NCBI RefSeq assembly: GCF_017875645.1
Contig: NZ_JAGGMR010000001.1
Location: 5,270,001-5,334,000, forward strand
Direction: 5' to 3'
DNA: 64,000 nucleotides
DNA from: Nocardia goodfellowii
GTDB taxonomy: Bacteria > Actinomycetota > Actinomycetes > Mycobacteriales > Mycobacteriaceae
In this document: positions 1 through 64,000 of the stretch, piece by piece
Numbering within the stretch: position 1 is the first letter of the stretch
How the letters are laid out: each line of letters starts with the position of its first letter
Program-made: the position numbers and the translations under genes
Notes under the pieces: model-generated
Database searches by the model: none
What the model was told of the DNA's origin: nothing
What the model saw: only the letters and a program-made list of their open reading frames with translations

Positions 1-241
1 CCTCCACGCCCGCGGCGTTGACCAGAACGGTTACCGGGCCCAGCTTTTCGCGGATGGCGGCATGCGCGTCGACGACCTGGACCGGATCGGTGACATCGGC
101 GGTGAAAGCCAGATCGTCGTCATAGGATCGGCGTAGATCCACGGTGGCCACCGAATAGCCGTCCGCGCGTAGTCGTTTCGCGACCGCCGCGCCGATGCCG
201 GACGCGCCGCCGGTGACGATCGCGGTCTTCGTCGCGGTCAT
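1..241 (-). CDS. SDR family oxidoreductase, N-terminal part (cut by window edge)
   Basis: The first 80 or so residues of a short-chain dehydrogenase/reductase are visible; the rest lies beyond position 1. The glycine-rich NAD(P)-binding motif TGGASGIG sits near residues 10-17, followed by a VDLRR segment at the end of beta-2 and an LVNAAG segment. The ATG at 241 overlaps the stop of the upstream dioxygenase gene (ATGA, 238-241), so the two are almost certainly co-translated. The N-terminus (MTATKTAIVTGGASGIG) closely resembles that of the SDR at 30037-30780 (MTARTAIVTGGASGIG), which also follows a TauD gene with the same overlap. The likely role is NAD(P)-dependent oxidation of an alcohol or 3-hydroxyacyl intermediate in the cytosol; the substrate is unknown. 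Confidence 0.9.
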   Translation of the reverse strand, partial: MTATKTAIVTGGASGIGAAVAKRLRADGYSVATVDLRRSYDDDLAFTADVTDPVQVVDAHAAIREKLGPVTVLVNAAGVE

Positions 242-1044
242 CCCCAGGCCTCCTCGCCCGCGATGGTGGTGCGGTGCATGGTGCGCCGTGAGGCCGGGTC
301 GTAGGGCAGGGCCCGGTGCAGCATGCCGGTGTTGTCCCAGATCACGACGTCGTCGACGGCCCATTCATGGGTGTAGCGGAACCGCTCCTGCGCGGTCCAC
401 TCCAGCAGCTCGTCCAGGATGGCCCGGCTTTCACCGGGGTCCATGCCGACGATGTGGTCTGCGGTCGCCCCGATCACCAGGGACCGGCGGCCGTCGCGGC
501 GTTGCCAGACTAGGGAGGTCTCGTGGCTGCGCAGCCGTCGCCAGGCCGCGACTTCCTGCTCGGAGGGGTCCGGGTGCGTGAGTCGTTGCGCCGCTTCGAA
601 ACTGTGCACCACCCGCAGTTGTTCGTAGCGCTTCTGCTCCTGCTCGGGCAGGGCCTCGAACGCGGCGTAGGTACTGGCGAATTCGGTGCCGCCGCCGGTC
701 ATCGCCACGTGCCGGGCGGTGAGCATGGTCGCCTTGGCCGGCACCTCGTTGGTGGTGTCGTCGATGTGCCAGTGGAACGTGCTCTTGAGGTATTCGGCCG
801 AGGGCTGCACGGCCGGGTCGAGGGAGATCTTGAAGATCTCCTTGCCGGCCGGAGCGAGCACCGTGCCGAGTCGCCGGCTGAAGGCCAGTTGCGCCTCGTC
901 GTCGAGGTGCAGTCCCCGGATCAGCAGGACGCCTCGCCAGGTGAGTGCCTCCAGGCAGCGGCTGATCACGGTTTCGTCGAGCAGGTTCTCGACGCCCGTG
1001 ACCTCCACGCCCAGAGCTGGGCTCAGCGCTCTCGTGTGGATCAC
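238..1044 (-). CDS. TauD/TfdA-family Fe(II)/2-oxoglutarate dioxygenase
   Basis: About 268 residues, the usual size for TauD/TfdA enzymes, which couple 2-oxoglutarate decarboxylation to hydroxylation of an unactivated carbon. The iron motif is visible as WHIDD in the first half and a distal His in NTGMLHRA, with the 2-oxoglutarate-binding Arg expected in the following RRTMHR. I chose the GTG at 1044 because AAGGGAG lies just upstream, while the longer ATG at 1092 would start inside or beyond the operator-like palindrome at 1067-1081. It is a clear paralogue of the TauD protein at 30777-31604, and each is followed by an overlapping SDR gene. By context it probably hydroxylates an acid or acyl intermediate; the substrate is not determinable. 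Confidence 0.88.
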   Translation of the reverse strand: MIHTRALSPALGVEVTGVENLLDETVISRCLEALTWRGVLLIRGLHLDDEAQLAFSRRLGTVLAPAGKEIFKISLDPAVQPSAEYLKSTFHWHIDDTTNEVPAKATMLTARHVAMTGGGTEFASTYAAFEALPEQEQKRYEQLRVVHSFEAAQRLTHPDPSEQEVAAWRRLRSHETSLVWQRRDGRRSLVIGATADHIVGMDPGESRAILDELLEWTAQERFRYTHEWAVDDVVIWDNTGMLHRALPYDPASRRTMHRTTIAGEEAWG

Positions 1045-1066
1045 AAGAATCTCCCTTCCATCATTG

Positions 1067-1081
1067 GAGAACGGTACTCTC
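1067..1081. promoter_or_regulatory. GAGAAT-type operator copy 1 (upstream of TauD-SDR unit)
   Basis: GAGAACGGTACTCTC, an imperfect inverted repeat matching the perfect GAGAATnnnATTCTC sites at 14921 and 26399. It lies 23-37 bases upstream of the chosen GTG start at 1044, where it would cover the promoter. Binding by the TetR protein encoded at 14216-14875 is an inference. Confidence 0.6.
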
Positions 1082-1217
1082 GCAAATCTCATCCGGGCAA
1101 GTCCCCGGCGCGGCGCCGGGCAGCGGCTGGTGTGGGCTGACGGCCTGGTGATCGCGAAAGGCGATGGGGTTACGTAATTCCGGTCCAGCAGCTAGATTCG
1201 CCGAAAGTGATTTCAAG

Positions 1218-1245
1218 ATTCTCCAACTATGAGAATCTAGTTTCC
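1218..1245. promoter_or_regulatory. GAGAAT-type operator copy 2 (upstream of ALDH-mft operon)
   Basis: ATTCTC (1218-1223), a 7-base spacer, then GAGAAT (1231-1236). The right half can also be read as the start of an inward site, GAGAATCTAGTTTCC (1231-1245), with a weaker second arm. The same outward arrangement with a 7-base spacer occurs at 26485 and 58929. It sits directly ahead of the aldehyde dehydrogenase start at 1264. Confidence 0.6.
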
Positions 1246-1263
1246 ATGGCTGGAGGAGGCGGG

Positions 1264-2769
1264 ATGCACACTCACGATGCGACGCGGTCGAGTACGGGCG
1301 ACGAGCACCGGAACGGCGAGCCGAACGAACTCGGGCGGAGACTGCTCATCGACGGGCGGCTGGTGGCGACCGAGCGCACCTTCGCCTCACTCAACCCGGC
1401 CACCGGTGCGGTACTCGGGTACGCGCCCGACGCCACGGTGGCCGATGCCGAAGCCGCCATCGCCGCCGCCCGGCGCGCTTTCGACAGCACCGGCTGGGCC
1501 ACCGATACCGAACTCCGCGTGCGCTGCCTGCGACAGCTGCACCAAGCGCTGCTCGACCATCGGGAAGAACTGCGGGAGTTGACGATCGCGGAGGTCGGCG
1601 CGACCCGTACGCTCACCCTCGGCAATCAGCTCGACATTCCGATCGGCCTGGTGAGCTACTACGCCGAACTGCTGGAGTCCCATCCGCTGACCGAGGAGCT
1701 CCCCGAGATCGAGGCCCGGGGTCAGCGGCACCGGCGCTGGGTCGAGAAGGAACCGGCAGGCGTCGTCGCGGCGATCGTGGCCTACAACTACCCCAACCAG
1801 CTCGCCCTGGCCAAGCTGGCGCCCGCGCTGGCCGCGGGCTGCACGGTCGTGCTCAAGGGCGCCCCGGACACGCCGCTGATCACCCAGGCGCTGGGCGAGC
1901 TGATCGCGCGCTACACCGACATCCCGGCCGGCGTGGTGAATGTCCTTGCCTCCTCGGAAGTTTCGGTGGGCGAGCGCATGACCACCCATCCCGACGTGGA
2001 TATGGTGACCTTCACCGGCTCGACCGCGGTGGGCAGGCGCATCATGGCCGCGGCCGGCGAAACCCTCAAACGGGTCTTCCTGGAACTGGGCGGCAAGTCC
2101 GCCATGGTCGTGCTGGACGACGCCGACTTCGACCTGACGGCGCTGTTCGCGGCCTTCAGCGTCGTCACCCACGCGGGGCAGGGCTGCGCGCTGACCACCC
2201 GGCTGCTGGTGCCGCGAGCCCGGCACGACGAGATGGTCGCCAAGGTCGCGGCCAACTTCGGGCACGTCCGCTACGGCGACCCGGGCGACCCGAAAACCTA
2301 TATGGGACCGCTGATCAGCGCCCGTCAGCGCGACAAGGTCGACGCCATGGTGCAGCGGGCGGTGGCCGCGGGCGCGACGCTGGTGACCGGCGGGACGAAG
2401 GTCGACCCGGGCTTCTTCTATACACCGACCCTGCTGGCCGGCGTGGACCCCGACAGCGAGATCGCACAGGAGGAAGTCTTCGGCCCGGTGCTCGTGGTGA
2501 TTCCCTACACCGACGACGACGATGCCGTGCGCATCGCCAACAACTCCATCTACGGCCTCTCGGGGGGCGTGTTCAGCGCGAGCGACGAACGCGCGCTCGC
2601 CGTCGCCCGGCGCATCCGCACCGGCACGATGAGCATCAACGGCGGCAACTACTTCGCCGCCGACGCCCCTTTCGGTGGCTACAAGCAGTCCGGAATCGGC
2701 CGCGAATCGGGCGTCGCCGGACTCGAGGAGTTCTTGGAGCGCAAGACTTTCGCGGCGGTGATCCGATGA
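1264..2769 (+). CDS. NAD(P)-dependent aldehyde dehydrogenase
   Basis: About 501 residues, normal for the ALDH superfamily, which oxidises aldehydes to carboxylic acids. The general-base motif FLELGGKSA, the Rossmann FTGSTAVG and the nucleophilic Cys in GQGCALTTR are all present, as is the C-terminal EEVFGPVL and FGGYKQSGIGRE signature. The start at 1264 is preceded by GGAGGAGG (1252-1259); an upstream in-frame ATG at 1207 would overlap the operator-like repeat, so I reject it. It heads the operon that ends with mftABC, and its stop overlaps the next start (ATGA). It probably removes an aldehyde made by an upstream alcohol-oxidising SDR. It is a distant paralogue of the ALDH at 31607-33046. 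Confidence 0.93.
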   Translation: MHTHDATRSSTGDEHRNGEPNELGRRLLIDGRLVATERTFASLNPATGAVLGYAPDATVADAEAAIAAARRAFDSTGWATDTELRVRCLRQLHQALLDHREELRELTIAEVGATRTLTLGNQLDIPIGLVSYYAELLESHPLTEELPEIEARGQRHRRWVEKEPAGVVAAIVAYNYPNQLALAKLAPALAAGCTVVLKGAPDTPLITQALGELIARYTDIPAGVVNVLASSEVSVGERMTTHPDVDMVTFTGSTAVGRRIMAAAGETLKRVFLELGGKSAMVVLDDADFDLTALFAAFSVVTHAGQGCALTTRLLVPRARHDEMVAKVAANFGHVRYGDPGDPKTYMGPLISARQRDKVDAMVQRAVAAGATLVTGGTKVDPGFFYTPTLLAGVDPDSEIAQEEVFGPVLVVIPYTDDDDAVRIANNSIYGLSGGVFSASDERALAVARRIRTGTMSINGGNYFAADAPFGGYKQSGIGRESGVAGLEEFLERKTFAAVIR

Positions 2770-3971
2770 AGCCGCTGGAGGGTTTCCGGGTGCTCGAGGT
2801 CGCGATGTACGGGTTCGTCCCGTCCGCGGGCGCGGTGCTCGCCGAGTGGGGCGCCGAAGTGATCAAGATCGAGCACGCGGTGACCGGCGACCCGCAGCGC
2901 GGGCTGCGCCGGACCGGCGCGTTCGAGGTGCTGGGCGATCCGAATCCGAATTGGGAGCATCCCAATCGAGGGAAGCGCAGTGTCGGGCTCGATATGTCCA
3001 AACCGGAAGGGCGCGAGGTGCTCTACGAGCTGGCCCGGCGCTCTGATGTGTTCCTGACCAGCTTCCTGCCCGAGCACCGGCGCAAATTCGGCATCGACGT
3101 GGCGGAGATCCGCGCGGTGAATCCGGCCATCGTCTACGCCCGCGGTAGCGCGCTGGGACCGCGGGGTGCGGAGTCCGGCAAGGGCGGTTACGACATGACC
3201 GCCTTCTGGGCGCGCGGCGGGATCGCCGCCAGTCTCACCCCCGCCGGGGTGCAGGGGATGGTGCCGCCGCCGGGACCGGCCTTCGGCGACACCATTTCCG
3301 GGACCAATCTCGCGGGCGGGATCGTGGCCGCCCTGCTCAAGCGGGAGCGCACCGGCGAACCGTCGGTCGTGGACGTTTCGCTGCTGGGTAGCGGCGTGTG
3401 GGCCATGGGCCACGGGATCGCGCTGTCGGTCCATCTGGACCAGCCGATGGTGCCGCCGCCGCTGGGCGCGCACGGGTCGCCGACCAATCCGCTCTCGGGC
3501 CTGTACGTCACCGCGGACGGCCGGTATCTCTCCTTCGTCATGATGCAGCCGGCGAAGTTCTGGGCCGACGTGTGCAAGCACATCGACCGCCCGGAGCTGG
3601 CGCAGGATCCCCGCTTCGCCACCGCCGAGTCGCTGGGCGCGAATACCGCCGCGGCCGTGGAGATTCTGCAAACGGTGATCGCCACCCGGACGCTGGCCGA
3701 ATGGTCCGAACGCTTCATCACCCTGGCCGGGCCGTGGGCGCCGGTGCAGGATTCGCGGCAGGTGGCCGACGACGCGCAGGTGCGCGCGAACGAATACCTG
3801 ATCCGCGCGGGTGAACTGGAACTGGCGGCCGGTCCGGTGCAGTTCGATGTCACCGCCGCGGTCACCGGCCCGGCGCCGGAATTCGCGGCTCACACCGCGG
3901 AGGTCCTGCTCGAACTCGGCTTGGACTGGGACCGCATCATCGCACTGCAGACCGCCGGCGCGGTCACCTAG
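2766..3971 (+). CDS. CaiB/BaiF family CoA-transferase
   Basis: Class III CoA-transferase of 401 residues, the typical length. These enzymes move CoA between carboxylic acids through an aspartyl-CoA anhydride. The N-terminal Rossmann-like block reads RVLEVAMYGFVPSAG...GAEVIKIE, and GKRSVGLDM follows. The candidate catalytic Asp is in GGYDMTAFWARGG. The start overlaps the ALDH stop by four bases, so the acid released by the ALDH may be the direct CoA acceptor. Donor and acceptor are unknown. It is one of three CaiB-type proteins in the window (others at 9863-11617 and 55958-57166). Confidence 0.92.
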   Translation: MKPLEGFRVLEVAMYGFVPSAGAVLAEWGAEVIKIEHAVTGDPQRGLRRTGAFEVLGDPNPNWEHPNRGKRSVGLDMSKPEGREVLYELARRSDVFLTSFLPEHRRKFGIDVAEIRAVNPAIVYARGSALGPRGAESGKGGYDMTAFWARGGIAASLTPAGVQGMVPPPGPAFGDTISGTNLAGGIVAALLKRERTGEPSVVDVSLLGSGVWAMGHGIALSVHLDQPMVPPPLGAHGSPTNPLSGLYVTADGRYLSFVMMQPAKFWADVCKHIDRPELAQDPRFATAESLGANTAAAVEILQTVIATRTLAEWSERFITLAGPWAPVQDSRQVADDAQVRANEYLIRAGELELAAGPVQFDVTAAVTGPAPEFAAHTAEVLLELGLDWDRIIALQTAGAVT

Positions 3972-4005
3972 CAGCACCGGCGCAGTAGAGAATTGGGAGA
4001 ATCCG

Positions 4006-5187
4006 ATGCCACACATCGCCGCGATCGGCACCTATCTGCCGTGCTGGGGCGTCCCCGGGCACCGCGTACCCGGGGACGACGAGGACGCGGTGACGCTGGC
4101 CGTGGAGGCCGGGCGGGCCGTGCTCGACATCGGCGCGGGCGCGGCACATGTGGTGATCCTGGTCAGCCGGGACCTGCCGTTGCTGGAGGGCGGGAACGCC
4201 GCGGCACTGCTGGCCGGGCTCGGGCTGGACCCGGAACTCGAGGTCGTCGAGCGGTTGGGCGGCGCTCCCGCCGCGCTGGACGCGGTCAGTTCGGCCCGGC
4301 CGCGCACGCTGGTCATCGGCGTCGATCTGGAACCGGCCGGGGCGGTGGCGGTCTTGACCGCCGATCGTGGTCTGGAAGTGCGCACGGCCGCGCGAATCTC
4401 GCGCAGCCTGCCGGTACGTACCCGTACCGCGGCCGGTGAGGTGCACGACTACGGCGATCCGCGCCTGCTGCACGCCCGCGGACTGCTGGCGGCCTTCGAG
4501 GCCACCTGGCTGGACGTACCCGTGGCGGTGGCGGGCGTCGAACACGAGCGAGCGGTCGCCCTGTGCGCCGGAAACCCGGTGCCGCTACCCACTTTCGGCG
4601 CCAGCGCGGGACTCTTCGCGCTCGCGGCGCTGGCCGAAGCCGGCACGACCGGTCCACTGGTCGGCGTCGAGCAGGGCAGCCTGTTCGGAATCGCGGTCGC
4701 GGGCGGCAGCGCGCGGGTGCGCCGGCGAGAACCGGCCGCCCGCGCGAAACCCGAGGGCGTACTGCGCCCGGGCGCCGAACTGCTCATCTCGCTGGCCGCC
4801 TACGAGCGGGCCTTCGAGGCCAAGGTGCGCTGGGTCGCCGGGAAGCATTCCGGCGGAACGGAATTGGATTTCCCGCCGCGCTACCGGGTGGGCGACGACG
4901 GCGCGCTCGCCACCAACTACAGCCTGGTGCCGCTGCCGCGCACGGGCACCGTCTACACCGAGGTGACGGTGCACGTTCCGGTGCCCGGCCTCAAAACGCC
5001 CTACTCGCTGGTCATCGTGGAACTCGACGAGGTCGGGGTGCGGGCACTGGCCAAGGTGACCGGCACCGAACCGGGCACCGTCGACATCGGCGATCGGGGC
5101 CGAATGACGCTGCGGCGCGTGGCGGTGCGATCGGGAGTGCCCGATTACGGCTACGCGTTCGAGCCGGAGAAGGAAGTCGCGGTATGA
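4006..5187 (+). CDS. Degenerate ketosynthase/HMG-CoA-synthase-like protein fused to an OB-fold (DUF35-like) domain
   Basis: 393 residues. The first 270 or so resemble the thiolase/ketosynthase-III fold (start MPHIAAIGTYLPCWG), but the region where the active-site Cys is expected reads ERLGGAPAALDAV, with no Cys. The last 130 residues resemble the OB-fold of DUF35 proteins (LPRTGTVYTEVTVHVPV, PYSLVIVELDE), yet the preceding zinc-ribbon position reads LDFPPRYRVG with no paired Cys. The start at 4006 is set by GGGAG seven bases upstream; longer in-frame extension would overlap the CoA-transferase. It overlaps the thiolase gene that follows, so it may be a non-catalytic partner of that thiolase, like the OB-fold partners of Ltp-type enzymes. 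Function is inferred, not shown. Confidence 0.78.
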   Translation: MPHIAAIGTYLPCWGVPGHRVPGDDEDAVTLAVEAGRAVLDIGAGAAHVVILVSRDLPLLEGGNAAALLAGLGLDPELEVVERLGGAPAALDAVSSARPRTLVIGVDLEPAGAVAVLTADRGLEVRTAARISRSLPVRTRTAAGEVHDYGDPRLLHARGLLAAFEATWLDVPVAVAGVEHERAVALCAGNPVPLPTFGASAGLFALAALAEAGTTGPLVGVEQGSLFGIAVAGGSARVRRREPAARAKPEGVLRPGAELLISLAAYERAFEAKVRWVAGKHSGGTELDFPPRYRVGDDGALATNYSLVPLPRTGTVYTEVTVHVPVPGLKTPYSLVIVELDEVGVRALAKVTGTEPGTVDIGDRGRMTLRRVAVRSGVPDYGYAFEPEKEVAV

Positions 5188-6344
5188 AGCGAGTGGCCAT
5201 TATCGGGGCGGGGATGACGCCCTTCGCCGAGCATTTCGCGCTGGGCATCAAGGATTTGCTGCCGATGGCGTTCGCCGAATGCGCCGCCACGGTGGACAAG
5301 GGCTTGGCCAAGGCCGATATCCAGGCCGCCTGGTTCGGTGAGTGCGGCACCGCGGACGGTTTCCCCTCCGGCATCCTGGCCGACACGCTCGGGCTGGCCG
5401 ACATTCCGGTGTCGCGGATCGAGAACGCCTGCGCCACCGGCCATGACGCGCTGCGCAACGCCCTGTACGGCATCGCCTCGGGGGCCTGCGACGTGGCCTT
5501 GGTGCTGGGTGCGGACAAACTGCGGGAATCGGCGTCCAAGGACATGCTGTGGGGCTGGGAGGCGATGTCACGCGACAATGCCTGGGACTATCCGCTCGGA
5601 CTGGTCTCCCCGGCCGAGTTCGCGCTGCACGTCACCCGCTACCTGCACGAATCGCCCGCCACCCGGGAGCATCTCGCGATGGTCGCGGTCAAGAATCACC
5701 GCTTCGGGGCCCGGAACCGCAAGGCGCGCTTGCAGTTCGAGATCACCATGGAGCAAGCGCTCAGCGCGCCCACCGTGGTGACGCCGTTCGGCCTCTACGA
5801 CTGCGCACCGCAGAGCGACGGCGCGGCGGCCCTGATATTGGCCGCCGAGGACGTGGTGGACCGCTACACCGATCGCCCGGTGTGGGTGCGCGGCGTCGGC
5901 CTCGGCCTGGATTCGGTGATGCACCAGCACAAGCGGGACATGACCACCTTCCCGGCGAGTGTGCGCGCGGCCCGGCGGGCCTTCGGTATGGCGGGTCTGA
6001 CCCCGTCGGACGTGGACGTCGCCGAGGTGCACGACTTCTTCACCGGCGTCGAGTTGATCAGCTGCGAGGACCTCGGTTTCGCCGACCGGTTCGAGGCGTA
6101 CAAGCTCGTCGAATCGGGCGCTACCGGGCCCGGTGGCACGCTGCCGGTGAACACCAGCGGCGGCCTCAAATCCAAGGGGCATCCGCCCGGCGCCACCGGT
6201 GTCGCCCAATGCGTCGAGTTGTTCGAACAGCTGCGCGGCAATGCCGTCAACCAGGTCGACGGTGCGCGAATCGGGTTGGCGCACACCGTCGGTGGTCCGA
6301 CCGCCGTCGCCGCCGTCACTCTGCTCGAGGGACCGGAGCGCTAG
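5184..6344 (+). CDS. SCP2/lipid-transfer-type thiolase
   Basis: 386 residues of the SCP2-thiolase (Ltp) type. The nucleophilic Cys is intact in ENACATGHDALRN, and the later active-site blocks are visible as VAEVHDFFTGVE and NTSGGLKSKGHPPGATG. Members cleave 3-ketoacyl-CoA with free CoA, releasing acetyl- or propionyl-CoA. The start overlaps the stop of the degenerate ketosynthase/OB gene (ATGA, 5184-5187), which suggests the two products form a complex. This is the only thiolase in the window with a catalytic Cys; the homologue at 18195-19853 lacks it. Substrate probably a side-chain or ring-derived 3-ketoacyl-CoA. Confidence 0.88.
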   Translation: MKRVAIIGAGMTPFAEHFALGIKDLLPMAFAECAATVDKGLAKADIQAAWFGECGTADGFPSGILADTLGLADIPVSRIENACATGHDALRNALYGIASGACDVALVLGADKLRESASKDMLWGWEAMSRDNAWDYPLGLVSPAEFALHVTRYLHESPATREHLAMVAVKNHRFGARNRKARLQFEITMEQALSAPTVVTPFGLYDCAPQSDGAAALILAAEDVVDRYTDRPVWVRGVGLGLDSVMHQHKRDMTTFPASVRAARRAFGMAGLTPSDVDVAEVHDFFTGVELISCEDLGFADRFEAYKLVESGATGPGGTLPVNTSGGLKSKGHPPGATGVAQCVELFEQLRGNAVNQVDGARIGLAHTVGGPTAVAAVTLLEGPER

Positions 6345-6346
6345 CG

Positions 6347-6727
6347 ATGGGGGAGGTGGTCGCCCTGGTCGCCGGGGGAGCCGAACGCCGGCGCGCGGTG
6401 CTGCGGCGGGCCGGGCGGTACGCCGGGGCCGGCGGGGCCGTCCATGTCGTCTGCGATGGCTCGCTGACGCTGAAGCTGGCGGGGGTGTTCGCGCTCTACG
6501 GCCTCACCATGGATGCCGACTTCTTGGAGCGCGCGAACTTCGTCCGGACCGCGGACACGCTGGCGCCCTACGCCTGCGGCTGGACGTGGTCGCACACCGT
6601 GCTGGGTGCGCGCACCGAAGCGTTCGGGCTGGCCGCTCGGCTGGGTGCGCCGCTCGTACTGCCCGCTCGCTCGGCGCTGCGCAGAAAAAGCCTTGCCGAG
6701 GAGAGCGCGATCGTGGTCACGGTGTGA
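6347..6727 (+). CDS. Unrecognised 126-residue protein preceding mftA
   Basis: I do not recognise a family. The start ATG at 6347 lies two bases after the thiolase stop and the gene ends 40 bases before mftA, so it is in the same operon. The sequence begins MGEVVALVAGGAERRRAVLRR and contains a small hydrophobic stretch VHVVCDGSLTLKLAGVFAL, with single Cys residues near the first and second thirds. No signal peptide or clear membrane segment is visible. The alternating beta/alpha look (VALVAGG..., VHVVCDG..., PLVLPAR) suggests a small alpha/beta fold. Position suggests a role linked to the thiolase or to the mycofactocin genes, but that is only context. Confidence 0.7.
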   Translation: MGEVVALVAGGAERRRAVLRRAGRYAGAGGAVHVVCDGSLTLKLAGVFALYGLTMDADFLERANFVRTADTLAPYACGWTWSHTVLGARTEAFGLAARLGAPLVLPARSALRRKSLAEESAIVVTV

Positions 6728-6767
6728 CCGAACACCGGAATCGAAAGCAGACCGAGAGGGAGATGTC

Positions 6768-6869
6768 ATGAGTAGCAATGGTTTCGACAGCGACGGCGAT
6801 GACGGTTCGCTGATCGAGGAGGTCCTCGTCGAGGAGGTATCGATCGACGGAATGTGCGGTGTCTACTGA
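6768..6869 (+). CDS. mftA: Mycofactocin precursor peptide MftA
   Basis: A 33-residue peptide starting MSSNGFDSDGDDG and ending in IDGMCGVY, the hallmark C-terminus of mycofactocin precursors. In the known pathway MftC decarboxylates and cross-links the terminal Val-Tyr, and that dipeptide becomes the redox cofactor core. The acidic leader (GSLIEEVLVEEVS) fits recognition by MftB. A GGGAG ribosome site precedes the ATG. The gene overlaps mftB by 11 bases. It is unusual that this copy is downstream of an aldehyde dehydrogenase, CoA-transferase and thiolase in a catabolic operon rather than heading a stand-alone mft cluster. Confidence 0.95.
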   Translation: MSSNGFDSDGDDGSLIEEVLVEEVSIDGMCGVY

Positions 6870-7152
6870 GCCGCGGCGGGCCTTCGAACTGGATGACGCC
6901 TGGGAATTGTCCGAGCAGGTTTCGGTGCGACCGGAACGGTTCGGCGCCCTGCTCTACCACTTCGGCACCCGGCGATTGTCGTTCCTGAAGAGTCCCACGC
7001 TGAGCCGAGTGGTCCAGACCCTGGCCGGCGCGGCGTCGGCGCGGCAGGCGTGCGTGCTCGCCGGGGTCACCGCGGCTGAGCTGCCCGCCTATCGCACAGC
7101 CCTGGCCGGACTGGCCGCCACCGAGATGATCCGGAAGAGGGATGCCGCATGA
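6859..7152 (+). CDS. mftB: Mycofactocin peptide chaperone MftB (PqqD/RRE-like)
   Basis: 97 residues, the usual MftB size. MftB is a PqqD-like peptide-binding protein that presents MftA to the radical SAM enzyme MftC. The FELDDAWELSEQVSVRPERFGALLYHF segment and the following RLSFLKSPTL are typical of this family. Translation probably starts at the GTG at 6859, inside the mftA coding end, and the stop overlaps the mftC start (ATGA, 7149-7152). Order and overlaps (mftA-mftB-mftC) match canonical clusters. Identification rests on family resemblance plus the flanking genes. Confidence 0.92.
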   Translation: MSTEPRRAFELDDAWELSEQVSVRPERFGALLYHFGTRRLSFLKSPTLSRVVQTLAGAASARQACVLAGVTAAELPAYRTALAGLAATEMIRKRDAA

Positions 7153-8330
7153 CGGCAGCACCACTGTCACTGGCCGAGCAATTCCAGTCCGGCCTGGACG
7201 CGCCCATCTGCCTGACCTGGGAACTCACCTACGCGTGCAATCTGGCCTGCGTGCACTGCCTGTCCAGCTCCGGCCGGCGGGACCCGCGCGAGCTGAGCAC
7301 GGCCGAATGTCTGGCGCTGATCGACGAATTCGAGCGGATGCGGGTGTTCTATGTGAACATCGGCGGCGGCGAGCCCACCGTGCGGCCGGACTTCTGGGAG
7401 ATCGTCGACTACGCGACCGCCCATCACGTCGGGGTCAAGTTCTCCACCAACGGAATTCGGATCAACCCCGCGGCGGCCGCCCGCATCGCCGCCAACAGTT
7501 ATGTGGACGTGCAGATTTCCCTGGACGGTGCTTCCGCGGCCGTCAACGACGCGGTCCGCGGACAAGGCTCTTACGCGACCGCGATCCGAGCCATGGAACT
7601 GCTGCGGTCCGCCAGCGCGGACGGCTTCAAGCTCTCGGTCGTGATGACCCGGCACAATGTGGACCAACTGGACGGGCTGCTGGCCATCGCCGACCTGTTC
7701 GACGCCCAGCTGCGCCTCACCCGGCTGCGCCCCTCGGGCCGCGGCGCGGACAGCTGGGACGAACTGCACCTGCGACCCGAACAGCAACGCAGACTCTACG
7801 ACTGGCTGCTCGACCACGGCGACCAGGTACTCACCGGCGACTCGTTCTTCCACCTGGCTGCCTACGGCCAAGCCCTGCCCGGCCTGAACCTGTGCGGCGC
7901 GGGCCGGGTGGTGTGTCTGGTCGATCCGATCGGCGACGTCTACGCCTGCCCCTTCGCCATCCACGACGAGTTCAAAGCCGGAAACATTCGCTCCGCAGGC
8001 GGTTTCACCAGCATCTGGCGCGAGTCGGCGCGCTTCGCCGAGCTCCGCCGCCCGCAGACCGGCGGCGCCTGCACCTCCTGCTCCGCCTTCGACAGCTGCC
8101 GTGGTGGCTGCATGGCGGCGAAGTTCTTCACCGGGCTCCCCCTCGACGGCCCCGACCCGGAATGTGTTCGCGGGCATGGCGAATCGGCACTGCGCTCAGT
8201 GGACCGTGCAGGCGCGCCTCGGCCGTCACAGGATCATTCGCGGACGGGGCGATCGGTGGTGATCGGTATGCCAGGCATACCGGCTCGGGCTTGTGACGAA
8301 AATCCGCTCGCGGGGTTCGGGGCCTCTTGA
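7149..8330 (+). CDS. mftC: Mycofactocin radical SAM maturase MftC
   Basis: 393 residues, close to the usual MftC length. The radical SAM cluster motif CxxxCxxC is at residues 30, 34 and 37 (CNLACVHC), followed by GGGEPTVRPDF for SAM binding. A SPASM-type C-terminal region carries further Cys in CGAGRVVC, YACPF and CTSCSAFDSCRGGC, which hold auxiliary iron-sulphur clusters. In the known pathway MftC acts on the Val-Tyr end of MftA with MftB. The tail after about residue 345 is rich in Arg, Ser and Pro and may be disordered. No mftD, mftE or mftF follows: the next gene is on the other strand. Those steps must be encoded elsewhere. Confidence 0.95.
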   Translation: MTAAPLSLAEQFQSGLDAPICLTWELTYACNLACVHCLSSSGRRDPRELSTAECLALIDEFERMRVFYVNIGGGEPTVRPDFWEIVDYATAHHVGVKFSTNGIRINPAAAARIAANSYVDVQISLDGASAAVNDAVRGQGSYATAIRAMELLRSASADGFKLSVVMTRHNVDQLDGLLAIADLFDAQLRLTRLRPSGRGADSWDELHLRPEQQRRLYDWLLDHGDQVLTGDSFFHLAAYGQALPGLNLCGAGRVVCLVDPIGDVYACPFAIHDEFKAGNIRSAGGFTSIWRESARFAELRRPQTGGACTSCSAFDSCRGGCMAAKFFTGLPLDGPDPECVRGHGESALRSVDRAGAPRPSQDHSRTGRSVVIGMPGIPARACDENPLAGFGAS

Positions 8331-8477
8331 GTGCGGTTCAGGGGTGGTGGGTTGGGTGGTCGTTGTGAGTGCCGTGGGGTGGTGACTTCAGTGTGTTGTG
8401 GTGGGCGGTGTAGCCAGTGGCGGTTCGGTCTGGCGACAGGGCTGACGTGGTCGGTAGTTCGGGTTGCCGCGCGAGGA

Positions 8478-9869
8478 TCACCGGGTGGTGAGGTATGCCG
8501 GTTGCCCGGCGACGATGGTGGCCGCGACGAAGTCGGCTCCAGTTGCCGGGTCGGCCGCGATCTCCTCCGGTGCGACGCGGAGCAAGGTCAGGTCGGCGAC
8601 CGCTCCTGGTGTCACCGTGCGGAGCACCGCCGGTCGGTCGGCGAGGCCGAAGAAGAGCTGAAGCGCTTTGGCCAGCGGAATCGCTTCTGACGCAGCTCTA
8701 TTCGATCGGGTGGTGGCTGCCGTGAGGACGCGCCAAGGGTCGGGACCGCCGAAGGGCGCGTCCGAACCGGCGGCGACCGCTACTCCGCCGTGCAGTAGTG
8801 AACCCAGCCGCCACAGGTCCGCGCGATCCTCATCGGGTACGTCGCGGGCGTACTGGGCGGCGCGCTCGACCGGGAAATGCGGCTGAGTCACCACGGTGAG
8901 CGCTCGAGTGCGTAGCTGGTCCAGCACCGAATCGGGAATTATCGCGCCGTGCTCGATCCGGTCGCCGGTCGCTGTACCGGCGTTGTCGAGTGCGGCGAGG
9001 GTGAGCATCAGTTGCACTCGGGTCACGCAGTGCACGGCGACCGGGCGGCCCGCCGCATGTGCGTCGCGGATGGCGCCGGTGAAATCGTCGAGCGTCGGGA
9101 GGGTTGTGTCGTCCAGCAGAATCTTGGTGGGCCCCAACGTGAAGCGCTCGATCCCCGGATCGGTGATAGTCGGGGGAGCCATGCAGTGCACTCGCTGCAC
9201 GATTCGCCCATCGCCGACCGCTTCGGCCAATCCCGACACTTCGTGCTGCGCCAGACCGGGCGTGGCGTCGGTGAATCCCGTGATCCCGTGCCGCGCGGCC
9301 TGGCCGCTGACGCTCATCAGATCCAAGGGCAAGGTGGGAATGCGTTCGCCCAGCCAGGAATCCAGCCGCCACAGCCGCCCTGTGGGCTGCCCGCCCGCGT
9401 CGCGCTCGACACCCGGAGCGGCACACTCTTCGAGGTCGACCTCGGCGCACCCGGCCGAATTGAGCATCCAGAGTGCGCCGCTGCGATGCTGGATCCGGAT
9501 GGGCCGACCAGGCAGGGCGCGGTCGAGCAATCGGCGATCCAGGACGCCGGCCACCGACTCGTGGTAGCCCGTGCCTCGAATCCATTGCCCGGCAGGAAGT
9601 TCGGAGTCCAGGCGGCGAAGCTCGCGGAACAGCCCGTCGAGGTCCGCGACCTGCTCCGGACCCAGGGGCACCGAACCCGCGCGGGCGGCGAGCGCACGCA
9701 GATGAATGTGGTGGTCGTGCAGACCGGGCAGCAGCCAGCCGCCCCGCGCGTCGATATCGTCCTCACCTGGCAGCGGCCGAAAACCGGTTCCGCACTCGAC
9801 GATTCGCCCACCTCGCCACCGCACGTCCGAATGCACGCTGCCGAACACCCGAGCGCGCCGGATCAGCAT
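8478..9869 (-). CDS. Amidohydrolase family protein (YtcJ-like metal-dependent hydrolase)
   Basis: 463 residues. The amidohydrolase metal motif HxH is visible in GLHDHHIHLRAL near the start, with later VAVHCVTR and a catalytic-Asp candidate in AAGSDAPFGGPDPW, plus the usual beta-sandwich end (PGAVADLTLLR). YtcJ-like members hydrolyse amide or related C-N/C-O bonds at a one- or two-metal centre. The ATG at 9869 overlaps the end of the CaiB-type gene at 9863, marking it as the last gene of the leftward TetR-headed operon. The 147 bases between it and mftC hold nothing I recognise, including no clear terminator hairpin. The substrate is unknown. Confidence 0.85.
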   Translation of the reverse strand: MLIRRARVFGSVHSDVRWRGGRIVECGTGFRPLPGEDDIDARGGWLLPGLHDHHIHLRALAARAGSVPLGPEQVADLDGLFRELRRLDSELPAGQWIRGTGYHESVAGVLDRRLLDRALPGRPIRIQHRSGALWMLNSAGCAEVDLEECAAPGVERDAGGQPTGRLWRLDSWLGERIPTLPLDLMSVSGQAARHGITGFTDATPGLAQHEVSGLAEAVGDGRIVQRVHCMAPPTITDPGIERFTLGPTKILLDDTTLPTLDDFTGAIRDAHAAGRPVAVHCVTRVQLMLTLAALDNAGTATGDRIEHGAIIPDSVLDQLRTRALTVVTQPHFPVERAAQYARDVPDEDRADLWRLGSLLHGGVAVAAGSDAPFGGPDPWRVLTAATTRSNRAASEAIPLAKALQLFFGLADRPAVLRTVTPGAVADLTLLRVAPEEIAADPATGADFVAATIVAGQPAYLTTR

Positions 9870-11617
9870 CGAAACCCGCTCGGTGCCAACTGTTCTCGCG
9901 CCCATTCCGGGACAGGTGGCGGCAATACCCGCTGGGCAAGTCGGTAGTGATCGCATTCCACCACCCATCCGTCGCCGTGCCCGAGTACCCGATGCGGTCC
10001 GTGGCCGACGCCCGGCGCGGCCGCGAACGCCGCGGCGGTAGCCCGCATGGACAGATCGAGCAGCACACCTCCGCCCGCTCGCACCGCCGTCGCCACCGCG
10101 AGCGCCGCACAAATCCCCGCCAACGGATCGGCGATCGCGTCACCACAGAACACCGGCTCCGCACCGCACCAGCCCACCAGCCCGCCCGCCACCGCCGCGT
10201 CATCCCCGAACGCGACCCGCATCGGCTCCGCCCGCCCATACCCGGTGAGACTCAACCACACTCGACCCGGCCGATGCGCCACCTGCTCCGGCCCCAGCCC
10301 CAACTGCCCCAACGCCCGCGGCCGCGACGCCTCGATCACCACATCCGCCGCCGCGATCAATTCCGCCAACTCCATACGCCCGCTGTCGGATCGAAAATCG
10401 ACGACCCGAAACTCGTGCCCCTCATGCAGCCACCGAAACAACTCCGGACTCCACCCACGCCCCGCATCAGGCCGCTGCACACTCTCCACTTTCACCACCC
10501 GAGCCCCCGCCAACCCCAGCAACCGCGCACACAGCGGCCCCGCCCACAACGCCGACAAATCAACCACCAGACACCCCCGCAAACTCTTACCGGGAACAGC
10601 CGCCGCGATCCGGGAGGTCCGCCACGGCAACTCGCTCCCGGGCCCGAACGGCAGATCCCCTCGCGGATCCGACCAGAATGCGTCCCCTGAACTCGAAGTC
10701 AACTCAGTGTGCGTTCTTTCGGTGGACGGGGTGCGCGCGCTTCCGGTGGAGCGGGTGGGCGTGTTTCCGGTGGACCGGGCGGGCATGCTCCCGGCGGAGC
10801 GGGCGGGAGTGCTTTGGGCGGACCGGGTGGACATGCTTTCGGCCGGAAGCGTGTGCACGTTATCGGGAGGCTGGCTGGGCATGTTTTCGACGGACCAGAT
10901 GTGCATGTTCTCCGGGGAGTAGGTACCCACCCTTTCGGCCGACTGGCTGCGCATACCAACCGTCGATTCGGCGTCCCCTATCAGCGCAGTCGGTGGTGCG
11001 GGTGGTACGACTGCGGCCGGAACGCCCAGTAATTGGGCTCGGTCGACGAGGTAGTTTGCGGGCCAATGTCGGGCTGCGGTTTCGAGTGCTGTCCAGGCGT
11101 CTGTTGTGAGGGCGGTGCCGAGGATCGCCGGGACTGCCTCGATGTCGTCGGGGCGGGAGAGTGTCAGCGCGCACCAGCCGTCGGCTGTGCGAAGCAATCT
11201 GGTTGCGCCGCTTACGGATCGGTGGCCGTCCCGGCCTCGGCCGGAGTACGCGGCGCGACCGAATAGCGTTGTGGCTGGATCTATCACCACAGGGTTGCCT
11301 ACTTGGCCGGTTATTCGGGACAAGGCTTGCACCACCGCGCCGAGTAGGTGGTACGCGGGGGCGGGGGAGAGCACCGGTTCGCCGTCGCGGTGACCGGTTA
11401 GGGCCATGCCGCCCGATGCTGCCCAGTTCAGGACTGGGCAGCTGGGAGCCGCACCGGGTGCGGGTGGTGATTCGGATGGCAGGGGCGAAGTTTGGTCTGT
11501 GGGCCGACTGATCGGCTTCGCGCCAGGGGACTTCGGTTGCGGCATCCCTTCGTTTCCGGGGCCGGACCGTGGCGTTTGGTTGGGGCCAATGGGGTTGGCC
11601 CGCCGCGTGTTTCCCAT
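9863..11617 (-). CDS. CaiB/BaiF-type CoA-transferase with a repeat-filled hinge
   Basis: 584 residues, longer than the usual 400-470. The first 210 residues contain WAASGGMALTG and a RLLRTADGWCALTLSRPDD block seen in actinobacterial CaiB proteins. The last 260 contain the class III signature LRGCLVVDLSALWAGPLC...GARVVKVES and a candidate catalytic Asp in VAFGDDAAVAGG. Between them, residues about 232-304 are tandem 8-residue units rich in Ser, Thr, Pro and Arg, probably a disordered linker. It begins 3 bases after the stop of the upstream hydratase gene. It should transfer CoA to a pathway acid; whether the insertion affects activity is unknown. Confidence 0.85.
   Translation of the reverse strand: MGNTRRANPIGPNQTPRSGPGNEGMPQPKSPGAKPISRPTDQTSPLPSESPPAPGAAPSCPVLNWAASGGMALTGHRDGEPVLSPAPAYHLLGAVVQALSRITGQVGNPVVIDPATTLFGRAAYSGRGRDGHRSVSGATRLLRTADGWCALTLSRPDDIEAVPAILGTALTTDAWTALETAARHWPANYLVDRAQLLGVPAAVVPPAPPTALIGDAESTVGMRSQSAERVGTYSPENMHIWSVENMPSQPPDNVHTLPAESMSTRSAQSTPARSAGSMPARSTGNTPTRSTGSARTPSTERTHTELTSSSGDAFWSDPRGDLPFGPGSELPWRTSRIAAAVPGKSLRGCLVVDLSALWAGPLCARLLGLAGARVVKVESVQRPDAGRGWSPELFRWLHEGHEFRVVDFRSDSGRMELAELIAAADVVIEASRPRALGQLGLGPEQVAHRPGRVWLSLTGYGRAEPMRVAFGDDAAVAGGLVGWCGAEPVFCGDAIADPLAGICAALAVATAVRAGGGVLLDLSMRATAAAFAAAPGVGHGPHRVLGHGDGWVVECDHYRLAQRVLPPPVPEWAREQLAPSGFRC
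10707..10922. repeat. Nine tandem 24-bp repeats inside the CaiB-type gene
   Basis: Nine degenerate 24-bp units in register, for example GTGGGCGTGTTTCCGGTGGA at 10755 and GCGGGCATGCTCCCGGCGGA at 10779. On the coding (minus) strand each unit gives eight residues of the form xMPxRSxG (SMPARSTG, STPARSAG, NTPTRSTG). The reading frame is kept throughout. Units towards 10922 are more diverged, which suggests slippage or unequal crossing-over with later decay at one end. Confidence 0.9.
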
Positions 11618-11620
11618 TGC

Positions 11621-13177
11621 TCAGCCCGGCGTTCCGGTCACATCGTCCACCAGCCCCCACCGATGTGCCTCGTCGGCGGACAGGGGCGTTCCGGTCAGCA
11701 TGAGCCATGCGGCGCGCCAGCGGCCGATCCGGCGCGGCACGCTGACCGTGCCGCCCGCAGCCGGTATGAGTCCCATCGCGACCTCGGGGAAACGGAACCA
11801 GGTGTCCGGCGCGGCGACCACGTGGCCCGCGAACGCGGCCATTTCGGCCCCGGCGCCGATGCACGCGCCGTGCACCTGCGCGGTCAGCCGGCCGGCGATG
11901 CGGTCCAGTACTCGCCACGGTGCGCGGTCCAGCCGCACCAGGTAGGCGGCGACCGGATCGGTCGCCGCGCCGAATTCGGACAGGTCGCCGCCGCTGCAGA
12001 AAGCTGGTCCGGCGCCGCGGAATTCGACGGCATCGATCCCGGGGTCGGACTCGGCGACCGTCAGCGCGGCGAGGAGTTCTTCGCGCATCCGCACGCTGAG
12101 CGCATTCCGTCGCGACGCATGGGCGAGCACGATCGCGAGCCGCGAGCCTTCGCGCCGCAGCTGAACCAGATCAGTCGCTGAGTGGGAATCGCGTGCGGCG
12201 GCCGAGTCTGCCTCGGGGCTCGAGCCTTCCCTCGGAAACCGGACGCCCCCGGCGCTGACGCCGCCCCCGCCGCTGACGCCGCCCCCGCCGCTGACGCCGC
12301 CCCCGCCGCTGACGCCGCTTGCGCCGCTGACGCCGTGCACGTCGCTGACGCCGTGCACGTCGCTGACGCTGTGCACGTCGCTCACGCCGTGCACGTCGCC
12401 TTCCGGGGCGCGGACGCTGCGGGCGGCGTCGCGCTCGATCAGCCAGCGCGCGAATTCGTTGCCGCCCAGCAGCATCGAGTACACCGCCGCCTCCGCCGCC
12501 AGCGCGGCGGTGGTATCCGCACCACCGGTCCGTTTGAGCAGTTGCCCGCAGGCCAGCGCCGCCTGAGGCGCGTACGCGACCGCGGCCCGCAGGTGTTCCA
12601 GCGCTGCATCGACACCGACTACCGGCACTACTTCCTGCCGTAGATTCAGTTCTCGGGCATCGGCGACGGTCACAGGGCTGTTTTCTGGCCCGAGAGCGGC
12701 AACACGGGTATGCCCCCGTGCGCTGTTGCGGGCATCGGACGAGGCTTCGCTCAACTCGCGCATGCCTTCCCGCCGCAGGTACTCCGCCGGTGTTTCGATC
12801 AGCGTCACGGTGAGTGCGTCGAGCACAGGTGCTATCGCCGATGTCAGTGGTCCGCGAAGCACGCCCACCGTGAGCGGAAGACTCTCGCGCAGTAGCGATT
12901 CGGCGTGCGCGATGATGCTGGGCGTGGCGGCGGCGAGATCGTCGAGTTCGATGGTGATCAGAGACGTGCCGGGAACCCCTGCGGGAGAGAGGTCCAGGCC
13001 CGCATATAACAGTTGCGCCTGTAGCGCCGCGACCTGAGCGGCGGCATCCGGGAGCGCTGTGGTGCTGACCCGGGGGAGCCCCTGCTCGAACGTGCTGCGG
13101 TCGGCATCCTTGCCACCAGTGGTCGCGCAATCGTCGCCCCCGGTGTTCGCGCAGTGGCTCGACCGGCCTGCTTTCAC
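11621..13177 (-). CDS. Tandem enoyl-CoA hydratase/isomerase protein with repeat linker
   Basis: 518 residues. The C-terminal 185 residues are a clear crotonase domain: SRRNALSVRMREEL, oxyanion block AFCSGGDLSEF and HGACIGAGAEMAAFAGHVVAA. The N-terminal 260 residues look like a second, degenerate crotonase fold (ITIELDDLAAATPSI, LTVGVLRGPL), without the usual GGD or GAG loops. Residues about 262-309 between them are eight six-residue repeats. The start is the GTG at 13177, which overlaps the upstream stop (GTGA, 13174-13177); extending further would run through the reductase gene. It probably hydrates or isomerises an unsaturated acyl-CoA. Start placement and the N-terminal assignment are less certain than the C-terminal domain. 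Confidence 0.8.
   Translation of the reverse strand: MKAGRSSHCANTGGDDCATTGGKDADRSTFEQGLPRVSTTALPDAAAQVAALQAQLLYAGLDLSPAGVPGTSLITIELDDLAAATPSIIAHAESLLRESLPLTVGVLRGPLTSAIAPVLDALTVTLIETPAEYLRREGMRELSEASSDARNSARGHTRVAALGPENSPVTVADARELNLRQEVVPVVGVDAALEHLRAAVAYAPQAALACGQLLKRTGGADTTAALAAEAAVYSMLLGGNEFARWLIERDAARSVRAPEGDVHGVSDVHSVSDVHGVSDVHGVSGASGVSGGGGVSGGGGVSGGGGVSAGGVRFPREGSSPEADSAAARDSHSATDLVQLRREGSRLAIVLAHASRRNALSVRMREELLAALTVAESDPGIDAVEFRGAGPAFCSGGDLSEFGAATDPVAAYLVRLDRAPWRVLDRIAGRLTAQVHGACIGAGAEMAAFAGHVVAAPDTWFRFPEVAMGLIPAAGGTVSVPRRIGRWRAAWLMLTGTPLSADEAHRWGLVDDVTGTPG
12251..12394. repeat. Eight tandem 18-bp repeats inside the hydratase gene
   Basis: Eight 18-bp units such as GCCGCTGACGCCGCCCCC and GTCGCTGACGCCGTGCAC, in exact register. 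On the coding (minus) strand they give six-residue units GVSGGG or GVSDVH. Two sequence variants are clustered: the GGG type at 12251-12304 and the DVH type at 12323-12394, with a mixed unit between. Near-identity of neighbouring units suggests recent expansion. Population length variation is plausible. Confidence 0.93.
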
Positions 13178-14214
13178 CGGGCACCTACGAAATGCGGGAG
13201 ATCCAGCGTGGTGCGTATGCCCGGCGGCGCGGCACAGAGCGCGGGCACGGCATTGACCGCCCGGTTGGCGGTGTAGCCCGGCGATATCTCGGCCATGCGC
13301 GACAGCGGGAACGGGAAGCGGATGTCGATGTCCAAGGGCGCGTCCCCGGCCACATCCAGATGCCAGCCGGTTTCGCGCAGATGCCACTCGGCGTCGATGT
13401 CGGTCGTGCAATACCAGGTGGCCCGGAAGCACAACGCGGCGCTCCCCCGCGACCGCGCAGTGACGGTGATCTGCTGGGCGGCAACGGTTCCCGCCTCGAT
13501 GGTGCCGGCGGCGATGCTGGTTCTCCGTCGGGCCGTGGCCGTCCGGCCGTGTGCGGTGACGGACTCGACCGGGATGCCGAACGCGTCCGCGAGCAGGCGC
13601 AGGGACGGCCCGAAGCTCGCGCCGAGATAGTCGGCCCGAGCCTGGTCGAATGCCGCGGGGGCCTGCCCGAATCCCATGACCTGGAACAGCATCTCGGGAG
13701 AGTGGCGCTGCGACAGGTCGGCGTATTCGTCGATGGTGAGGCTGTCCACCCGGCGCTGGACCGAGGCCAGCACCAAAGGCAGCGCCTCGGTGATGAAGCC
13801 GGGGCTGCTGCCGGTGCTGTGGATCGAGGAGTTTCCGGTGCTGCACGCCGTCTCGATGCGCTCGCGCAGTGCGGGGTCCATGCTCGGCGGGTGATGGAAC
13901 AGGCCGCAGGTGGTCACCACGTTCGTGCCGGCTGTCAGGAGCGCGATCACCTCCCGCTGGTCGAATGCTCGAGGCATATAGAGCACGCAATCGACGCCGA
14001 GTTCACCGATCGCCTCGACATCGTTCGTCGCCCGGATTCCCGTCGCGGGCAGCCCGCACAGTTCACCCGCATCGCGGCCGATTTTCGCCGCCGAGTGCGA
14101 ATACACTCCGGCGAGCGCCAGATCCGGATGTTCGAGCACCGCTCGCAGCGAGCGCATGCCGATCGTGCCGGTAGCCCATTGCGCCACTCGATACGGTCCC
14201 GCGGTGGTAGTCAT
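13174..14214 (-). CDS. DapB-like NAD(P)-dependent reductase/dehydrogenase
   Basis: 346 residues with an N-terminal nucleotide-binding motif VAQWATGTIGMRSLRAV and a LELAGVYS-like strand (PDLALAGVYSHS), as in the dihydrodipicolinate-reductase N-terminal family that includes 2,4-diaminopentanoate dehydrogenase-like proteins of actinobacteria. Members reduce or oxidise small imine or keto substrates, but many actinobacterial ones are uncharacterised and occur in lipid-catabolic clusters. The ATG at 14214 comes one base after the TetR stop, and its end overlaps the hydratase start. A regulatory or redox role in the same pathway is likely; the reaction is not known. Confidence 0.8.
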   Translation of the reverse strand: MTTTAGPYRVAQWATGTIGMRSLRAVLEHPDLALAGVYSHSAAKIGRDAGELCGLPATGIRATNDVEAIGELGVDCVLYMPRAFDQREVIALLTAGTNVVTTCGLFHHPPSMDPALRERIETACSTGNSSIHSTGSSPGFITEALPLVLASVQRRVDSLTIDEYADLSQRHSPEMLFQVMGFGQAPAAFDQARADYLGASFGPSLRLLADAFGIPVESVTAHGRTATARRRTSIAAGTIEAGTVAAQQITVTARSRGSAALCFRATWYCTTDIDAEWHLRETGWHLDVAGDAPLDIDIRFPFPLSRMAEISPGYTANRAVNAVPALCAAPPGIRTTLDLPHFVGAR

Positions 14215-14215
14215 C

Positions 14216-14875
14216 TCACTCCTGACATGTGACGCCCAGCGCGCACAGATTCCATACTTCGTCGGCGGTAATGGCTTGCGGACCGATGCGGTCGGGGTGG
14301 CCGGGTGATTGGGCCGTGAACATGACGGTCTGCATGACCAGGGCCGCCATCCGGCGCGGCGTGATGTCGGGGCGCACGCCACCCGCCGCCTGTGCCGCGG
14401 TCATCAGTTCGGTGAACAGGGCCAGCAGTCCGGTGTGCGCGATTTTGACCTGGGCCGGGTGGCTGGCCAGCAGTTGCGGAGCGAAGTCGGTGAACAGCGG
14501 GCGCCGGGTCGCCGGATCGGGGCGGCAGCGTTCGAACAGCAACTCGACGGCCATGCGCAATCGGTCCAGCGGCGCGGGGGTCTCAGCCGTATCGGCGCGG
14601 ATTTGCTCGGCCGCCTGGTTGAGCGAGTCCTCGAACAGGGCGAGCAGCAATTCGTGTTTGCCGTCGAACTGGAGATAGAAGCTGCGCAGGGATTGGTGCG
14701 AGCGATCGACCACTTCCTGGACCGTGAGATCCGTGCTGCCCTTTTCGGTGATGATCGCGCGGGCGGCATCGAGAAATCGTTGCACCCGCAGCTCCGCACG
14801 GAGTTTGGCGGTGCGCAGCGAGCGCTCGACGGCACGCTGCTTCCAGGCGGGCTCGTCGGTTGGACTGGTGGTCAC
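14216..14875 (-). CDS. TetR/AcrR family transcriptional regulator, probable regulator of the left half
   Basis: 219 residues from the GTG at 14875. The DNA-binding region reads RFLDAARAIITEKG followed by VQEVVDRSHQSLRSFYLQFDGKHELL, a typical TetR helix-turn-helix, with a ligand-binding C-terminal part. A longer ATG start at 14947 would place coding sequence across the perfect palindrome at 14921-14935, so I prefer the GTG, which has GGAG 10 bases upstream. The palindrome lies between this gene and a divergent hydratase, the usual arrangement for an autoregulated TetR repressor. The same motif precedes at least five other units here. Ligand is probably an acyl-CoA or pathway intermediate (inference). 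Confidence 0.9.
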   Translation of the reverse strand: MTTSPTDEPAWKQRAVERSLRTAKLRAELRVQRFLDAARAIITEKGSTDLTVQEVVDRSHQSLRSFYLQFDGKHELLLALFEDSLNQAAEQIRADTAETPAPLDRLRMAVELLFERCRPDPATRRPLFTDFAPQLLASHPAQVKIAHTGLLALFTELMTAAQAAGGVRPDITPRRMAALVMQTVMFTAQSPGHPDRIGPQAITADEVWNLCALGVTCQE

Positions 14876-14920
14876 GGTCGCTTCGCTCCTGCACTTATGA
14901 GATCCTTGATTGCATACTGA

Positions 14921-14935
14921 GAGAATCCAATTCTC
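14921..14935. promoter_or_regulatory. GAGAAT-type operator copy 3 (perfect, TetR/hydratase divergent promoter)
   Basis: GAGAATCCAATTCTC, a perfect inverted repeat with a 3-base centre. It is 46 bases from the TetR start and 50 from the divergent hydratase start, so one dimer could control both promoters. This is the reference copy for the motif. Confidence 0.8.
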
Positions 14936-14984
14936 CGATTGTTGCACACGACCGCGGCACAGCCCCGGCTATGAGGAGCTCCTG

Positions 14985-15773
14985 ATGAATATTCACTACG
15001 AAGTCGCGGACCAGGTGGCGACGATCTCGTTGAATCGGCCGGAGGCGGCCAATGCCCAGAACGCGGCGCTATTGGACGAACTCGATGCCGCCTGGCGGCG
15101 CGCCGCCGACGACGATGACGTCGCGGTCATCGTGCTGCGTGCCGAGGGCAAGCACTTCTCCGCCGGTCACGACCTCAAGGGCGACAGCTCCGCGCCCCGC
15201 CCCGACAAGATCACCCTCGACCTGCTCTACCACACCGAATCGCGCCGCTACCTGGAGTATTCGCTGCGCTGGCGCAATGTGCCGAAACCCGCCATCGCGG
15301 CGGTGCAGGGGCGCTGCATCGCGGGCGGACTGCTGCTGTGCTGGCCGTGCGACCTGATCATCGCCGCCGATGACGCGCAATTCTCCGACCCGGTTGTCCT
15401 GATGGGCATCGGCGGCGTCGAATACCACGGGCACACCTGGGAACTCGGGCCGCGCAAGGCCAAGGAGATGCTGTTCACCGGCCGGTCGTTCACCGCCGCC
15501 GAGGCCGAACGCTTCGGCATGGTGAACAAAGTGGTGCCCCGGGCCGAGTTGGACGCGCAAGCGCTGGCAATGGCGCGGCAGATCGCGCGGATGCCCGCCT
15601 TCGGTCTTCGGCAGGCCAAGCGCGCGGTGAATCAGACGCTCGATATCCAGGGCTTCTACGCCGCGATCCAATCCGTGTTCGACATCCATCAGACCGGGCA
15701 CGGAAATGCCTTGAGCGTCAACGGCTATCCGGTCCTGGTCGATCTGGAAAAGATGAAGGAATCGATCCAGTAG
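14985..15773 (+). CDS. Enoyl-CoA hydratase/isomerase family protein
   Basis: 262 residues, standard crotonase size. The oxyanion-hole blocks are HFSAGHDLKGD and GRCIAGGLLLCWPCDLIIA. The position after CDLIIAADDAQFSDP, where hydratases carry a catalytic Glu, reads VLMGIGGVEYHGHTWELGPR, which differs from classical hydratases and fits variants in steroid or terpenoid clusters. The ATG at 14985 has GAGGAG about 8 bases upstream. It stands alone, divergent from the TetR gene, and is followed by a hairpin terminator. Its probable role is hydration or isomerisation of an unsaturated acyl-CoA. Confidence 0.9.
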   Translation: MNIHYEVADQVATISLNRPEAANAQNAALLDELDAAWRRAADDDDVAVIVLRAEGKHFSAGHDLKGDSSAPRPDKITLDLLYHTESRRYLEYSLRWRNVPKPAIAAVQGRCIAGGLLLCWPCDLIIAADDAQFSDPVVLMGIGGVEYHGHTWELGPRKAKEMLFTGRSFTAAEAERFGMVNKVVPRAELDAQALAMARQIARMPAFGLRQAKRAVNQTLDIQGFYAAIQSVFDIHQTGHGNALSVNGYPVLVDLEKMKESIQ

Positions 15774-15781
15774 TGCGCGCG

Positions 15782-15804
15782 GCCCGGGCCATCGCGGCCC
15801 GGGC
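15782..15804. terminator. Hairpin between convergent genes
   Basis: Perfect 9-bp stem GCCCGGGCC / GGCCCGGGC around a 5-base loop, in the 46 bases between two convergent genes. There is no T-tract, so it is a weak or bidirectional terminator at best. Confidence 0.5.
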
Positions 15805-15819
15805 GGAGCGTGCACACCG

Positions 15820-17046
15820 CTAGCCGCCGCGTTCGACCCGATTGAACGGCACACCGTGGTCCGCGGCGAATTCGCGCGGCATATTCAACAGTCGTTCGCT
15901 GATGATGTTGCGAGACATTTCGGTGCTGCCGCCCGCGAGACTCCACGCCGCGCGGAACAGGTAGTCCAAGCCGATCCGGTGATCGGGATCGTGCGGACCC
16001 TCGGTAGCGGCCGCGGCCCCGGCGATCTTCACGGCCATATCCGCCTGCAGGCCCGCGTTCTCGGCGCTGAACACCCGGACCAGCGAACCGGCGGCGGCCG
16101 GCATCGCACCCGAGGTGACCGCATGCGAGACATGGGCGATGAGCTGATCGCGCACGAGGCTCCGGGCGCGCGCCGCACCGATATCCTCGCGTACCCGCGC
16201 GTCGCCGAGGGCGCCGACCGCACGAGCCAGATCGACCAGCGTGCTGACGTCACCGCCCAGATGCGGGCGCGCGCCACTGGTGTAGGGCGAGGTGCCGCCG
16301 ACCGCCGCGCGTTCGTGGTTCAGCAGCCGCCGCGTGGCGGCCCAGCCCTCGTCCACCGCGCCGAGCACGGAGTCGGCGGGCAGCCGGACATCGTCGAAGA
16401 ACTCCTGACAGAACTCGGTCGACCCGGTGACCTGCCTGATGCGCCGGATCGTCACACCGGCCGCCCGGCACGGCACCAGGAACAGGGTGAGGCCCGCGTG
16501 TTTGGGCACGTCCCAATTCGTGCGCGCCAGGCACAGGCCGTAGTCGGCGCCGTAGGCGCCCGAACTCCAGATCTTGGCGCCGTTGAGGATCCAGTCCGTC
16601 CCGTCCGCGTCCGCGCGGGTGGTCAGACCGGCCAGATCCGAGCCGCCGCGCGGCTCGGACAGGAACTGGGACAGGATCTCCTCCCCGCGCAGCACGGCCG
16701 GCAGGTGGGCGCGCTTCTGCTCCTCGGTGCCGAGGTCCAGGATGGTGGCCGCGCAGATGGCCAGGGTGGGTACGTTGAGCACCAGCGGCATCTCGTAGCC
16801 GAGCGACTCCTCGGTGAAGGCGCGCTGGTGGGCGGGCGTCAGCCCCTGTCCGCCATAGGCTTTCGGGAAACAGAGGCCCGCGAAACCGCCTTCGTGCAGT
16901 AGTCGTTGCAGCGCGCGGGCGCGGTCCCAGACCGCGTCGTCGTCCGCGCCGGTGTAGGTCTTGGTCGTGGGTGCGAGGTTGTCTTTCAGCCAGCGCCGGG
17001 CGCGTTCGCGGAATTCCGGCACGGTTTCGAGGTCGGTCGGGTTCAT
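15820..17046 (-). CDS. Acyl-CoA dehydrogenase (408 residues)
   Basis: FAD-dependent acyl-CoA dehydrogenase of normal length, which introduces an alpha-beta double bond. FAD/substrate blocks are visible as SQFLSEPRGGSDLAG and ILNGAKIWSSGA, and the C-terminal end reads GGSTEMSRNIISERLLNMPRE. It overlaps the adjacent smaller dehydrogenase gene (ATGA, 17043-17046). In actinobacterial steroid and terpenoid degradation such adjacent pairs form alpha2beta2 heterotetramers, and this pair probably does too. It is the last gene of the leftward operon that begins at 23645. Confidence 0.92.
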   Translation of the reverse strand: MNPTDLETVPEFRERARRWLKDNLAPTTKTYTGADDDAVWDRARALQRLLHEGGFAGLCFPKAYGGQGLTPAHQRAFTEESLGYEMPLVLNVPTLAICAATILDLGTEEQKRAHLPAVLRGEEILSQFLSEPRGGSDLAGLTTRADADGTDWILNGAKIWSSGAYGADYGLCLARTNWDVPKHAGLTLFLVPCRAAGVTIRRIRQVTGSTEFCQEFFDDVRLPADSVLGAVDEGWAATRRLLNHERAAVGGTSPYTSGARPHLGGDVSTLVDLARAVGALGDARVREDIGAARARSLVRDQLIAHVSHAVTSGAMPAAAGSLVRVFSAENAGLQADMAVKIAGAAAATEGPHDPDHRIGLDYLFRAAWSLAGGSTEMSRNIISERLLNMPREFAADHGVPFNRVERGG

Positions 17047-18173
17047 GCGGCTGTCTGCTCCAAGAATTCGGTGATGCGCCGGTACTGCTCCTCCGGGGTG
17101 CCGTACAGCGCCCGGCCGAGCGTGACGCGGCGCAGGTACAGATGCAGGTCGTGCTCCCAGGTAACCCCGATGCCACCGTGCAACTGGACACAGTCCTGCA
17201 CGATGACCGGGGCCCGATCTCCGACATAGGCTTTCGCCACCGCGGCGCACTCCGGGGCGGATTCCGCGTCGTCGTCCCAGGCCGCGGCGGCGGCCCACGC
17301 GGTGGCGCGGCAGGCTTCCAGCCAGGTCTTGTTGTCGGCCATTCGATGTTTGAGCGCCTGGTAGGACGCCAGCGGCCGGCCGAAGGTGTAGCGGTCGAAC
17401 ATCCATCCGACGGTGGCGTCGAAGGCGCGGTCGGTCGCGCCGACCAGCTCGACGGCGGTCAAGGTGGCCGCCACCTGCAGCTGTGCGCGGGCGGCTGCCG
17501 CCGCGGCGGGGCCGCGCTGTAGCACCACCGCCGGTTCGACTGCCACATCGCGGAATTCGACGTGCGCCGTCGTCCGCACCAGATCCAGCGTCCAGGTGGG
17601 GGTGGCCCGGACTCCGGGCGCGCTTGCGGATACCAGCACCTGCACCGGCCCGTCGGGGCTGTGCGCCGTCACCAGGAAGAGGTCCGCGTCCGCGCCGTAC
17701 TCGACCCGATCTTTGATTCCGGTCAATCGATAACCCGCGCCGTCGGGTACGGCCAGGCAGCCGGGAGAAGCCAGGTCGAGTCCGCGGCCGGGCTCATAGA
17801 CGGCCCAGGTCGCGACGGCGTCGCCCGCGACGATCGCGTCGATCTCCGTCGCGCATCGATCATCCGCTCCCGCCAGACCGGTGAGTACGGCGCTCGTCGC
17901 GGCGAGCGGCCCCGGTGCGCAGGCCCGGCCGAATTCCTCGGCGATACCGGCGAGCTCGGTCAGCGGACGCCCGGAAACGCTGCCGCCGCCGTGACTTTCG
18001 GCCACGAGGGGCGCGGTCCAGCCCAATTGGGCCCCGCGCCGCCACCACTGCCGGTCGAGGCCGGCGCGGTTCTCGGCGAGCGCGCGCACGGTGGCGAGCG
18101 GAACCGTATCGGCCAGGAAGTCTCGGGTGGTCTCCTGAAAGAGCCGCTGGTCGGCCGTTGCCGCGAGATGCAT
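17043..18173 (-). CDS. Acyl-CoA dehydrogenase, partner subunit (376 residues)
   Basis: A shorter acyl-CoA dehydrogenase family protein. The N-terminal domain (RLFQETTRDFLADTVP) and the C-terminal segment CVQLHGGIGVTWEHDLHLYL are well preserved, whereas the middle beta domain is less typical (GYRLTGIKDRVEYGADAD). This is the pattern of the second subunit in heteromeric FadE/ChsE-type enzymes. It overlaps the larger subunit gene downstream by four bases and follows the aldolase-like gene after 21 bases. Which subunit carries the catalytic base needs a structural alignment. Confidence 0.9.
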   Translation of the reverse strand: MHLAATADQRLFQETTRDFLADTVPLATVRALAENRAGLDRQWWRRGAQLGWTAPLVAESHGGGSVSGRPLTELAGIAEEFGRACAPGPLAATSAVLTGLAGADDRCATEIDAIVAGDAVATWAVYEPGRGLDLASPGCLAVPDGAGYRLTGIKDRVEYGADADLFLVTAHSPDGPVQVLVSASAPGVRATPTWTLDLVRTTAHVEFRDVAVEPAVVLQRGPAAAAAARAQLQVAATLTAVELVGATDRAFDATVGWMFDRYTFGRPLASYQALKHRMADNKTWLEACRATAWAAAAAWDDDAESAPECAAVAKAYVGDRAPVIVQDCVQLHGGIGVTWEHDLHLYLRRVTLGRALYGTPEEQYRRITEFLEQTAA

Positions 18174-18194
18174 GGATGCCCTTTCGGGAGAGGG

Positions 18195-19853
18195 TCAGGT
18201 TTCGCTGCGGAGCAGGATCGCGCCACCCGGGGTGAGCCCGCCGCTCGAGACCACGCCGACCCGCGCACCCGGCACCTGGCGGTCTCCGGCCGTCCCGCGC
18301 AGTTGCGTGACCGCCTCGTGCAGCAGGCCCATCCCGTGGGTGCGGCCGTGCGAGAGCTGGCCGCCGTGGGTGTTCAACGGCAGCAAGCCGTCGCGCGCGA
18401 TGTTCTTCCCGCCGTCGAGGAAGTCACCGGCCTCGCCGATCCCGCAGAAGCCGAGCGCTTCGATCCAGGACAGGCAGTTGAAGGTGAAGCCGTCGTAGAG
18501 CTCGGCGACGTCGACATCGCTGGGCCGCAGGGTGGTTCGCGTCCACAGATGCGCGGCCGGGCCGAGTACCTGTGGTTCATGGGTGAGAGTGCTCTGGTCC
18601 CATTCGATCCGCTCGATGATCTGGGTGCCCACGGCTTCGACCAGCACCGGTGGGGTGGGCAGGTCCCGTGCCGCGTCGACCGCCGAGACGATCACCGCGA
18701 CCGCGCCGTCGCAGGGCACATCGCAGTCGTAGAGCCCGAACGGCGTGGTGATGGTGCGCGCCTCCAGATAGTCCTGCATGGACATCGGATCTCGGTACAC
18801 CGCACTGGGATTCAGCTCGGCGTTGGCGCGCTGGTTGAGCGCGATCCAGCCCAGGCTCTCCCGCGTGGTGCCGTAGCGGTGGAAATGCCGCTGCGCGTTC
18901 TGGGCCAGCGTGTGCGCCGCCGAGGTGGCTCCGAACGGCGCCATCCAGCCGGCGCTGCGGCTACCGGAGGGGGCGATGCGGCCCGTGCGCATCATCTCGT
19001 TGAAGGTGGCCTCCCAGACGGTGCGGAAGCACAGCACATGCCGGGCCAGTCCGCCCGCGACCGCCAGCATGGCCGCGATCACCGACCCGCCGGGACCGAA
19101 GGTTTCGATGCCGCCGTTGTGCCAGGTGGGCCGGATGCCGAGCGCGGCCTCCAGCGCGGTGACCCCGCCTTCGCCGAACCCGCCCAGGTTCCCGCCGCCG
19201 GGATAGGACGAGAGCCCATCGATCTCGTCCAAGGTGAGACCGGCGTCGGCGACCGCGCGCTCGCAGGCGCGCACGGTCAGCTCGAGCGGCGGCACCATGA
19301 GCCGCCGGCCGATCTCGGACATGCCGACACCGGTCAGCGCGACCTGATCCTCGAACTTCTGCCGGCGGACCATCGGGCGCACGTGCCGCCAGACCTCGTG
19401 GGGGGCGATCTCGTCGATCGGCAGCGCCGCGGGCGCGGGCTGCTCGTCGACCGGCCGGAACAGCGGCAGCCAGACGTCCCCATCGGCCCGGAACGTCACC
19501 TCGACACGCAGACCGAGCACGAGATCGGCTGGGTCGCAATCGATCACGTTGGTGGTCAGGCGCACGCGCGGATCGTCTTCGAGCGCGACCTGCGCCACCA
19601 CGTAGGGCGCCGGCAGCCCCGGCCCACCGAAACGTTCGTTGACGGTGAACCCGGCCAGCGTGCCGAAGCCGGACACGACCCGCACTCCCAGTTCGTGGCC
19701 GCGGCAGTAGCGGCACACGGGCTGCGGCGGATGAATCAGCGCCGCGCAGGACAGGCACTCCTGAATACGCAACCGGCCGTCCGCGCCGGAGCTCCAGAAG
19801 AACTCGTTGTCCAAGGTCAGCAGCGGCAGGGGTCGCCCCGAAGCCTCGGCCAC
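18195..19853 (-). CDS. Fused Zn-ribbon/OB-fold (DUF35) and Cys-less thiolase-like protein, probable aldolase
   Basis: 552 residues. Residues 1-150 are a DUF35 protein: a rubredoxin-like zinc ribbon with Cys pairs at about 34/37 and 48/51 (CLSC, CRYC), then an OB-fold (PAPYVVAQVALEDDP). The rest is a thiolase-fold Ltp-type protein, but the usual nucleophile position reads ETFGPGGSVIAA without Cys, and the GHPxGATG block is replaced by HGRTHGMGLLHEA. In steroid side-chain degradation Ltp2, also lacking this Cys, acts with the separate DUF35 domain of ChsH2 as a retro-aldolase. Here the two appear as one polypeptide in the reverse order. It probably cleaves a beta-hydroxyacyl-CoA; the fusion makes a dedicated complex unnecessary. 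Confidence 0.85.
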   Translation of the reverse strand: MAEASGRPLPLLTLDNEFFWSSGADGRLRIQECLSCAALIHPPQPVCRYCRGHELGVRVVSGFGTLAGFTVNERFGGPGLPAPYVVAQVALEDDPRVRLTTNVIDCDPADLVLGLRVEVTFRADGDVWLPLFRPVDEQPAPAALPIDEIAPHEVWRHVRPMVRRQKFEDQVALTGVGMSEIGRRLMVPPLELTVRACERAVADAGLTLDEIDGLSSYPGGGNLGGFGEGGVTALEAALGIRPTWHNGGIETFGPGGSVIAAMLAVAGGLARHVLCFRTVWEATFNEMMRTGRIAPSGSRSAGWMAPFGATSAAHTLAQNAQRHFHRYGTTRESLGWIALNQRANAELNPSAVYRDPMSMQDYLEARTITTPFGLYDCDVPCDGAVAVIVSAVDAARDLPTPPVLVEAVGTQIIERIEWDQSTLTHEPQVLGPAAHLWTRTTLRPSDVDVAELYDGFTFNCLSWIEALGFCGIGEAGDFLDGGKNIARDGLLPLNTHGGQLSHGRTHGMGLLHEAVTQLRGTAGDRQVPGARVGVVSSGGLTPGGAILLRSET

Positions 19854-19942
19854 GTCGTCTCCTCGTATTGTCCTGGCCGCGTGCGGCAGCCGGCCCGGGT
19901 GGTGCGGCCGGGCGCTCGAGCTGCCGCCGCCGCGTCGTGCCC

Positions 19943-21271
19943 TCAGATCTGCGCGGTGTCCTTGCGTACCGTGACCGGTTCGGCGAGACGCTGCTCATCG
20001 CAGATCTGCTGCAACTTCGTCAGGGTCTCGTCGAGCCCGGGTCCCAGTCGCGGTCCGGGCGTGAAGGTGGCCGGGAGGTGCCGCATGCCCTGGATGACCG
20101 CGATGGTCTCGTAGTGCACCGTGGTCTCGGGATCACAGACGTAATCCGGGATCCGATCCAGTACCGCGATCAGCATCCGCTTGAAGACCGTGCGCGCCAC
20201 GTTGGAACCGATGCAGCGGTGCACGCCGAGCCCGAAGCTGTAGTGCCGGTTGCCTTTCCGGTCGAGAATGAGCTTTTCCGGATCGTCGAAGACCTGCGGA
20301 TCGCGGTTGGCCATCGCCCAGGACAACCAGACCCGGTCGCCCTCCTCGAACTGTTGCCCGGCCACGGCGCAGTCCTCGGCGATGGTGCGCCCGTCGCCCG
20401 GCGCGGGCGTGTAGTAACGCAGGAACTCCTCGGTCGCGGAATCGAGCAGCACATCGCGTTCCCGGCTGAGCGTTTCACGTTCGTCCGGGTGCTGGGAGAG
20501 CCATTCCAGCGCGTGGGCGGTGAGCGCGGTGGTGGTGTCGAAGCCGCCGCCGATGAGCAGGGCGAGCATGCCCAGCGATTCCATATCGGGGAGCGGTTCG
20601 CCGTTCAAGGTCGCCTGCGTGAGGGCGTAGATCAGTCCGGGGCGCGGCGTCTCGCGGATCTCGGCCATGTTCGTCAACAAGTCGATCCCCATGGCCCGAT
20701 GCATCTCCGCGACGCGCGGATAGTCCTCCGACATCGGTGGGGTATAGACCGCCGCGTGTACCGGTTCGTTGTACAACTCCCACTTGTGCAGCGGGACGCC
20801 CAGCATCGCCAGGGTCAGCACGGCCGGCACGATGTTGGCCAGATCGTCGACGAAATCGATACGCCCGCTTTCGATCTTCTCGTCGATGGAGGCGCGCACC
20901 ACCTCGTCGATGAACGGAACCCAGCGTTTGACCGCGGCGGGAGATAAATACGGGTTCAGCACCGAGCGAAGTTCGCGATGCTCGGGTTCGTCCATCTCCA
21001 GAATGCCGCCGCGGATGCCGCGGGCGCGGTCCGGCGGCGGGATGCTGATGCCCCGGTAGCCGCGCCGGACCCCTTGCGGGTCATTGTCATTGGAGGTGTG
21101 CGGGCAGCGGGCGAGCTCGAAGACCTCCCGATTGCCCGCCGCCACCCAATGCCCGTCGTAGGTGTCGGTCCAGGCGAGCGGACACTTCTCGTGCATCTGC
21201 TCGGTAATGGCCTGGAAGTTGTCGCGGTAGTCCGGGGCGAACCGGTCGAAGTGAAAATTGGGCTGCTTCAT
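19943..21271 (-). CDS. Cytochrome P450
   Basis: 442 residues, a soluble bacterial class I P450. The haem-binding Cys is residue 353 in FGLGVHRCIGSNVAR, the I-helix oxygen-activation motif is GGGFDTTT (241-248), and the ExxR pair is at 282-285 (EFLR). P450s insert one oxygen atom into an unactivated C-H bond, taking electrons from a ferredoxin; a 3Fe-4S ferredoxin gene lies 9 bases upstream. The mycofactocin-type SDR gene in the same operon could oxidise the alcohol this enzyme makes. The sequence resembles CYP125/142-like or terpenoid hydroxylases only in a general way, so I give no family number. Confidence 0.95.
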   Translation of the reverse strand: MKQPNFHFDRFAPDYRDNFQAITEQMHEKCPLAWTDTYDGHWVAAGNREVFELARCPHTSNDNDPQGVRRGYRGISIPPPDRARGIRGGILEMDEPEHRELRSVLNPYLSPAAVKRWVPFIDEVVRASIDEKIESGRIDFVDDLANIVPAVLTLAMLGVPLHKWELYNEPVHAAVYTPPMSEDYPRVAEMHRAMGIDLLTNMAEIRETPRPGLIYALTQATLNGEPLPDMESLGMLALLIGGGFDTTTALTAHALEWLSQHPDERETLSRERDVLLDSATEEFLRYYTPAPGDGRTIAEDCAVAGQQFEEGDRVWLSWAMANRDPQVFDDPEKLILDRKGNRHYSFGLGVHRCIGSNVARTVFKRMLIAVLDRIPDYVCDPETTVHYETIAVIQGMRHLPATFTPGPRLGPGLDETLTKLQQICDEQRLAEPVTVRKDTAQI

Positions 21272-21280
21272 GGTCGGCCT

Positions 21281-21475
21281 CTATTCGCTGATGGAGATCG
21301 CGCGTTCGGGGCAGGAATGCACAGCCTCGCGCACCTCGGCCTCCTGATCGGCGGGGACGTCTGCGCTGACAGGGGAGGAGTGGCCGTCGATCTCACTGAG
21401 CTCGAAGGCTTTCGGGGCGATCATGGCGCACAGCGTGTGGCCCTGACAGCGTTCCGGATCGACTCGGACTTTCAC
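21281..21475 (-). CDS. 3Fe-4S ferredoxin, P450 redox partner
   Basis: 64 residues with Cys at 10, 16 and 55 in the pattern CxxHxxC...CP, where the second Cys of a 4Fe-4S motif is replaced by His13. This is typical of actinobacterial 3Fe-4S ferredoxins that feed P450s. It sits between the P450 gene (9 bases downstream) and the SDR (13 bases upstream). No ferredoxin reductase gene is present in the window, so a housekeeping reductase is presumably used. Confidence 0.94.
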   Translation of the reverse strand: MKVRVDPERCQGHTLCAMIAPKAFELSEIDGHSSPVSADVPADQEAEVREAVHSCPERAISISE

Positions 21476-21488
21476 GAGTTCATTCCCT

Positions 21489-22349
21489 TCAGATGTGGAA
21501 GTCGTACCACTTCAGGTAGCCGCCGGCATCGACGCGCAGCTGGGTACCGGTGATGAAGCGGGACTCGTCGGAGGCCAGGAACAACACCGCGTCGGTGATG
21601 TCGCCGGGCTCGACATAGGGCACCGGCATCGCCTGCTGAACGAAGAAGGCGGGTTCGGCGTCGGCGCGGGTCGGATTCTCCAGATCGGGCCGGAAGGACC
21701 GGTACATCGGTTCGCTCTGCAGCATGTCGGTGTTGCAGTTGGTCGGGTGTACCACGTTGGCGCGAATCCGCTTGGGCGCGATATGCGTCGCGAGCTCGTG
21801 GATGTACTGCGACAGCAGCCGTTTGGCGACCATGTAGGCGACGCCGCCGGGATCCTTGCCCGGCTGATCCACTTTGCTGACGTCCATCAGCGCCGCGATC
21901 GAGCCGGTCGCGACGATCGAGGAGCCGTCCCCGAGATGCGGAATAGCGGCCTGCACGGCGTTGATGACGCCGACCAGATTGGTATCGATGACATCGGACC
22001 AGGCCTGCCACTGCGGCTGCCCCTTCATGCCGGCGATGCCGGCCTGGGCCACCACGATGTCGAGCCGGCCCAATTCACCTACGCCGCGTTCGAGTACGGC
22101 GCGCAACGCGGCGGCATCGCGCACGTCGGCCGGTTCGGCGATGATGCGCCGGCCCGCCTTCTCCACCAGCCGGACGGTCTCGTCGAGATCCTCCGGCGTG
22201 GACAGCGAATAGCCGATGCTGTCGATATTGCGGCAGATATCGACCGCGATGATGTCCGCGCCCTCTTCGGCCAGACGGACGGCATGGCTGCGGCCCTGGC
22301 CGCGCGCTGCCCCGGTGATGAAGGCGACCTTGCCCTCGACTCGTCCCAC
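21489..22349 (-). CDS. Mycofactocin-type SDR oxidoreductase
   Basis: 286 residues of the SDR subfamily associated with mycofactocin. The N-terminus VAFITGAARGQGRSHAVRLA and the insert DICRNIDSIGYSLSTPEDL after beta-2 are characteristic of that subfamily, whose members hold a non-exchangeable nicotinamide cofactor and pass electrons to mycofactocin. Catalytic Ser150, Tyr172 and Lys176 (AYMVAK) are present. It lies beside the ferredoxin and P450 genes, so it probably oxidises the hydroxylated product. Its presence in the same island as mftABC makes a functional link plausible. The subfamily call is from sequence pattern, not from a database search. Confidence 0.88.
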   Translation of the reverse strand: MGRVEGKVAFITGAARGQGRSHAVRLAEEGADIIAVDICRNIDSIGYSLSTPEDLDETVRLVEKAGRRIIAEPADVRDAAALRAVLERGVGELGRLDIVVAQAGIAGMKGQPQWQAWSDVIDTNLVGVINAVQAAIPHLGDGSSIVATGSIAALMDVSKVDQPGKDPGGVAYMVAKRLLSQYIHELATHIAPKRIRANVVHPTNCNTDMLQSEPMYRSFRPDLENPTRADAEPAFFVQQAMPVPYVEPGDITDAVLFLASDESRFITGTQLRVDAGGYLKWYDFHI

Positions 22350-22391
22350 GGGACTTTCCTTTCGATCGGTGAAAATTGGTAGTGCGATGTG

Positions 22392-23645
22392 TCAGTGCGC
22401 GCGCTGGGCGTAGAGCTCGGCGTATTCCTTGCGCGATTTCGTCGAGGTATCGACGTCGCGGGCGAGCTCACGCAGTGCACCGACCGTGGCCTTTTCCCGC
22501 GGCGTGCGCGCGAAGGGATCGATACCGAAGAATCGACAGGCGTTCTGCCAAGTGATCTTGTTGATATCGGTGTCGTCCGCCCCGGCGGCCTGCAATTCGG
22601 CCAGGACGAATTCGGGCGCGTTGGGCCACAGCGAATCCGAATGCGGGTAGTCGCACTCCCAGGCGATCGAATCGATGCCGATCTCGTGCCGCAATTTGAG
22701 CGAGGTCTTGTCGGTGACGTAGCAGGCCAGCACGTGCTCGCGGAAAACCTCGCTGGGCATTTTGCCGCCGAAGTCGCGCCGCAGCCAGCGCTGGTTGGTG
22801 TAGTGCCGGTCCGAGCGGTCCAGGAAGAACGGAATCCAGCCGATGCCGCCCTCGGACAGCGCCACCTTCAGCTCGGGGAAGCTACGGAAGGCAGGTCCCC
22901 ACAGCAGGTCCTGCGCGGCGAGCTGGGAAATGCTGGGGGCCAGCACCATCAGCGCGTCGATGGGGGAGTTGGGTGCCAGGCGCAGCGCGCCGAAGCCCTG
23001 TCCGATGTGCAGGTTCATCACGGTGCCGTGGTCGGACAGCGCGGTGAAGACCGGCCCCCAATAGTCGATGTCGTGGTAGCTGGGCAGTCCGTCGATGTGC
23101 GGAAGCTCGGCCATGGTGACCGAATGGCAGCCGCGCGCCGCCAGGCGCTCGATCTCCGCGACGGCCAGCGCCGGATCCCACAGCGGCAGAATGGCATTGG
23201 GAATGAACCGGTCCGGGTAGGCGCCCACCCAGTCCTCGAGGTGCCAATCGTTATAGGCCTGGATCATGGCGACGGTGATCTCGTCCTTGAAGTGGCTGAG
23301 ATGTCCCGCGCTGAAGCCGGCGAAAGTGGGAAAGCACATCGAGATGTGAATGCCGTTGGCGTTCATATCCTTGATGCGGTCGTGGATGTCGTAGACCGCC
23401 GGGCGCATCTCGGCGTAGCCGGCGGGATCGCGCCCCCATTCTTCCGGCGGCCAGGAGACCACGGCGTTGAGACCGGCCACCCCGGTGGGCCGGCCGCGGT
23501 ACATCCATCGGTCGATGCCTTTTTCGTCGACGACGACTCGCGGCGTCTCCTCGGCCCACTTGCTCGGCACCCGGCCGTCGAACATGTTGTGCGGCTCGAC
23601 GACGTGGTCGTCGATGCTCACCAGAATCATGTCGTCGATGTTCAT
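22392..23645 (-). CDS. Amidohydrolase-2 family protein (417 residues)
   Basis: A member of the amidohydrolase-2 superfamily, which includes metal-dependent decarboxylases and C-C hydrolases. It begins MNIDDMILVSIDDHVVEP and carries MNLHIGQGFG and a conserved ECDYPHSDSLWP block whose Asp is the usual catalytic residue. It shares the overall plan of the proteins at 25195 and 48363 but is more diverged (SIDDHVVEP rather than FDADNHLYE). It is the first gene of the seven-gene leftward operon, and an operator-like site lies 82 bases upstream of its start. Hydrolase versus decarboxylase activity cannot be decided. Confidence 0.88.
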   Translation of the reverse strand: MNIDDMILVSIDDHVVEPHNMFDGRVPSKWAEETPRVVVDEKGIDRWMYRGRPTGVAGLNAVVSWPPEEWGRDPAGYAEMRPAVYDIHDRIKDMNANGIHISMCFPTFAGFSAGHLSHFKDEITVAMIQAYNDWHLEDWVGAYPDRFIPNAILPLWDPALAVAEIERLAARGCHSVTMAELPHIDGLPSYHDIDYWGPVFTALSDHGTVMNLHIGQGFGALRLAPNSPIDALMVLAPSISQLAAQDLLWGPAFRSFPELKVALSEGGIGWIPFFLDRSDRHYTNQRWLRRDFGGKMPSEVFREHVLACYVTDKTSLKLRHEIGIDSIAWECDYPHSDSLWPNAPEFVLAELQAAGADDTDINKITWQNACRFFGIDPFARTPREKATVGALRELARDVDTSTKSRKEYAELYAQRAH

Positions 23646-23726
23646 CTGATTCCTCGCTGTGTGACCGGGTCGGCGGAGCTGTCACGCACCGGTCCCGGTA
23701 TGAAGAGATCGTAGATCTCGCTAGTG

Positions 23727-23741
23727 GAGAATGTCACTCTC
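23727..23741. promoter_or_regulatory. GAGAAT-type operator copy 4 (upstream of P450 operon)
   Basis: GAGAATGTCACTCTC, one mismatch from a perfect inverted repeat; a further GAGAAT lies at 23746-23751. It is in the short gap between the ligase gene (ends 23765) and the start of the amidohydrolase at 23645, so it can control the leftward operon that includes the ferredoxin and P450. Confidence 0.65.
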
Positions 23742-23764
23742 GAAAGAGAATAACAGTGCATCCG

Positions 23765-25198
23765 TTATCGCAGGCGGTCCTTTTGCACTTTTCCGGTCGC
23801 GTTCAGCGGCAGTTCGTCCAGGAACCGCACCGAGCGCGGCACCTTGTATCCCGCCAGGTGCGCACGCGCCCACTCGAGCAATTCCGCGTCGGTGACCGCG
23901 CTTTCGGCGACGACGAAGGCTTTCCCGACCTCCCCGAGCCGTTCGTCCGCGACGCCGACGACCGCGACCTGCGCCACCGCCGGATGCTGGAGCAGGACGC
24001 CCTCGATCTCGGCGGGATAGGCGTTGAAGCCGCCCACGATGAACATGTCCTTCTTGCGGCCGACGATCCGGAGTCTGCCGTCGGGGTCGAGGCTGCCCAG
24101 ATCGCCGGTGTGCAGCCAGCCCTGGGCATCGATGGCCGCCGCGGTCGCCTCCGGGTCGTCGAGATAGCCCTGCATCACGGAGTAGCCGCGAACCAGCACC
24201 TCGCCGTCCTCGGCGATGCGCACTTCTATTCCCGCGCAGGGCGTTCCGACTGTCGTGGCGATCTGTTCGATGGTGTCGCCGGGCCGGGACGCGGTCGCCG
24301 TGCCCGCCTCGGTGAGCCCGTACCCGGTCATGATCGACTGGAACGGCAACTCGGTGCTGACGCGCCGGATCAGTTCCACCGGGATGTCTGCGGCCCCGGT
24401 CACCGTGGCGCGCAACGAGGACAGGTCGTGCGAGCTCGCGGCCGACAGCAGGGCGGCGAGCAGGGTGGGCGGTCCCGGCAGCATGGTCACCCGTTCGCGC
24501 TGCACCAGTTCCAGCACCCGGTCGACATCGAAGACCGCCACCGGCAGGATGGTCGCCCCGCGGATCAGCGCGGCGACCACACCGGCCTTGTAGCCGAAAG
24601 TGTGGAAGAACGGGTTCACGATCAGGTAGCGGTCGCCCTGGCGCAGGTCGGCCAGATCGCACCACTCCGAATACATGCGCAGCGTCTGGGCGTGATTCAT
24701 CATGACGCCCTTGGGTTTTCCGGTCGTGCCCGAGGTGTAGACGATGTCGGCGATATCGGTGCCGCTGACCTCGCGTTCGAACGGCGTACCGCTGGACAGG
24801 AAATCGGATTTGAGGTCGATCAGCGGCAGACCGCCGGGGGCGGTGTGCTCGATGCCGAGGAAGCCCTGTTGGACCAGAACCAGTTTGGCGCCGCTGCGGT
24901 CGATCACGTCCGCCGCCTCGGCGGCTCGGAACCGGGTGTTGACCGGGACCAGGACAGCGCCCGCGGTCAGCGCGCCGAAGGCGGCGATAATCCATTCGGC
25001 CGAGTTCGGTGCCCAGATCGCCACCCGGTCGCCCTTGTCGATCCCCGCCGCGGCGAATGCGCCGGCCGCCCGGCGCACCCGGTCGGCGAGTGCGGTAAAA
25101 CTCAGCCGCAGCGGCCCGTCGACGATCGCTTCGGCAGCACCGAAGCGATCAGCCGCCCGCTGGACCAGCTGCGGAAGCGTGGAGGCGGGTCCGGTCAT
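23765..25198 (-). CDS. Acyl-CoA synthetase (FadD-type, 477 residues)
   Basis: An AMP-forming acyl-CoA ligase. The ATP-binding loop reads YTSGTTGKPKGVMM, the hinge region GWLHTGDLGSLDPDGRL and the C-terminal catalytic Lys region LPLNATGKVQKDRLR are intact. Such enzymes activate a free acid with ATP and CoA. The ATG at 25198 overlaps the stop of the amidohydrolase gene (ATGA, 25195-25198), so it is in a two-gene operon transcribed from the 26397-26415 operator region. The length and features resemble the short FadD3-like ligases of ring-catabolic pathways; the acid is unknown. Confidence 0.93.
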   Translation of the reverse strand: MTGPASTLPQLVQRAADRFGAAEAIVDGPLRLSFTALADRVRRAAGAFAAAGIDKGDRVAIWAPNSAEWIIAAFGALTAGAVLVPVNTRFRAAEAADVIDRSGAKLVLVQQGFLGIEHTAPGGLPLIDLKSDFLSSGTPFEREVSGTDIADIVYTSGTTGKPKGVMMNHAQTLRMYSEWCDLADLRQGDRYLIVNPFFHTFGYKAGVVAALIRGATILPVAVFDVDRVLELVQRERVTMLPGPPTLLAALLSAASSHDLSSLRATVTGAADIPVELIRRVSTELPFQSIMTGYGLTEAGTATASRPGDTIEQIATTVGTPCAGIEVRIAEDGEVLVRGYSVMQGYLDDPEATAAAIDAQGWLHTGDLGSLDPDGRLRIVGRKKDMFIVGGFNAYPAEIEGVLLQHPAVAQVAVVGVADERLGEVGKAFVVAESAVTDAELLEWARAHLAGYKVPRSVRFLDELPLNATGKVQKDRLR

Positions 25199-26376
25199 AC
25201 GCCCAGTAGCCGTGCGAGATTGCCGCCCATGATCTTGGCTTGATCCTCGACCGGCAGGTGGGTGAGCATATCGGCGAAGTGGGTCGGCTCCGCCAGGCCT
25301 TCCGGATGCGGATAGTCCGAACCGAACAGCACCCGGTCCACGCCGACCAGATCGATCAGCTCGGTGACGCCTTCCTCGTAGAACGGGCTGACGTGGACGC
25401 TCTTCTTGATCGCCGCGACCGGGTCTTGCATGCCGAAGCCCTCGGGCGCCTTCTTGTAGACGTCGGCGAGGGTCTCGAGCAGCGGTTTGAGCCATGCCGA
25501 TCCACTCTCGATGATCGCCAGCTTCAACTCGGGGAAGCGGAACAGCGCACCGTGGCACACCCAGGACGCGACGGTGTCCTGCACCGGCCGCCATTCGTTG
25601 ACCATCCGGAAAGCGTTGGTCTGGAACGGAAGCATCTCAGTCTTGCTGCCCTCCCACTCGGCATCGAAGCGGGAGTAGCCGCTGTCGGAGGAGTGCATCG
25701 CGACCAGGATGTCGTGCTCGACGACCCGCTGCCAGAACGGATCGAATTCCGGGAGCGCGAACGAGCGCGGGCCCTGGAAGCCGGGCACCGGCGCGGGCCG
25801 CACCAGAATGGCCTTGGCGCCGTGCGCGACCACCCAGTCCAGTTCCTCGATGGCCTTGTCCAGAATCGGCAGCGAAACTACCGGGGTGGTGAAGATGCGG
25901 TCCTGGTAGTTGAAACTCCAGGTCTCGAGCAGCCATTCGTTGAGCGCGTGCACCACGACGTGAATCAGCTCCGGGTCGTCGCGCATCCGCTCCTCGACCA
26001 GGCTCGCGAGGGTCGGGAACATCAGGCTGCGGTCCACCCGCAATTCGTCCATCAACGCGAGGCGCGCGCCCGGCTCGCGGAAGGCCGGCAGGGCCTTCAT
26101 GGATTTGCCGAAGATCTCGCGCTTGCTCTTGCCCTCCGGGTTGCCGTTCTTGAAGTAGTCCTCCATGGCGCCGGGCCGCGCCACCACCTCGAAGGTGGGG
26201 TTGGGGATGTATTCGCTGATGTGGCCGCGCACCGCGATCTTGGTGCGGCCGTTCACCTGGACGTACTGGATCGCCTTCTTGTACTTGTCGGGCAGGTACT
26301 TGGTCAGCGAATCCTCGGTCTCGTAGAGGTGATTGTCGGCGTCGAACAGCGGGTACGGCAGGGCGGTGGCCGTCAT
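25195..26376 (-). CDS. Amidohydrolase-2 family protein (393 residues), paralogue of 48363-49538
   Basis: Metal-dependent amidohydrolase-2 superfamily member. It starts MTATALPYPLFDADNHLYET; the probable metal and catalytic positions are in FDADNHLYE, VAMHSSDSG, WVCHGALFRFPEL and FGSDYPHPEGL. The ATG at 26376 has a strong GGAGG site seven bases upstream. Very close similarity to the protein at 48363-49538 along the full length (for example LMFPTLASL and PNPTFxVVARPGAMEDYF in both) shows a duplication shared by the two regulons. Known superfamily members are hydrolases or non-oxidative decarboxylases; this pair may cut a C-C bond in a ring-derived acid. Confidence 0.9.
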   Translation of the reverse strand: MTATALPYPLFDADNHLYETEDSLTKYLPDKYKKAIQYVQVNGRTKIAVRGHISEYIPNPTFEVVARPGAMEDYFKNGNPEGKSKREIFGKSMKALPAFREPGARLALMDELRVDRSLMFPTLASLVEERMRDDPELIHVVVHALNEWLLETWSFNYQDRIFTTPVVSLPILDKAIEELDWVVAHGAKAILVRPAPVPGFQGPRSFALPEFDPFWQRVVEHDILVAMHSSDSGYSRFDAEWEGSKTEMLPFQTNAFRMVNEWRPVQDTVASWVCHGALFRFPELKLAIIESGSAWLKPLLETLADVYKKAPEGFGMQDPVAAIKKSVHVSPFYEEGVTELIDLVGVDRVLFGSDYPHPEGLAEPTHFADMLTHLPVEDQAKIMGGNLARLLGV

Positions 26377-26396
26377 GGAATCCTCCTTCGCGATTT

Positions 26397-26415
26397 GTGA
26401 GAATAGTATTCTCAC
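26397..26415. promoter_or_regulatory. GAGAAT-type operator copy 5 (perfect 19-bp palindrome)
   Basis: GTGAGAATAGTATTCTCAC, perfectly self-complementary apart from the centre base. It is 21 bases upstream of the amidohydrolase start (leftward) and in the 151-base divergent region that also holds copy 6. It contains TATTCT, which could be a -10 element. Confidence 0.8.
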
Positions 26416-26484
26416 ACTGCGTGCCTGGCAATGCCCTGTAGCTACGTCCACATTGGGTATAGGCCGCTGACCTTAGGGTAGGCT

Positions 26485-26503
26485 ATTCTCCGAAAGGGAG
26501 AAT
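26485..26503. promoter_or_regulatory. GAGAAT-type operator copy 6 (outward form)
   Basis: ATTCTC, seven bases, GAGAAT; the same outward arrangement as copies 2 and 7. It lies 25 bases upstream of the ATG at 26528. Together with copy 5 it gives each of the divergent units its own site. Confidence 0.65.
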
Positions 26504-26527
26504 CAAATTTACGAAGGAGTGCTGGAT

Positions 26528-27244
26528 ATGGTCGATCTGGAACTGGACGCGGGAGTCGCGGTCATCACGATCGATCGCCCGCACGCTCGAAACGCCATCG
26601 CGCCGGCCACGATGGACGAACTGGAGAAGGCCATCACCGCGGCCGCCGGCGCCCACGCCCTGGTGATCCGGGGCGCGGGCGACAAGGCCTTCGTCTCCGG
26701 TGGAGATCTCAAGGAGCTCAGTGCGTTACGCACCGAGGAGGCGGCCGCGGCGATGGCTTGGCGCATGCGGGAGATCTGCGATCTCCTGGCGGAATTTCCC
26801 GCTCCGGTGCTCGCCGTGCTGAACGGGCACGCCTTCGGGGGCGGCGCGGAAGTCGCCGTGGCCGCGGACATCCGGGTGGCGGCCGACGACATCAAGATCG
26901 GCTTCAATCAGGTCACCTTGGAGATCATGCCGGCCTGGGGCGGCGCCGAGCGGCTGGCGGAGCTGGTGGGCCGCAGCCGGGCGCTGCTGCTGGCCGGCTC
27001 CGGCGTCACGCTCGACGCCTTCGAGGCGGAGCGAATCGGTTTGGTGCAGAAGGTTCTGCCCCGTGCGGATTTCGAGGACGGCTGGCGCGCTCTGGCCCGA
27101 TCGCTGGCCAATCGTCCGGCGGGGGAGATCAAACGCGTGCTGGCGGGTGTCCCGGCGCAGGAGGCGGTGACCGCGTTCGCGCGGCTCTGGGTCCAGGATG
27201 CGCATTGGGCGGCCGCGGACCGGGTCATGAAGCGAAGTAGCTAG
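26528..27244 (+). CDS. Enoyl-CoA hydratase/isomerase family protein (238 residues)
   Basis: A short crotonase. The oxyanion-hole blocks are AFVSGGDLKELS and GHAFGGGAEVAVAADI, and the usual helix with AWGGAERLAELVG follows. The ATG at 26528 is preferred to the GTG at 26519 because GAAGGAG (26513-26519) is then at the normal distance. It is shorter than the typical 255-270 because the C-terminal trimerisation helix is reduced. It is followed after 20 bases by an alpha/beta hydrolase gene. It probably hydrates an unsaturated acyl-CoA of the left-half pathway. Confidence 0.9.
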   Translation: MVDLELDAGVAVITIDRPHARNAIAPATMDELEKAITAAAGAHALVIRGAGDKAFVSGGDLKELSALRTEEAAAAMAWRMREICDLLAEFPAPVLAVLNGHAFGGGAEVAVAADIRVAADDIKIGFNQVTLEIMPAWGGAERLAELVGRSRALLLAGSGVTLDAFEAERIGLVQKVLPRADFEDGWRALARSLANRPAGEIKRVLAGVPAQEAVTAFARLWVQDAHWAAADRVMKRSS

Positions 27245-27264
27245 TGCGAGAAAGAGGGCAGGCC

Positions 27265-28158
27265 ATGACACTCTCGGAATTCGATTTGCTCGAGCTGGAA
27301 TACGAGCGCCCGGTGCCGGTGGTCGCCGAGGTCGACGGCATCCCGATGACCGGTTTGCTGGCCGAGGCGCACCAGCCGCGGGCGGTGCTGCTCGCGCTGC
27401 ACGGCGGCCAGACCACCTCCGTCTACTTCGACTGCCCTGGTCATCCCCGGCTTTCGCTGCTGCGCACGGCGGCGCGACTGGGATACACCGCGCTCGCACT
27501 GGACCGGCCGGGTTACGGCGGCAGCGCGGCGTATTCGGAGCGATTCGAGGACCCGCGGCGGCGAATGGAGCTGATGTACGCCACGCTGGAGGCGGTCCTG
27601 GGGTCGCGCCCGCGCGGCAAAGGCGTTTTCCTGCTGGCACATTCGGCCGGTTGCGAACTCGCGGTACACATGGCCGCCGACGCGCGTGGCCCGCATCTGC
27701 TCGGCATGGAGCTCGGCGGGTCGGGCATCCAGCCGAACCTCGCGGCGCCGCCCGGGTCGGGCCGGACGCCGAATGTCCGGCATCTCGTGTGGCATCCCGA
27801 GCGCGCCTATCCGCCCGAACTCGTCGGCGGCGCCGCGATCGGCGCGCCGCGCCCGGCGCACGAGAACGTCGCCGCCCATCTGCGCTCGCAGAGCGAATTC
27901 CCGGGCCTGGCCGCGCAGGTGCAGATTCCGCTGCATATCACCGTCGGTCAGCACGAGCAGGTATGGCGCACCGACGCCGAGGCCCTCGCCGGATACGCCG
28001 GAATGTTCACCACCGCACCGCGGGTCGAGGTGGAGGTGCAGCGCGACGCCGGACACAATTTGAGCCTCGGCTACACCGCCGCGGCGTATCACCTCGAGGT
28101 CTTGGCGTTCGCGGAGGAATGCCTGACCAAGGTCACCGGCCCGTCCCGGGAGCGCTGA
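27265..28158 (+). CDS. Alpha/beta hydrolase
   Basis: 297 residues with the alpha/beta hydrolase fold. The oxyanion strand is LLALHGGQT, the nucleophile elbow LLAHSAGCELA (Ser in HSAG), and the catalytic His is in DAGHNLSLG; the acid would be in the strand before QHEQVW. The start ATG at 27265 has AGAGGGCAGG upstream; a GTG at 27244 is possible. It could open an ester or lactone made by an oxygenase or act as a thioesterase. Its end overlaps the convergent DUF427 gene by 26 bases, which marks the border between the two regulons. Confidence 0.85.
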   Translation: MTLSEFDLLELEYERPVPVVAEVDGIPMTGLLAEAHQPRAVLLALHGGQTTSVYFDCPGHPRLSLLRTAARLGYTALALDRPGYGGSAAYSERFEDPRRRMELMYATLEAVLGSRPRGKGVFLLAHSAGCELAVHMAADARGPHLLGMELGGSGIQPNLAAPPGSGRTPNVRHLVWHPERAYPPELVGGAAIGAPRPAHENVAAHLRSQSEFPGLAAQVQIPLHITVGQHEQVWRTDAEALAGYAGMFTTAPRVEVEVQRDAGHNLSLGYTAAAYHLEVLAFAEECLTKVTGPSRER

Positions 28159-28531
28159 CCGCCGGGTCCGCCACTCCGACCGTGAGCTGGACCCGGTCCT
28201 GATAGAAACCGATATGCCCGCGCAGCAGCGCGACCTCCGGATAGGGATCGTGGTACGCCCAGGCCACCGGGACCGATCCGGCCGCGGCACGCCAGTACCG
28301 GGCGGTGCCCTTGAAGGGACAGCGCGACGTGTACGCGTCCGGGACGAGCAGCTCGAAATCCACGTCCTGCTCGGGCAGGTAGAACACGATGCCGTGATCC
28401 TGTTCGGCCACCAGCAGACTCGCTCGGGATTCCGCGAGCGTCGCGCCCGCGTCGGTCACCCGGACCAGATTGCGGACACGCTGAATGCTGACGCGGTAGT
28501 CTGGCCGGTCGGCGAAGCCCGATCGCTGCAT
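28133..28531 (-). CDS. DUF427 family protein
   Basis: 132 residues. The DUF427 core is seen in LLVAEQDHGIVFYLPEQDV, TSRCPFKGTARYW and VAWAYHDPYPE. The biochemical role of this beta-rich family is unknown; members are common in actinobacterial lipid and ring catabolic clusters. The ATG at 28531 has AAGGGA upstream. It is the last gene of the long leftward operon and its end overlaps the convergent hydrolase gene by 26 bases. Confidence 0.85.
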   Translation of the reverse strand: MQRSGFADRPDYRVSIQRVRNLVRVTDAGATLAESRASLLVAEQDHGIVFYLPEQDVDFELLVPDAYTSRCPFKGTARYWRAAAGSVPVAWAYHDPYPEVALLRGHIGFYQDRVQLTVGVADPAVSAPGTGR

Positions 28532-28544
28532 CGATGGTCCCTTC

Positions 28545-29411
28545 TCAAAGCACGGGTCGGGAGCCCGGGTGGCTCCGGGTATTCGGATGGTCGAGTCCGC
28601 GCACCATCGCGTGCACGGTGTAGGAGGCGACCAGGATGCCGTCTTCGGTGTAGACCCGGCCGGTACCGTGCGCGTGGCCACGCCCGGCGTAGATGACCCG
28701 GGTGGCGTACAGCAGCCACCGCGTCACGTCGGCGTCGTCGTGAAAGGTGATGGTGGCCATGGTGATTCCGGTGGATATCGAGCGATGTGCCATCGACTGG
28801 CCGAAGCCGGGATGCGGGCGCAGCGCGGCGGCGACCGTCCAGTGCGTGGTGGACTGGGTCAGCAGCGCGGCGTCGAGGTACTGCTGCTCCGGTTTGTCCC
28901 GGAACTTGGTCCATACGAACAATTCCGGGGGGCCGAGCTGAGCCGCGTCGTCGGTATAGGCGTCACCGACCACGCGGATCTCCCGGCCCGCGACCACGGT
29001 GCCGGGCAGCTCGTGCGCGCGCAACCGGCCCGGCGGGTCGACCTCGGGCATGGGGGCGGTGGAACGGATGAGGTCGGGCGGATCGGCATCCAGGAGCACG
29101 ACGCCCGCACAGCACAGCGAATCATGCTGGTGCACCTGGACTTGCGCGGAACTGAAGGTGCGGCCCGCGCGCAGTACGTCGACCGTCACCGCCAGTTCGG
29201 CTGTGTGCGCGGCGGCGCGGCTGAAGATCATCGATGCCGAGACCACCCGCTGGTGCGGCACCTGTTTGGCGCTCGCGACCACCGCGGCGCCGAGTAACTG
29301 CCCGGCTTCCACGACATCGCGTTCGGTGGGGCCGTGCGCGGGCGCGTGATACCGGCCCGCGGTCACGGGCCGCACATCCATCAGCCGCAGCAGTTCGGCC
29401 TGACTCCACAT
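28545..29411 (-). CDS. Acyl-CoA thioesterase II (TesB-like double hotdog)
   Basis: 288 residues with the two-hotdog plan of TesB proteins. The N-terminal hotdog reads VVEAGQLLGAAVVAS...VVSASMIFSRAA, and the second contains QSMAHRSISTGITMATITFHDDADV and LYATRVIYAGRGHAHGTGRVY. These enzymes hydrolyse acyl-CoA to free acid and CoA, often to relieve dead-end intermediates. It lies 13 bases upstream of the DUF427 gene. The substrate is unknown. Confidence 0.85.
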   Translation of the reverse strand: MWSQAELLRLMDVRPVTAGRYHAPAHGPTERDVVEAGQLLGAAVVASAKQVPHQRVVSASMIFSRAAAHTAELAVTVDVLRAGRTFSSAQVQVHQHDSLCCAGVVLLDADPPDLIRSTAPMPEVDPPGRLRAHELPGTVVAGREIRVVGDAYTDDAAQLGPPELFVWTKFRDKPEQQYLDAALLTQSTTHWTVAAALRPHPGFGQSMAHRSISTGITMATITFHDDADVTRWLLYATRVIYAGRGHAHGTGRVYTEDGILVASYTVHAMVRGLDHPNTRSHPGSRPVL

Positions 29412-29435
29412 CGGGTCTCCAGTCGTAGTGCGGCG

Positions 29436-30017
29436 CTATGGGCGGACGGGCAGGTGCGGGACGAGGCCCGGTTCGGGTTCGACGCCGAACGAGCGCAGCG
29501 CCATCGCCACCAGTGCGTAGGCGCCCACCGTGAACACGATGTCCATGAGCTGGTGCTCGGTGAATTCCGCCGCGAGCGCGTGCCAGGTCGATTCGGTGAT
29601 CGAGCCGTCGAGGAGCAGTTCGTCGGCCGACCGCAGCAGGTTCTGTTCGGTAGGTGGCCAACCGGGGGTGTCCGGGCCCGCGGCGATCCGGGCGATGTCT
29701 CGCGGCCCGAGCCCGGCGTCCGCGGCCAGCAGTACGTGCTGGGCCCATTCGTAGTCGCTGCCGCGCAGGTGCGCCACCCGGAGTATGAGCAGTTCGCGGT
29801 GCCGGACGGACAGTGAATTGCCCTGCAGGAGATGACGATTGAACAGCAGGAACGGCTGGGCCAGCGCGGGGTAGCGAGCGAGGGTGCCGAGCAGGTTGGC
29901 CCCGCTCTGGCGTTGGGCCTTCGGCTTGCCCGTGCGGGCGGAGTTACGGAATTCCTGGATGAAGGCGGTCATCTCCGCGGACCAGTCCGGCTCCGGGGTG
30001 GGTGGGATACGGGGCAT
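29436..30017 (-). CDS. Carboxymuconolactone decarboxylase/AhpD-like protein
   Basis: 193 residues, all-alpha. The conserved region SLSVRHRELLILRVAHLRGSDYEW...H and the helix pair that follows are typical of the CMD/AhpD fold. Here the redox CxxC of AhpD is missing, with SDYEWAQH in its place, so it is unlikely to be a peroxidase partner. CMD-type proteins include decarboxylases and hydrolases of lactone substrates. A role after the Baeyer-Villiger step in the same operon is possible. The ATG at 30017 has GAGCTG upstream. Confidence 0.82.
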   Translation of the reverse strand: MPRIPPTPEPDWSAEMTAFIQEFRNSARTGKPKAQRQSGANLLGTLARYPALAQPFLLFNRHLLQGNSLSVRHRELLILRVAHLRGSDYEWAQHVLLAADAGLGPRDIARIAAGPDTPGWPPTEQNLLRSADELLLDGSITESTWHALAAEFTEHQLMDIVFTVGAYALVAMALRSFGVEPEPGLVPHLPVRP

Positions 30018-30036
30018 CACAGCTCTTTCGGGAAGG

Positions 30037-30780
30037 TCAGGTATTGCGGCCACCGTTGACGCCGATGACTTGTCCGGTGATGTAGGCCGCCTCCTCGCTC
30101 ACCAGGAACGCGCAGGTCGCGGCGATGTCCTCCGGTCGGCCGACCCGGCCGACCGGCGTCTTGGCGACCTGCTGGTCCAGATCGAAGACGCCCTTGCGCA
30201 GGCTGTCCCGCATCATGGGCGTCTCGATGAAGCCGGGCGGAATCGTATTGACGGTGACGCCGTCGCGGCCGAATTCGAGCGCCAGCACTTTGGTGAGGCC
30301 CACCGTGCCCGCTTTGGACGACACGTAGGCCGCCATCCCGGGCACCCCGCTGTGCACGCTGGAGGAGGAGATATTGACGATGCGCCCCCAGCGCTGCTCG
30401 ATCATGTGCGGCAGCACCGCCTGGCAGCAGTCGAAGGTGCCGGTGAGATTGACCGCCAGAACGCGGTTCCAGGTATCGGCGGCGAGTTGGAGGAACGGCC
30501 CGGCGACGGTCACGCCGGCACAATTCACCAGAATCGCGGGCGGGCCCAGGGTCGCGCACACCTCGGTGACCGCGCTGTCGATGGCAGTGCGATCGGTGAC
30601 ATCGACGCCCAGGCCGAGGGCGGTGCCGCCGCCGGTGGTGATCGTGGCCGCCGCAGCCCGCGCGGCGTCGCCGTCGACATCGAACACGGCGACCGACGCG
30701 CCGTCGGCGGCCAGCCGGACGCTGATCGCCAGCCCGATCCCGGACGCACCACCGGTGACAATCGCTGTGCGCGCGGTCAT
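30037..30780 (-). CDS. SDR family oxidoreductase (FabG-like), overlaps TauD
   Basis: 247 residues. TGGASGIG at 10-17, NCAG (LVNCAGVTVAG), catalytic Ser in NISSSSVHSG, and Tyr/Lys in YVSSKAG are all present, with a typical FabG C-terminus (AAYITGQVIGVNGG). NAD(P)-dependent alcohol or 3-hydroxyacyl oxidation is likely. The start overlaps the TauD stop (ATGA, 30777-30780), the same arrangement as the partial SDR at 1-241. Confidence 0.93.
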   Translation of the reverse strand: MTARTAIVTGGASGIGLAISVRLAADGASVAVFDVDGDAARAAAATITTGGGTALGLGVDVTDRTAIDSAVTEVCATLGPPAILVNCAGVTVAGPFLQLAADTWNRVLAVNLTGTFDCCQAVLPHMIEQRWGRIVNISSSSVHSGVPGMAAYVSSKAGTVGLTKVLALEFGRDGVTVNTIPPGFIETPMMRDSLRKGVFDLDQQVAKTPVGRVGRPEDIAATCAFLVSEEAAYITGQVIGVNGGRNT

Positions 30781-31604
30781 TTGATCGACTCCTCGCCCAC
30801 CACCGTGGATCGGTGCATGCGCCGGGGCTGGGATCGATCGAATGCGCAGGCCCGGTGCACCAGCCCGGTGTTGTCCCACAGCACCAGGTCCCCGACCGAC
30901 CAGGCGTGGGTCAGGACGCGATCGGGTGTGGTCGCGCGCTGTTCGAGCTCGTCGAGCAGCGCCCGGCTCTCGGCCGGGTCCAGGCCGATGACCTCCGCGG
31001 CGCTCGCACCGATGACCAGTGACTTGCGACCCGATTCGTGCGTCCACACGAGCGGATGCACGCGGTCGGGCCAGCGGGCCCAGTCCGCCAGCTGTTCGGA
31101 TGTCGGATCGGGATAACTCAGACGCTGGATGCGTGCCATCCGGTGCACGACCCGCAGTCCGGCGAAGCGCCGCTGCTCCGCGGCGGAGAGTTCGTCGTAC
31201 GCGGCATAGGTGCTGGCGAAGGCCGTCTCGCCGCCCTCGTCGGTGATCTGGTGCGCGCTCAGCACCGATGTTTTGGCGGGGACCGCGTCCATCGACCCGT
31301 CGATATGCCAATAGTCGTTGCTGGGAAAGTATTTCGCGTTGGGATTGGCCGGGTCGAAGCTGATCTCCATGACATCCGGGTTCGCGTACTTGCCGAATTG
31401 CACCAGCGGGCCGAGCTTCCGGGCGAACGCCACCTGTATCTCGTCACCCGCGTGCACTTCGCGAAAGAGCACCACGCCGTGCTGCTCGAGCAAGGACACG
31501 CAGCGACCGGCGAGCGCGTCGTCGTGCAGCAGTCTGTCGGCGTCGACGTCGAGCACTTCCACCCCGACGCGGGCGCTGAGTACTTTCGTGCGGATCGCGG
31601 ACAT
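30777..31604 (-). CDS. TauD/TfdA-family dioxygenase, paralogue of 238-1044
   Basis: 275 residues. The iron ligands are HIDG (YWHIDGSMDAVPAK) and the distal His in NTGLVHRA, with the RRMHRSTVVG end. The ATG at 31604 lies 2 bases from the ALDH stop; a GTG at 31610 is also possible. The protein is parallel to the TauD of the left half, including the VVHRMARIQRLSYPDPTSEQ segment (VVHSFEAAQRLTHPDPSEQ in the other). Position between an ALDH and an SDR fits hydroxylation of an acid or acyl-CoA. The substrate is unknown. Confidence 0.9.
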   Translation of the reverse strand: MSAIRTKVLSARVGVEVLDVDADRLLHDDALAGRCVSLLEQHGVVLFREVHAGDEIQVAFARKLGPLVQFGKYANPDVMEISFDPANPNAKYFPSNDYWHIDGSMDAVPAKTSVLSAHQITDEGGETAFASTYAAYDELSAAEQRRFAGLRVVHRMARIQRLSYPDPTSEQLADWARWPDRVHPLVWTHESGRKSLVIGASAAEVIGLDPAESRALLDELEQRATTPDRVLTHAWSVGDLVLWDNTGLVHRACAFDRSQPRRMHRSTVVGEESIK

Positions 31605-31606
31605 GC

Positions 31607-33046
31607 TCACGCCTGCGCGTCCTCGGGCGCGTACCCGAGGATGCCCTTGGTCTCCAGGTACTCCGCGAAGCCGAATTCGCCCCATTCCCGGCCGTTTCCG
31701 CTCTTCTTGTAGCCGCCGAACGGACTGGCGAAGTCGAAGCCGTCGTTGATCGAGACGTACCCGGCCCGAATCTCGCGCGCGACCGCGCGGGCCTGATCCA
31801 GGTCGGCCCCGGCGACATTGGCGGCGAGACCGTATTCGGTGTCGTTGGCGATGGCCACCGCGTGCTGGATATCGTCGTAGCCGAGAATGCTGAGCACCGG
31901 CCCGAAGATCTCTTCCCTGGCGATGGCCATGTCGTTGCCGACATCGGCGAACACCGTCGGCTTGACATAGAAGCCGCGCGTCAACCCGGCCGGGCGGCCC
32001 ACGCCACCGGTCACCAGCGTGGCTCCCTCGTCGATGCCCTGCTGGATGAGCGACTGAATCCGCTCGAATTGCGCGGCCGACACCACGGGGCCGACCTCGG
32101 CCGCGCCGGTCGGATCTCCGACGGTGACCCGCTCGGCCGCCGCGCGCGCCACCTCGACGGCCTCGGCCATCCGGGTTCGAGGCACCAGCATGCGGGTGGT
32201 AGCACTACAGGTTTGACCGGAGTTCAGCGTCACCGCGGCCACGCCCTTGCCGACATTGGCGGCGAAATCGGCGTCGTCGAGCACGATATTGGGGCTTTTG
32301 CCGCCCAGCTCCTGGGTCACCCGCTTCACCGTGGGCGCGGCGGTGCGGGCGATGTCGATGCCGGCCCGAGTGGAACCGGTGAAGGAGACCATGTCCACGT
32401 CCGGATGCGCCGACAGCGGGGACCCGGCCCCAGCCCCGTCACCCTGCACCAGATTGAACACACCCGCGGGAACGCCCGCGGCATCGAGGATTTCGGCGAA
32501 GAGCCGGCCGGTGAACGGCGACCGCTCGGACGGCTTGAGCACCATGGTGCAACCGGTGGCGAGCGCCGGGAACACCTTGACCGCGATCTGGTTCAACGGC
32601 CAGTTCCAGGGTGTGATCAGGCCGCAGACACCGATCGGCTCCTTGACGATCAGGGTCGACCCCCGCTGCTCGCTGAAGCGGAACTGCGCCAGCACCTCGA
32701 TCGCCTTGCCCAAATGCCCTGCGGCCAGGTCCAATTGGAAACCGTGGGCCAGCGCGGCGGGCGCGCCCATTTCTTCGGTGAGCGCCGCGCCCAAGTCGTC
32801 CCGGCGCTTCTGGTAGGCGTCGGCGATAGCGTGCAGCAGCTCGAGCCGCTCGGCGACCGTGGTCGCCGACCAGGCCGGAAAGGCCTGCCGGGCCGCGGCG
32901 ACGGCTCGATCGATATCGGCGGCCGTGCCCGCCGCGATCCGGCCGGCCAGCTCCTCGGTGGCCGGGTTGATCACCTCGAAGGTGTCCGGACCCGCCGGAT
33001 CCACCCACCGGCCGCCGATATAGAACTTCGTATACTCGCGCATCAC
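31607..33046 (-). CDS. Aldehyde dehydrogenase (479 residues)
   Basis: NAD(P)-dependent ALDH with intact motifs: VTQELGGKSPNIV for the general base, NSGQTCSATTR for the nucleophilic Cys, and FGGYKKSGNGREWG near the end. The start is the ATG at 33046 or 33043, overlapping the stop of the ThDP-enzyme gene by four bases. If that enzyme is a 2-hydroxyacyl-CoA lyase, this ALDH would oxidise the shortened aldehyde. Distinct from the ALDH at 1264 in detail but equivalent in role. Confidence 0.94.
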   Translation of the reverse strand: MMREYTKFYIGGRWVDPAGPDTFEVINPATEELAGRIAAGTAADIDRAVAAARQAFPAWSATTVAERLELLHAIADAYQKRRDDLGAALTEEMGAPAALAHGFQLDLAAGHLGKAIEVLAQFRFSEQRGSTLIVKEPIGVCGLITPWNWPLNQIAVKVFPALATGCTMVLKPSERSPFTGRLFAEILDAAGVPAGVFNLVQGDGAGAGSPLSAHPDVDMVSFTGSTRAGIDIARTAAPTVKRVTQELGGKSPNIVLDDADFAANVGKGVAAVTLNSGQTCSATTRMLVPRTRMAEAVEVARAAAERVTVGDPTGAAEVGPVVSAAQFERIQSLIQQGIDEGATLVTGGVGRPAGLTRGFYVKPTVFADVGNDMAIAREEIFGPVLSILGYDDIQHAVAIANDTEYGLAANVAGADLDQARAVAREIRAGYVSINDGFDFASPFGGYKKSGNGREWGEFGFAEYLETKGILGYAPEDAQA

Positions 33047-34749
33047 TGCATTCCTTCCGCGTACCAGGTACGGAATTCGTCGTAGCTGGGCATCTCCTCG
33101 GAATTCGCCGCCGGATCGACAGCCACATGAATCACTCCGGGCTTACCGCTGGCGTAGGCGCGTTTGATGGCGGGCGCGATATCCGCGTCGCGCTCGACGT
33201 ATTCGCCGTAGCAGCCGAAGCCTTCGGCCACGGTGTCCAGACGTGTGGCGGTGCTCCAGTGCACGCCGGTCTCGCGCGAACCGGGCCCGAAAGTCCGCTT
33301 GTAGACGCCGACTTCCAGCCCCCAGGCGTAGTCGACGGCCACCACACACACCAGCGGCAGGTGCAAGCGCGCCGCGGTTTCGAGTTCGGCGATGTGGAAT
33401 TGGAACGACGAATCGCCGGTGATCAGCATGACCGGTCGCTTGCCGCCGTCGGCGACCGAGGCGCCCACGGCGTAGGGGAGGCCGGTGCCGAGATGGCCGA
33501 AGTTCTGGTTCCAGATCACGTCGCGCGGTTTGGCCTGGGAGTAGGTCCAGCCGAAGATCGTGGTGGCGCCGCCGTCGCGGACCATGATGCCGTCCGGCGG
33601 AAAAGCCTGCGTCGCCTCGACTATCAGGCGCGCGGGATGCACGGGGGACAGGCCCGAGGGCGCGGTGGCGGCAAGTTCCGCCAGCCGGGCCGCGTCCTGC
33701 TCGATCCACCCGGACAGCTCCGCGGTCGCGGTGCGCGGCGCGTCGGGCAGGGCCGCGGTCAACTGCGGCACGATCGCGCGCAGGTCACCGACCAGCGGCA
33801 CGTCGATGGGCCGGTTCACGCCGATGGCGGTGGGGTCTTGTTCGATCATGATCCACTTGCGGGTGGCCTCGCCCGCGACCCAGTGCCGGCCCCGGCCGTA
33901 ATGCACCGGTTCGCCGAGCTCGGTGCCGATGGCCAGGCACAGATCCGACTGCACCACCGCGTCCACCGCGGCAGGGGAGAAACCATAGGGAAAGGTGCGA
34001 TCCTCCAGACCTTCGATATAGGAAGTGCCGCCGGAGGTTTGGATGACCGGACACGCCATTTTCTCGGCCAGCGCCCGGACGGACTGCCCGGCGCGCGAGG
34101 TGTGCACTCCGTGCCCGGCCAGCAGGATGGGCCGGTGCGCCGCCCGGATCAGCGCCGCGGCCTCGGCCACCACATCCGGTCCCGCGGTCTGACCCACCAG
34201 GCGGTACCTGGTGGGCGGCAAGGCCGCCGGCACGTCGAGCTCCTCCTGGATGACGTGCGTCGGATATTCGAGGTACACCGGCCCGGGCGTGCCGGACAGT
34301 GCCTTGCGCAGACCCTCGCGGATGATCTCATCGGTCTGGTCGGCGTACTCGATGCTTGCCGCGTACTTGACCGACGGCTCGAACAAACGGGACTGCCGCA
34401 CGAATTGGATGCGGCCGCGCCGTACCCGCTGCTCGGTGATCCTGGAGCGCTGGCCGCCCAGGAAGATCACGGGCGAATTCTCGACTTTCGCGCACATCAT
34501 GGCGCCCGCCAGGTTCGCCACACCCGGGCCGAGCGTCCCGATACACACGGCGGCCGTACCGGTCATCCGCGAGACGGCCTCGGCCATGAACCCGGCGGAT
34601 TCCTCATGGTGCGGCGCGACGACCTGCCAGCCGCGTTCCTCCGCGCGATGGAACAGGTGCACGAAATTCGGGTCCGGGATGCCGAAGAGGATATTGATGC
34701 CCTCGGCCTCGAACAGATCCAGAATACGTTCGTAGACTTTGACTCCCAT
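33043..34749 (-). CDS. Thiamine-diphosphate-dependent enzyme, 2-hydroxyacyl-CoA lyase/acetolactate synthase-like
   Basis: 568 residues from the ATG at 34749 (a GTG at 34755 overlapping the upstream stop is also possible). The catalytic Glu is in HHEESAGFMAEA, and the ThDP/Mg motif is ITGDSSFQFHIAELETAARL with the later VAVDYAW. Overall plan is ThDP-Pyr, central FAD-domain-like and ThDP-PP, as in oxalyl-CoA decarboxylase, 2-hydroxyacyl-CoA lyase, benzaldehyde lyase and acetolactate synthase. There is no branched-chain amino-acid synthesis gene nearby. Next to a TauD dioxygenase and an ALDH, I favour C-C cleavage of a 2-hydroxyacyl compound, as in alpha-oxidation. That role is inferred from context. 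Confidence 0.85.
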   Translation of the reverse strand: MGVKVYERILDLFEAEGINILFGIPDPNFVHLFHRAEERGWQVVAPHHEESAGFMAEAVSRMTGTAAVCIGTLGPGVANLAGAMMCAKVENSPVIFLGGQRSRITEQRVRRGRIQFVRQSRLFEPSVKYAASIEYADQTDEIIREGLRKALSGTPGPVYLEYPTHVIQEELDVPAALPPTRYRLVGQTAGPDVVAEAAALIRAAHRPILLAGHGVHTSRAGQSVRALAEKMACPVIQTSGGTSYIEGLEDRTFPYGFSPAAVDAVVQSDLCLAIGTELGEPVHYGRGRHWVAGEATRKWIMIEQDPTAIGVNRPIDVPLVGDLRAIVPQLTAALPDAPRTATAELSGWIEQDAARLAELAATAPSGLSPVHPARLIVEATQAFPPDGIMVRDGGATTIFGWTYSQAKPRDVIWNQNFGHLGTGLPYAVGASVADGGKRPVMLITGDSSFQFHIAELETAARLHLPLVCVVAVDYAWGLEVGVYKRTFGPGSRETGVHWSTATRLDTVAEGFGCYGEYVERDADIAPAIKRAYASGKPGVIHVAVDPAANSEEMPSYDEFRTWYAEGMQ

Positions 34750-34751
34750 GG

Positions 34752-35669
34752 TCACTTCCCTTCGGCGGCCAAGGCAAAGCTCTTGACGATGTGGTCGGTG
34801 TGCGCGGACGGGACGACCGGCAGAATCCAGTTCTTGCCGGTGGTGTCGCGGATCTCGTCGATGTGCCCGGCGATCTGCTCGACCGTCCAGGACGGCTGGT
34901 ACACCCCGGGCGTCTCGGCGATATACGCCCGCGCCACCCGGCCCGCGATCGCGACGAGCATTTCGCCACTGACCGAACAGGATTCGTGGGCGAGCCAGCC
35001 CACCGCCGGTGCGACCAGTTCGGGCTGCATGGGCGGATAGGCGGAGGTGTCGATGCCCTCAGCCATCCGGGTCAGCGCGGCGGGCACGATCACATTCGAT
35101 GTGACGCCCACCGCCGCGCCCTCGAGCGCGATCACGTTGGACAACCCGATCATCGCGGATTTGGCGACGGCGTAATTGGCGACTCGCTGATTGCCGTACA
35201 GCCCGCCGATGGAGGAGGTGAGTACCACCCGCCCGTACCCGGCCGCACTCAGGTGCGGGAAGGCGGCCCGGACGACGTGGAACGCGCCGCGCAGGTGCAC
35301 ATCCAGGACCGCCTCGAAATCCTCGAAGCTCAATTCGGTGAGCGACCCCGGGCGCACGGTGCCCGCGTTGTGGATGAGGATATCGACGCGGCCGTAGGTG
35401 TCGAGGGCGGTATCGATGATCGCCTGCCCGCCGGCGGGAGTGGCGACCGAGTCGGTGCACGCGACGGCGGTGCCGCCGAAATCCCGGATCCCGCGCACCA
35501 CGTCCGCGGCGACCTCGGCCTCGCGCCGGTCCCCTCGGAGCGTGCCGCCGGAATCGTTGACCACGACGCGCGCGCCGCGCGCGGCGAGCAACTCGGCATA
35601 GGCGCGTCCGAGGCCGCGACCGGCGCCGGTGATGACGGCGACGCGACCGTCGAATCTGAGTTGAGTCAT
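34752..35669 (-). CDS. SDR, multifunctional-enzyme-like (3-hydroxyacyl-CoA dehydrogenase type)
   Basis: 305 residues, longer than simple FabG proteins. Cofactor motif TGAGRGLGRAYAELLAARGA and the following VVVNDSGG are typical of the N-terminal dehydrogenase domain of peroxisomal multifunctional enzyme type 2 and its actinobacterial stand-alone relatives, which use NAD+ on 3-hydroxyacyl-CoA. Catalytic LTSSIGG and YAVAKSA follow. It extends about 50 residues beyond the SDR core. It ends within the first codons of the ThDP gene. Confidence 0.88.
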   Translation of the reverse strand: MTQLRFDGRVAVITGAGRGLGRAYAELLAARGARVVVNDSGGTLRGDRREAEVAADVVRGIRDFGGTAVACTDSVATPAGGQAIIDTALDTYGRVDILIHNAGTVRPGSLTELSFEDFEAVLDVHLRGAFHVVRAAFPHLSAAGYGRVVLTSSIGGLYGNQRVANYAVAKSAMIGLSNVIALEGAAVGVTSNVIVPAALTRMAEGIDTSAYPPMQPELVAPAVGWLAHESCSVSGEMLVAIAGRVARAYIAETPGVYQPSWTVEQIAGHIDEIRDTTGKNWILPVVPSAHTDHIVKSFALAAEGK

Positions 35670-35679
35670 GACTCGCCCC

Positions 35680-37503
35680 TCACTTGCCGAGCGTGAGGCC
35701 GGGCAGGTCGCCGGTCGCGCGCCAGGCCTCGAGCAGATCCTCGAAGGCGTAGAAGCCGGGCCAGTAGGGCTCGCCGAGATGTGACCGAATCCGCTGCTCG
35801 CCCTCGTTGTTGTAGTAACCGGGCGTGCATTCGCGCTGAAAGCCGGAATTGTCGACGGCGGTGTCGCGGACGGTGGCGCACCATTCGGCCACGGCCTCGG
35901 CGGTGGGTTCGACCGTGGTGGCGCCGGATTCGAAGGCGCGGGCCACAATGTAGGCGATGTGACCGGCCTGCTGATCGAACATGTCGGTGGTGCTGGCGGT
36001 GACCCCGCCCTGCAGGAATCCGGTGAAGAAGACGTTCGGGAAGCCGTGCGCGGTGAGTCCGTGCAGGGTTTTGTACCCCTGGGCCCAGTGCTCGTAGAGC
36101 GAGAGCCCGTCCCGGCCGGTGAACGGTGCGATGCCCAGGCGGCGGTCCAGATCGGTTGTGATCTCGAAGCCGCTGGCGAAGATCAGGCAGTCGACCTGAT
36201 GCTCGACGCCGTGCGCGACGATGCCCCGGGCGGTAATGCGTTCCACGCCTTTGGTTTCCGACACATCGATGAGGGTTACGTTCGAGCGGTTGAAGGTGGG
36301 CAGGTAGTCGTCGCTGAAACACGGCCGCTTGCACAGGAATCGGTAGTAGGGCTTGAGCGCCGCCGCGGTCGCCGGATCGTGGACGACCTCGTCGACGCGC
36401 CGCCGCACGCGCTCCATCGCCTTGTAATCCTCGATCTCGCGCAACTTCAGGAATTTCTCGGGAGTCAGCGTGGCCCAGCCGTCGGTGGCGGTCAGGTGTG
36501 CCGCCAGATTGCGGCTGACCTCGGTCCAGCCGTCGCAGATCAGATCGGGCTGGCCGGGGGCGAACGCCTCGAAGGCGGCGGTGTGGAAGTTGCGTTTGCG
36601 CTCGCGGGTCCAGCCGGGCCGCAGCGAGGCGGCCCATTCCGGATCGGTCGGCACATTGCCGCGGTCATAGATATAGGACGGCGTTCGCTGGAAGACGTAC
36701 AAATGCTCGGCGGACCGCGCGATATGCGGAATCACCTGGATGCCGCTGGCTCCCGTGCCGATCACCGCCACTCGTTTGCCCGCCAGCTTGTCCAGCCCGC
36801 CCCGCATCGTGCCGCCGGTGTACTCGTAATCCCAGCGGGCGCTGTGGAAACTGTGTCCCTGAAAGTCGTGGATGCCGGGGATGCCGGGCAATTTGGGTTT
36901 GTTGAACGGGCCCTGCGCCATGATCACGAACCGCGCGCGCAGGTCGTCACCCCGATTGGTGCCGATCCGCCAGTGCCCGGTCGCCGCATCCCACGCCAGC
37001 GCTGTCACCAGCGTGCTGAAGACGGTGCGCTCGTAGAGATTGAAATGTTTGCCGATCCGCTGCGCGTGCTCGAAGCATTCGTCGCCGTGGGCGTACTTCT
37101 CGGTGGGGATGTAGCCGGTTTCCTCGAGCAGCGGCAGATAGCTGTAGCTGTCGGTGTCGACCTGGATGCCGGGATACCGGTTCCAGTACCACGCCCCGCC
37201 GAAATCCCCGCCGAGTTCGATGATCCGGAAATCGGTGACGCCGGCCTGCTCGAGCCGGGCCGCGGCGATCAGCCCCGCCCAGCCGCCGCCGAGGATGGCC
37301 ACGCCGAACTCGGCGGTGATCGGGGCGCGCGGCACGACCGCCGTGTACGGATCGGCCGCGTAGAACTCGTCGAACCCGTCCTCGGTCACCAGGTACTGGC
37401 CCTGTCCCTCGGTGCGCAGGCGCTTGTCGCGTTCGGCGAGGTAGCGGTCCCGCAGCGCCGTCGGGTCGATCTCGGGGGTTTGCGTGGGCGCACAGTCGTG
37501 CAT
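35680..37503 (-). CDS. Baeyer-Villiger monooxygenase
   Basis: 607 residues, a class B flavin monooxygenase. The Baeyer-Villiger fingerprint FxGxxxHxxxW is at residues 214-224 (FQGHSFHSARWD), between two Rossmann motifs, GGGWAG (FAD, about 72-77) and GTGASG (NADPH, 249-254). The N-terminal extension of about 60 residues is typical of larger BVMOs acting on cyclic or macrocyclic ketones. The enzyme inserts oxygen next to a carbonyl to give an ester or lactone using NADPH. A Rieske oxygenase gene is 28 bases upstream. The ketone is unknown. Confidence 0.94.
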   Translation of the reverse strand: MHDCAPTQTPEIDPTALRDRYLAERDKRLRTEGQGQYLVTEDGFDEFYAADPYTAVVPRAPITAEFGVAILGGGWAGLIAAARLEQAGVTDFRIIELGGDFGGAWYWNRYPGIQVDTDSYSYLPLLEETGYIPTEKYAHGDECFEHAQRIGKHFNLYERTVFSTLVTALAWDAATGHWRIGTNRGDDLRARFVIMAQGPFNKPKLPGIPGIHDFQGHSFHSARWDYEYTGGTMRGGLDKLAGKRVAVIGTGASGIQVIPHIARSAEHLYVFQRTPSYIYDRGNVPTDPEWAASLRPGWTRERKRNFHTAAFEAFAPGQPDLICDGWTEVSRNLAAHLTATDGWATLTPEKFLKLREIEDYKAMERVRRRVDEVVHDPATAAALKPYYRFLCKRPCFSDDYLPTFNRSNVTLIDVSETKGVERITARGIVAHGVEHQVDCLIFASGFEITTDLDRRLGIAPFTGRDGLSLYEHWAQGYKTLHGLTAHGFPNVFFTGFLQGGVTASTTDMFDQQAGHIAYIVARAFESGATTVEPTAEAVAEWCATVRDTAVDNSGFQRECTPGYYNNEGEQRIRSHLGEPYWPGFYAFEDLLEAWRATGDLPGLTLGK

Positions 37504-37531
37504 CTCGAATGTCCTTGCTGGGGTGGTTGAT

Positions 37532-38887
37532 TCAGGTCAGATCGCGGGGTGCGCCGGTGCCCATGTACCTGGCGAGGTTGTGGTGCAGATTGACCACGCT
37601 GCGTTCGCGATAGGGATTGGGTTTCGGGCCGGAGAAGCCCCGGCTCTTCAAGCCCTGCTGGACGGCGGCCATATTGTCGAAGTCCTGCGGCAGCACCGAG
37701 CGCCAGTTCGGATCGCCCACGGGGGTGTACTCCCACTCGGTGTGCGGTTCTTCGCCGGGCGGGAAGAGTTCGAAGACGGCGGCTTCGAAGACGCACCGGT
37801 CCGGATCCTGACCATAGGGCCGGAACCGGTAGCAGAGCATGTTGTTCAGCGCGTGGCCAATCTGGAAGTTGGGGAAGATCTGCCACGCGGTGCCGGCCGC
37901 GGCGACGATGTCCGGATCGACCTTGGGCCAGACGACGCCGCGGGCCTCGTCCTCGGACCGCGCGGTATCGAGCCAGTAGCGCAGCACCTCCGGAGCCGGG
38001 GTGCCCTCGGGCAATTCGTCGACCAGCCGATTCGCGACATCGACCAGCGTTCGGGTGGTGTTGGTATTCGCGTTCTCCCAGGTGAAATTCTGCAAGGTCG
38101 CGGTCGACACCCGGGCGTCCGGACCGCTGCCCAAGCGCACCTTGGCCTGGTTCTCCTCCATACCCTTGGGTGCGTCGTAGCCGATATTGCTGTGCTTGCC
38201 CTGCACCCGCGCCCAGCCCAGGAACTGACCGAAATTCATGAACTCCGGGTGGGTGTAGGGCACGTGGTAGGTCTCCATGAACGCCTCGAAGGCGACCTTC
38301 CAGTTGCAGTCGAAGGTCAGCCAGCGCCGCCACCGGTACCGCATGTTCTCCAGCTCGAAATGCTCGAGCAGACTCGCCGCCGGTTCCAGGTAGTCCCGTA
38401 GCGGTTCACAGTCCGGATCCAGGTTCAGCCAGACCCAGCCGCCCCAGGTATCGACCTGTACCGCGGTCAGGCCGTCGTTGCGTTCGGTCAGCCCGCACGG
38501 CCAGTCTTCGCGCTCGGCGGCGAAAGTGTTGCGGCCCTGCAAGTCGTAGCGCCAGCCGTGGAAGCCGCAGACGAATTGTTTGCGGCTGCCACGCGCGTCG
38601 TGCGCGCCGGGCGGGATGTCGACGAGCCGCCTGCCCCGATGCGCGCACACATTGTGATGGGCGCGAATGGTGTCCGGCCCGGTACGCACGACGATGACCG
38701 AGTCGGTGCCGATCTCGTAGGTCAGGAAGTCGCCTACGCGCGGGATCTCCTCGACCCGGCAGGCCTGTTGCCAGACCTTGGCCCACAGCTTGTCGCCTTC
38801 GGCGCGGGCGTAGTCGGGGCAGATGTAGGCCTCGACGCCGATCGTCATCGGGGTGGAGAGCGGTTGCGCCGGAGCGGTTTCGGTCAT
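37532..38887 (-). CDS. Rieske non-haem iron oxygenase, large subunit
   Basis: 451 residues. The Rieske [2Fe-2S] ligands are CAH and CGFH (Cys81/His83, Cys107/His110). The mononuclear iron site is in NWKVAFEAFMETYHVPYTHPE with His208 and His213. Members hydroxylate rings or demethylate. No separate small subunit, ferredoxin or reductase gene is adjacent, so a housekeeping electron chain is likely, as for single-component alpha-only enzymes such as KshA-type. It lies in the long leftward operon beside the BVMO. The substrate is unknown. Confidence 0.93.
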   Translation of the reverse strand: MTETAPAQPLSTPMTIGVEAYICPDYARAEGDKLWAKVWQQACRVEEIPRVGDFLTYEIGTDSVIVVRTGPDTIRAHHNVCAHRGRRLVDIPPGAHDARGSRKQFVCGFHGWRYDLQGRNTFAAEREDWPCGLTERNDGLTAVQVDTWGGWVWLNLDPDCEPLRDYLEPAASLLEHFELENMRYRWRRWLTFDCNWKVAFEAFMETYHVPYTHPEFMNFGQFLGWARVQGKHSNIGYDAPKGMEENQAKVRLGSGPDARVSTATLQNFTWENANTNTTRTLVDVANRLVDELPEGTPAPEVLRYWLDTARSEDEARGVVWPKVDPDIVAAAGTAWQIFPNFQIGHALNNMLCYRFRPYGQDPDRCVFEAAVFELFPPGEEPHTEWEYTPVGDPNWRSVLPQDFDNMAAVQQGLKSRGFSGPKPNPYRERSVVNLHHNLARYMGTGAPRDLT

Positions 38888-38914
38888 GGCGTCCTCCTGG
38901 TGGAAACCGTGGTG

Positions 38915-39763
38915 TCAGTGCGTGATGGCCGCGCGGAAGCCGTCGTCCTCGAGGAACAGCGAGGTGTGGTCCGCGCCGAGATGGGTCCACTTGAGATTGA
39001 GGCCACCGTCTACCAGCAGGGTCTGCCCGGTGATGTAGCCGGCCAGCTCGGACAGCAGGAACGCGACCGCGCTCGCCTGCTCTCGCGGCTGTCCGCGCCG
39101 GCCCATCGCGATGGCCCGGCGGTCCCGCTCCGGATCCGCGCCGACATAGGCGCGCGACGCCGGAGTTTCGGTGACGCCCGGAGCGACGGCATTGACCCGG
39201 ATGTCGTGCTGCGCCAGCTCGACCGCGAGGGTGCGGGTCGCCGCGACCAGGGCGGCCTTGGCGGTGCCGTAGGCGATATGGAAGGGCGCGGTGTTCATAC
39301 CGCTGATCGAGGAGATCGACACGATCGAGCCGGGCAGGCCGCGCGTGGTCAACTCGGCGGCGACTGCCTGACTCATGAAGAACATGGTTTCCAGGTTCTG
39401 GGTGAACAGGGCGCGCCAGTCGGTTCGGGTCACCCGGGTGGCGGGCATCCAGGTCGCGGGTGCGGCGCCGCCCGCCACATTGACCAGGCCGTACAGCTCG
39501 CCCGGCGTCTGCCGGGCGTGGGCGAGGACGGTGGTGATGCCCGCGTCGGTGGCGGCGTCGGCCACCACCGCGATGACCGGAAGGCCTTCGGCGGCAAGCG
39601 GTTCGACGTTGGCCGCGAGATTATCTTTCGATCGGCTCACCGCGATGACCGTCGACCCGGCTTCGGCGAGCATGCGGGTCACCGCTGTGCCGATGCCGCC
39701 GCCGCCCGCACCGGAGACGATGACGACGCGTCCGCCCAGGCCGGGAAAAGTATTGTGCGCCAT
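38915..39763 (-). CDS. SDR family oxidoreductase
   Basis: 282 residues with a SGAGGGGIG cofactor motif, a slightly altered TGxxxGxG. VNVAGGAA, SISSISGMN and YGTAKAAL (Tyr/Lys) follow, and the end AGYITGQTLLVDGG is typical. It carries a C-terminal extension of about 25 residues ending near FRAAITH. The ATG at 39763 has GGGGAAG upstream. It could oxidise the alcohol to the ketone used by the BVMO. Confidence 0.9.
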   Translation of the reverse strand: MAHNTFPGLGGRVVIVSGAGGGGIGTAVTRMLAEAGSTVIAVSRSKDNLAANVEPLAAEGLPVIAVVADAATDAGITTVLAHARQTPGELYGLVNVAGGAAPATWMPATRVTRTDWRALFTQNLETMFFMSQAVAAELTTRGLPGSIVSISSISGMNTAPFHIAYGTAKAALVAATRTLAVELAQHDIRVNAVAPGVTETPASRAYVGADPERDRRAIAMGRRGQPREQASAVAFLLSELAGYITGQTLLVDGGLNLKWTHLGADHTSLFLEDDGFRAAITH

Positions 39764-39771
39764 GGCTTCCC

Positions 39772-41367
39772 CTACTCGGTGAACCGCAGGGCCAGGACGC
39801 TGCCCTCGGCGTCGGCCGAGAGGTAGACGGTGCCGTCCGGCCCCGCGGTCAGGCCGGCGAACGGGCCCATCGGGCCGGAGAACGGGGGTGTCCCGCGCAG
39901 CGGTTCGGCGACCACGCCGGGTGGCGCGCCCACCGGTAGGTGCGTGGCCAGCGTCTGGCGCGCCTTGGTGTCCAGATCGACGCTGACCAGCGCCTTCAGA
40001 CCGGCATCGAGAATGAGCAATCGGTTGCCGTGCACCAGGATTCCCTGCGGTGTCTCGAGTCCGTCCACCACGGTGTCCACCCCGGCGTCGTTGATCCCGG
40101 TGATCCGGCCCGCGCCGGACTCGGAGACCAGCACGGTGCCGTCCGGGGCGAATGCGACGCCCATCGGGGCATCGAGGCCGGACGCGAGGACCGAAACCTG
40201 TCCCGATCGGAGCGAGAGCACCCGTCCGGCGCCGAGTTCCGCGGCGACGATCGTCCGATCCGCGGTCACGGCGACACCGTAGAGCTGATCGAAACCCTGT
40301 GCCACGACCTTGGTCCGCGCGTCCGGACCCGGGCGGTAATAGGAGATTTCGCCGGTGGAAGTCGTGCACAGTATCTCGTCCGCGCCTACGGCGGTGATGC
40401 CACGCACGTAGCCGGGGGTGCCGGGACTGAAAAGCGAGGCCATCTGGTGCAATTCGCCGTTGCGCAGCAGGTAGAGATAGGTGCCGTCGGCGAGGTAGAG
40501 GTCGCCGTCCGGCCCGGCGGTCAGGTCCAGCGGCCACATCAGGCCGCCCGCGAGGATCTCCCGGGTCTCGCCGTCCGGGCGGATTTCGGTGATCTCCCCG
40601 GTGAAACTCGAGACGAACAGCCGGTCGCCGACGAAGGTGCAGTTGTCCAGGCCCGGCGCCAAGCGGGCCAGCACCTGCCGGTCACCGGTGCGCGGGTCGA
40701 TGCGCAACACCTCGCCGGTCTGTACCTGGGTGGACACGATAAAACCCGCGGCGTCGAATTTGACCGAGTCCGGCACGCCGAGGTCGCCCGCGACTCGTTC
40801 GGGCACACCGCCGTCGGGATCGATGCGCCAGATGTCGTTGGTACCCATGACCGGGTAGTAGAGGAGGCCGTCGGGTCCGACCTCCATGGCGTTGGGCATC
40901 GGCAGGTTGTCCTGCAGAATTCGCGGCGCACCGCCGTCCAGGGGCAGCTCCATCAGGCGGCCGCCGATCCGGCATTCGTTGACGAACAGCCGGCCCTGAT
41001 GCACGGTGATGCCGTTGGCGCCGGGAATGTCGTCGCGGATGACGCGCGTGCGACCGTCCTTGCCGCGCAAGCTGACTCGCGCGTTCATGTACTCGGTGGC
41101 GATCAGATTGCCGTCGGGGTCGAACGCGATGTCGTCGGGGGCGACGATGGCGCCGCCTTTGGCGCTGACGGTTTCGAGATCGCCGGTGCCGACGTCCAGG
41201 GCGCTGATCTGACTGCCGGCCACCTGCGCCACGTAGATGCGATTGTCAGCGCCGGTGCGCAGGCCGTTCGCGCCGAACAGCCTGCTCGGGGGCGTGAGTC
41301 GTTCGATACGCACCCCCGGAGCGAGGGTGATGGATGTGGTGCTGCTGTACCGCGCGCCCTGACTCAA
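39772..41367 (-). CDS. SMP-30/NHL-repeat beta-propeller protein, possible lactonase
   Basis: About 531 residues, beginning at a TTG (41367) with GGGAGG five bases upstream; an upstream ATG at 41478 would start inside the operator. The sequence is a run of propeller blades with recurring FDPDGNL, GPDGLLYY, AGPDGDLYLADG, FAPDGTVLVSE and AGPDGTVYLSA motifs, as in SMP-30/gluconolactonase-like and NHL proteins. Its length fits two propellers. No signal peptide is visible. As the first gene of the operon containing the BVMO, it could open the lactone that the BVMO makes; that role is an inference. It may also be a binding protein. Confidence 0.78.
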   Translation of the reverse strand: MSQGARYSSTTSITLAPGVRIERLTPPSRLFGANGLRTGADNRIYVAQVAGSQISALDVGTGDLETVSAKGGAIVAPDDIAFDPDGNLIATEYMNARVSLRGKDGRTRVIRDDIPGANGITVHQGRLFVNECRIGGRLMELPLDGGAPRILQDNLPMPNAMEVGPDGLLYYPVMGTNDIWRIDPDGGVPERVAGDLGVPDSVKFDAAGFIVSTQVQTGEVLRIDPRTGDRQVLARLAPGLDNCTFVGDRLFVSSFTGEITEIRPDGETREILAGGLMWPLDLTAGPDGDLYLADGTYLYLLRNGELHQMASLFSPGTPGYVRGITAVGADEILCTTSTGEISYYRPGPDARTKVVAQGFDQLYGVAVTADRTIVAAELGAGRVLSLRSGQVSVLASGLDAPMGVAFAPDGTVLVSESGAGRITGINDAGVDTVVDGLETPQGILVHGNRLLILDAGLKALVSVDLDTKARQTLATHLPVGAPPGVVAEPLRGTPPFSGPMGPFAGLTAGPDGTVYLSADAEGSVLALRFTE

Positions 41368-41477
41368 GGCGGCCTCCCTGAACGGTGAGAACGTCGATGT
41401 GCGTGGCGATCTGCGCGACGGCCGGATCGGGCCGTTTCGTGCGGCAGGCCACTGGCTTGTGCGGCCACAGTACGACA

Positions 41478-41491
41478 ATCCTCATAAGGAT
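41478..41491. promoter_or_regulatory. ATCCT-type operator copy A (upstream of 13-gene operon)
   Basis: ATCCTCATAAGGAT, inverted repeat with a 4-base centre. It lies 111 bases upstream of the SMP-30 start. The 22 bases 41476-41497 are an exact reverse complement of 42427-42448 on the other side of the GntR gene, so the two sites face outward from the regulator. Confidence 0.78.
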
Positions 41492-41523
41492 AGCAATACT
41501 TGACATTTGACCGGGCGGGCGCG

Positions 41524-41561
41524 AAAAAGCCTGGCCCGCGAATGGATTCGCGGGCCAGGCT
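41524..41561 (-). terminator. Rho-independent terminator of the GntR gene
   Basis: A 16-bp perfect stem (41528-41543 with 41546-41561) around a 2-base loop, AGCCTGGCCCGCGAAT against its complement. On the minus strand it is followed by TTTT, so it ends the leftward transcript of the regulator. It is the clearest terminator in the window. Confidence 0.88.
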
Positions 41562-41582
41562 GGGTAGAAGTGGTCGGGGAAG

Positions 41583-42389
41583 TTAGATCCGCATGCCCCG
41601 GCTCGATTGCATGGCTTGACGCACCACATCGGCGGAAGCGTTGACGACCCCGTTGTCGAAGCGATCCAGCACCAGGGTCTGAGTGGCGGCGAGGTGCACC
41701 CGGTAGAGGCGCTCGGCCGCCGCGTCGTCGCCCGCCGCGATCGCCTCGGTGATGCGCACGTGGGTGTGCACGGCCTCGGCGGAATCGGTCGGGGAGGGAT
41801 ACTCGCCCCGCTTGGTGAGCACCTCGGCCCAGGCCTCTTCCTGGGCCGACCACAGTGCGACCAGGCTGCTCACCACATAGCGCACCGTGGCGTTGGGAGT
41901 GAAGGACACGACCAGATCATGGAATTCGCGGGCGGTGTGGGTGAATTCGATGCCTTCGCCGATCAGCGCCTCGCAGGCCGCGATATTGGCTTCCAAGGCC
42001 GGAATCACCACCTCGGCGCGGTCGGCGCGCCGCGCGCACTCGGCGGCGCACATCGGTTCCAGGGTGCGCAGGCCGGAGGCCAGATCGCCGAGGGTGACCC
42101 GGGCGCCCTGGAGCGCCAACCCCAGGTGATAGGCCGCCGAGGATTCGTTCGGCCGATGCACTTCGGCGCCGCCGACATTGCCGCGCCGGACGGTCACCAA
42201 GCCCTCGGTCTCGAGGATGCGCAGCGCCTCCCGGATCGAGGGATAGCTGACCCCGAAGTCCTGCACCAGCTGGTCCTGCGTGGGCAGCCGGTATTCGTCG
42301 TCGCCGCTCAGGATGCGGGTACGCAGTTCCGCGGCAACGGTTTCCGCGATGCGGCGCTGCGGGATCCGGACTCGGCGGGGGTTGGTCAC
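41583..42389 (-). CDS. GntR/FadR-family transcriptional regulator, probable regulator of the right half
   Basis: 268 residues from the GTG at 42389. The N-terminal winged helix is typical of GntR (AELRTRILSGDDEYRLPTQ, then DFGVSYPSIREALRILETEGL), and the C-terminal all-alpha FCD domain (EFTHTAREFHDLVVS, with later RVHL) would bind a carboxylate or acyl ligand through metal-coordinating Asp/His. It is the only GntR gene here, is flanked by two exact inverted 22-bp operator copies, and ends at a strong hairpin terminator. It most likely represses three outward units until a pathway acid appears. Confidence 0.92.
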   Translation of the reverse strand: MTNPRRVRIPQRRIAETVAAELRTRILSGDDEYRLPTQDQLVQDFGVSYPSIREALRILETEGLVTVRRGNVGGAEVHRPNESSAAYHLGLALQGARVTLGDLASGLRTLEPMCAAECARRADRAEVVIPALEANIAACEALIGEGIEFTHTAREFHDLVVSFTPNATVRYVVSSLVALWSAQEEAWAEVLTKRGEYPSPTDSAEAVHTHVRITEAIAAGDDAAAERLYRVHLAATQTLVLDRFDNGVVNASADVVRQAMQSSRGMRI

Positions 42390-42432
42390 CTCGCGAGTTT
42401 ACCCACAGGGTTCTGACCATTCAAACATTGCT

Positions 42433-42446
42433 ATCCTTATGAGGAT
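42433..42446. promoter_or_regulatory. ATCCT-type operator copy B (upstream of ACAD operon)
   Basis: ATCCTTATGAGGAT, the reverse complement of copy A within an exact 22-bp match. It is 18 bases from the ATG at 42465 and contains TATCCT, a possible -10 element. The gap has no clear ribosome site, so the first gene may be leaderless. Confidence 0.78.
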
Positions 42447-42464
42447 TGAAGTACTGTCCGCCGC

Positions 42465-43613
42465 ATGGACTTCGAGATGGGCGAAGCCGCGGCGCGCCTG
42501 CGCGGTGAACTGCGCCGGCTCGTGGCGGCGGAGGTGCCCGCGGACTACCTCGGCGCGTTCACCGACGACCCGGCCGATCTGGCCGTGGCCCAGCACTTCT
42601 GCCGGGCGCTCGCCGATCGGGGGCTGCTCTGTCCGGCGTGGCCCGCGGAGTACGGCGGCCGGGACGCCTCGGTGTGGGAACAGACCGTGGTCCGCGAGGA
42701 GATGTGGGCTCATCACGAACCCCGGGGAGCGCAATACATGGGCGTGAACTGGGTCGGCCCGGCGCTCATGCGGCACGGGACCGTAGACCAGCGGCGCAAA
42801 CATCTGCCCTCGATCGCGCGGGGCGAGGTGATCTGGTGCCAGGGCTTCAGCGAACCCGACTCCGGCTCGGATCTGGCCTCGCTGCGCACCGCCGCGCGCC
42901 CGGACGGGGATGGGTGGTCGATCTCCGGTCAGAAGATCTGGACCTCCTACGCTCAGCTGGCGCAGTGGTGCTTCCTGCTCGCCCGCACCTCGAAAGCGGA
43001 GCGAAAGCAGCAGGGCCTCACGGTTTTTCTGCTCCCGATGTCGAGCCCCGGCCTCGAGGTCCGCCCGATTCGATCCATGCTGGGGCCGCACCATCTCAAC
43101 GAGGTGTTCTTCGACGGCGTCCGGGCCACCGAGGCCGACGTGCTGGGCCGCGTCGGCGACGGCTGGCAGGTGGTGCGCGAAGTATTGGCCTTCGAACGAG
43201 TCGGGATCGCGCGGTACGCACGTTGCGAACGATTGCTGCACGCCGCACCGCGGGTGCTGGGGGAGTCGCGATGGGCGCAACTCGTGCCGCAGCTGCGCGG
43301 GCGGTGGTCGCGCATGCTCGTGCACTGCCGCCGCGCCCGGCTGCTGGCCTACCAGGTCGTAGCCCTACAGGACGCGGGGCAGGTCGCGCCGGGTGACGCC
43401 GCCGCCTACCGCATCGCGGTCACCCGGCTGGATCAGGACAGCGCCGCCGTCCTCGCCGAAATCGCCGCCGCCGCACCGGAGGACGAACCCGGCCGCCGCT
43501 ACCGGCGCGCGGTAGCCGACCACTGGCGCTACGCGCAGGCCTCGACCGTGGCCTCGGGCAGCATCGAAATGCAGCGAATCCTGCTTTCGCGGACCCTGTT
43601 GGAGGCTGCGTGA
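42465..43613 (+). CDS. Acyl-CoA dehydrogenase 1 of right operon (382 residues)
   Basis: FAD-dependent acyl-CoA dehydrogenase. Blocks FSEPDSGSDLASLRT, SGQKIWTSYAQ and the end GSIEMQRILLSRTLLEAA are typical. The ATG at 42465 is close behind the operator and lacks a clear Shine-Dalgarno sequence. It overlaps the next gene, which encodes a second, more diverged dehydrogenase; the two probably form a heteromeric enzyme, as do the pairs at 15820-18173 and 45506-47820. It introduces a double bond in a CoA-bound side chain or ring; the exact substrate is unknown. Confidence 0.9.
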   Translation: MDFEMGEAAARLRGELRRLVAAEVPADYLGAFTDDPADLAVAQHFCRALADRGLLCPAWPAEYGGRDASVWEQTVVREEMWAHHEPRGAQYMGVNWVGPALMRHGTVDQRRKHLPSIARGEVIWCQGFSEPDSGSDLASLRTAARPDGDGWSISGQKIWTSYAQLAQWCFLLARTSKAERKQQGLTVFLLPMSSPGLEVRPIRSMLGPHHLNEVFFDGVRATEADVLGRVGDGWQVVREVLAFERVGIARYARCERLLHAAPRVLGESRWAQLVPQLRGRWSRMLVHCRRARLLAYQVVALQDAGQVAPGDAAAYRIAVTRLDQDSAAVLAEIAAAAPEDEPGRRYRRAVADHWRYAQASTVASGSIEMQRILLSRTLLEAA

Positions 43614-44722
43614 TGGACGTGCAGTTGGCCCCGGAGGCACTGGAATTCGGACGGCAAGCCCGCCGCGCCTTCGAGCTGGCGGGAGGCCACGCGCTACTCC
43701 AGCGAGCCGAGCCGGACCCGCGTCTGCGACGAGAACTGGTCGAACCGATCCTCGACCGCCTCGGTGCCTGGGATCTCGCGCCCCGCCGCGATCCCGGCGA
43801 ACTGGAAGCAGTTGCCGCCCTCTGTCGCAGCGCGGGCTACTGGTCGATCCCTTACCCGGTGGCCGAGCGACTGGCGCGTCCGCACCACCAGGACCCCGAC
43901 GGCTACGCCGTGGACGGTCTCGTGGTGATTTCCGAACGTGACCCTCGAGGACCGCTCGCGGGCCTCGACTTCCGCTGGGCGGCAGTGACACTCGACGGTA
44001 GCTTCGGCAACGTCACAGTGACGCATACTGATGCGCCGCCGCGCCACACAGCTTTCAGCACCCGATTGGAATGGCGGCCGTACGGGCAGGTTGCCAACCG
44101 CCCCGAGGCCGACGCCCGGTCAGCTGGTCACAGTGCCGCGTTGGGGGGCAGGTCGGAAGCCGTAGACGTCCCAGATGTAGGCCGTGCGGTTGCGAGCGGC
44201 GGAACTGCCGGGACGCAAGACTTTGTGGGCCAAGAGCAGGGCGCGCTGGATCTGGCGCTCGGATTGGTGCTCCCGTGCTGGACGCTGCTCGGGATGCTGG
44301 ATCGCGCGCTGGATCTGACGCGGGCGCATGTGTTGACGCGGGAGCAGTTCGGGCAGCCGCTGGCGGAATTTCAGGCGGTGCAATTTCAGCTGACGGATGC
44401 CGAGGTCGAGCGCCGGGGGGTGGACATGCTGGCGCGATACGCCCTGTGCGGCATCGCCGCCCGCGATCCCGGTGCGGTCGACGACGCGCTGGCGTTGCGG
44501 CTGGCGGCGCTCGAGGCGGCCGAGATCGTGTTCCGGGTGGCGCATCAACTACATGGTGCGCTCGGGTTTTGCGACGAGTCGCCGTTGTCGTGGCTGTCGC
44601 GGTACAGCCTGCCGCTGCGCAGGCTGCCACTCGGCAGCGCGGGCACGGAAGACCTGCTGACGCGCCGCATCGGCCGCCGCGGGCTGACGGGTCTGTTCTC
44701 GGGAAACGCGCAGGGAGCGTGA
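43613..44722 (+). CDS. Acyl-CoA dehydrogenase-like partner subunit with an insertion
   Basis: 369 residues (a GTG at 43610 is also possible). The C-terminal domain is recognisable: TREQFGQPLAEFQAVQFQL, RVAHQLHGALGFCDE and the LRRLP end. The N-terminal two thirds are weak, and the segment of about 45 residues around RPEADARSAGHSAALGGRSE looks like an insertion of low complexity. The FAD-binding beta-domain motifs are not visible. It is best seen as a catalytically incomplete partner of the preceding dehydrogenase. Confidence 0.75.
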   Translation: MDVQLAPEALEFGRQARRAFELAGGHALLQRAEPDPRLRRELVEPILDRLGAWDLAPRRDPGELEAVAALCRSAGYWSIPYPVAERLARPHHQDPDGYAVDGLVVISERDPRGPLAGLDFRWAAVTLDGSFGNVTVTHTDAPPRHTAFSTRLEWRPYGQVANRPEADARSAGHSAALGGRSEAVDVPDVGRAVASGGTAGTQDFVGQEQGALDLALGLVLPCWTLLGMLDRALDLTRAHVLTREQFGQPLAEFQAVQFQLTDAEVERRGVDMLARYALCGIAARDPGAVDDALALRLAALEAAEIVFRVAHQLHGALGFCDESPLSWLSRYSLPLRRLPLGSAGTEDLLTRRIGRRGLTGLFSGNAQGA

Positions 44723-44726
44723 GGGT

Positions 44727-45509
44727 ATGGATTACGAACTGCCGGACGCGGTGCGAGTGTGGGCCGATGGCTCGGTTCGCGTGGTCGTGCTGGATCGTCC
44801 CGACGAGCTGAATGCGGTCGATGCCGACATGCACTGGGCGCTGGCCCATGTCTGGCGGCAGCTGGCGGCCGATCACGAGGCCCGGGTGGTCATTCTGACC
44901 GGGGCCGGGCGAGCCTTCAGCGCGGGCGGTGATCTGGACTGGATCACCTCGTTTCTCGACGACCCGGTGGCACGTGACGAAAGCATCCGCGAGGGTGCGC
45001 AGATCATCGAGGAGATGCTGCGGTTCCCGCTGCCGGTCATCGCCGCGATCAACGGCGCGGCCGTGGGGCTGGGCGCGAGCCTGGCGATCCTCAGCGATAT
45101 CGCCTTGATCTCCGAGCGGGCGTATCTGGCCGACCCGCATGTCGCGGTCGGGCTGGTCGCGGGAGACGGCGGCGCGGCCTTCTGGCCGCTGCTCACACCG
45201 ATCCTGCGGTCCCGGGAGTACCTGTTCACCGGCGACCGCATCGACGCGCCGACCGCCGTGCAACTCGGATTGGCCAGCCGCGTCGTGGCGCCGGAGGAGT
45301 TGCTGCCCGCCGCGCATCGGCTGGCCGAACGGCTGGCCGCACAGCCCGCCGAAGCGCTTCGGGCCACCAAACGTGTGGTCAACATGCATCTTTCCCGAGC
45401 ACTGGCGGGCCCACTGCAAGCGGGTTTCGCCGCCGAAGTGGTCACCATGCGGTCCGCCGAGCATCGGGCGCGGTTGTCGGCGCTGCGGGAGCGGGCGGCC
45501 ACGCGATGA
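44727..45509 (+). CDS. Enoyl-CoA hydratase/isomerase family protein (260 residues)
   Basis: A crotonase with AFSAGGDLDWITSFL and AINGAAVGLGASLAILSDIAL oxyanion blocks. The position of the second catalytic Glu reads HVAVGLVAGDGGAAFWPLL, lacking one common Glu, so isomerase or hydrolase activity is also possible. The ATG at 44727 has GGAGCG about 8 bases upstream, and the stop overlaps the next dehydrogenase start by four bases. Confidence 0.9.
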   Translation: MDYELPDAVRVWADGSVRVVVLDRPDELNAVDADMHWALAHVWRQLAADHEARVVILTGAGRAFSAGGDLDWITSFLDDPVARDESIREGAQIIEEMLRFPLPVIAAINGAAVGLGASLAILSDIALISERAYLADPHVAVGLVAGDGGAAFWPLLTPILRSREYLFTGDRIDAPTAVQLGLASRVVAPEELLPAAHRLAERLAAQPAEALRATKRVVNMHLSRALAGPLQAGFAAEVVTMRSAEHRARLSALRERAATR

Positions 45510-46705
45510 CGACGGCCGAGTTGACCGAATTCCGGGCCGAGGTGCGGGCTTGGTGTCGTGCGCACATTCCGGGCGACTGGCGGGCGGCGCAGACCGGTGC
45601 GACCGACGCCGAATTCGTAGCCTTTCAGCAGGACTGGTTCCGCACGCTGCGCGGCGCGGGTTACGCCGTACCGCACTGGCCGCGGGAGTGGGGTGGCGGC
45701 ATACCGATCTCGCGCCAGGTCGTGCTGTATCAGGAGCTCGCCGCGCACGACGCCCCGCGGCTGGTGCTGGCCTTCGTGGCGATCCATCACGCCGCCGCGA
45801 CGCTGCTCGCCGCCGGTACCCCGGCCCAGCAAGCCCGCCACCTGCCCGCCATTCTCGACGGCGAGATCTGGGCCCAGGGCTTCTCCGAACCCGGGGCCGG
45901 TTCGGACCTGGCGGCCTTGTCCACGGCCGCGCGGCGCGACGGCGACGACTACGTGGTGACCGGGCAGAAGGTGTGGGCCAGCGGTGCGCAGTACGCCGAC
46001 TGGTGCCTGCTGCTGGCCCGGACCGACCCGAGTGCACCCCCACGGCAGGGCATTTCGTATTTCCTGCTGGACCTGCGGACACCCGGCCTCGACGTGCGGC
46101 CCATCCGCCAAGCGACCGGCGAATTTCACTTCTGCGAGATCTTCCTCGACGAAGTTCGGATTCCCGCCGCGAACCTGATCGGCGGGGAACACGCGGGCTG
46201 GCAGCTGGCGCGGCGCACTCTGGGCGCGGAACGCGGCTTGACCATGCTGGAACTGGCGGAGCGTCTCGGCCACGCCGGTTTCCGATGGCTGCTCGAGGCA
46301 TGCGCCCGCACCGCTTCCGACGGCAGTCGCCCGCTCGATGATCCGGTGGTCCTGGACCGGCTGGCGGCCTTCGACACCGAGATCACCGGTCTGCGCGCAC
46401 TCTGCCGCGACTTCGTGGAACGCGACGAACGCGACGCCGCGGGCCCGGCCGACGCTTCGATCGTGAAGCTGTACTACAGCGAACTGCTCCAGCGGATCAC
46501 CGATTTCGGGACCGAGATCAGCGGCGTGGCGGCTCACGGCGTGCTGCGCAAACCGCGGTCGGGCGGCTGGGAATCCGGGGCCTGGATGCTGGACTTCATC
46601 GGGTCCTGGGAATGGACCATCCCCGGCGGCACCAGCGAGATACAGCGCACCATCATCGGGGAACGCGGCCTGGGTCTGCCCCGGGAACCGGCGGCCGGGC
46701 GATGA
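45506..46705 (+). CDS. Acyl-CoA dehydrogenase 2 of right operon (399 residues)
   Basis: Normal-length acyl-CoA dehydrogenase with GFSEPGAGSDLAAL, VTGQKVWASGAQYADW and the end GGTSEIQRTIIGERGLGLPRE. The start and stop both overlap neighbouring genes by four bases. Together with the next gene it forms a typical adjacent pair of large and small dehydrogenase subunits. The resemblance to the steroid FadE/ChsE type is in the GGTSEIQRTIIGER end. Confidence 0.93.
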   Translation: MTTAELTEFRAEVRAWCRAHIPGDWRAAQTGATDAEFVAFQQDWFRTLRGAGYAVPHWPREWGGGIPISRQVVLYQELAAHDAPRLVLAFVAIHHAAATLLAAGTPAQQARHLPAILDGEIWAQGFSEPGAGSDLAALSTAARRDGDDYVVTGQKVWASGAQYADWCLLLARTDPSAPPRQGISYFLLDLRTPGLDVRPIRQATGEFHFCEIFLDEVRIPAANLIGGEHAGWQLARRTLGAERGLTMLELAERLGHAGFRWLLEACARTASDGSRPLDDPVVLDRLAAFDTEITGLRALCRDFVERDERDAAGPADASIVKLYYSELLQRITDFGTEISGVAAHGVLRKPRSGGWESGAWMLDFIGSWEWTIPGGTSEIQRTIIGERGLGLPREPAAGR

Positions 46706-47820
46706 CCGAGACGGCGTCGGCGAACCCGGACTTCGCCGCATTGCATGCGGAGTTGCGCGCGGTGGCCCGAAACGTGCTGGCGCGGACCGGTTCCGGCGGG
46801 TCCGTCGATCGCGCGCTCGCCGCCCGGCAGGGCTGGCTCGGACTGGAGGTGCCGGCGGAATTCGACGGCGCGGGGGCGACCTTCGCGGAGTCGGCCGTCG
46901 TCGCGCGGGAATGGGGGCGGGCCGTGGCGCGGGGTTCGTATCCGAGCGCTGTTCTCGCCGCGGGAACCTGCCTGCTGCTCGCCCCCGAACCTGGCCGGGA
47001 CCGACTGCTACGCGCCCTCGCGGCGGGCGAATCCACCGCGGCGGTCGCCTTCACCTCCGATGCGGGCGCGGCCCGCCCCACCGCAGCGCCGTTTCGGCTG
47101 CGGCTGCGCGGCGGGCAACGAACGCTGTCGGGGAGTGCGGAATTCGTGCTCGACGCGCCTGCGGCCGATCGGCTGCTGTTGTTCGCGACCGATACGGACG
47201 GTCTGCCGGTGGTGGTATCGGTGGCCGCCCGGACCGCCGGGATCTCCCGCACCGCACAGCCTCTACTGGACCGGACCCGAACCTTCGGATGCCTCGTGGC
47301 CGAGGACCTCCGAGTGTCACCGGACTCGATCCACCGCTTCACCGGCGACCCGGCGAGCGCCCTGCGGCGGGTACACGATCGAGCCGCCGTCGCCGTCGCC
47401 TGTGACAGCCTCGGCCTCAGCGAAGCCGTGCTCGCCGCCACCGTCGCCTACGCGACGACCCGCACGCAGTTCGGCCGGCCCATCGGTGCGTTCCAAGCGG
47501 TGAAACACGCCTGCGCCGACATGCTGGTGCGACTCAGGGTGTCCCGGCACCTGGTCGACGCGGCGGTGCGCCAGGTCGCGGAACCCGGCCCGGACGCAGA
47601 AGTCGCCGTCGCCATGGCCAAAGCCCACGCTTGCGCCGCCGCGGTCGACATCGCCGGTAAGGCACTGCAATTGCACGGCGGCTACGGCTACACCTGGGAG
47701 AGCGGCATTCATCGCTATCTCGAGCGCGCGACCCTGAACCGGGTCCTCTATGGCGCCCCGGCCGCACACCGCCGCCGGATTTCCACCCGCTACGGCCTCG
47801 GGAAGGACCATCGAGCATGA
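46702..47820 (+). CDS. Acyl-CoA dehydrogenase, partner subunit (372 residues)
   Basis: The smaller acyl-CoA dehydrogenase of the pair. TRTQFGRPIGAFQAVKHACADM and LQLHGGYGYTWESGIHRYLERA are conserved, while the FAD-binding beta-domain motifs are less clear. ATG at 46702 overlaps the previous stop (ATGA). It should associate with the product of 45506-46705. Its sequence is more typical of the family than the other partner subunit at 43613. Confidence 0.9.
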   Translation: MTETASANPDFAALHAELRAVARNVLARTGSGGSVDRALAARQGWLGLEVPAEFDGAGATFAESAVVAREWGRAVARGSYPSAVLAAGTCLLLAPEPGRDRLLRALAAGESTAAVAFTSDAGAARPTAAPFRLRLRGGQRTLSGSAEFVLDAPAADRLLLFATDTDGLPVVVSVAARTAGISRTAQPLLDRTRTFGCLVAEDLRVSPDSIHRFTGDPASALRRVHDRAAVAVACDSLGLSEAVLAATVAYATTRTQFGRPIGAFQAVKHACADMLVRLRVSRHLVDAAVRQVAEPGPDAEVAVAMAKAHACAAAVDIAGKALQLHGGYGYTWESGIHRYLERATLNRVLYGAPAAHRRRISTRYGLGKDHRA

Positions 47821-48335
47821 CTGCGCGGCCGCGACGGCACCAGTGGTATCGGATGGCGGTCTTCGCCCCCAGTGCGCTGGAGGTGGTTCGCTGCGCCGGC
47901 GGCTGGATCTGCGACCGGGCCATGGCCGGATGGGATGTCACGATCGTGACCGCGCCGGCCGATTCCCGGCCGTTGCGCATCCTGGGGGCACACGCGCTGG
48001 ATCCCGAACTCGACCCGTCGGCCGTTCTGCGAGAATTCGCGCCGCAGGCGATCGCGGTCGCGGGCGACCTGTTCGAAGCCGATGCGCGGATCCGGGACTG
48101 CGCGCTCGGGCAGCTGGCGTGCGCACCGATGGAGATCACCGTCTGGGGTGCGTCCTGTCCGCCGGAGCTCGGTGCTCGCATGCGCACCATGGAGTACCGG
48201 TTGAGTTATGCGGCAAGGGCTTTCAAAGCGCGAGCCTGGGCCGCCGTCGCCCTGCCGGACACGCCGATCGCCGCGGTCGAGTCCTGCTACCGCGACGAGT
48301 CGACCGGGCGGCCGCCCGGCATCACCCTGCGGTAG
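47817..48335 (+). CDS. Unrecognised 172-residue protein
   Basis: I do not recognise a family. It begins MTARPRRHQWYRMAVFAPSA and contains several Cys (RCAGGWICDRAMAG, ALGQLACAP, GASCPPEL). The pattern WDVTIVTAPADSRPLRILGAH suggests alternating strands and helices. The start overlaps the dehydrogenase stop (ATGA, 47817-47820), so it is translated with the operon, of which it is the last gene. No signal peptide is visible. A small accessory or regulatory role is possible but not supported by sequence. Confidence 0.65.
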   Translation: MTARPRRHQWYRMAVFAPSALEVVRCAGGWICDRAMAGWDVTIVTAPADSRPLRILGAHALDPELDPSAVLREFAPQAIAVAGDLFEADARIRDCALGQLACAPMEITVWGASCPPELGARMRTMEYRLSYAARAFKARAWAAVALPDTPIAAVESCYRDESTGRPPGITLR

Positions 48336-48338
48336 GGC

Positions 48339-48364
48339 GAGCCGACGGCGGCCGCCGTCGGCTC
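48339..48364. terminator. Palindromic hairpin between convergent genes
   Basis: Perfect 26-bp palindrome, GAGCCGACGGCGG followed by its complement, between the 47817 gene and the convergent amidohydrolase (its end overlaps the stop by two bases). It could form a hairpin in either transcript and act as a bidirectional terminator. Confidence 0.6.
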
Positions 48365-49538
48365 AAAGGTTCATGAGCCGGGCGAGATTGCCGCCCATGA
48401 TCAACTTCTGGTCCGCCAACGGCAGATCCTTGATCTCGTCCACGTAGCGGGCGGGTTCGGCCAGACCCTCCGGATGCGGGTAGTCCGACCCGAACAACAC
48501 ATGGTCGGCGCCGATGACACGGGACAACTCCACGAGGTCCTCTTCCCAGAAGGGGCTGACGTGGATCTTCTTGATCGCTTCGACCGGATCGCCCGGAAAG
48601 CCCTGCGGGGCCTTCTTGTACACGGTGGCGAGGCTTTCGAGCAGTCCCGGCAGCCAGGCCGCGCCGTTCTCGATCACGGCGATCTTCAGCTCCGGGAACC
48701 GGAACAACGCGCCGTGGCAGACCCAGGAGGCCATGGCGTCGCGGATCGGCTGCCATTCGTTGATCATCTTGAAGGTATTGATCTGGAACGGCAGCATCTC
48801 GCGTGAGCCGCCGTCCCATTCGGCGGCGTGCCGGGCGTAACCGCTGTCCGAGGAATGCATGGTGACCAGCACGTCGAGTTCGACGACGCGCTGCCAGAAC
48901 GGGTCGAACTCCGGCACCGCGAACGACCGCGGGCCGTACAGGCCGGGCACCGGGGCGGGACGGACCAGGATGGCGCGCGCGCCGCGCTCGACCACCCACT
49001 CCAGCTCCTCGATGGCCTTGTCCACGATCGGCAGACTGATCACCGGCACCGTGAAGATTCGGTCGGCGTAGTTGAAGGACCAGGTTTCGTGCAGCCACTG
49101 GTTCAGCGAATGTACGACCGCGTGGATCAGCTCCGGATCGTCCTTCATCCGCTCCTCGATGAGGCTGGCCAGGGTCGGGAACATCAGCGCCCGATCGATC
49201 TGCAACTCATCCATGAGCTCCAGGCGGGGTGCGGGTTCGCGGAAGGCCGGTGCGGACGGAATCGGTTTACCGAAGATGTCGCGCATGCTCTTGCCGTCGG
49301 GGTTGCCGTGTTTGAAGTAGTCCTCCATCGCGCCCGGCCGGGCGACCACGTCGAAGGTGGGGTTGGGGATGTAGTTGCTGATCTGACCCCGGATCGCGAT
49401 CTTGGTCCGGCCGTCGACCTCGACGTACTTGACGGCGTCGCGATACCGGTCCGGCAGGAACTTGGTCAGCGCCTCCCGGGTTTCGTAGAGGTGGTTGTCC
49501 GCGTCGAACAGTGGATACGGCAGCTCGCGCTTGGTCAT
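48363..49538 (-). CDS. Amidohydrolase-2 family protein (391 residues), paralogue of 25195-26376
   Basis: Same plan as the protein at 25195: LPYPLFDADNHLYETREAL, VARPGAMEDYF, LMFPTLASLIEERM, VTMHSSDSG, WVCHGALFRFPEL and FGSDYPHPEGLAEP. The FDADNH and SDYP blocks carry the likely metal or catalytic residues. It is the last gene of the leftward operon under the 55894 operator. Strong similarity along the whole length indicates recent duplication, with each regulon keeping one copy. Confidence 0.9.
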   Translation of the reverse strand: MTKRELPYPLFDADNHLYETREALTKFLPDRYRDAVKYVEVDGRTKIAIRGQISNYIPNPTFDVVARPGAMEDYFKHGNPDGKSMRDIFGKPIPSAPAFREPAPRLELMDELQIDRALMFPTLASLIEERMKDDPELIHAVVHSLNQWLHETWSFNYADRIFTVPVISLPIVDKAIEELEWVVERGARAILVRPAPVPGLYGPRSFAVPEFDPFWQRVVELDVLVTMHSSDSGYARHAAEWDGGSREMLPFQINTFKMINEWQPIRDAMASWVCHGALFRFPELKIAVIENGAAWLPGLLESLATVYKKAPQGFPGDPVEAIKKIHVSPFWEEDLVELSRVIGADHVLFGSDYPHPEGLAEPARYVDEIKDLPLADQKLIMGGNLARLMNL

Positions 49539-49589
49539 CGGATTCTCCTTGTCGATACTTCGGAACGGCTCGGGCGGCGGGTGCGGTGC

Positions 49590-51326
49590 TCAGGTGGCCA
49601 GCCGTTGGGCGGCGAGGGCACGCAGCTCCGCGGTTTTGATCTTCGCGTTGCCGGTGAGCGTGAAATCGCTGTCGGCGAACGGCAATACGTGCCGTGGCAC
49701 CTTGTAGCTGGCGAGTCGTTCGCGCAGGAACGCGCGGATCTTCTCCGCGTCCAGCGCCACGCCGTCATGCGCGACCACGCACGCGACGACCACCTCACCG
49801 AGCGTGTCGTGCGGCACCCCCACCGTGCGCGCGAGTTTGATGCCCGGGTAGCCGGCCAGGGCCTCGTCGACTTCGACGGGGGAGACATTCGCGCCGCCGG
49901 TCTTGATGATGTCGGTCAGCCGGCCGACCCAGAACAGGCGACCGGCCGCATCGAGGTAGCCGCCGTCGCCGGTACGGAAATATCCGTCGGCGTCGAGGAT
50001 CTCGTCGCGCGGAATGCCGATATAGCCGAGCATGAGGGTCGCTGCCTTGACGCAGATCTCGCCACTCGCCCCGCGGGGTAGCACCGCGCCGGTGATCGGG
50101 TCGGCGATTTTGATCGTGACACCGGGCAGCGGGACGCCGTTGCTGCCGGCGTGCACCTCGTCCGGCGTGTCGGCCGGGAAAGACGTGGTGATGGTGAAGG
50201 TCTCGGTATTGCCGTAGGCGTGGTTCGGTTCGGTCCAGTGCGAGGTGACGGTGGGATGCTGGGCGAAGGGGCTGCGGGCGTCCACGAATCGCATACTGCT
50301 GAGGTCGGCGTCGGCCCACCCGGGCGCGCCGGCCAGTTGCTCCCACTGATGCGGCCAGGCGAACGGGAAGTTCACCCGTTCGATCTGCATCAGTGCCAGG
50401 GCTTCGGCGGGGTCGAAAGTCGGTTGCAGCACGAGAGATCCGCCGCAGGCGAGGGTCGCACCCAACGCCAGCGCGAAATTGCCGGACCAGAAGAAGCCGT
50501 TGGCGGACCAGCCGCGCACCTCGTCCTGCGGGGTGAAACCGTACATCCGCCGGAACCGCCACATCTGGATGGCCACCCCGCGATGGGCGCTGAGAATGCC
50601 TTTCGGAGTGCTCGTGGAGCCCGAGGAGAAGAACAGCACGGCGGGATCGCTGGGGCGCACCGTCGCGGCGGTCGCTTCGATCGATTCCGGCCGTTCGCCG
50701 CGGCCACGCGCGAGGAACTCGCCCCAGGAATCGATGGCCGAGCCGGTGACCGCCGAGCCGACGAGGGCCAGATGGCGTAGGAACGGATACCGCGTCGAGC
50801 GCGGCGCGCCGGGCGAGACCGTGCCCAGCTCCGGTTCCAGTTCGATCAGCACTCGCGCGAAATCCCTGCTCAGCACGTGGCGTTCGAACAGCAGCACCGA
50901 TACCCCGGAGGTGCGAAGTAGCTGGTCGAGCTCCGCCGGAGTGGAGAAGGTGCTGAGGGTGACGGCCACGCCCCCGGCCAGCGCGGTACCGAATACCGCC
51001 GAGATCCACTCCGGCCGGTTGGTCATCAGTACGCCCACCCGGCCGTCCTTGCCGAGCCCGAGCGCGTGCAGCGCCCGCGCCACCTCGACCGACCGCTCCC
51101 ACAGATCGTGGTAGCTCCAGCGGGTGACCCCCGCGGGCCCGCGGGCCACCAGCGCCTCGCGCTCGCCGTACAACTCGGTCACCTCCCGCAGGAACCCCGG
51201 CAGGGTCAGCGCGCCGAGTCCGGGCTCGGTGTCCAGCGGGGGACCGGAAAGGATCGAATCCGATTGTCCGGGAGCGTTGTCCGGCTCCGCGGCGCTGACC
51301 TGCGCGTCCATCTGCTGCCTCGGCAT
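49590..51326 (-). CDS. Acyl-CoA synthetase (578 residues)
   Basis: AMP-forming ligase of the larger type. ATP-binding loop is FFSSGSTSTPKGILS, with GYFRTGDGGYLDAAGRLFWVGRL and the C-terminal Lys region FTLTGNAKIKTAELR. The TSGTTGKPKG loop is altered to SSGSTSTPKG but keeps the Lys. The start may be the ATG at 51326 or one at 51311; the first 35 residues look disordered. It activates an acid as a CoA ester before the reactions of the right-half operon. It follows the hotdog gene by 12 bases. Confidence 0.92.
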   Translation of the reverse strand: MPRQQMDAQVSAAEPDNAPGQSDSILSGPPLDTEPGLGALTLPGFLREVTELYGEREALVARGPAGVTRWSYHDLWERSVEVARALHALGLGKDGRVGVLMTNRPEWISAVFGTALAGGVAVTLSTFSTPAELDQLLRTSGVSVLLFERHVLSRDFARVLIELEPELGTVSPGAPRSTRYPFLRHLALVGSAVTGSAIDSWGEFLARGRGERPESIEATAATVRPSDPAVLFFSSGSTSTPKGILSAHRGVAIQMWRFRRMYGFTPQDEVRGWSANGFFWSGNFALALGATLACGGSLVLQPTFDPAEALALMQIERVNFPFAWPHQWEQLAGAPGWADADLSSMRFVDARSPFAQHPTVTSHWTEPNHAYGNTETFTITTSFPADTPDEVHAGSNGVPLPGVTIKIADPITGAVLPRGASGEICVKAATLMLGYIGIPRDEILDADGYFRTGDGGYLDAAGRLFWVGRLTDIIKTGGANVSPVEVDEALAGYPGIKLARTVGVPHDTLGEVVVACVVAHDGVALDAEKIRAFLRERLASYKVPRHVLPFADSDFTLTGNAKIKTAELRALAAQRLAT

Positions 51327-51338
51327 CTTTCCGTGCCG

Positions 51339-52535
51339 CTAGAGCGGCAGCTCGATTTCGGCGGTGGAGTCGACCAATACGCCGCCGTTCTGATCGGTGA
51401 GGCGCAGTCGCGCCTCGACCACGGGCACACCCCAGGTGGACAGCGCTTGTTTGCCGACGATCTCGGCGTCGAAATAGGTGACGTCGCCCTCGAAGGAGGG
51501 CAGCCGGAAGTCCGATTTGATATGACGCACCATGCCGTCGGTGCCGGCCCAGTAGGCCAGGTAGTCGGTGCACCAGGCGCCCATGGTCGCGCCGTAGCCG
51601 TAGGCGCGCGCCATCCCGACCTCGTCGGCCTTCGCGTTGTCGGTGTGCCCGCGGGACGGCCCGACGTAGAGACCGTCCCGTTTGCGCGGATCGATCTTCG
51701 CGCCCTCTTCGTCGAAGGCGAAACCGTCGATCCAGCCCGGATCCTGATACACCCACGGGTCCTCGACCCCTTCGGGCGCGACCCATTCGAAGGTGCCCCA
51801 GATGTTGAACAGAAAGGCCCGGTACTCGGTGGTGAAGCTGGCGATGCTGTGCGGGCCGATCACGCGACGCGGCAGCGTATCGCCGACCTTCACTTCCTCG
51901 AAGCGCGGGGAGACGCCCGCCCGGTTCGACATCAGCCATTCGGTGCGAAGGGCTTGCACCGCTTCGAGTTCCGCCGCCGTCCACTGCTTCAGCTCCCCGG
52001 CCTGCTTGTCGTACATGCCCCGTTTGCGGGCCTCCGCGGCCAGATAGCGGATGGTCGTGGATCTTTCGCGGGCCACCAGCGTGCCGTGCTGATTGCGGTG
52101 CGTGGTGTCACCCCGGGAGAACAGTGTCGGCCCGGCGAATTTCGTGTCCGCGACTTTGTAGTCGTGGAAGCGGCGCTCCTGGAAGAGCTGGTCGCCGGGC
52201 CGCACCGGGGCTCCGTAGAACCACCATTCCTCGCCGGCGAAGATGAGGTGACTGCCCGGAATCCGGCCGACGCAGGCGGGTGCGCAACCGTGCCCATAAT
52301 CGAGGGCGACAGCCATGGACTGCGGTGCGACCAGACCCCCGTAGCGGGAGGTGCGGGCGAACTGCTGATCCCAGTGCAGCGGATTGGGGTAATCCATCGC
52401 CATGGCCCAGCGCCGGATATCGGAGGCGCTGCACGGCTCCCACAGTTGCCCGCCGCCGACCGGCAGGCCGACCCGGGGCTCGACATCGGACAGGTCGAGA
52501 GCGACGGTCTCGGATGGCGTGGTCTGGTTGCTCAC
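51339..52535 (-). CDS. Double-hotdog MaoC/FAS1-like dehydratase
   Basis: 398 residues with two hotdog-like halves. The first half contains SASDIRRWAMAMDYPNPLHWD, and the second GVSPRFEEVKVGDTLPRR and TVDTDYLAYWAG-like blocks. Proteins of this type hydrate enoyl-CoA, and in steroid catabolism related MaoC pairs (ChsH1/ChsH2-like) do so for side chains. The probable catalytic Asp/His residues are in MAMDYPNPLHWD. It lies in the middle of the leftward operon with a ligase and an AcuI-like reductase. Confidence 0.82.
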   Translation of the reverse strand: MSNQTTPSETVALDLSDVEPRVGLPVGGGQLWEPCSASDIRRWAMAMDYPNPLHWDQQFARTSRYGGLVAPQSMAVALDYGHGCAPACVGRIPGSHLIFAGEEWWFYGAPVRPGDQLFQERRFHDYKVADTKFAGPTLFSRGDTTHRNQHGTLVARERSTTIRYLAAEARKRGMYDKQAGELKQWTAAELEAVQALRTEWLMSNRAGVSPRFEEVKVGDTLPRRVIGPHSIASFTTEYRAFLFNIWGTFEWVAPEGVEDPWVYQDPGWIDGFAFDEEGAKIDPRKRDGLYVGPSRGHTDNAKADEVGMARAYGYGATMGAWCTDYLAYWAGTDGMVRHIKSDFRLPSFEGDVTYFDAEIVGKQALSTWGVPVVEARLRLTDQNGGVLVDSTAEIELPL

Positions 52536-52547
52536 TGCGTCTCCTGG

Positions 52548-53531
52548 TTATCGATTGACGTCGACGACGATGCGGCCGCGCACGGCGCCGCTGATCAGCT
52601 GCCGCGCGGCGTCGATCGCCTCGGACAGCCCGACTTCCCGCGTAATCGACTCGAGCGCTTCGGGTTTCAGGTCATCGGCGAGCCGGGACCAGGCCGCGAT
52701 CCGCCGGTGCCGGGGCGCCATGACGCTGTCGATGCCGTACAGGGTCACACCGCGCAGGATGAACGGGGCGACGGTGCCCGCGAAATCCATGCCCTGGGCC
52801 AGGCCGCACGCGGCGACCGCCCCGCCGTATCGGGTCTGGGCGCAGGCGTTGGCCAGGGTATGGCTGCCCACGGCGTCCACGACACCGGCCCAACGCTCCT
52901 TCTGCAGCGCCTTGCCGCGCTCGCCGAGTTCGGCGCGGTCTACCACGGTGGCGGCGCCGAGCCCGTGCAGATATTCGGCCTCGGTGGTCTTGCCGGTCGC
53001 CGCGGCCACGGTGAATCCGCGCGCGGCCAGCAGTGCGATGGCGACACTGCCGACGCCGCCGGTCGCACCGGTGACCAGCACCTCGCCCTGGTCCGGCCGC
53101 ACGCCGTGGTTCAGCAGCGCCTCCACACAGAGGGCGGCGGTGTAGCCGGCGGTGCCGATCGCCATCGCCTGACGGGTGGTGAGCGTCTCGGGCAGCGGTA
53201 TCAGCCAGTCACCGTCGAGGCGAGCGCGCTGTGCCAGTCCGCCCCAATGGCTTTCGCCGACGCCCCAGCCGTTGAGCACGGCGCGATCGCCCGGCGACCA
53301 GCTCGCGTGCGTACTCTCGGTGACGACGCCCGCCAGATCGATGCCCGGGATCATCGGGTACTTCCGGACGATCGGCGACTTTCCGGTAATGGCGAGCGCG
53401 TCTTTGTAGTTGAGCGTCGAGTAGGCCACCTCGAGGGTGACGTTTCCGTCCGGCAGTCGCGCCTGATCCACCTCGGTCAACGAAATCGATTGCCCGGCTT
53501 CGGCTTTCTCGATGAGTAGTGCGGAAAACAT
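52548..53531 (-). CDS. Acryloyl-CoA reductase-like MDR protein (YhdH/AcuI type)
   Basis: 327 residues, medium-chain reductase without zinc ligands. The AcuI/YhdH signature is visible: [30 protein letters not shown] and [18 protein letters not shown], with [15 protein letters not shown] near the end. These enzymes reduce acrylyl-CoA or related 2-enoyl compounds with NADPH. Here it may reduce a short unsaturated CoA product of side-chain loss. It lies 12 bases upstream of the hotdog gene. Confidence 0.9.
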
Positions 53532-53570
53532 GGGGATTCCTTCCTGGGTCCGGTGCCGGCCGCCCGCTGC

Positions 53571-54332
53571 TCAGCGGGCGGTCCAGCCGCCGTCGACGAC
53601 GATCGTCTGGCCGGTCACATAGCTCGCCGCGTCACCGGCGAGCCAGATGATCGCGCCGACGATGTCCTCGGCGGTTCCCTGTTCGGGCAGCGGGATATTG
53701 CGGCGCAGGTATTCGCTGCCGCGGGCGCTGTCGTAGAGGCTCTCGGTGATCTCGCTGCGGAAGAAGCCGGGCGCGACGGTGTTGACCCGGATGGAATGGC
53801 GCGCCCACTGCACGGCCAGCTCGGTGGTCAGACCCGAGAGCCCCGCTTTGCTGGCGGCGTAGGACGCTTGCGGAATACCGGGCACACCCACCTGCCCGGA
53901 GATCGAGGAGACATTGACGATCGCACCGCGGCCGGCGGCGCGCATGTGCGGAAAGACCTGCTGCGCCAGGAACAATGGCGCCAGCAGATTCAGATCGACA
54001 GTGCGGCGGATCTCCGCCGCTGTCTCCGCTTCGGCCCGCGCGGCGGAGAACCGGTTCCCGGCGGCATTGATCAGGATTTCCGGCGGGCCCAGTGCGCCGG
54101 TGACAGCCGGCACGATCGTGGCGATATCGGCCGGATCGGACAGGTCGCACGGCACGGCCGCACCGTCGATCGCCTGCGCCAGGCCGGCCAGTCGATCGGC
54201 ACGGCGGGCCACCACCGCGACGCGTGCGCCCAGTCCGGCCAGGGCGCGTGCGACGGCCGCGCCCAGACCGGAGGAGGCTCCGGTCACGATGGCGACCCGG
54301 CCGCCGAGGTCGAAGCGGTCCATGGTGCTCAT
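53571..54332 (-). CDS. SDR family oxidoreductase
   Basis: 253 residues. TGASSGLG (about 17-24), INAAGN, NVSSISGQVG and YAASKAGL catalytic motifs are intact, with AASYVTGQTIVVDGG at the end. The ATG at 54332 (or 54323) overlaps the ligase stop (ATGA, 54329-54332). FabG-like NAD(P)-dependent dehydrogenase; probably acts on a 3-hydroxyacyl-CoA or alcohol made in the same operon. Confidence 0.92.
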   Translation of the reverse strand: MSTMDRFDLGGRVAIVTGASSGLGAAVARALAGLGARVAVVARRADRLAGLAQAIDGAAVPCDLSDPADIATIVPAVTGALGPPEILINAAGNRFSAARAEAETAAEIRRTVDLNLLAPLFLAQQVFPHMRAAGRGAIVNVSSISGQVGVPGIPQASYAASKAGLSGLTTELAVQWARHSIRVNTVAPGFFRSEITESLYDSARGSEYLRRNIPLPEQGTAEDIVGAIIWLAGDAASYVTGQTIVVDGGWTAR

Positions 54333-55867
54333 GTCCGGCTCCTGGGCGTGATCCGCAGGACCGTTTCCCGCGCGAGCAGTTCCGGCAGTCGTGTGCGATC
54401 CACCTTGCCCATGGCGTTGACGGGCAGCGCGTCGACGTGTGCCCAGATCTCGGGCACCTTGTAGTCGGCCAGCTCGGCCCGGCACAACTTGGCCAGCGTG
54501 TGGAAATCCGGTGCGGGCGAATCGCTTTCCACCAAGGCGGCCACCCGCTGGCCGAGCCGGTCGTCGGGCACGGGGCACACCGCGACCTTGGTGACCCCGG
54601 CTTGCCTGCCGATGACCCGTTCCACCTCGAGCGGATAGACGTTGGCCCCGCCCCGGATGATGACCAGTTTCTTGCGATCGAGCACGCTGAGCCACCCGCC
54701 CGCGGAGACGGTGCCGATGTCTCCGGTCGGGTAGGGCCCATGCTCGGATGACGCGATGCCGCCGCGTTCCCAGTAGCCCAGCGGCGGCGTCCAGGTCCGG
54801 GCCCAGCGGCCGGAAGTCGCTGGGGCCAAACGCAATTCCCCCGACTCACCCGGCGGCAGCCGATTGCCCGCGTCGTCGTAGGCGGCGACGTCGTACTGCG
54901 GCAGCACCTGTCCGCTGGCGCCCGCTCGCCACCGGTCGCCGGCCGGGTCGATGGCGACCACCGTCGGTGCTTCGGTCAGGCCGTAGGTCGTGCGCGGAAT
55001 CAGCCCGTGCGCTCTGGCGAACTCCTCGCGCACACTGTCGGGCGTGTCGCTGCCGCCGCTCCAGACCTCTTGCAGCGAAGCGAGATTCGACTGCGGGCGC
55101 CGGGCCAGGTCGTAGAGTTGCGCGGGCGCGCCGTTCCACACCGTGACGCGGCGATGCGAAATCCAGTCCGCCACACCGTCGGCGTCGCGGCGGTTCATCA
55201 GGATCGCGCACCCGCCTGCCTGCGCGGTGAGCAGCGTGGACAGCACCATCAGATTGAGGATGGTCAGCGGAAAGCTGTCGCCCTTGCGCAGTCGCGGACC
55301 CCAACCCCGGGTGCTGACCAGGACGGCGCCGGGAAGCAGCAGATTGCGCTGGCTGTGCACCACCGCCTTCGGGTGGCCCGAAGTGCCGCTGGTGAAGGCG
55401 ATTCCAGCGGGTGCGTCGATATTCCGCGGCACGCGGGGCGCGGGCTCGGCCTCGGCCAGGAGGTCGGACCAGCGATCCGGGGCGACGCACGACACCGCGC
55501 TCGACCGGCAGTCCGGCCCGGCGAGTAGGACTTTCGCGTCGCAGCGGGCCGCCAGGGCGTCCTGCTCGCTCGCCGGCAGCGCCTCGCCGATCCCCGCCCA
55601 GATCGCGCCGATCCGTTGCGCGCCATGGAAAGCGGCGACGATATCGAGATCGTTGGGCATACAGGCGGCGACCCGGTCGCCGGGGCGAACACCGAGTGAC
55701 CACAGCGCGCCGGCCGCCCGGTGGGCCCGCGCGTCCAGCTCGGCATAGGACCAGACGCCCGAAAACGCCTCCACCGCAGGCGCATCGGGTCGTGCGGCGA
55801 GCGCGGCGTCGAGCACCGTCGCGATGGACGTGGGCCGCGGTGTGACCGCGGCGCTGCTGCTTTCCAC
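54329..55867 (-). CDS. Acyl-CoA ligase (512 residues), first gene of leftward operon
   Basis: AMP-forming ligase starting at the GTG at 55867. ATP loop is AFTSGTSGHPKAVVH, hinge GPYPTGDIGTVSAGGWLSVLDRKK and C-terminal LPVNAMGKVDRTRL. It resembles short- or aromatic-acid ligases in size. The gene is 27 bases from the ATCCT operator at 55894-55907 and is the first of six genes (ligase, SDR, AcuI-like, hotdog, ligase, amidohydrolase). The ribosome site is weak. Confidence 0.9.
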   Translation of the reverse strand: MESSSAAVTPRPTSIATVLDAALAARPDAPAVEAFSGVWSYAELDARAHRAAGALWSLGVRPGDRVAACMPNDLDIVAAFHGAQRIGAIWAGIGEALPASEQDALAARCDAKVLLAGPDCRSSAVSCVAPDRWSDLLAEAEPAPRVPRNIDAPAGIAFTSGTSGHPKAVVHSQRNLLLPGAVLVSTRGWGPRLRKGDSFPLTILNLMVLSTLLTAQAGGCAILMNRRDADGVADWISHRRVTVWNGAPAQLYDLARRPQSNLASLQEVWSGGSDTPDSVREEFARAHGLIPRTTYGLTEAPTVVAIDPAGDRWRAGASGQVLPQYDVAAYDDAGNRLPPGESGELRLAPATSGRWARTWTPPLGYWERGGIASSEHGPYPTGDIGTVSAGGWLSVLDRKKLVIIRGGANVYPLEVERVIGRQAGVTKVAVCPVPDDRLGQRVAALVESDSPAPDFHTLAKLCRAELADYKVPEIWAHVDALPVNAMGKVDRTRLPELLARETVLRITPRSRT

Positions 55868-55893
55868 GCCACCTTGATATCAGTATCTTTACT

Positions 55894-55907
55894 ATCCTTG
55901 CAAGGAT
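55894..55907. promoter_or_regulatory. ATCCT-type operator copy C (perfect palindrome, divergent promoter)
   Basis: ATCCTTGCAAGGAT, a perfect 14-bp palindrome, in the 90-base gap between divergent ligase and CaiB genes. It shares both arms and spacing with copies A and B. One dimer could control both directions; contains TATCCT just before the symmetric centre. Confidence 0.8.
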
Positions 55908-55957
55908 TACTCAGATAATGTGGGGCGCAGCGTCACGAAGTGAGGGAACGGAGGCGG

Positions 55958-57166
55958 ATGAGTCAAACAGGCCCGCTGGCGGGTGTGCGCGTGGTCGATC
56001 TGACGGCAATGGTCATGGGGCCGTACTGCACTCAGATCATGGCCGACATGGGCGCCGACGTGATCAAGATCGAACCACCGGCCGGGGACAACACCCGCTA
56101 TATCTCGGTGGGACCCGAACCCGGACTCGGCGGCGTTTTCGTCAATGTGAACCGCGGCAAGCGCAGCGTGGTTCTGGATCTGCGCAGCGCGGAAGGCGTA
56201 CGGGCACTGCGGGATCTGGTCGCGCACGCGGATGTGTTCATCCACTCCATGCGCGGACGGGCGGTCGCCGGCCTCGGCTTCGCCTACTCCGATGTGGCCG
56301 CGGTGAATCCGGCGATCGTCTACACGAACTGCTACGGCTACGGCCGCCGCGGCCCCGACGCGGACCGCACCGCCTACGACGACACCATCCAGGCCGAATG
56401 CGGTATGCCGTTCGCGCAGCAGCGACTCACCGGTGCGCCGGGCTATGCCGGGACCATCATGGCCGACAAAGTCGCGGGCCTGACCGCGCTGTGGGCCACC
56501 GTCATGGCGCTGTTCCATCGCGAGCGGACCGGGCAGGGGCAGGAAGTGGAGGTGGCCATGTTCGAGACCATGGCCGCGTTCATGCTGGTGGAACACGCCA
56601 ATGGCGCGATGTTCGATCCGCCGCTGGGCGAAGCGATATACCCCCGGGCCGTGGCGCCCGATCGAAAGCCGTATCGGACCAAGGACGGGTACATTTCCGC
56701 GCTGGTCTACAACGACAAACAGTGGTCGGCGTTCGTGGCGGCGGTCCAACCACCGTGGGCCGGTGCGGAATTCGCGACGCTGGCGCAGCGAGCGGAACGG
56801 ATCGACACCTTGTACGCGCTGCTCGGAGCTACCTTCGCCGAGCGTACGACCCAGCAGTGGCTGGATCTGCTCCATGCGCTCGACATTCCGGCGGCCCCGG
56901 TGCGCAGCCTCGATGAGCTGTTCGGCAACGCGCATCTCAACGCGGTGGAGTTCTTCGAAACGGTGCAAAGCCCGAACGGTCCCGTGCGCTTCCCGGGAAT
57001 GCCCGCGTGGTTCTCCGAGACGCCCGGCGCGGTCGCCGGACCGGCCCCGCGCCTCGGCGCGGACACGGCGCGTGTGCGGGCCGCGATGCAGGCGGACCGT
57101 ACGCGCTGGCCAGGCGCAGCGCAGTGTGATGCCGGTGCGCCACAGGAGAACTCGCGGAGTTCGTGA
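55958..57166 (+). CDS. CaiB/BaiF family CoA-transferase
   Basis: 402 residues from the ATG at 55958 (GGAGG just upstream; a GTG at 55940 is possible). The class III start is LAGVRVVDLTAMVMGPY...GADVIKIEPPAGD, NRGKRSVVLDL follows, and the candidate catalytic Asp is in AYDDTIQAECG. It stands alone on the plus strand, divergent from the ligase operon. It presumably transfers CoA to a pathway acid, replacing an ATP-dependent ligase. Confidence 0.93.
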   Translation: MSQTGPLAGVRVVDLTAMVMGPYCTQIMADMGADVIKIEPPAGDNTRYISVGPEPGLGGVFVNVNRGKRSVVLDLRSAEGVRALRDLVAHADVFIHSMRGRAVAGLGFAYSDVAAVNPAIVYTNCYGYGRRGPDADRTAYDDTIQAECGMPFAQQRLTGAPGYAGTIMADKVAGLTALWATVMALFHRERTGQGQEVEVAMFETMAAFMLVEHANGAMFDPPLGEAIYPRAVAPDRKPYRTKDGYISALVYNDKQWSAFVAAVQPPWAGAEFATLAQRAERIDTLYALLGATFAERTTQQWLDLLHALDIPAAPVRSLDELFGNAHLNAVEFFETVQSPNGPVRFPGMPAWFSETPGAVAGPAPRLGADTARVRAAMQADRTRWPGAAQCDAGAPQENSRSS

Positions 57167-57279
57167 CCGATGTCGGCGAGCCCGCGACCGCGATCTTGCG
57201 CGTTTCGGGCAGGTGGCCGGATCGTGGTCGGTCAGGCGCGCCTGTCCCACACGCCCGCCGTGGTGGCGGAGCCGCTGAG

Positions 57280-58827
57280 TCACGCCCCGGACGGCTGGGG
57301 CACCGCCAGGTTCTGCCGGACCCGGAACTTCTGCACCTTGCCGCTTCCGGTGCGCGGGAAGTCGGCGACGGTGTGGATCTCCTCCGGCCACTTCTGTTTC
57401 GCCAGACCGGCTCGGGCGAAGTGGGCGCGGAGTTCTTCCAATGACGGCGGATGATTGCCCGGATGCAGGCGCACGACGGCCGCCACATGCTCACCCAGAC
57501 GTGCGTCGGGTGCGGCGACGGCCGCGGCCTCCGCCACGCCCGGTATGGCCAGCAACACCTCTTCGACCTCCAGCGCGCTGATGTTCTCGCCGCCGCGAAT
57601 GATCATGTCCGACTTGCGATCCGAGATGGTCAGATAGCCGTCCTCGTCCAGGACGCCGATGTCGCCGGTGTGATACCAGCCTTCGGCATCGAAAGCCGCT
57701 GCCGTCAGGGCGTCGTCGGTGTAGCCGAGGCACAGATCCGGGCCGCGGCTCAAGATCTCACCCTCGTCGGTGAGCCGGATCTCCACCCCGGGCTGGGTGG
57801 TGCCGTCGGTATAGAGCCGCTTTGCCTGCGGTGCGGTGGCCCGCGATCCGGTGATCGACGGATGCTCGGTGCTGCCGTACGCGCGATACACGATGATCCC
57901 CAGTTCGGTGAGCCGTTCGGCCACCGATGCGGGGACCGGTGCGCCGCCCATTCCCGCGTACTTCATGTACAGCAGATGCTCGGGCGTGAATTGCGGGTGA
58001 TCGATGAGGCTGGTCATGTAGTACGGGACGCCGCCGCCGACCGTGGTGCCGTAGGTCCGCATCAGATCCAGGATCAGTGGCGGCTCCCAGCGATCGACGA
58101 GATCGACCGGGACGCCGCCGATTACCGGGATCAGCAACCCGTTCACCATCCCGATGAAGTGGCCGACCGGAGCCGCGGTGAGCTGCGGGCCGAGATCGGC
58201 CGGATAGTGCGCCGCCAGCTGCCGGGTCTCGCAGCCCATCGTCTGATGGCTGTGCACCACTCCCTTCGGCGCGCGGGTGGTGCCCGAGGTGAACGCGTAC
58301 AGCGCCGGTGACCGCGGATCGACCTCGGCGACCCCGGTCATCGGCTCGGCGGCCAGCAGTTCTTCGAAATCCCGTCCGACCACCCCGACGATCGGTACCT
58401 CGGCGCACAGGTCCGCGTGGAACTCCACGGTGCCGAAGCGTTCCGCGGTCACGAAGACCCGCGGCCGCACCGACTCCACGATGTAGCCGACCTCCCGTTT
58501 CCCGTAGATGTGCACGATCGGCACCACCACCGCACCCAGGAACGAAGCCGCCCAGAAGGTCGCGGCGGCCTCCATCCAGTTCGGCAGCTGGAAGGCGACC
58601 ACATCGCCGGGGCCCACTCCGCGAGCCCGCAACCCCGCCGCCAGCCTGCGCGCCACCGACTCGACCTCTCGGAATGTCCCGGACCACGGCCGGACCGCGG
58701 AGTGCACCCGGAACCGTGTCTCGGGCGCGGCCGCGAGGCCACGGGCGAGCATGTCGCCGATGGTGTCGCGGTTCCACCACCCTTCGCGCTCGTATCGTTC
58801 GACAAGTTCGGAAGGGATGGTTCGCAT
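57280..58827 (-). CDS. Acyl-CoA synthetase (515 residues)
   Basis: AMP-forming ligase. The ATP loop is AFTSGTTRAPKGVVHSH, with GWYHTGDIGVLDEDGYLTISDRK and FPRTGSGKVQKFRVRQ at the C-terminus, including the catalytic Lys. The ATG at 58827 has TTGGAG upstream and is preferred to a GTG at 58839. Although it lies next to the right half, its upstream region carries the GAGAAT motif (58929-58947) rather than the ATCCT motif, which suggests control by the left-half regulator. It is probably a single-gene unit; the 57166-57280 gap to the convergent CaiB gene shows no clear terminator. Confidence 0.93.
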   Translation of the reverse strand: MRTIPSELVERYEREGWWNRDTIGDMLARGLAAAPETRFRVHSAVRPWSGTFREVESVARRLAAGLRARGVGPGDVVAFQLPNWMEAAATFWAASFLGAVVVPIVHIYGKREVGYIVESVRPRVFVTAERFGTVEFHADLCAEVPIVGVVGRDFEELLAAEPMTGVAEVDPRSPALYAFTSGTTRAPKGVVHSHQTMGCETRQLAAHYPADLGPQLTAAPVGHFIGMVNGLLIPVIGGVPVDLVDRWEPPLILDLMRTYGTTVGGGVPYYMTSLIDHPQFTPEHLLYMKYAGMGGAPVPASVAERLTELGIIVYRAYGSTEHPSITGSRATAPQAKRLYTDGTTQPGVEIRLTDEGEILSRGPDLCLGYTDDALTAAAFDAEGWYHTGDIGVLDEDGYLTISDRKSDMIIRGGENISALEVEEVLLAIPGVAEAAAVAAPDARLGEHVAAVVRLHPGNHPPSLEELRAHFARAGLAKQKWPEEIHTVADFPRTGSGKVQKFRVRQNLAVPQPSGA

Positions 58828-58928
58828 GCGTGACTCCAACAGCCGGAGCGCGGGTGCGTCGAGCCGACTCCAGCGCCGCCGATAGTGCCCAACTAGGCAG
58901 AAGGTCGATTGCCGAGGATGAATATAGC

Positions 58929-58947
58929 ATTCTCGCTTGCTGAGAAT
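58929..58947. promoter_or_regulatory. GAGAAT-type operator copy 7 (outward form, far outlier)
   Basis: ATTCTC, seven bases, GAGAAT, with the same spacing as copies 2 and 6. It is about 100 bases upstream of the ligase at 58827, and 31 kb to the right of copy 6, beyond the ATCCT regulon. It is the evidence that this ligase belongs to the left-half regulon. Confidence 0.6.
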
Positions 58948-59027
58948 GTCGATATCGCACGCTCGGTGTGATCGTGCGCGAAGCGGTTTCGTGCGCTGGG
59001 TCGCCGATGGCGCCGGGAATCGGGGAT

Positions 59028-59603
59028 TCAGAAACCGGGGTCGTCGCGCGGCAGATCCTCGGGGCGGTCGACATCGGCGCCCACGGCGACATCACCGCAC
59101 GGCACCAGCTGAACCTGATGCCGTGCCAGATACGGCCGCGCCCCTTCGTCGCCGGTCGCCAGTTCGGCGACCGCGGCCCAATGGTCGCGGCCCAGCAGTA
59201 CTGGATGCCCGGGTACGCCGTCGTAGGTAGCCCGCGCCAGCGCTGCCGGAGTGGCCAGACGTGCGAGCCGGTGCACGGCAGTTTCGGTTACCCCGGGTGT
59301 GTCGACGGGCAGCACGACCGCGGCCTCGCAGTCTTCGAGCGCGGAAAGCCCTACTCGCAGCGACGATCCCATGCCCGACGCCCAATCCGGATTGTCGACC
59401 ACGATCGCTCCGTCGAGGACGGCGGTTCGTCGAACCTCGTCGGCTCGCGCCCCGAGCACGATCACCACCGGCAGGCAGCCACCGTCACGCAGCACGCCGG
59501 CGGCATGCTCGACGAAAAGAACGCCTCGATGGCGCACCAGGGCCTTGGGCATGCCATACCGCCGCCCAGCGCCCGCCGCCAAAAGCAGCCCCGCAACTGT
59601 CAT
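59028..59603 (-). CDS. MobA-like NTP transferase (molybdenum cofactor cytidylyl/guanylyltransferase type)
   Basis: 191 residues. The nucleotide-binding start GLLLAAGAGRRYGMPKALVRH is typical of MobA/MocA proteins, and the metal-binding segment VVLPVDTPGVT and the HPVLLGRDHW block follow. Such enzymes add CMP or GMP to molybdopterin, but related proteins act on other sugar phosphates. No molybdoenzyme gene is adjacent. It is outside both regulons and appears as a single gene. Confidence 0.87.
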   Translation of the reverse strand: MTVAGLLLAAGAGRRYGMPKALVRHRGVLFVEHAAGVLRDGGCLPVVIVLGARADEVRRTAVLDGAIVVDNPDWASGMGSSLRVGLSALEDCEAAVVLPVDTPGVTETAVHRLARLATPAALARATYDGVPGHPVLLGRDHWAAVAELATGDEGARPYLARHQVQLVPCGDVAVGADVDRPEDLPRDDPGF

Positions 59604-59664
59604 CGGAACAGCCTAGACACCACCGCGCCCGCCGCCGAGAAGCCAAGGGTCGCAGCGCCTCACC

Positions 59665-59732
59665 GTCTGCGGGTTGGGGCACCGGTTGCCGGAGGTCGCT
59701 GTCTGCGGGTCGGGCACCGGCTGCCGGAGGTC
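59665..59732. repeat. Two near-identical copies of a 32-34 base sequence
   Basis: Two tandem copies starting GTCTGCGGGT at 59665 and 59701, each containing CACCGG, TGCCGGAGGTC; the second lacks two bases. They lie in the noncoding gap between the MobA-like and hydrolase genes. Their meaning is unclear. Confidence 0.7.
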
Positions 59733-59748
59733 ACTCGGATTTTGGCGT

Positions 59749-59765
59749 CTTGACTGGCGTCCAAG
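59749..59765. promoter_or_regulatory. CTTGA-type operator-like repeat, copy 1
   Basis: CTTGACTGGCGTCCAAG, arms CTTGA and (T/C)CAAG with 7 bases between. A second copy follows at 59794. Both lie just upstream of the hydrolase at 59838 and could be bound by the TetR protein encoded at 60956-61534. Confidence 0.5.
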
Positions 59766-59793
59766 AAGTCTTTACCGTAGCCGCGAATCCCTT

Positions 59794-59810
59794 CTTGACT
59801 GTCATTCAAG
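59794..59810. promoter_or_regulatory. CTTGA-type operator-like repeat, copy 2
   Basis: CTTGACTGTCATTCAAG, perfect arms CTTGA/TCAAG with a 7-base centre. It is 45 bases from copy 1 and 28 bases before the hydrolase ATG. It overlaps TTGACT, a possible -35 element. Confidence 0.55.
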
Positions 59811-59837
59811 AAGCGGGCACAGGCGGAAGGAAGAGTC

Positions 59838-60959
59838 ATGGCCATCAGCGAACCCACCGACCGAGACGAGGAAGTGGGGGCCGTCCCGCGGCGCGATGTG
59901 TGGTTCAACTCCGGCGGCGACCAGTGCGCGGCATGGCTGTACACCTCGGCCGACGCCTCCGGCCCGCGTCCGTTGGTGATCATGGCCCACGGCTTGGGCG
60001 CGGTACGGGAGATGCGTTTGGACGCCTACGCCGAACGGTTCGCCGCTGCCGGCTGGTCGGTCCTGGTGTTCGACTATCGCCATCTCGGGGCGAGCGGTGG
60101 GCAGCCGCGCCAGCTGGTCGATATCGGAAAACAACTCGACGACTGGCATGCCGCGCTGGCGTTCGCCCGTAGCCTGCCCGATGTCGATCGCGATCGGATC
60201 GCCTTGTGGGGGACCTCTTTCGGTGGCGGGCACGTCATGCGGGTCGCGTCGGAAGATCGCCGGGTAGCGGCGGTCGTGGCGCAGTGCCCCTTCTCCGACG
60301 GGCGGGCCTCGTTGACCGCGCGCCTGCGCGTCGGTCCGGCCGGGGCCGTGGCGCTCACCACGGCGGGCGTCCTGGACACTGTCGGTTCCTGGCTCGGCGC
60401 CGCACCCCTCCTGATGCCGATGGCCGGAGCATCCTGGATGCCCGCGTTCGTGGCTTCGCCCGACGCCGTCGCGGGAGCCTCGGCGTTGCTGCCCCGCGGT
60501 ACCCGGCTCTCGCGCCGCGCGAGCTCGTTCCTGCGGCGACTACCCGGGCTGCGAGCGCAGGTGTCGGGAAATATCGAGCTGACCGACGGCGCTGCTAACG
60601 AACTCGCGACCCGCGTCGGCCGCGACCCGATGTGGGGGGTGCTGCGCGGGCCGGACAACGAATTCGACGCCGCCAATGCGCTCGCCGCACGCTTGGTGCT
60701 GCGGCTGGCGTTCTATCGCCCCGGTCGTGCCCTGGCCCGCTCCAGCGTCCCGACGCTGCTGTGCGTCTGCGATGACGACGCCGCCGCTCCCGCCGAAACC
60801 ACCAGACGCCATGCCGATGGGTTGGCCCATGTCCAGGTGCGGAACTATCCCTGCGATCACTTCGATATCTACGTCGACGACCACTTCGACCGCGTCATCG
60901 GCGACCAAATAGCTTTCCTGACCGAACAATTCGCCGGGTCCGTGCGCAGTACTGCCTAG
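59838..60959 (+). CDS. Alpha/beta hydrolase (373 residues)
   Basis: Serine hydrolase of the alpha/beta fold: VIMAHGLGAVREMRL for the oxyanion hole, LWGTSFGGGHVMRVA for the nucleophile (GTSFGG), and the acid/His pair near LLCVCDDDAAAP and PCDHFDIY. The cap domain between about residues 150 and 290 is large. The sequence resembles uncharacterised hydrolases and some haloperoxidase-like or acetyl xylan-esterase-like enzymes. Its end overlaps the convergent TetR gene by four bases. Two CTTGA-type repeats precede it, suggesting repression by that TetR. Confidence 0.88.
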   Translation: MAISEPTDRDEEVGAVPRRDVWFNSGGDQCAAWLYTSADASGPRPLVIMAHGLGAVREMRLDAYAERFAAAGWSVLVFDYRHLGASGGQPRQLVDIGKQLDDWHAALAFARSLPDVDRDRIALWGTSFGGGHVMRVASEDRRVAAVVAQCPFSDGRASLTARLRVGPAGAVALTTAGVLDTVGSWLGAAPLLMPMAGASWMPAFVASPDAVAGASALLPRGTRLSRRASSFLRRLPGLRAQVSGNIELTDGAANELATRVGRDPMWGVLRGPDNEFDAANALAARLVLRLAFYRPGRALARSSVPTLLCVCDDDAAAPAETTRRHADGLAHVQVRNYPCDHFDIYVDDHFDRVIGDQIAFLTEQFAGSVRSTA

Positions 60960-61534
60960 ACCCGGTCGCGGGCCGCCGCCACGGGGGCAGCGATTCCCGT
61001 GGCGCTGTGGAACAACGTCTCCATCACCGCCCGTTTGCGCAGGTCGTCGACCGGGTGCATCAGCAGACCCTCGATCACGAACACCCCGATCGAGGTCATC
61101 GCGTCCAACCGATCCTCCGGCACGCCGATTTCGCTCAAATCGGCGCGGAACAAGCCCTCGGCCATGGCGTGGAACCGCTCGTGCCAGTCCCGGACCGCGT
61201 CGGACTCCTTGGCGCGGGCGTGGACGGTGGTCACCAACCGGCTCAAATGCTCGAGTTCGACGACGACCCACACCAGGCGCTCGACCATCCCCGTGCCGGT
61301 CACCGCGCGGTAGCGGGCCATCGAGTCGCCCAGGACGTCGTCGAGCACCGCGATCAACACCGCGTCCTTGTCCTGGAAGTACCAGTAGAGGGTGTTCGAC
61401 ACCACCCCCGCCTCCCGGGCGATCCGCGTCATCGAGGCCGCGTCGTATCCCTGCTCGACGAACAACCGTCGAGCGGCCGCGACGATCTCGGCGCGCTTCT
61501 CCTCCCGATCTCGGGGGCGTCTGTTTCGGGGCAT
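60956..61534 (-). CDS. TetR family transcriptional regulator, probable repressor of the hydrolase
   Basis: About 192 residues from the ATG at 61534 (AGGA upstream; a TTG at 61540 is possible). TetR helix-turn-helix: RAEIVAAARRLFVEQGYDAASM followed by IAREAGVVSNTLYWYFQDKDAVL. It is convergent with the 59838 hydrolase and overlaps it by four bases. It is not related in its operator to the GAGAAT system. Ligand unknown. Confidence 0.88.
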   Translation of the reverse strand: MPRNRRPRDREEKRAEIVAAARRLFVEQGYDAASMTRIAREAGVVSNTLYWYFQDKDAVLIAVLDDVLGDSMARYRAVTGTGMVERLVWVVVELEHLSRLVTTVHARAKESDAVRDWHERFHAMAEGLFRADLSEIGVPEDRLDAMTSIGVFVIEGLLMHPVDDLRKRAVMETLFHSATGIAAPVAAARDRV

Positions 61535-61630
61535 CACCAATCCTGACTCATCCGTCTGCGGTCCACCGACCCTATCGTGGGCCGTCCGCGAGAACGTGGT
61601 GGCAGCGGCTGTGAATGCCGCTGTGGGTGG

Positions 61631-62875
61631 TCACAGGATTCCCACTCGCATGTTCAGCGGCCAGGTTATCCGTCGTGTGGTCGTCGGTTCGCCCCACAGT
61701 CCGGCTAGATCCGCCGCGAACGCGTGCAGTACTTCGGCTCCGCCGGCGTCGCGAGCCCGGCGGACCGCCGACCACGTCGACAGGTAACCCATGAATTCAT
61801 CGAGGCGCCACTGCTTTTCGATCCGCATGGCCGGTGTCGGGTACTCGTCGAAGGGAAAGTCGATATCGGCGTACCCGCTGTCGACGAGTGCGCGTTCCGG
61901 TGGCCAGAACGGGCCGATCTCCGTGCGGTAGAAGTGCTCGAAGCGCTCCTGGAGATCGGGTTCGAGTCGCAGCACCCCGTAGCTGAGCAACGCGATCACC
62001 GCGCCTTCGACCGCGATGCGGCGAACTTCGGCGTAGAACGCAGGCCGGTCGAACCAGTGCGCCGCCTGGGCGGCGGTGACCAGCGACGCGCTGTGGTCGG
62101 AGATCGGCAGGCGCTCCGCGGGTGCCTGAAGATAGCGCACTCGTTCGCGCGCCGGTGCGTGCTCGATTTGCTCGGCGCTGGGGTCGACCCCGATCGTGGC
62201 GGTGAAGTAGGGGGCGAGCTGCGAGGTCAATTGCCCGCTGCCGCAACCGACGTCGACGGCGAGATCCGTGGACGGTGCCAGCGCGGCGAGGAACATCGCC
62301 AGGCGCGCGGGATACTCGGGGCGAAACCGCGCGTAGTCCCGGCCGTCACGATCGAACCAATTGTGTTGCGGTGTTTCACTTGTCGTGACCGGATGGTCCC
62401 GCTCGGCGCGCCGCACCTGCTCGAGCCTGGCCGCGAAGCCTGTGCGTTCGAGCGCGGCCGCGGCGTCCCCGAGCACCTGCCGCAGCGGAAATCCGATCTC
62501 GGACTCCAGTTCCGCGATCGCGGCGAAAGTGTTCTCCCAGTGCGGTTTCAACAGTTCCACCAGCTCGCGGCCACCAGCGGTCAGCTGTATGCCGCTCTTA
62601 CGGCCGTCGGGAAGTCGTTCGCGCACCACCAGCCCGTCGGCCGCCATCAACCCGATGGTCTGACTGATAGCACCCTGCGTGACATGGGTGATCTCGGTGA
62701 TCTCGGTGACGGTCCCCGCGCCCAGACTCATCGCTCGTAGAACCGGTGTGTACCGCGGTCGATACGACAATCCCAACGAGCCGTAGACCTCCTTGGCGCC
62801 GCTGTCGACCAATTCGCCGACGTAGCGCAAGAGTTCACCGAGTCCGGGTCTCACGATCACAGGCCGAGAATACAT
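61631..62875 (-). CDS. MarR-type regulator fused to a class I SAM methyltransferase
   Basis: About 414 residues. Residues 1-160 form a MarR/winged-helix domain: TVTEITEITHVTQGAISQTIGLM and VVRERLPDGRKSGIQLTAGG. Residues 165-414 are a class I methyltransferase: YARFRPEYPARLAMFLAAL, SAM-binding AVDVGCGSGQLTSQLA, and VTAAQAAHWFDRPAF. The start may be the ATG at 62875, which lies inside a palindrome, or GTGs at 62860 or 62854. Single proteins with both domains exist but are uncommon; the methyltransferase half may bind a SAM-linked ligand or act on a metabolite. It is transcribed away from the PhyH-type gene. Confidence 0.85.
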   Translation of the reverse strand: MYSRPVIVRPGLGELLRYVGELVDSGAKEVYGSLGLSYRPRYTPVLRAMSLGAGTVTEITEITHVTQGAISQTIGLMAADGLVVRERLPDGRKSGIQLTAGGRELVELLKPHWENTFAAIAELESEIGFPLRQVLGDAAAALERTGFAARLEQVRRAERDHPVTTSETPQHNWFDRDGRDYARFRPEYPARLAMFLAALAPSTDLAVDVGCGSGQLTSQLAPYFTATIGVDPSAEQIEHAPARERVRYLQAPAERLPISDHSASLVTAAQAAHWFDRPAFYAEVRRIAVEGAVIALLSYGVLRLEPDLQERFEHFYRTEIGPFWPPERALVDSGYADIDFPFDEYPTPAMRIEKQWRLDEFMGYLSTWSAVRRARDAGGAEVLHAFAADLAGLWGEPTTTRRITWPLNMRVGIL

Positions 62876-62886
62876 TAGCGCTAATG
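62873..62886. promoter_or_regulatory. MarR-type palindrome at the fusion gene start
   Basis: CATTAGCGCTAATG, a perfect 14-bp palindrome of the size typical for MarR proteins. It covers the possible ATG start at 62875 and may serve as an autoregulatory operator of the fusion gene. Confidence 0.65.
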
Positions 62887-62934
62887 GATTCGGCGGCGCC
62901 GAGGTAATGGTTCCCGGTGTGCGCCGTGGCGCGA

Positions 62935-63705
62935 TCAGAGGCCGAGGCCCAGGCGAATTGCTCGCTCTACCGGCGAATACGCACCGTCCGGCCGATCCAG
63001 CACACAGGGGCTCATTGACAGCAGCGGCGGTTGCGCCAGGAAGCGCACCTCCCGGCCTCGATGTTGTTGTGCGGCGTGGACGAGGAAGGAATGGCAGAGG
63101 TAGACGTCGCCGGCTCGACCGGTCGCTGATATCTCGGGCAGATCTTCGGTCGCGGCCGCGTAGGGCAGTTGCGCCAGCTCCGCGCCGGCCTCGCCGAAGG
63201 GTTTCAGCAGTGCGGGAAGCCGTCGATGGGATCCGACCCGGATTCTGGTCGGGGCGTCGTCGGGACCGATATCGGAGAAGAGGAACAGCATCAGCAAGGC
63301 GCGACCTCGGGAGTGGAGGTTGACTCGCCACCGGAGGTAGTCCGCGGGATCGTCGGCGGGAAAACTGACGTCGATATGCCACCCGTCGTCGCCCGGGTGT
63401 CCCTCGACCGGGAAACGGATCGGGAAAGTGCCGAGGCTGTTTCGCGGCAGCCACCGTCCGGCGCCGACGAGTTGATCGAACGCCGTCACCAAGGCCGGTG
63501 CCGTGGCGGCGCGCGCGAATGGTTCGTCGGCGAACTCGCCGAGCCGGATCACGGGCTGCGTCCACGTCGAGCGACGGTCGGGGTCACAGCCGGTCGCATG
63601 CCAGAGTATGGTCCGGCCCCGCGCCGCTACCTCGCTCGGAAACGCCTGTTCGAGTTTGACGAATCCATCGGTGATGAACGATTCGATGTGGGTGTCGTCG
63701 AGCAT
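62935..63705 (-). CDS. Phytanoyl-CoA dioxygenase (PhyH)-type protein
   Basis: 256 residues of the Fe(II)/2-oxoglutarate PhyH family. The iron-binding HxD is in GWHIDVSF and the distal His in YLCHSFLVHAAQQ, followed by the 2-oxoglutarate Arg in GREVRFLAQ. Such enzymes hydroxylate acyl-CoAs or small metabolites. The ATG at 63705 has AAAGGA upstream. It is outside both regulons and has no obvious neighbour in a shared operon; it faces the MarR-methyltransferase fusion, whose protein might control it. The substrate is unknown. Confidence 0.87.
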   Translation of the reverse strand: MLDDTHIESFITDGFVKLEQAFPSEVAARGRTILWHATGCDPDRRSTWTQPVIRLGEFADEPFARAATAPALVTAFDQLVGAGRWLPRNSLGTFPIRFPVEGHPGDDGWHIDVSFPADDPADYLRWRVNLHSRGRALLMLFLFSDIGPDDAPTRIRVGSHRRLPALLKPFGEAGAELAQLPYAAATEDLPEISATGRAGDVYLCHSFLVHAAQQHRGREVRFLAQPPLLSMSPCVLDRPDGAYSPVERAIRLGLGL

Positions 63706-64000
63706 TGGATCCTTTCGTCGCGGCAACGATGGACCATCGCGAGCCTGTGCGCCACCGAATTTCACCAGCGCATCGCTCGCCAGGCGCCCGCGCGTCCGCC
63801 AGCAGGCTGCCGGACTGCCGCTGATATTTGCTGGAGTTAGCTAGCAAATCGACCGGTTAGTATGAAAACTAATTTAGAGGAAGTTGTTGCTTCAAAGCGA
63901 TACGCCTGCCAGGATGTAACTCACACCGGCTGATCCAACCTGAGTCGGCACCATGGAATTCATTCAAGAATTCTCTAGTTACCTATCTGCTGGGAAGATT
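63706..64000. other. AT-rich noncoding region at window end
   Basis: No gene is visible in these 295 bases. From 63840 the composition becomes clearly AT-richer than the rest of the window. It contains TTAGTATGAAAACTAA (63857-63872), an inverted repeat with arms TTAGT/ACTAA similar to the TTAG/CTAA arms of the palindrome at 62873, and GAATTC-N6-GAATTC (63956-63973). It is probably the promoter region of the PhyH gene and perhaps of a gene beyond the window. Confidence 0.6.

Follow-up and report, generated by a model that had tools for sequence, protein, structure and literature searches.

The canonical mycofactocin (mft) cluster, as described for Mycobacterium smegmatis, comprises mftA-F together with mftR and mftG (PMC11778925). 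In this pathway MftC cyclises the core of the precursor MftA, after which AHDP is released by MftE, premycofactocin is formed by MftD and sugars are attached by MftF (PMC11778925). Partial sets are also on record, without mftD in Saccharopolyspora (PMC11162802) and without mftB, mftC and mftE in Herbiconiux (PMC11778925). The mft copy described here shares the mftA-B-C order of M. smegmatis but, set against the cluster as that source presents it, has no adjoining D, E, F, R or G and sits behind a catabolic operon. The Saccharopolyspora and Herbiconiux sets are likewise incomplete, although what is reported for them is the absence of genes, with no additional A-B-C copy linked to a catabolic operon. 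A search of the openly licensed literature returned no report of such an extra copy.

The stretch of DNA analysed (hereafter the window) is 64 kb long and covers positions 5,270,001-5,334,000 of a 7,948,519-base contig, the main one of the two that make up a genome of 7,982,434 bases. On its plus strand it carries genes for an aldehyde dehydrogenase (ALDH), a CaiB-type CoA-transferase, an OB-fold protein, a thiolase and an orphan protein of 126 residues (p126), followed by mftA2, mftB2 and mftC2. The gaps from ALDH to mftC2 are -4, 34, -4, 2, 40, -11 and -4 bp, a spacing across 1207-8330 that is compatible with a single operon. The divergent neighbor at 238-1092 (minus strand) encodes a TauD-type dioxygenase (PF02668, 187.9 bits), and has a counterpart in 23 of the 80 related loci compared below. 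ALDH (1207-2769; PF00171, 495.5 bits) has further in-frame ATGs at 1246 and 1264, and at 657.2 bits it falls outside the Rv0768-type family TIGR04284 (cut-off 775). It is followed by the family III CoA-transferase (2766-3971; PF02515, 272.8 bits). The 393-residue product of 4006-5187, which the original prediction had read as a degenerate ketosynthase, has a C-terminal ChsH2-type OB fold (PF01796, 44.3 bits) as its sole Pfam domain and is more aptly regarded as a partner of the thiolase; a sequence search of the PDB gave no match to it. The thiolase itself (5184-6344) matches PF22691 (144.8 bits) and PF00108 (53.5 bits), scores that come from a scan of the longer open reading frame 4563-6341. 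Compared with the benzoylsuccinyl-CoA thiolase subunits BbsA and BbsB, the pair encoded by 4006-6344 reaches 34.7 of the 250 and 158.6 of the 750 bits that would be needed, so their likeness is one of resemblance only.

The mft genes begin at 6768 and not, as had been proposed, at 6347, since 6347-6727 (plus strand) encodes p126, in which a Pfam scan found no domain. The presence of mftA, mftB and mftC is confirmed, and by curated NCBIfam cut-offs their products are precursor, chaperone and maturase. MftA2 (6768-6869, 33 residues, C-terminus IDGMCGVY) scores 45.2 bits on TIGR03969 (cut-off 25) and 43.8 on PF23709 (cut-off 27), the precursor-binding chaperone MftB2 (6859-7152) 103.4 bits on TIGR03967 (cut-off 33), and the radical SAM/SPASM maturase MftC2 (7149-8330) 630.1 bits on TIGR03962 (cut-off 265). 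MftC2 has CxxxCxxC at residues 30/34/37 and retains all 14 cysteine positions common to six intact homologs, and the start overlaps and ribosome-binding-like sites are undamaged. An MftB with 85% identity to MftB2 is among the protein matches. MftC2 is 71% identical to the other MftC of the genome, and as a diverged paralog it might be thought to make a product other than mycofactocin. We regard this as very improbable, as the score of MftC2 lies far above the maturase cut-off and the C-terminus of MftA2 is the same as that of MftA1 over EEVSIDGMCGVY. The related suggestion that MftA2 is a variant precursor was rejected, its 23.6 bits falling under the cut-off of 30 of the variant-MftA model.

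Two matches each over cut-off were found in the genome for MftC and MftA, mftABC2 being the second copy, and one each for MftD, MftE, MftF and MftR, all outside the window. The locus at 2.05 Mb holds mftR2 (minus strand), mftA1, a fused mftB-mftC, mftF and mftG, and that at about 4.15 Mb holds mftR (minus strand), mftE and mftD. In line with the original prediction, no mftD, mftE or mftF was seen around this copy and no MftR relative was found in the whole 64 kb, so that the locus is not a canonical cluster, in which mftABC is accompanied by mftD, E, F and mftR. That A-B-C is all there is to the pathway of the organism is not supported, as D, E, F and R lie at the two other loci together with a second A and BC; the idea that mftD/E/F are missing from the organism is thereby ruled out. 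The original prediction had also named a complete cluster elsewhere, able to make good the loss of this copy, as evidence against itself, and the genome-wide search goes some way in that direction by finding mftA, mftC and mftD/E/F at 2.05 and 4.15 Mb. Among 148 Nocardia genomes, 127 have an MftC match and 125 an MftE match, and since these lie megabases apart on one contig in G038, G041, G043 and G087, an mftE set apart from mftC is not unusual. The mftB-mftC fusion is a single frame of 518 residues (L004 8855-10411; G000:C1, about 2.055 Mb) under an MftR2-type regulator. At G000:C1:4144944-4147502, mftR is divergent to the mftE-mftD pair, with no mftA, B or C alongside.

What, then, did the copy in the window look like before? 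Nocardia jejuensis (G024; loci L053 and L119) has the same catabolic operon and flanks, and its MftC and MftB are 90% and 87% identical to those of the window. It differs in that the operon is followed by a complete cluster of mftR and A-B-C-E-SDR-F-D, an arrangement we call type II, so that mftR, the promoter region, mftE, an SDR, mftF and mftD are all present; its genome has no second MftC match. The G024 MftR scores 234 bits on TIGR03968 (cut-off 224.9) and the cluster SDR belongs to TIGR04504, a family with no match in the window genome or, likewise, in control genomes, so that its absence here carries no information on cofactor users. Aligned to G024, the window lacks L053 8841-9539 (about 0.7 kb, with mftR and the core promoter), the gap falling at window 6669-6701. 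A second gap lies at the junction 8318-8477, where alignment blocks stop at 8317 and restart at 8478; G024 has 4.27 kb here (L053 11173-15446) with mftE, the SDR, mftF and mftD, and the genes beyond are collinear. We infer that both gaps are deletions in the window lineage. A divergent mftR adjoins mftA in each of the nine other type II clusters compared and in G024. It also stands next to the decayed copy of G134, though not in the window or in G087, and this pattern argues that the full unit is ancestral.

A stretch of about 70 bp that ends with the mftA2 start can be aligned to the sequence preceding mftA in G024, and in the window it also encodes the last codons of p126, which appear to derive from the former mft promoter region. 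This fits a deletion scar, the left breakpoint of which is uncertain as part of the stretch also aligns to the end of the G024 p126. So far p126 is known only from Nocardia, with five other p126 proteins in a protein search and matches in 18 of 150 Nocardia genomes and 11 of the 80 related loci, all of these Nocardia. The C-terminal end of p126 from Nocardia sp. NPDC050712 resembles that of the window protein.

We favor, with moderate confidence, the explanation that mftABC2 has been captured at the end of the catabolic operon, that E, D and F act on its product in trans, and that the SDR of the pathway is the user. A type II cluster would have landed directly downstream of the catabolic operon of a mycofactocin-using P450/SDR/ALDH/CoA/thiolase pathway, and mftR, the core mft promoter and E-SDR-F-D would then have been deleted in the window lineage. 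This would leave mftABC2 transcribed mainly by read-through, such that induction of the pathway brings extra precursor and the committing maturase. Each cofactor molecule uses up one MftA, while MftE, MftD and MftF can be shared, which would make it worthwhile to hold A-B-C under the control of the pathway wherever other copies of E, D and F exist. Completion of the cofactor in trans would fall to MftF from the 2.05 Mb locus and to MftE and MftD from that at 4.15 Mb, and the pathway SDR would use it. The further proposition, that the pathway is split at the peptide-to-small-molecule boundary with MftA-MftB-MftC placed under a catabolic pathway in need of the cofactor and MftE/MftD/MftF shared from other loci, is one we put forward only tentatively. 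If true, MftE, MftD and MftF finish the product of a maturase encoded elsewhere.

Retention of A-B-C alone at this site was seen in two Nocardia, the window genome and G087. In G087 (L058) mftA-B-C likewise follow the thiolase and p126, and another MftC cluster is found elsewhere in the genome. It differs from the window in that the ALDH-CaiB pair is not directly upstream. It also keeps a 106-bp gap with a palindrome of 9-bp arms before mftA, so that this copy was not captured in the same manner, a point against the capture explanation. A tree of 41 MftC sequences places the window copy and that of G024 as sisters (support 100/99). The order of branching among this pair, G087, two type II copies (G068 and G135a) and the relic of G134 is not resolved in the tree, and the pair falls outside a 100/99 clade of 27 rows that takes in type I (including the other MftC of the window genome), type III and four more of the type II copies. 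The tree does not support the type II copies as one clade. Since G024, the sister of the window copy, retains the full set, reduction may have occurred twice, with the window genome and G087 losing E-SDR-F-D and mftR separately.

A different account of the same gaps is that mftABC2 is a half-decayed leftover. The second cluster, made superfluous by the copies at 2.05 and 4.15 Mb, would then be disappearing one gene after another, and A-B-C would be the part that still remains. E, the SDR, F, D and mftR are indeed already missing, and six other Nocardia (G134, G056, G084, G120, G116 and G009) hold a decayed mftC in or near the same locus. Furthermore, another MftC match is present in all eight genomes in which the copy is reduced or decayed (these six, G087 and the window genome), whereas G024 with its full cluster has none. 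In G134, G056 and G084 about 2 kb separate the relic from p126 or the thiolase. In G120, G116 and G009 its distance from p126 is 9-12 kb, and TauD-type and SDR genes are its neighbors. Five relics have lost 8 to 12 of the 14 cysteines, and CxxxCxxC is gone from G056 and G084; the cysteines of the G009 relic were compared up to about residue 300 of MftC2. All six (L074, L075, L076, L077, L078 and L079) are open mftC frames with no detectable mftA. Those of G056 and G084 stay open for about 290-310 codons despite the loss of CxxxCxxC, and in G134 an apparent MftA leader runs straight into MftC.

Against such decay, dN/dS of MftC2 is 0.08 with G024 and 0.11 with G087, its two nearest intact copies, within the range of 0.08-0.30 over the 21 pairs of seven intact mftC copies. 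Pairs that include a relic give 0.21-0.80, which overlaps slightly with the intact range, and the three closest relics (G120, G116 and G009) give 0.54, 0.38 and 0.34 among themselves; dS exceeds 1 in several pairs, for which the ratios are rough. Together with the cysteines these values rule out mftC2 as a pseudogene, and the intact start overlaps and ribosome-binding-like sites also speak against a leftover. The branch to MftC2 is somewhat longer than that to the G024 copy (0.12 vs 0.061 in protein distance, about 2-fold). Residue changes counted with outgroups are 15, 15 and 17 for MftC2 vs 11, 12 and 10 for G024, and 5 and 6 for MftB2 vs 3 and 2. The operon controls are mixed (window vs G024: thiolase 7-8 vs 6, OB-fold protein 8 vs 8, ALDH 13 vs 19, CaiB 18 vs 7), and there may be a slight relaxation of MftC2 and MftB2. 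On balance we consider a leftover unlikely. As part of the split-pathway reading, G024, the A-B-C-only copies and the relics can be viewed, with some reserve, as a series from full cluster to wreck. Full, A-B-C only and decayed would then form a natural series for the pruning of a redundant peptide-cofactor cluster.

The capture explanation turns on how mftABC2 is transcribed. As the regulator and core promoter of G024 are missing here, mftABC2 probably depends on read-through. An AT-rich CATTATCTT-like element, which in G024 stands upstream of the aligned stretch, is also gone from the window, and p126 and mftA2 are only 40 bp apart. These features weigh against the view that mftABC2 is a spare copy driven from a promoter in p126 or the junction and held down by the MftR of the 4.14 Mb locus, and hence under general mycofactocin and not catabolic control. 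What speaks for this view is a perfect palindrome, GTCAC-N3-GTGAC, at 6716-6728, a putative MftR operator that overlaps the p126 stop codon and resembles in layout the published operator core GGCA-N5-TGCC (PMC8728441); the genome does encode one MftR over cut-off. The palindrome is the only match in the 64 kb, with 0.08 expected and at least one match in 8 of 100 shuffles, and a palindrome of the layout GTCA-N5-TGAC, or nearly so, stands before mftA in each of the nine other type II clusters. However, the filter was fixed after the sequences had been viewed, and neither G024, G087 nor the other two mft loci of the genome, including the mftR-mftE gap, passed it. An MftR-controlled spare copy seems improbable to us. 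As the operator-like palindrome remains at the junction, control is perhaps not purely catabolic, and read-through with possible gating by MftR is the more cautious description.

The arrangement can be set against catabolic loci in other Mycobacteriales. Of 209 stretches encoding a related thiolase, the best 80 loci were analyzed, 74 of them with at least 6.7 kb upstream and 70 with 3 kb downstream of the thiolase. Loci with P450-ferredoxin-SDR and ALDH-CaiB-OB-thiolase genes orthologous to those of the window are found among Mycobacteriales. In the window the presumed user arm lies on the minus strand 13 kb beyond mftC2, and comprises a cytochrome P450 (19943-21271; PF00067, 76.5 bits; ortholog in 64 of the 80 loci), a ferredoxin (21281-21475; PF13459, 60 bits; in 67 of 80) and a mycofactocin-coupled SDR (21489-22349; TIGR03971, 352 bits, cut-off 300). 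The P450 and the mycofactocin-type SDR named in the original prediction are thus real. The nearest solved structures of the SDR are carveol dehydrogenases, and those of the P450 are a CYP125 ancestor and P450cin. An SDR at least 62% identical to that of the window lies in the upstream flank of the operon in 62 of the 74 loci, accompanied by the P450 in 60; one of the 62 (L132) was scored on TIGR03971 and reached 338.1 bits against the cut-off of 300. The 12 loci without an upstream SDR include G024, in which, as in the window, the SDR ortholog (92%) is found further downstream. This association supports the assignment of the locus to a mycofactocin user. Judged from the families, the P450 would catalyze a hydroxylation, the SDR and ALDH would then oxidize the alcohol and the aldehyde, and CoA transfer by CaiB would precede thiolytic cleavage. 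In contrast, mft genes follow the thiolase in only one of the 70 related loci, the G024 locus L119, and in none of the other 69; mftABC behind this operon is a rare arrangement. That cofactor maturation would be co-induced with its user enzyme, as originally predicted, is supported at the level of gene anatomy by the recurrent SDR and the missing regulator and promoter.

Taken as a natural rearrangement, the locus seems to tie the committing steps of maturation to a single oxidative pathway that includes a mycofactocin-coupled SDR, and if so the cofactor should increase in response to a substrate inducing the operon. It bears on what raises mycofactocin supply and on which enzymes are served beyond simple alcohols. 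Two TIGR03971 SDRs over cut-off are encoded in the genome, one 48 kb upstream of mftABC2 and the other 13 kb downstream; the chance of both being so close is about 1.5e-4, a simple chance computed after the fact. A search for other cofactor users near mftABC2 found the sole TIGR03989 match over cut-off at 7.35 Mb. The SDR at the left edge of the window (L005 12526-13242) was considered as a further TIGR03971 member and set aside at 174.4 bits (cut-off 300). The upstream TIGR03971 SDR lies at G000:C1:5227538-5228356, with a P450-like match just before it.
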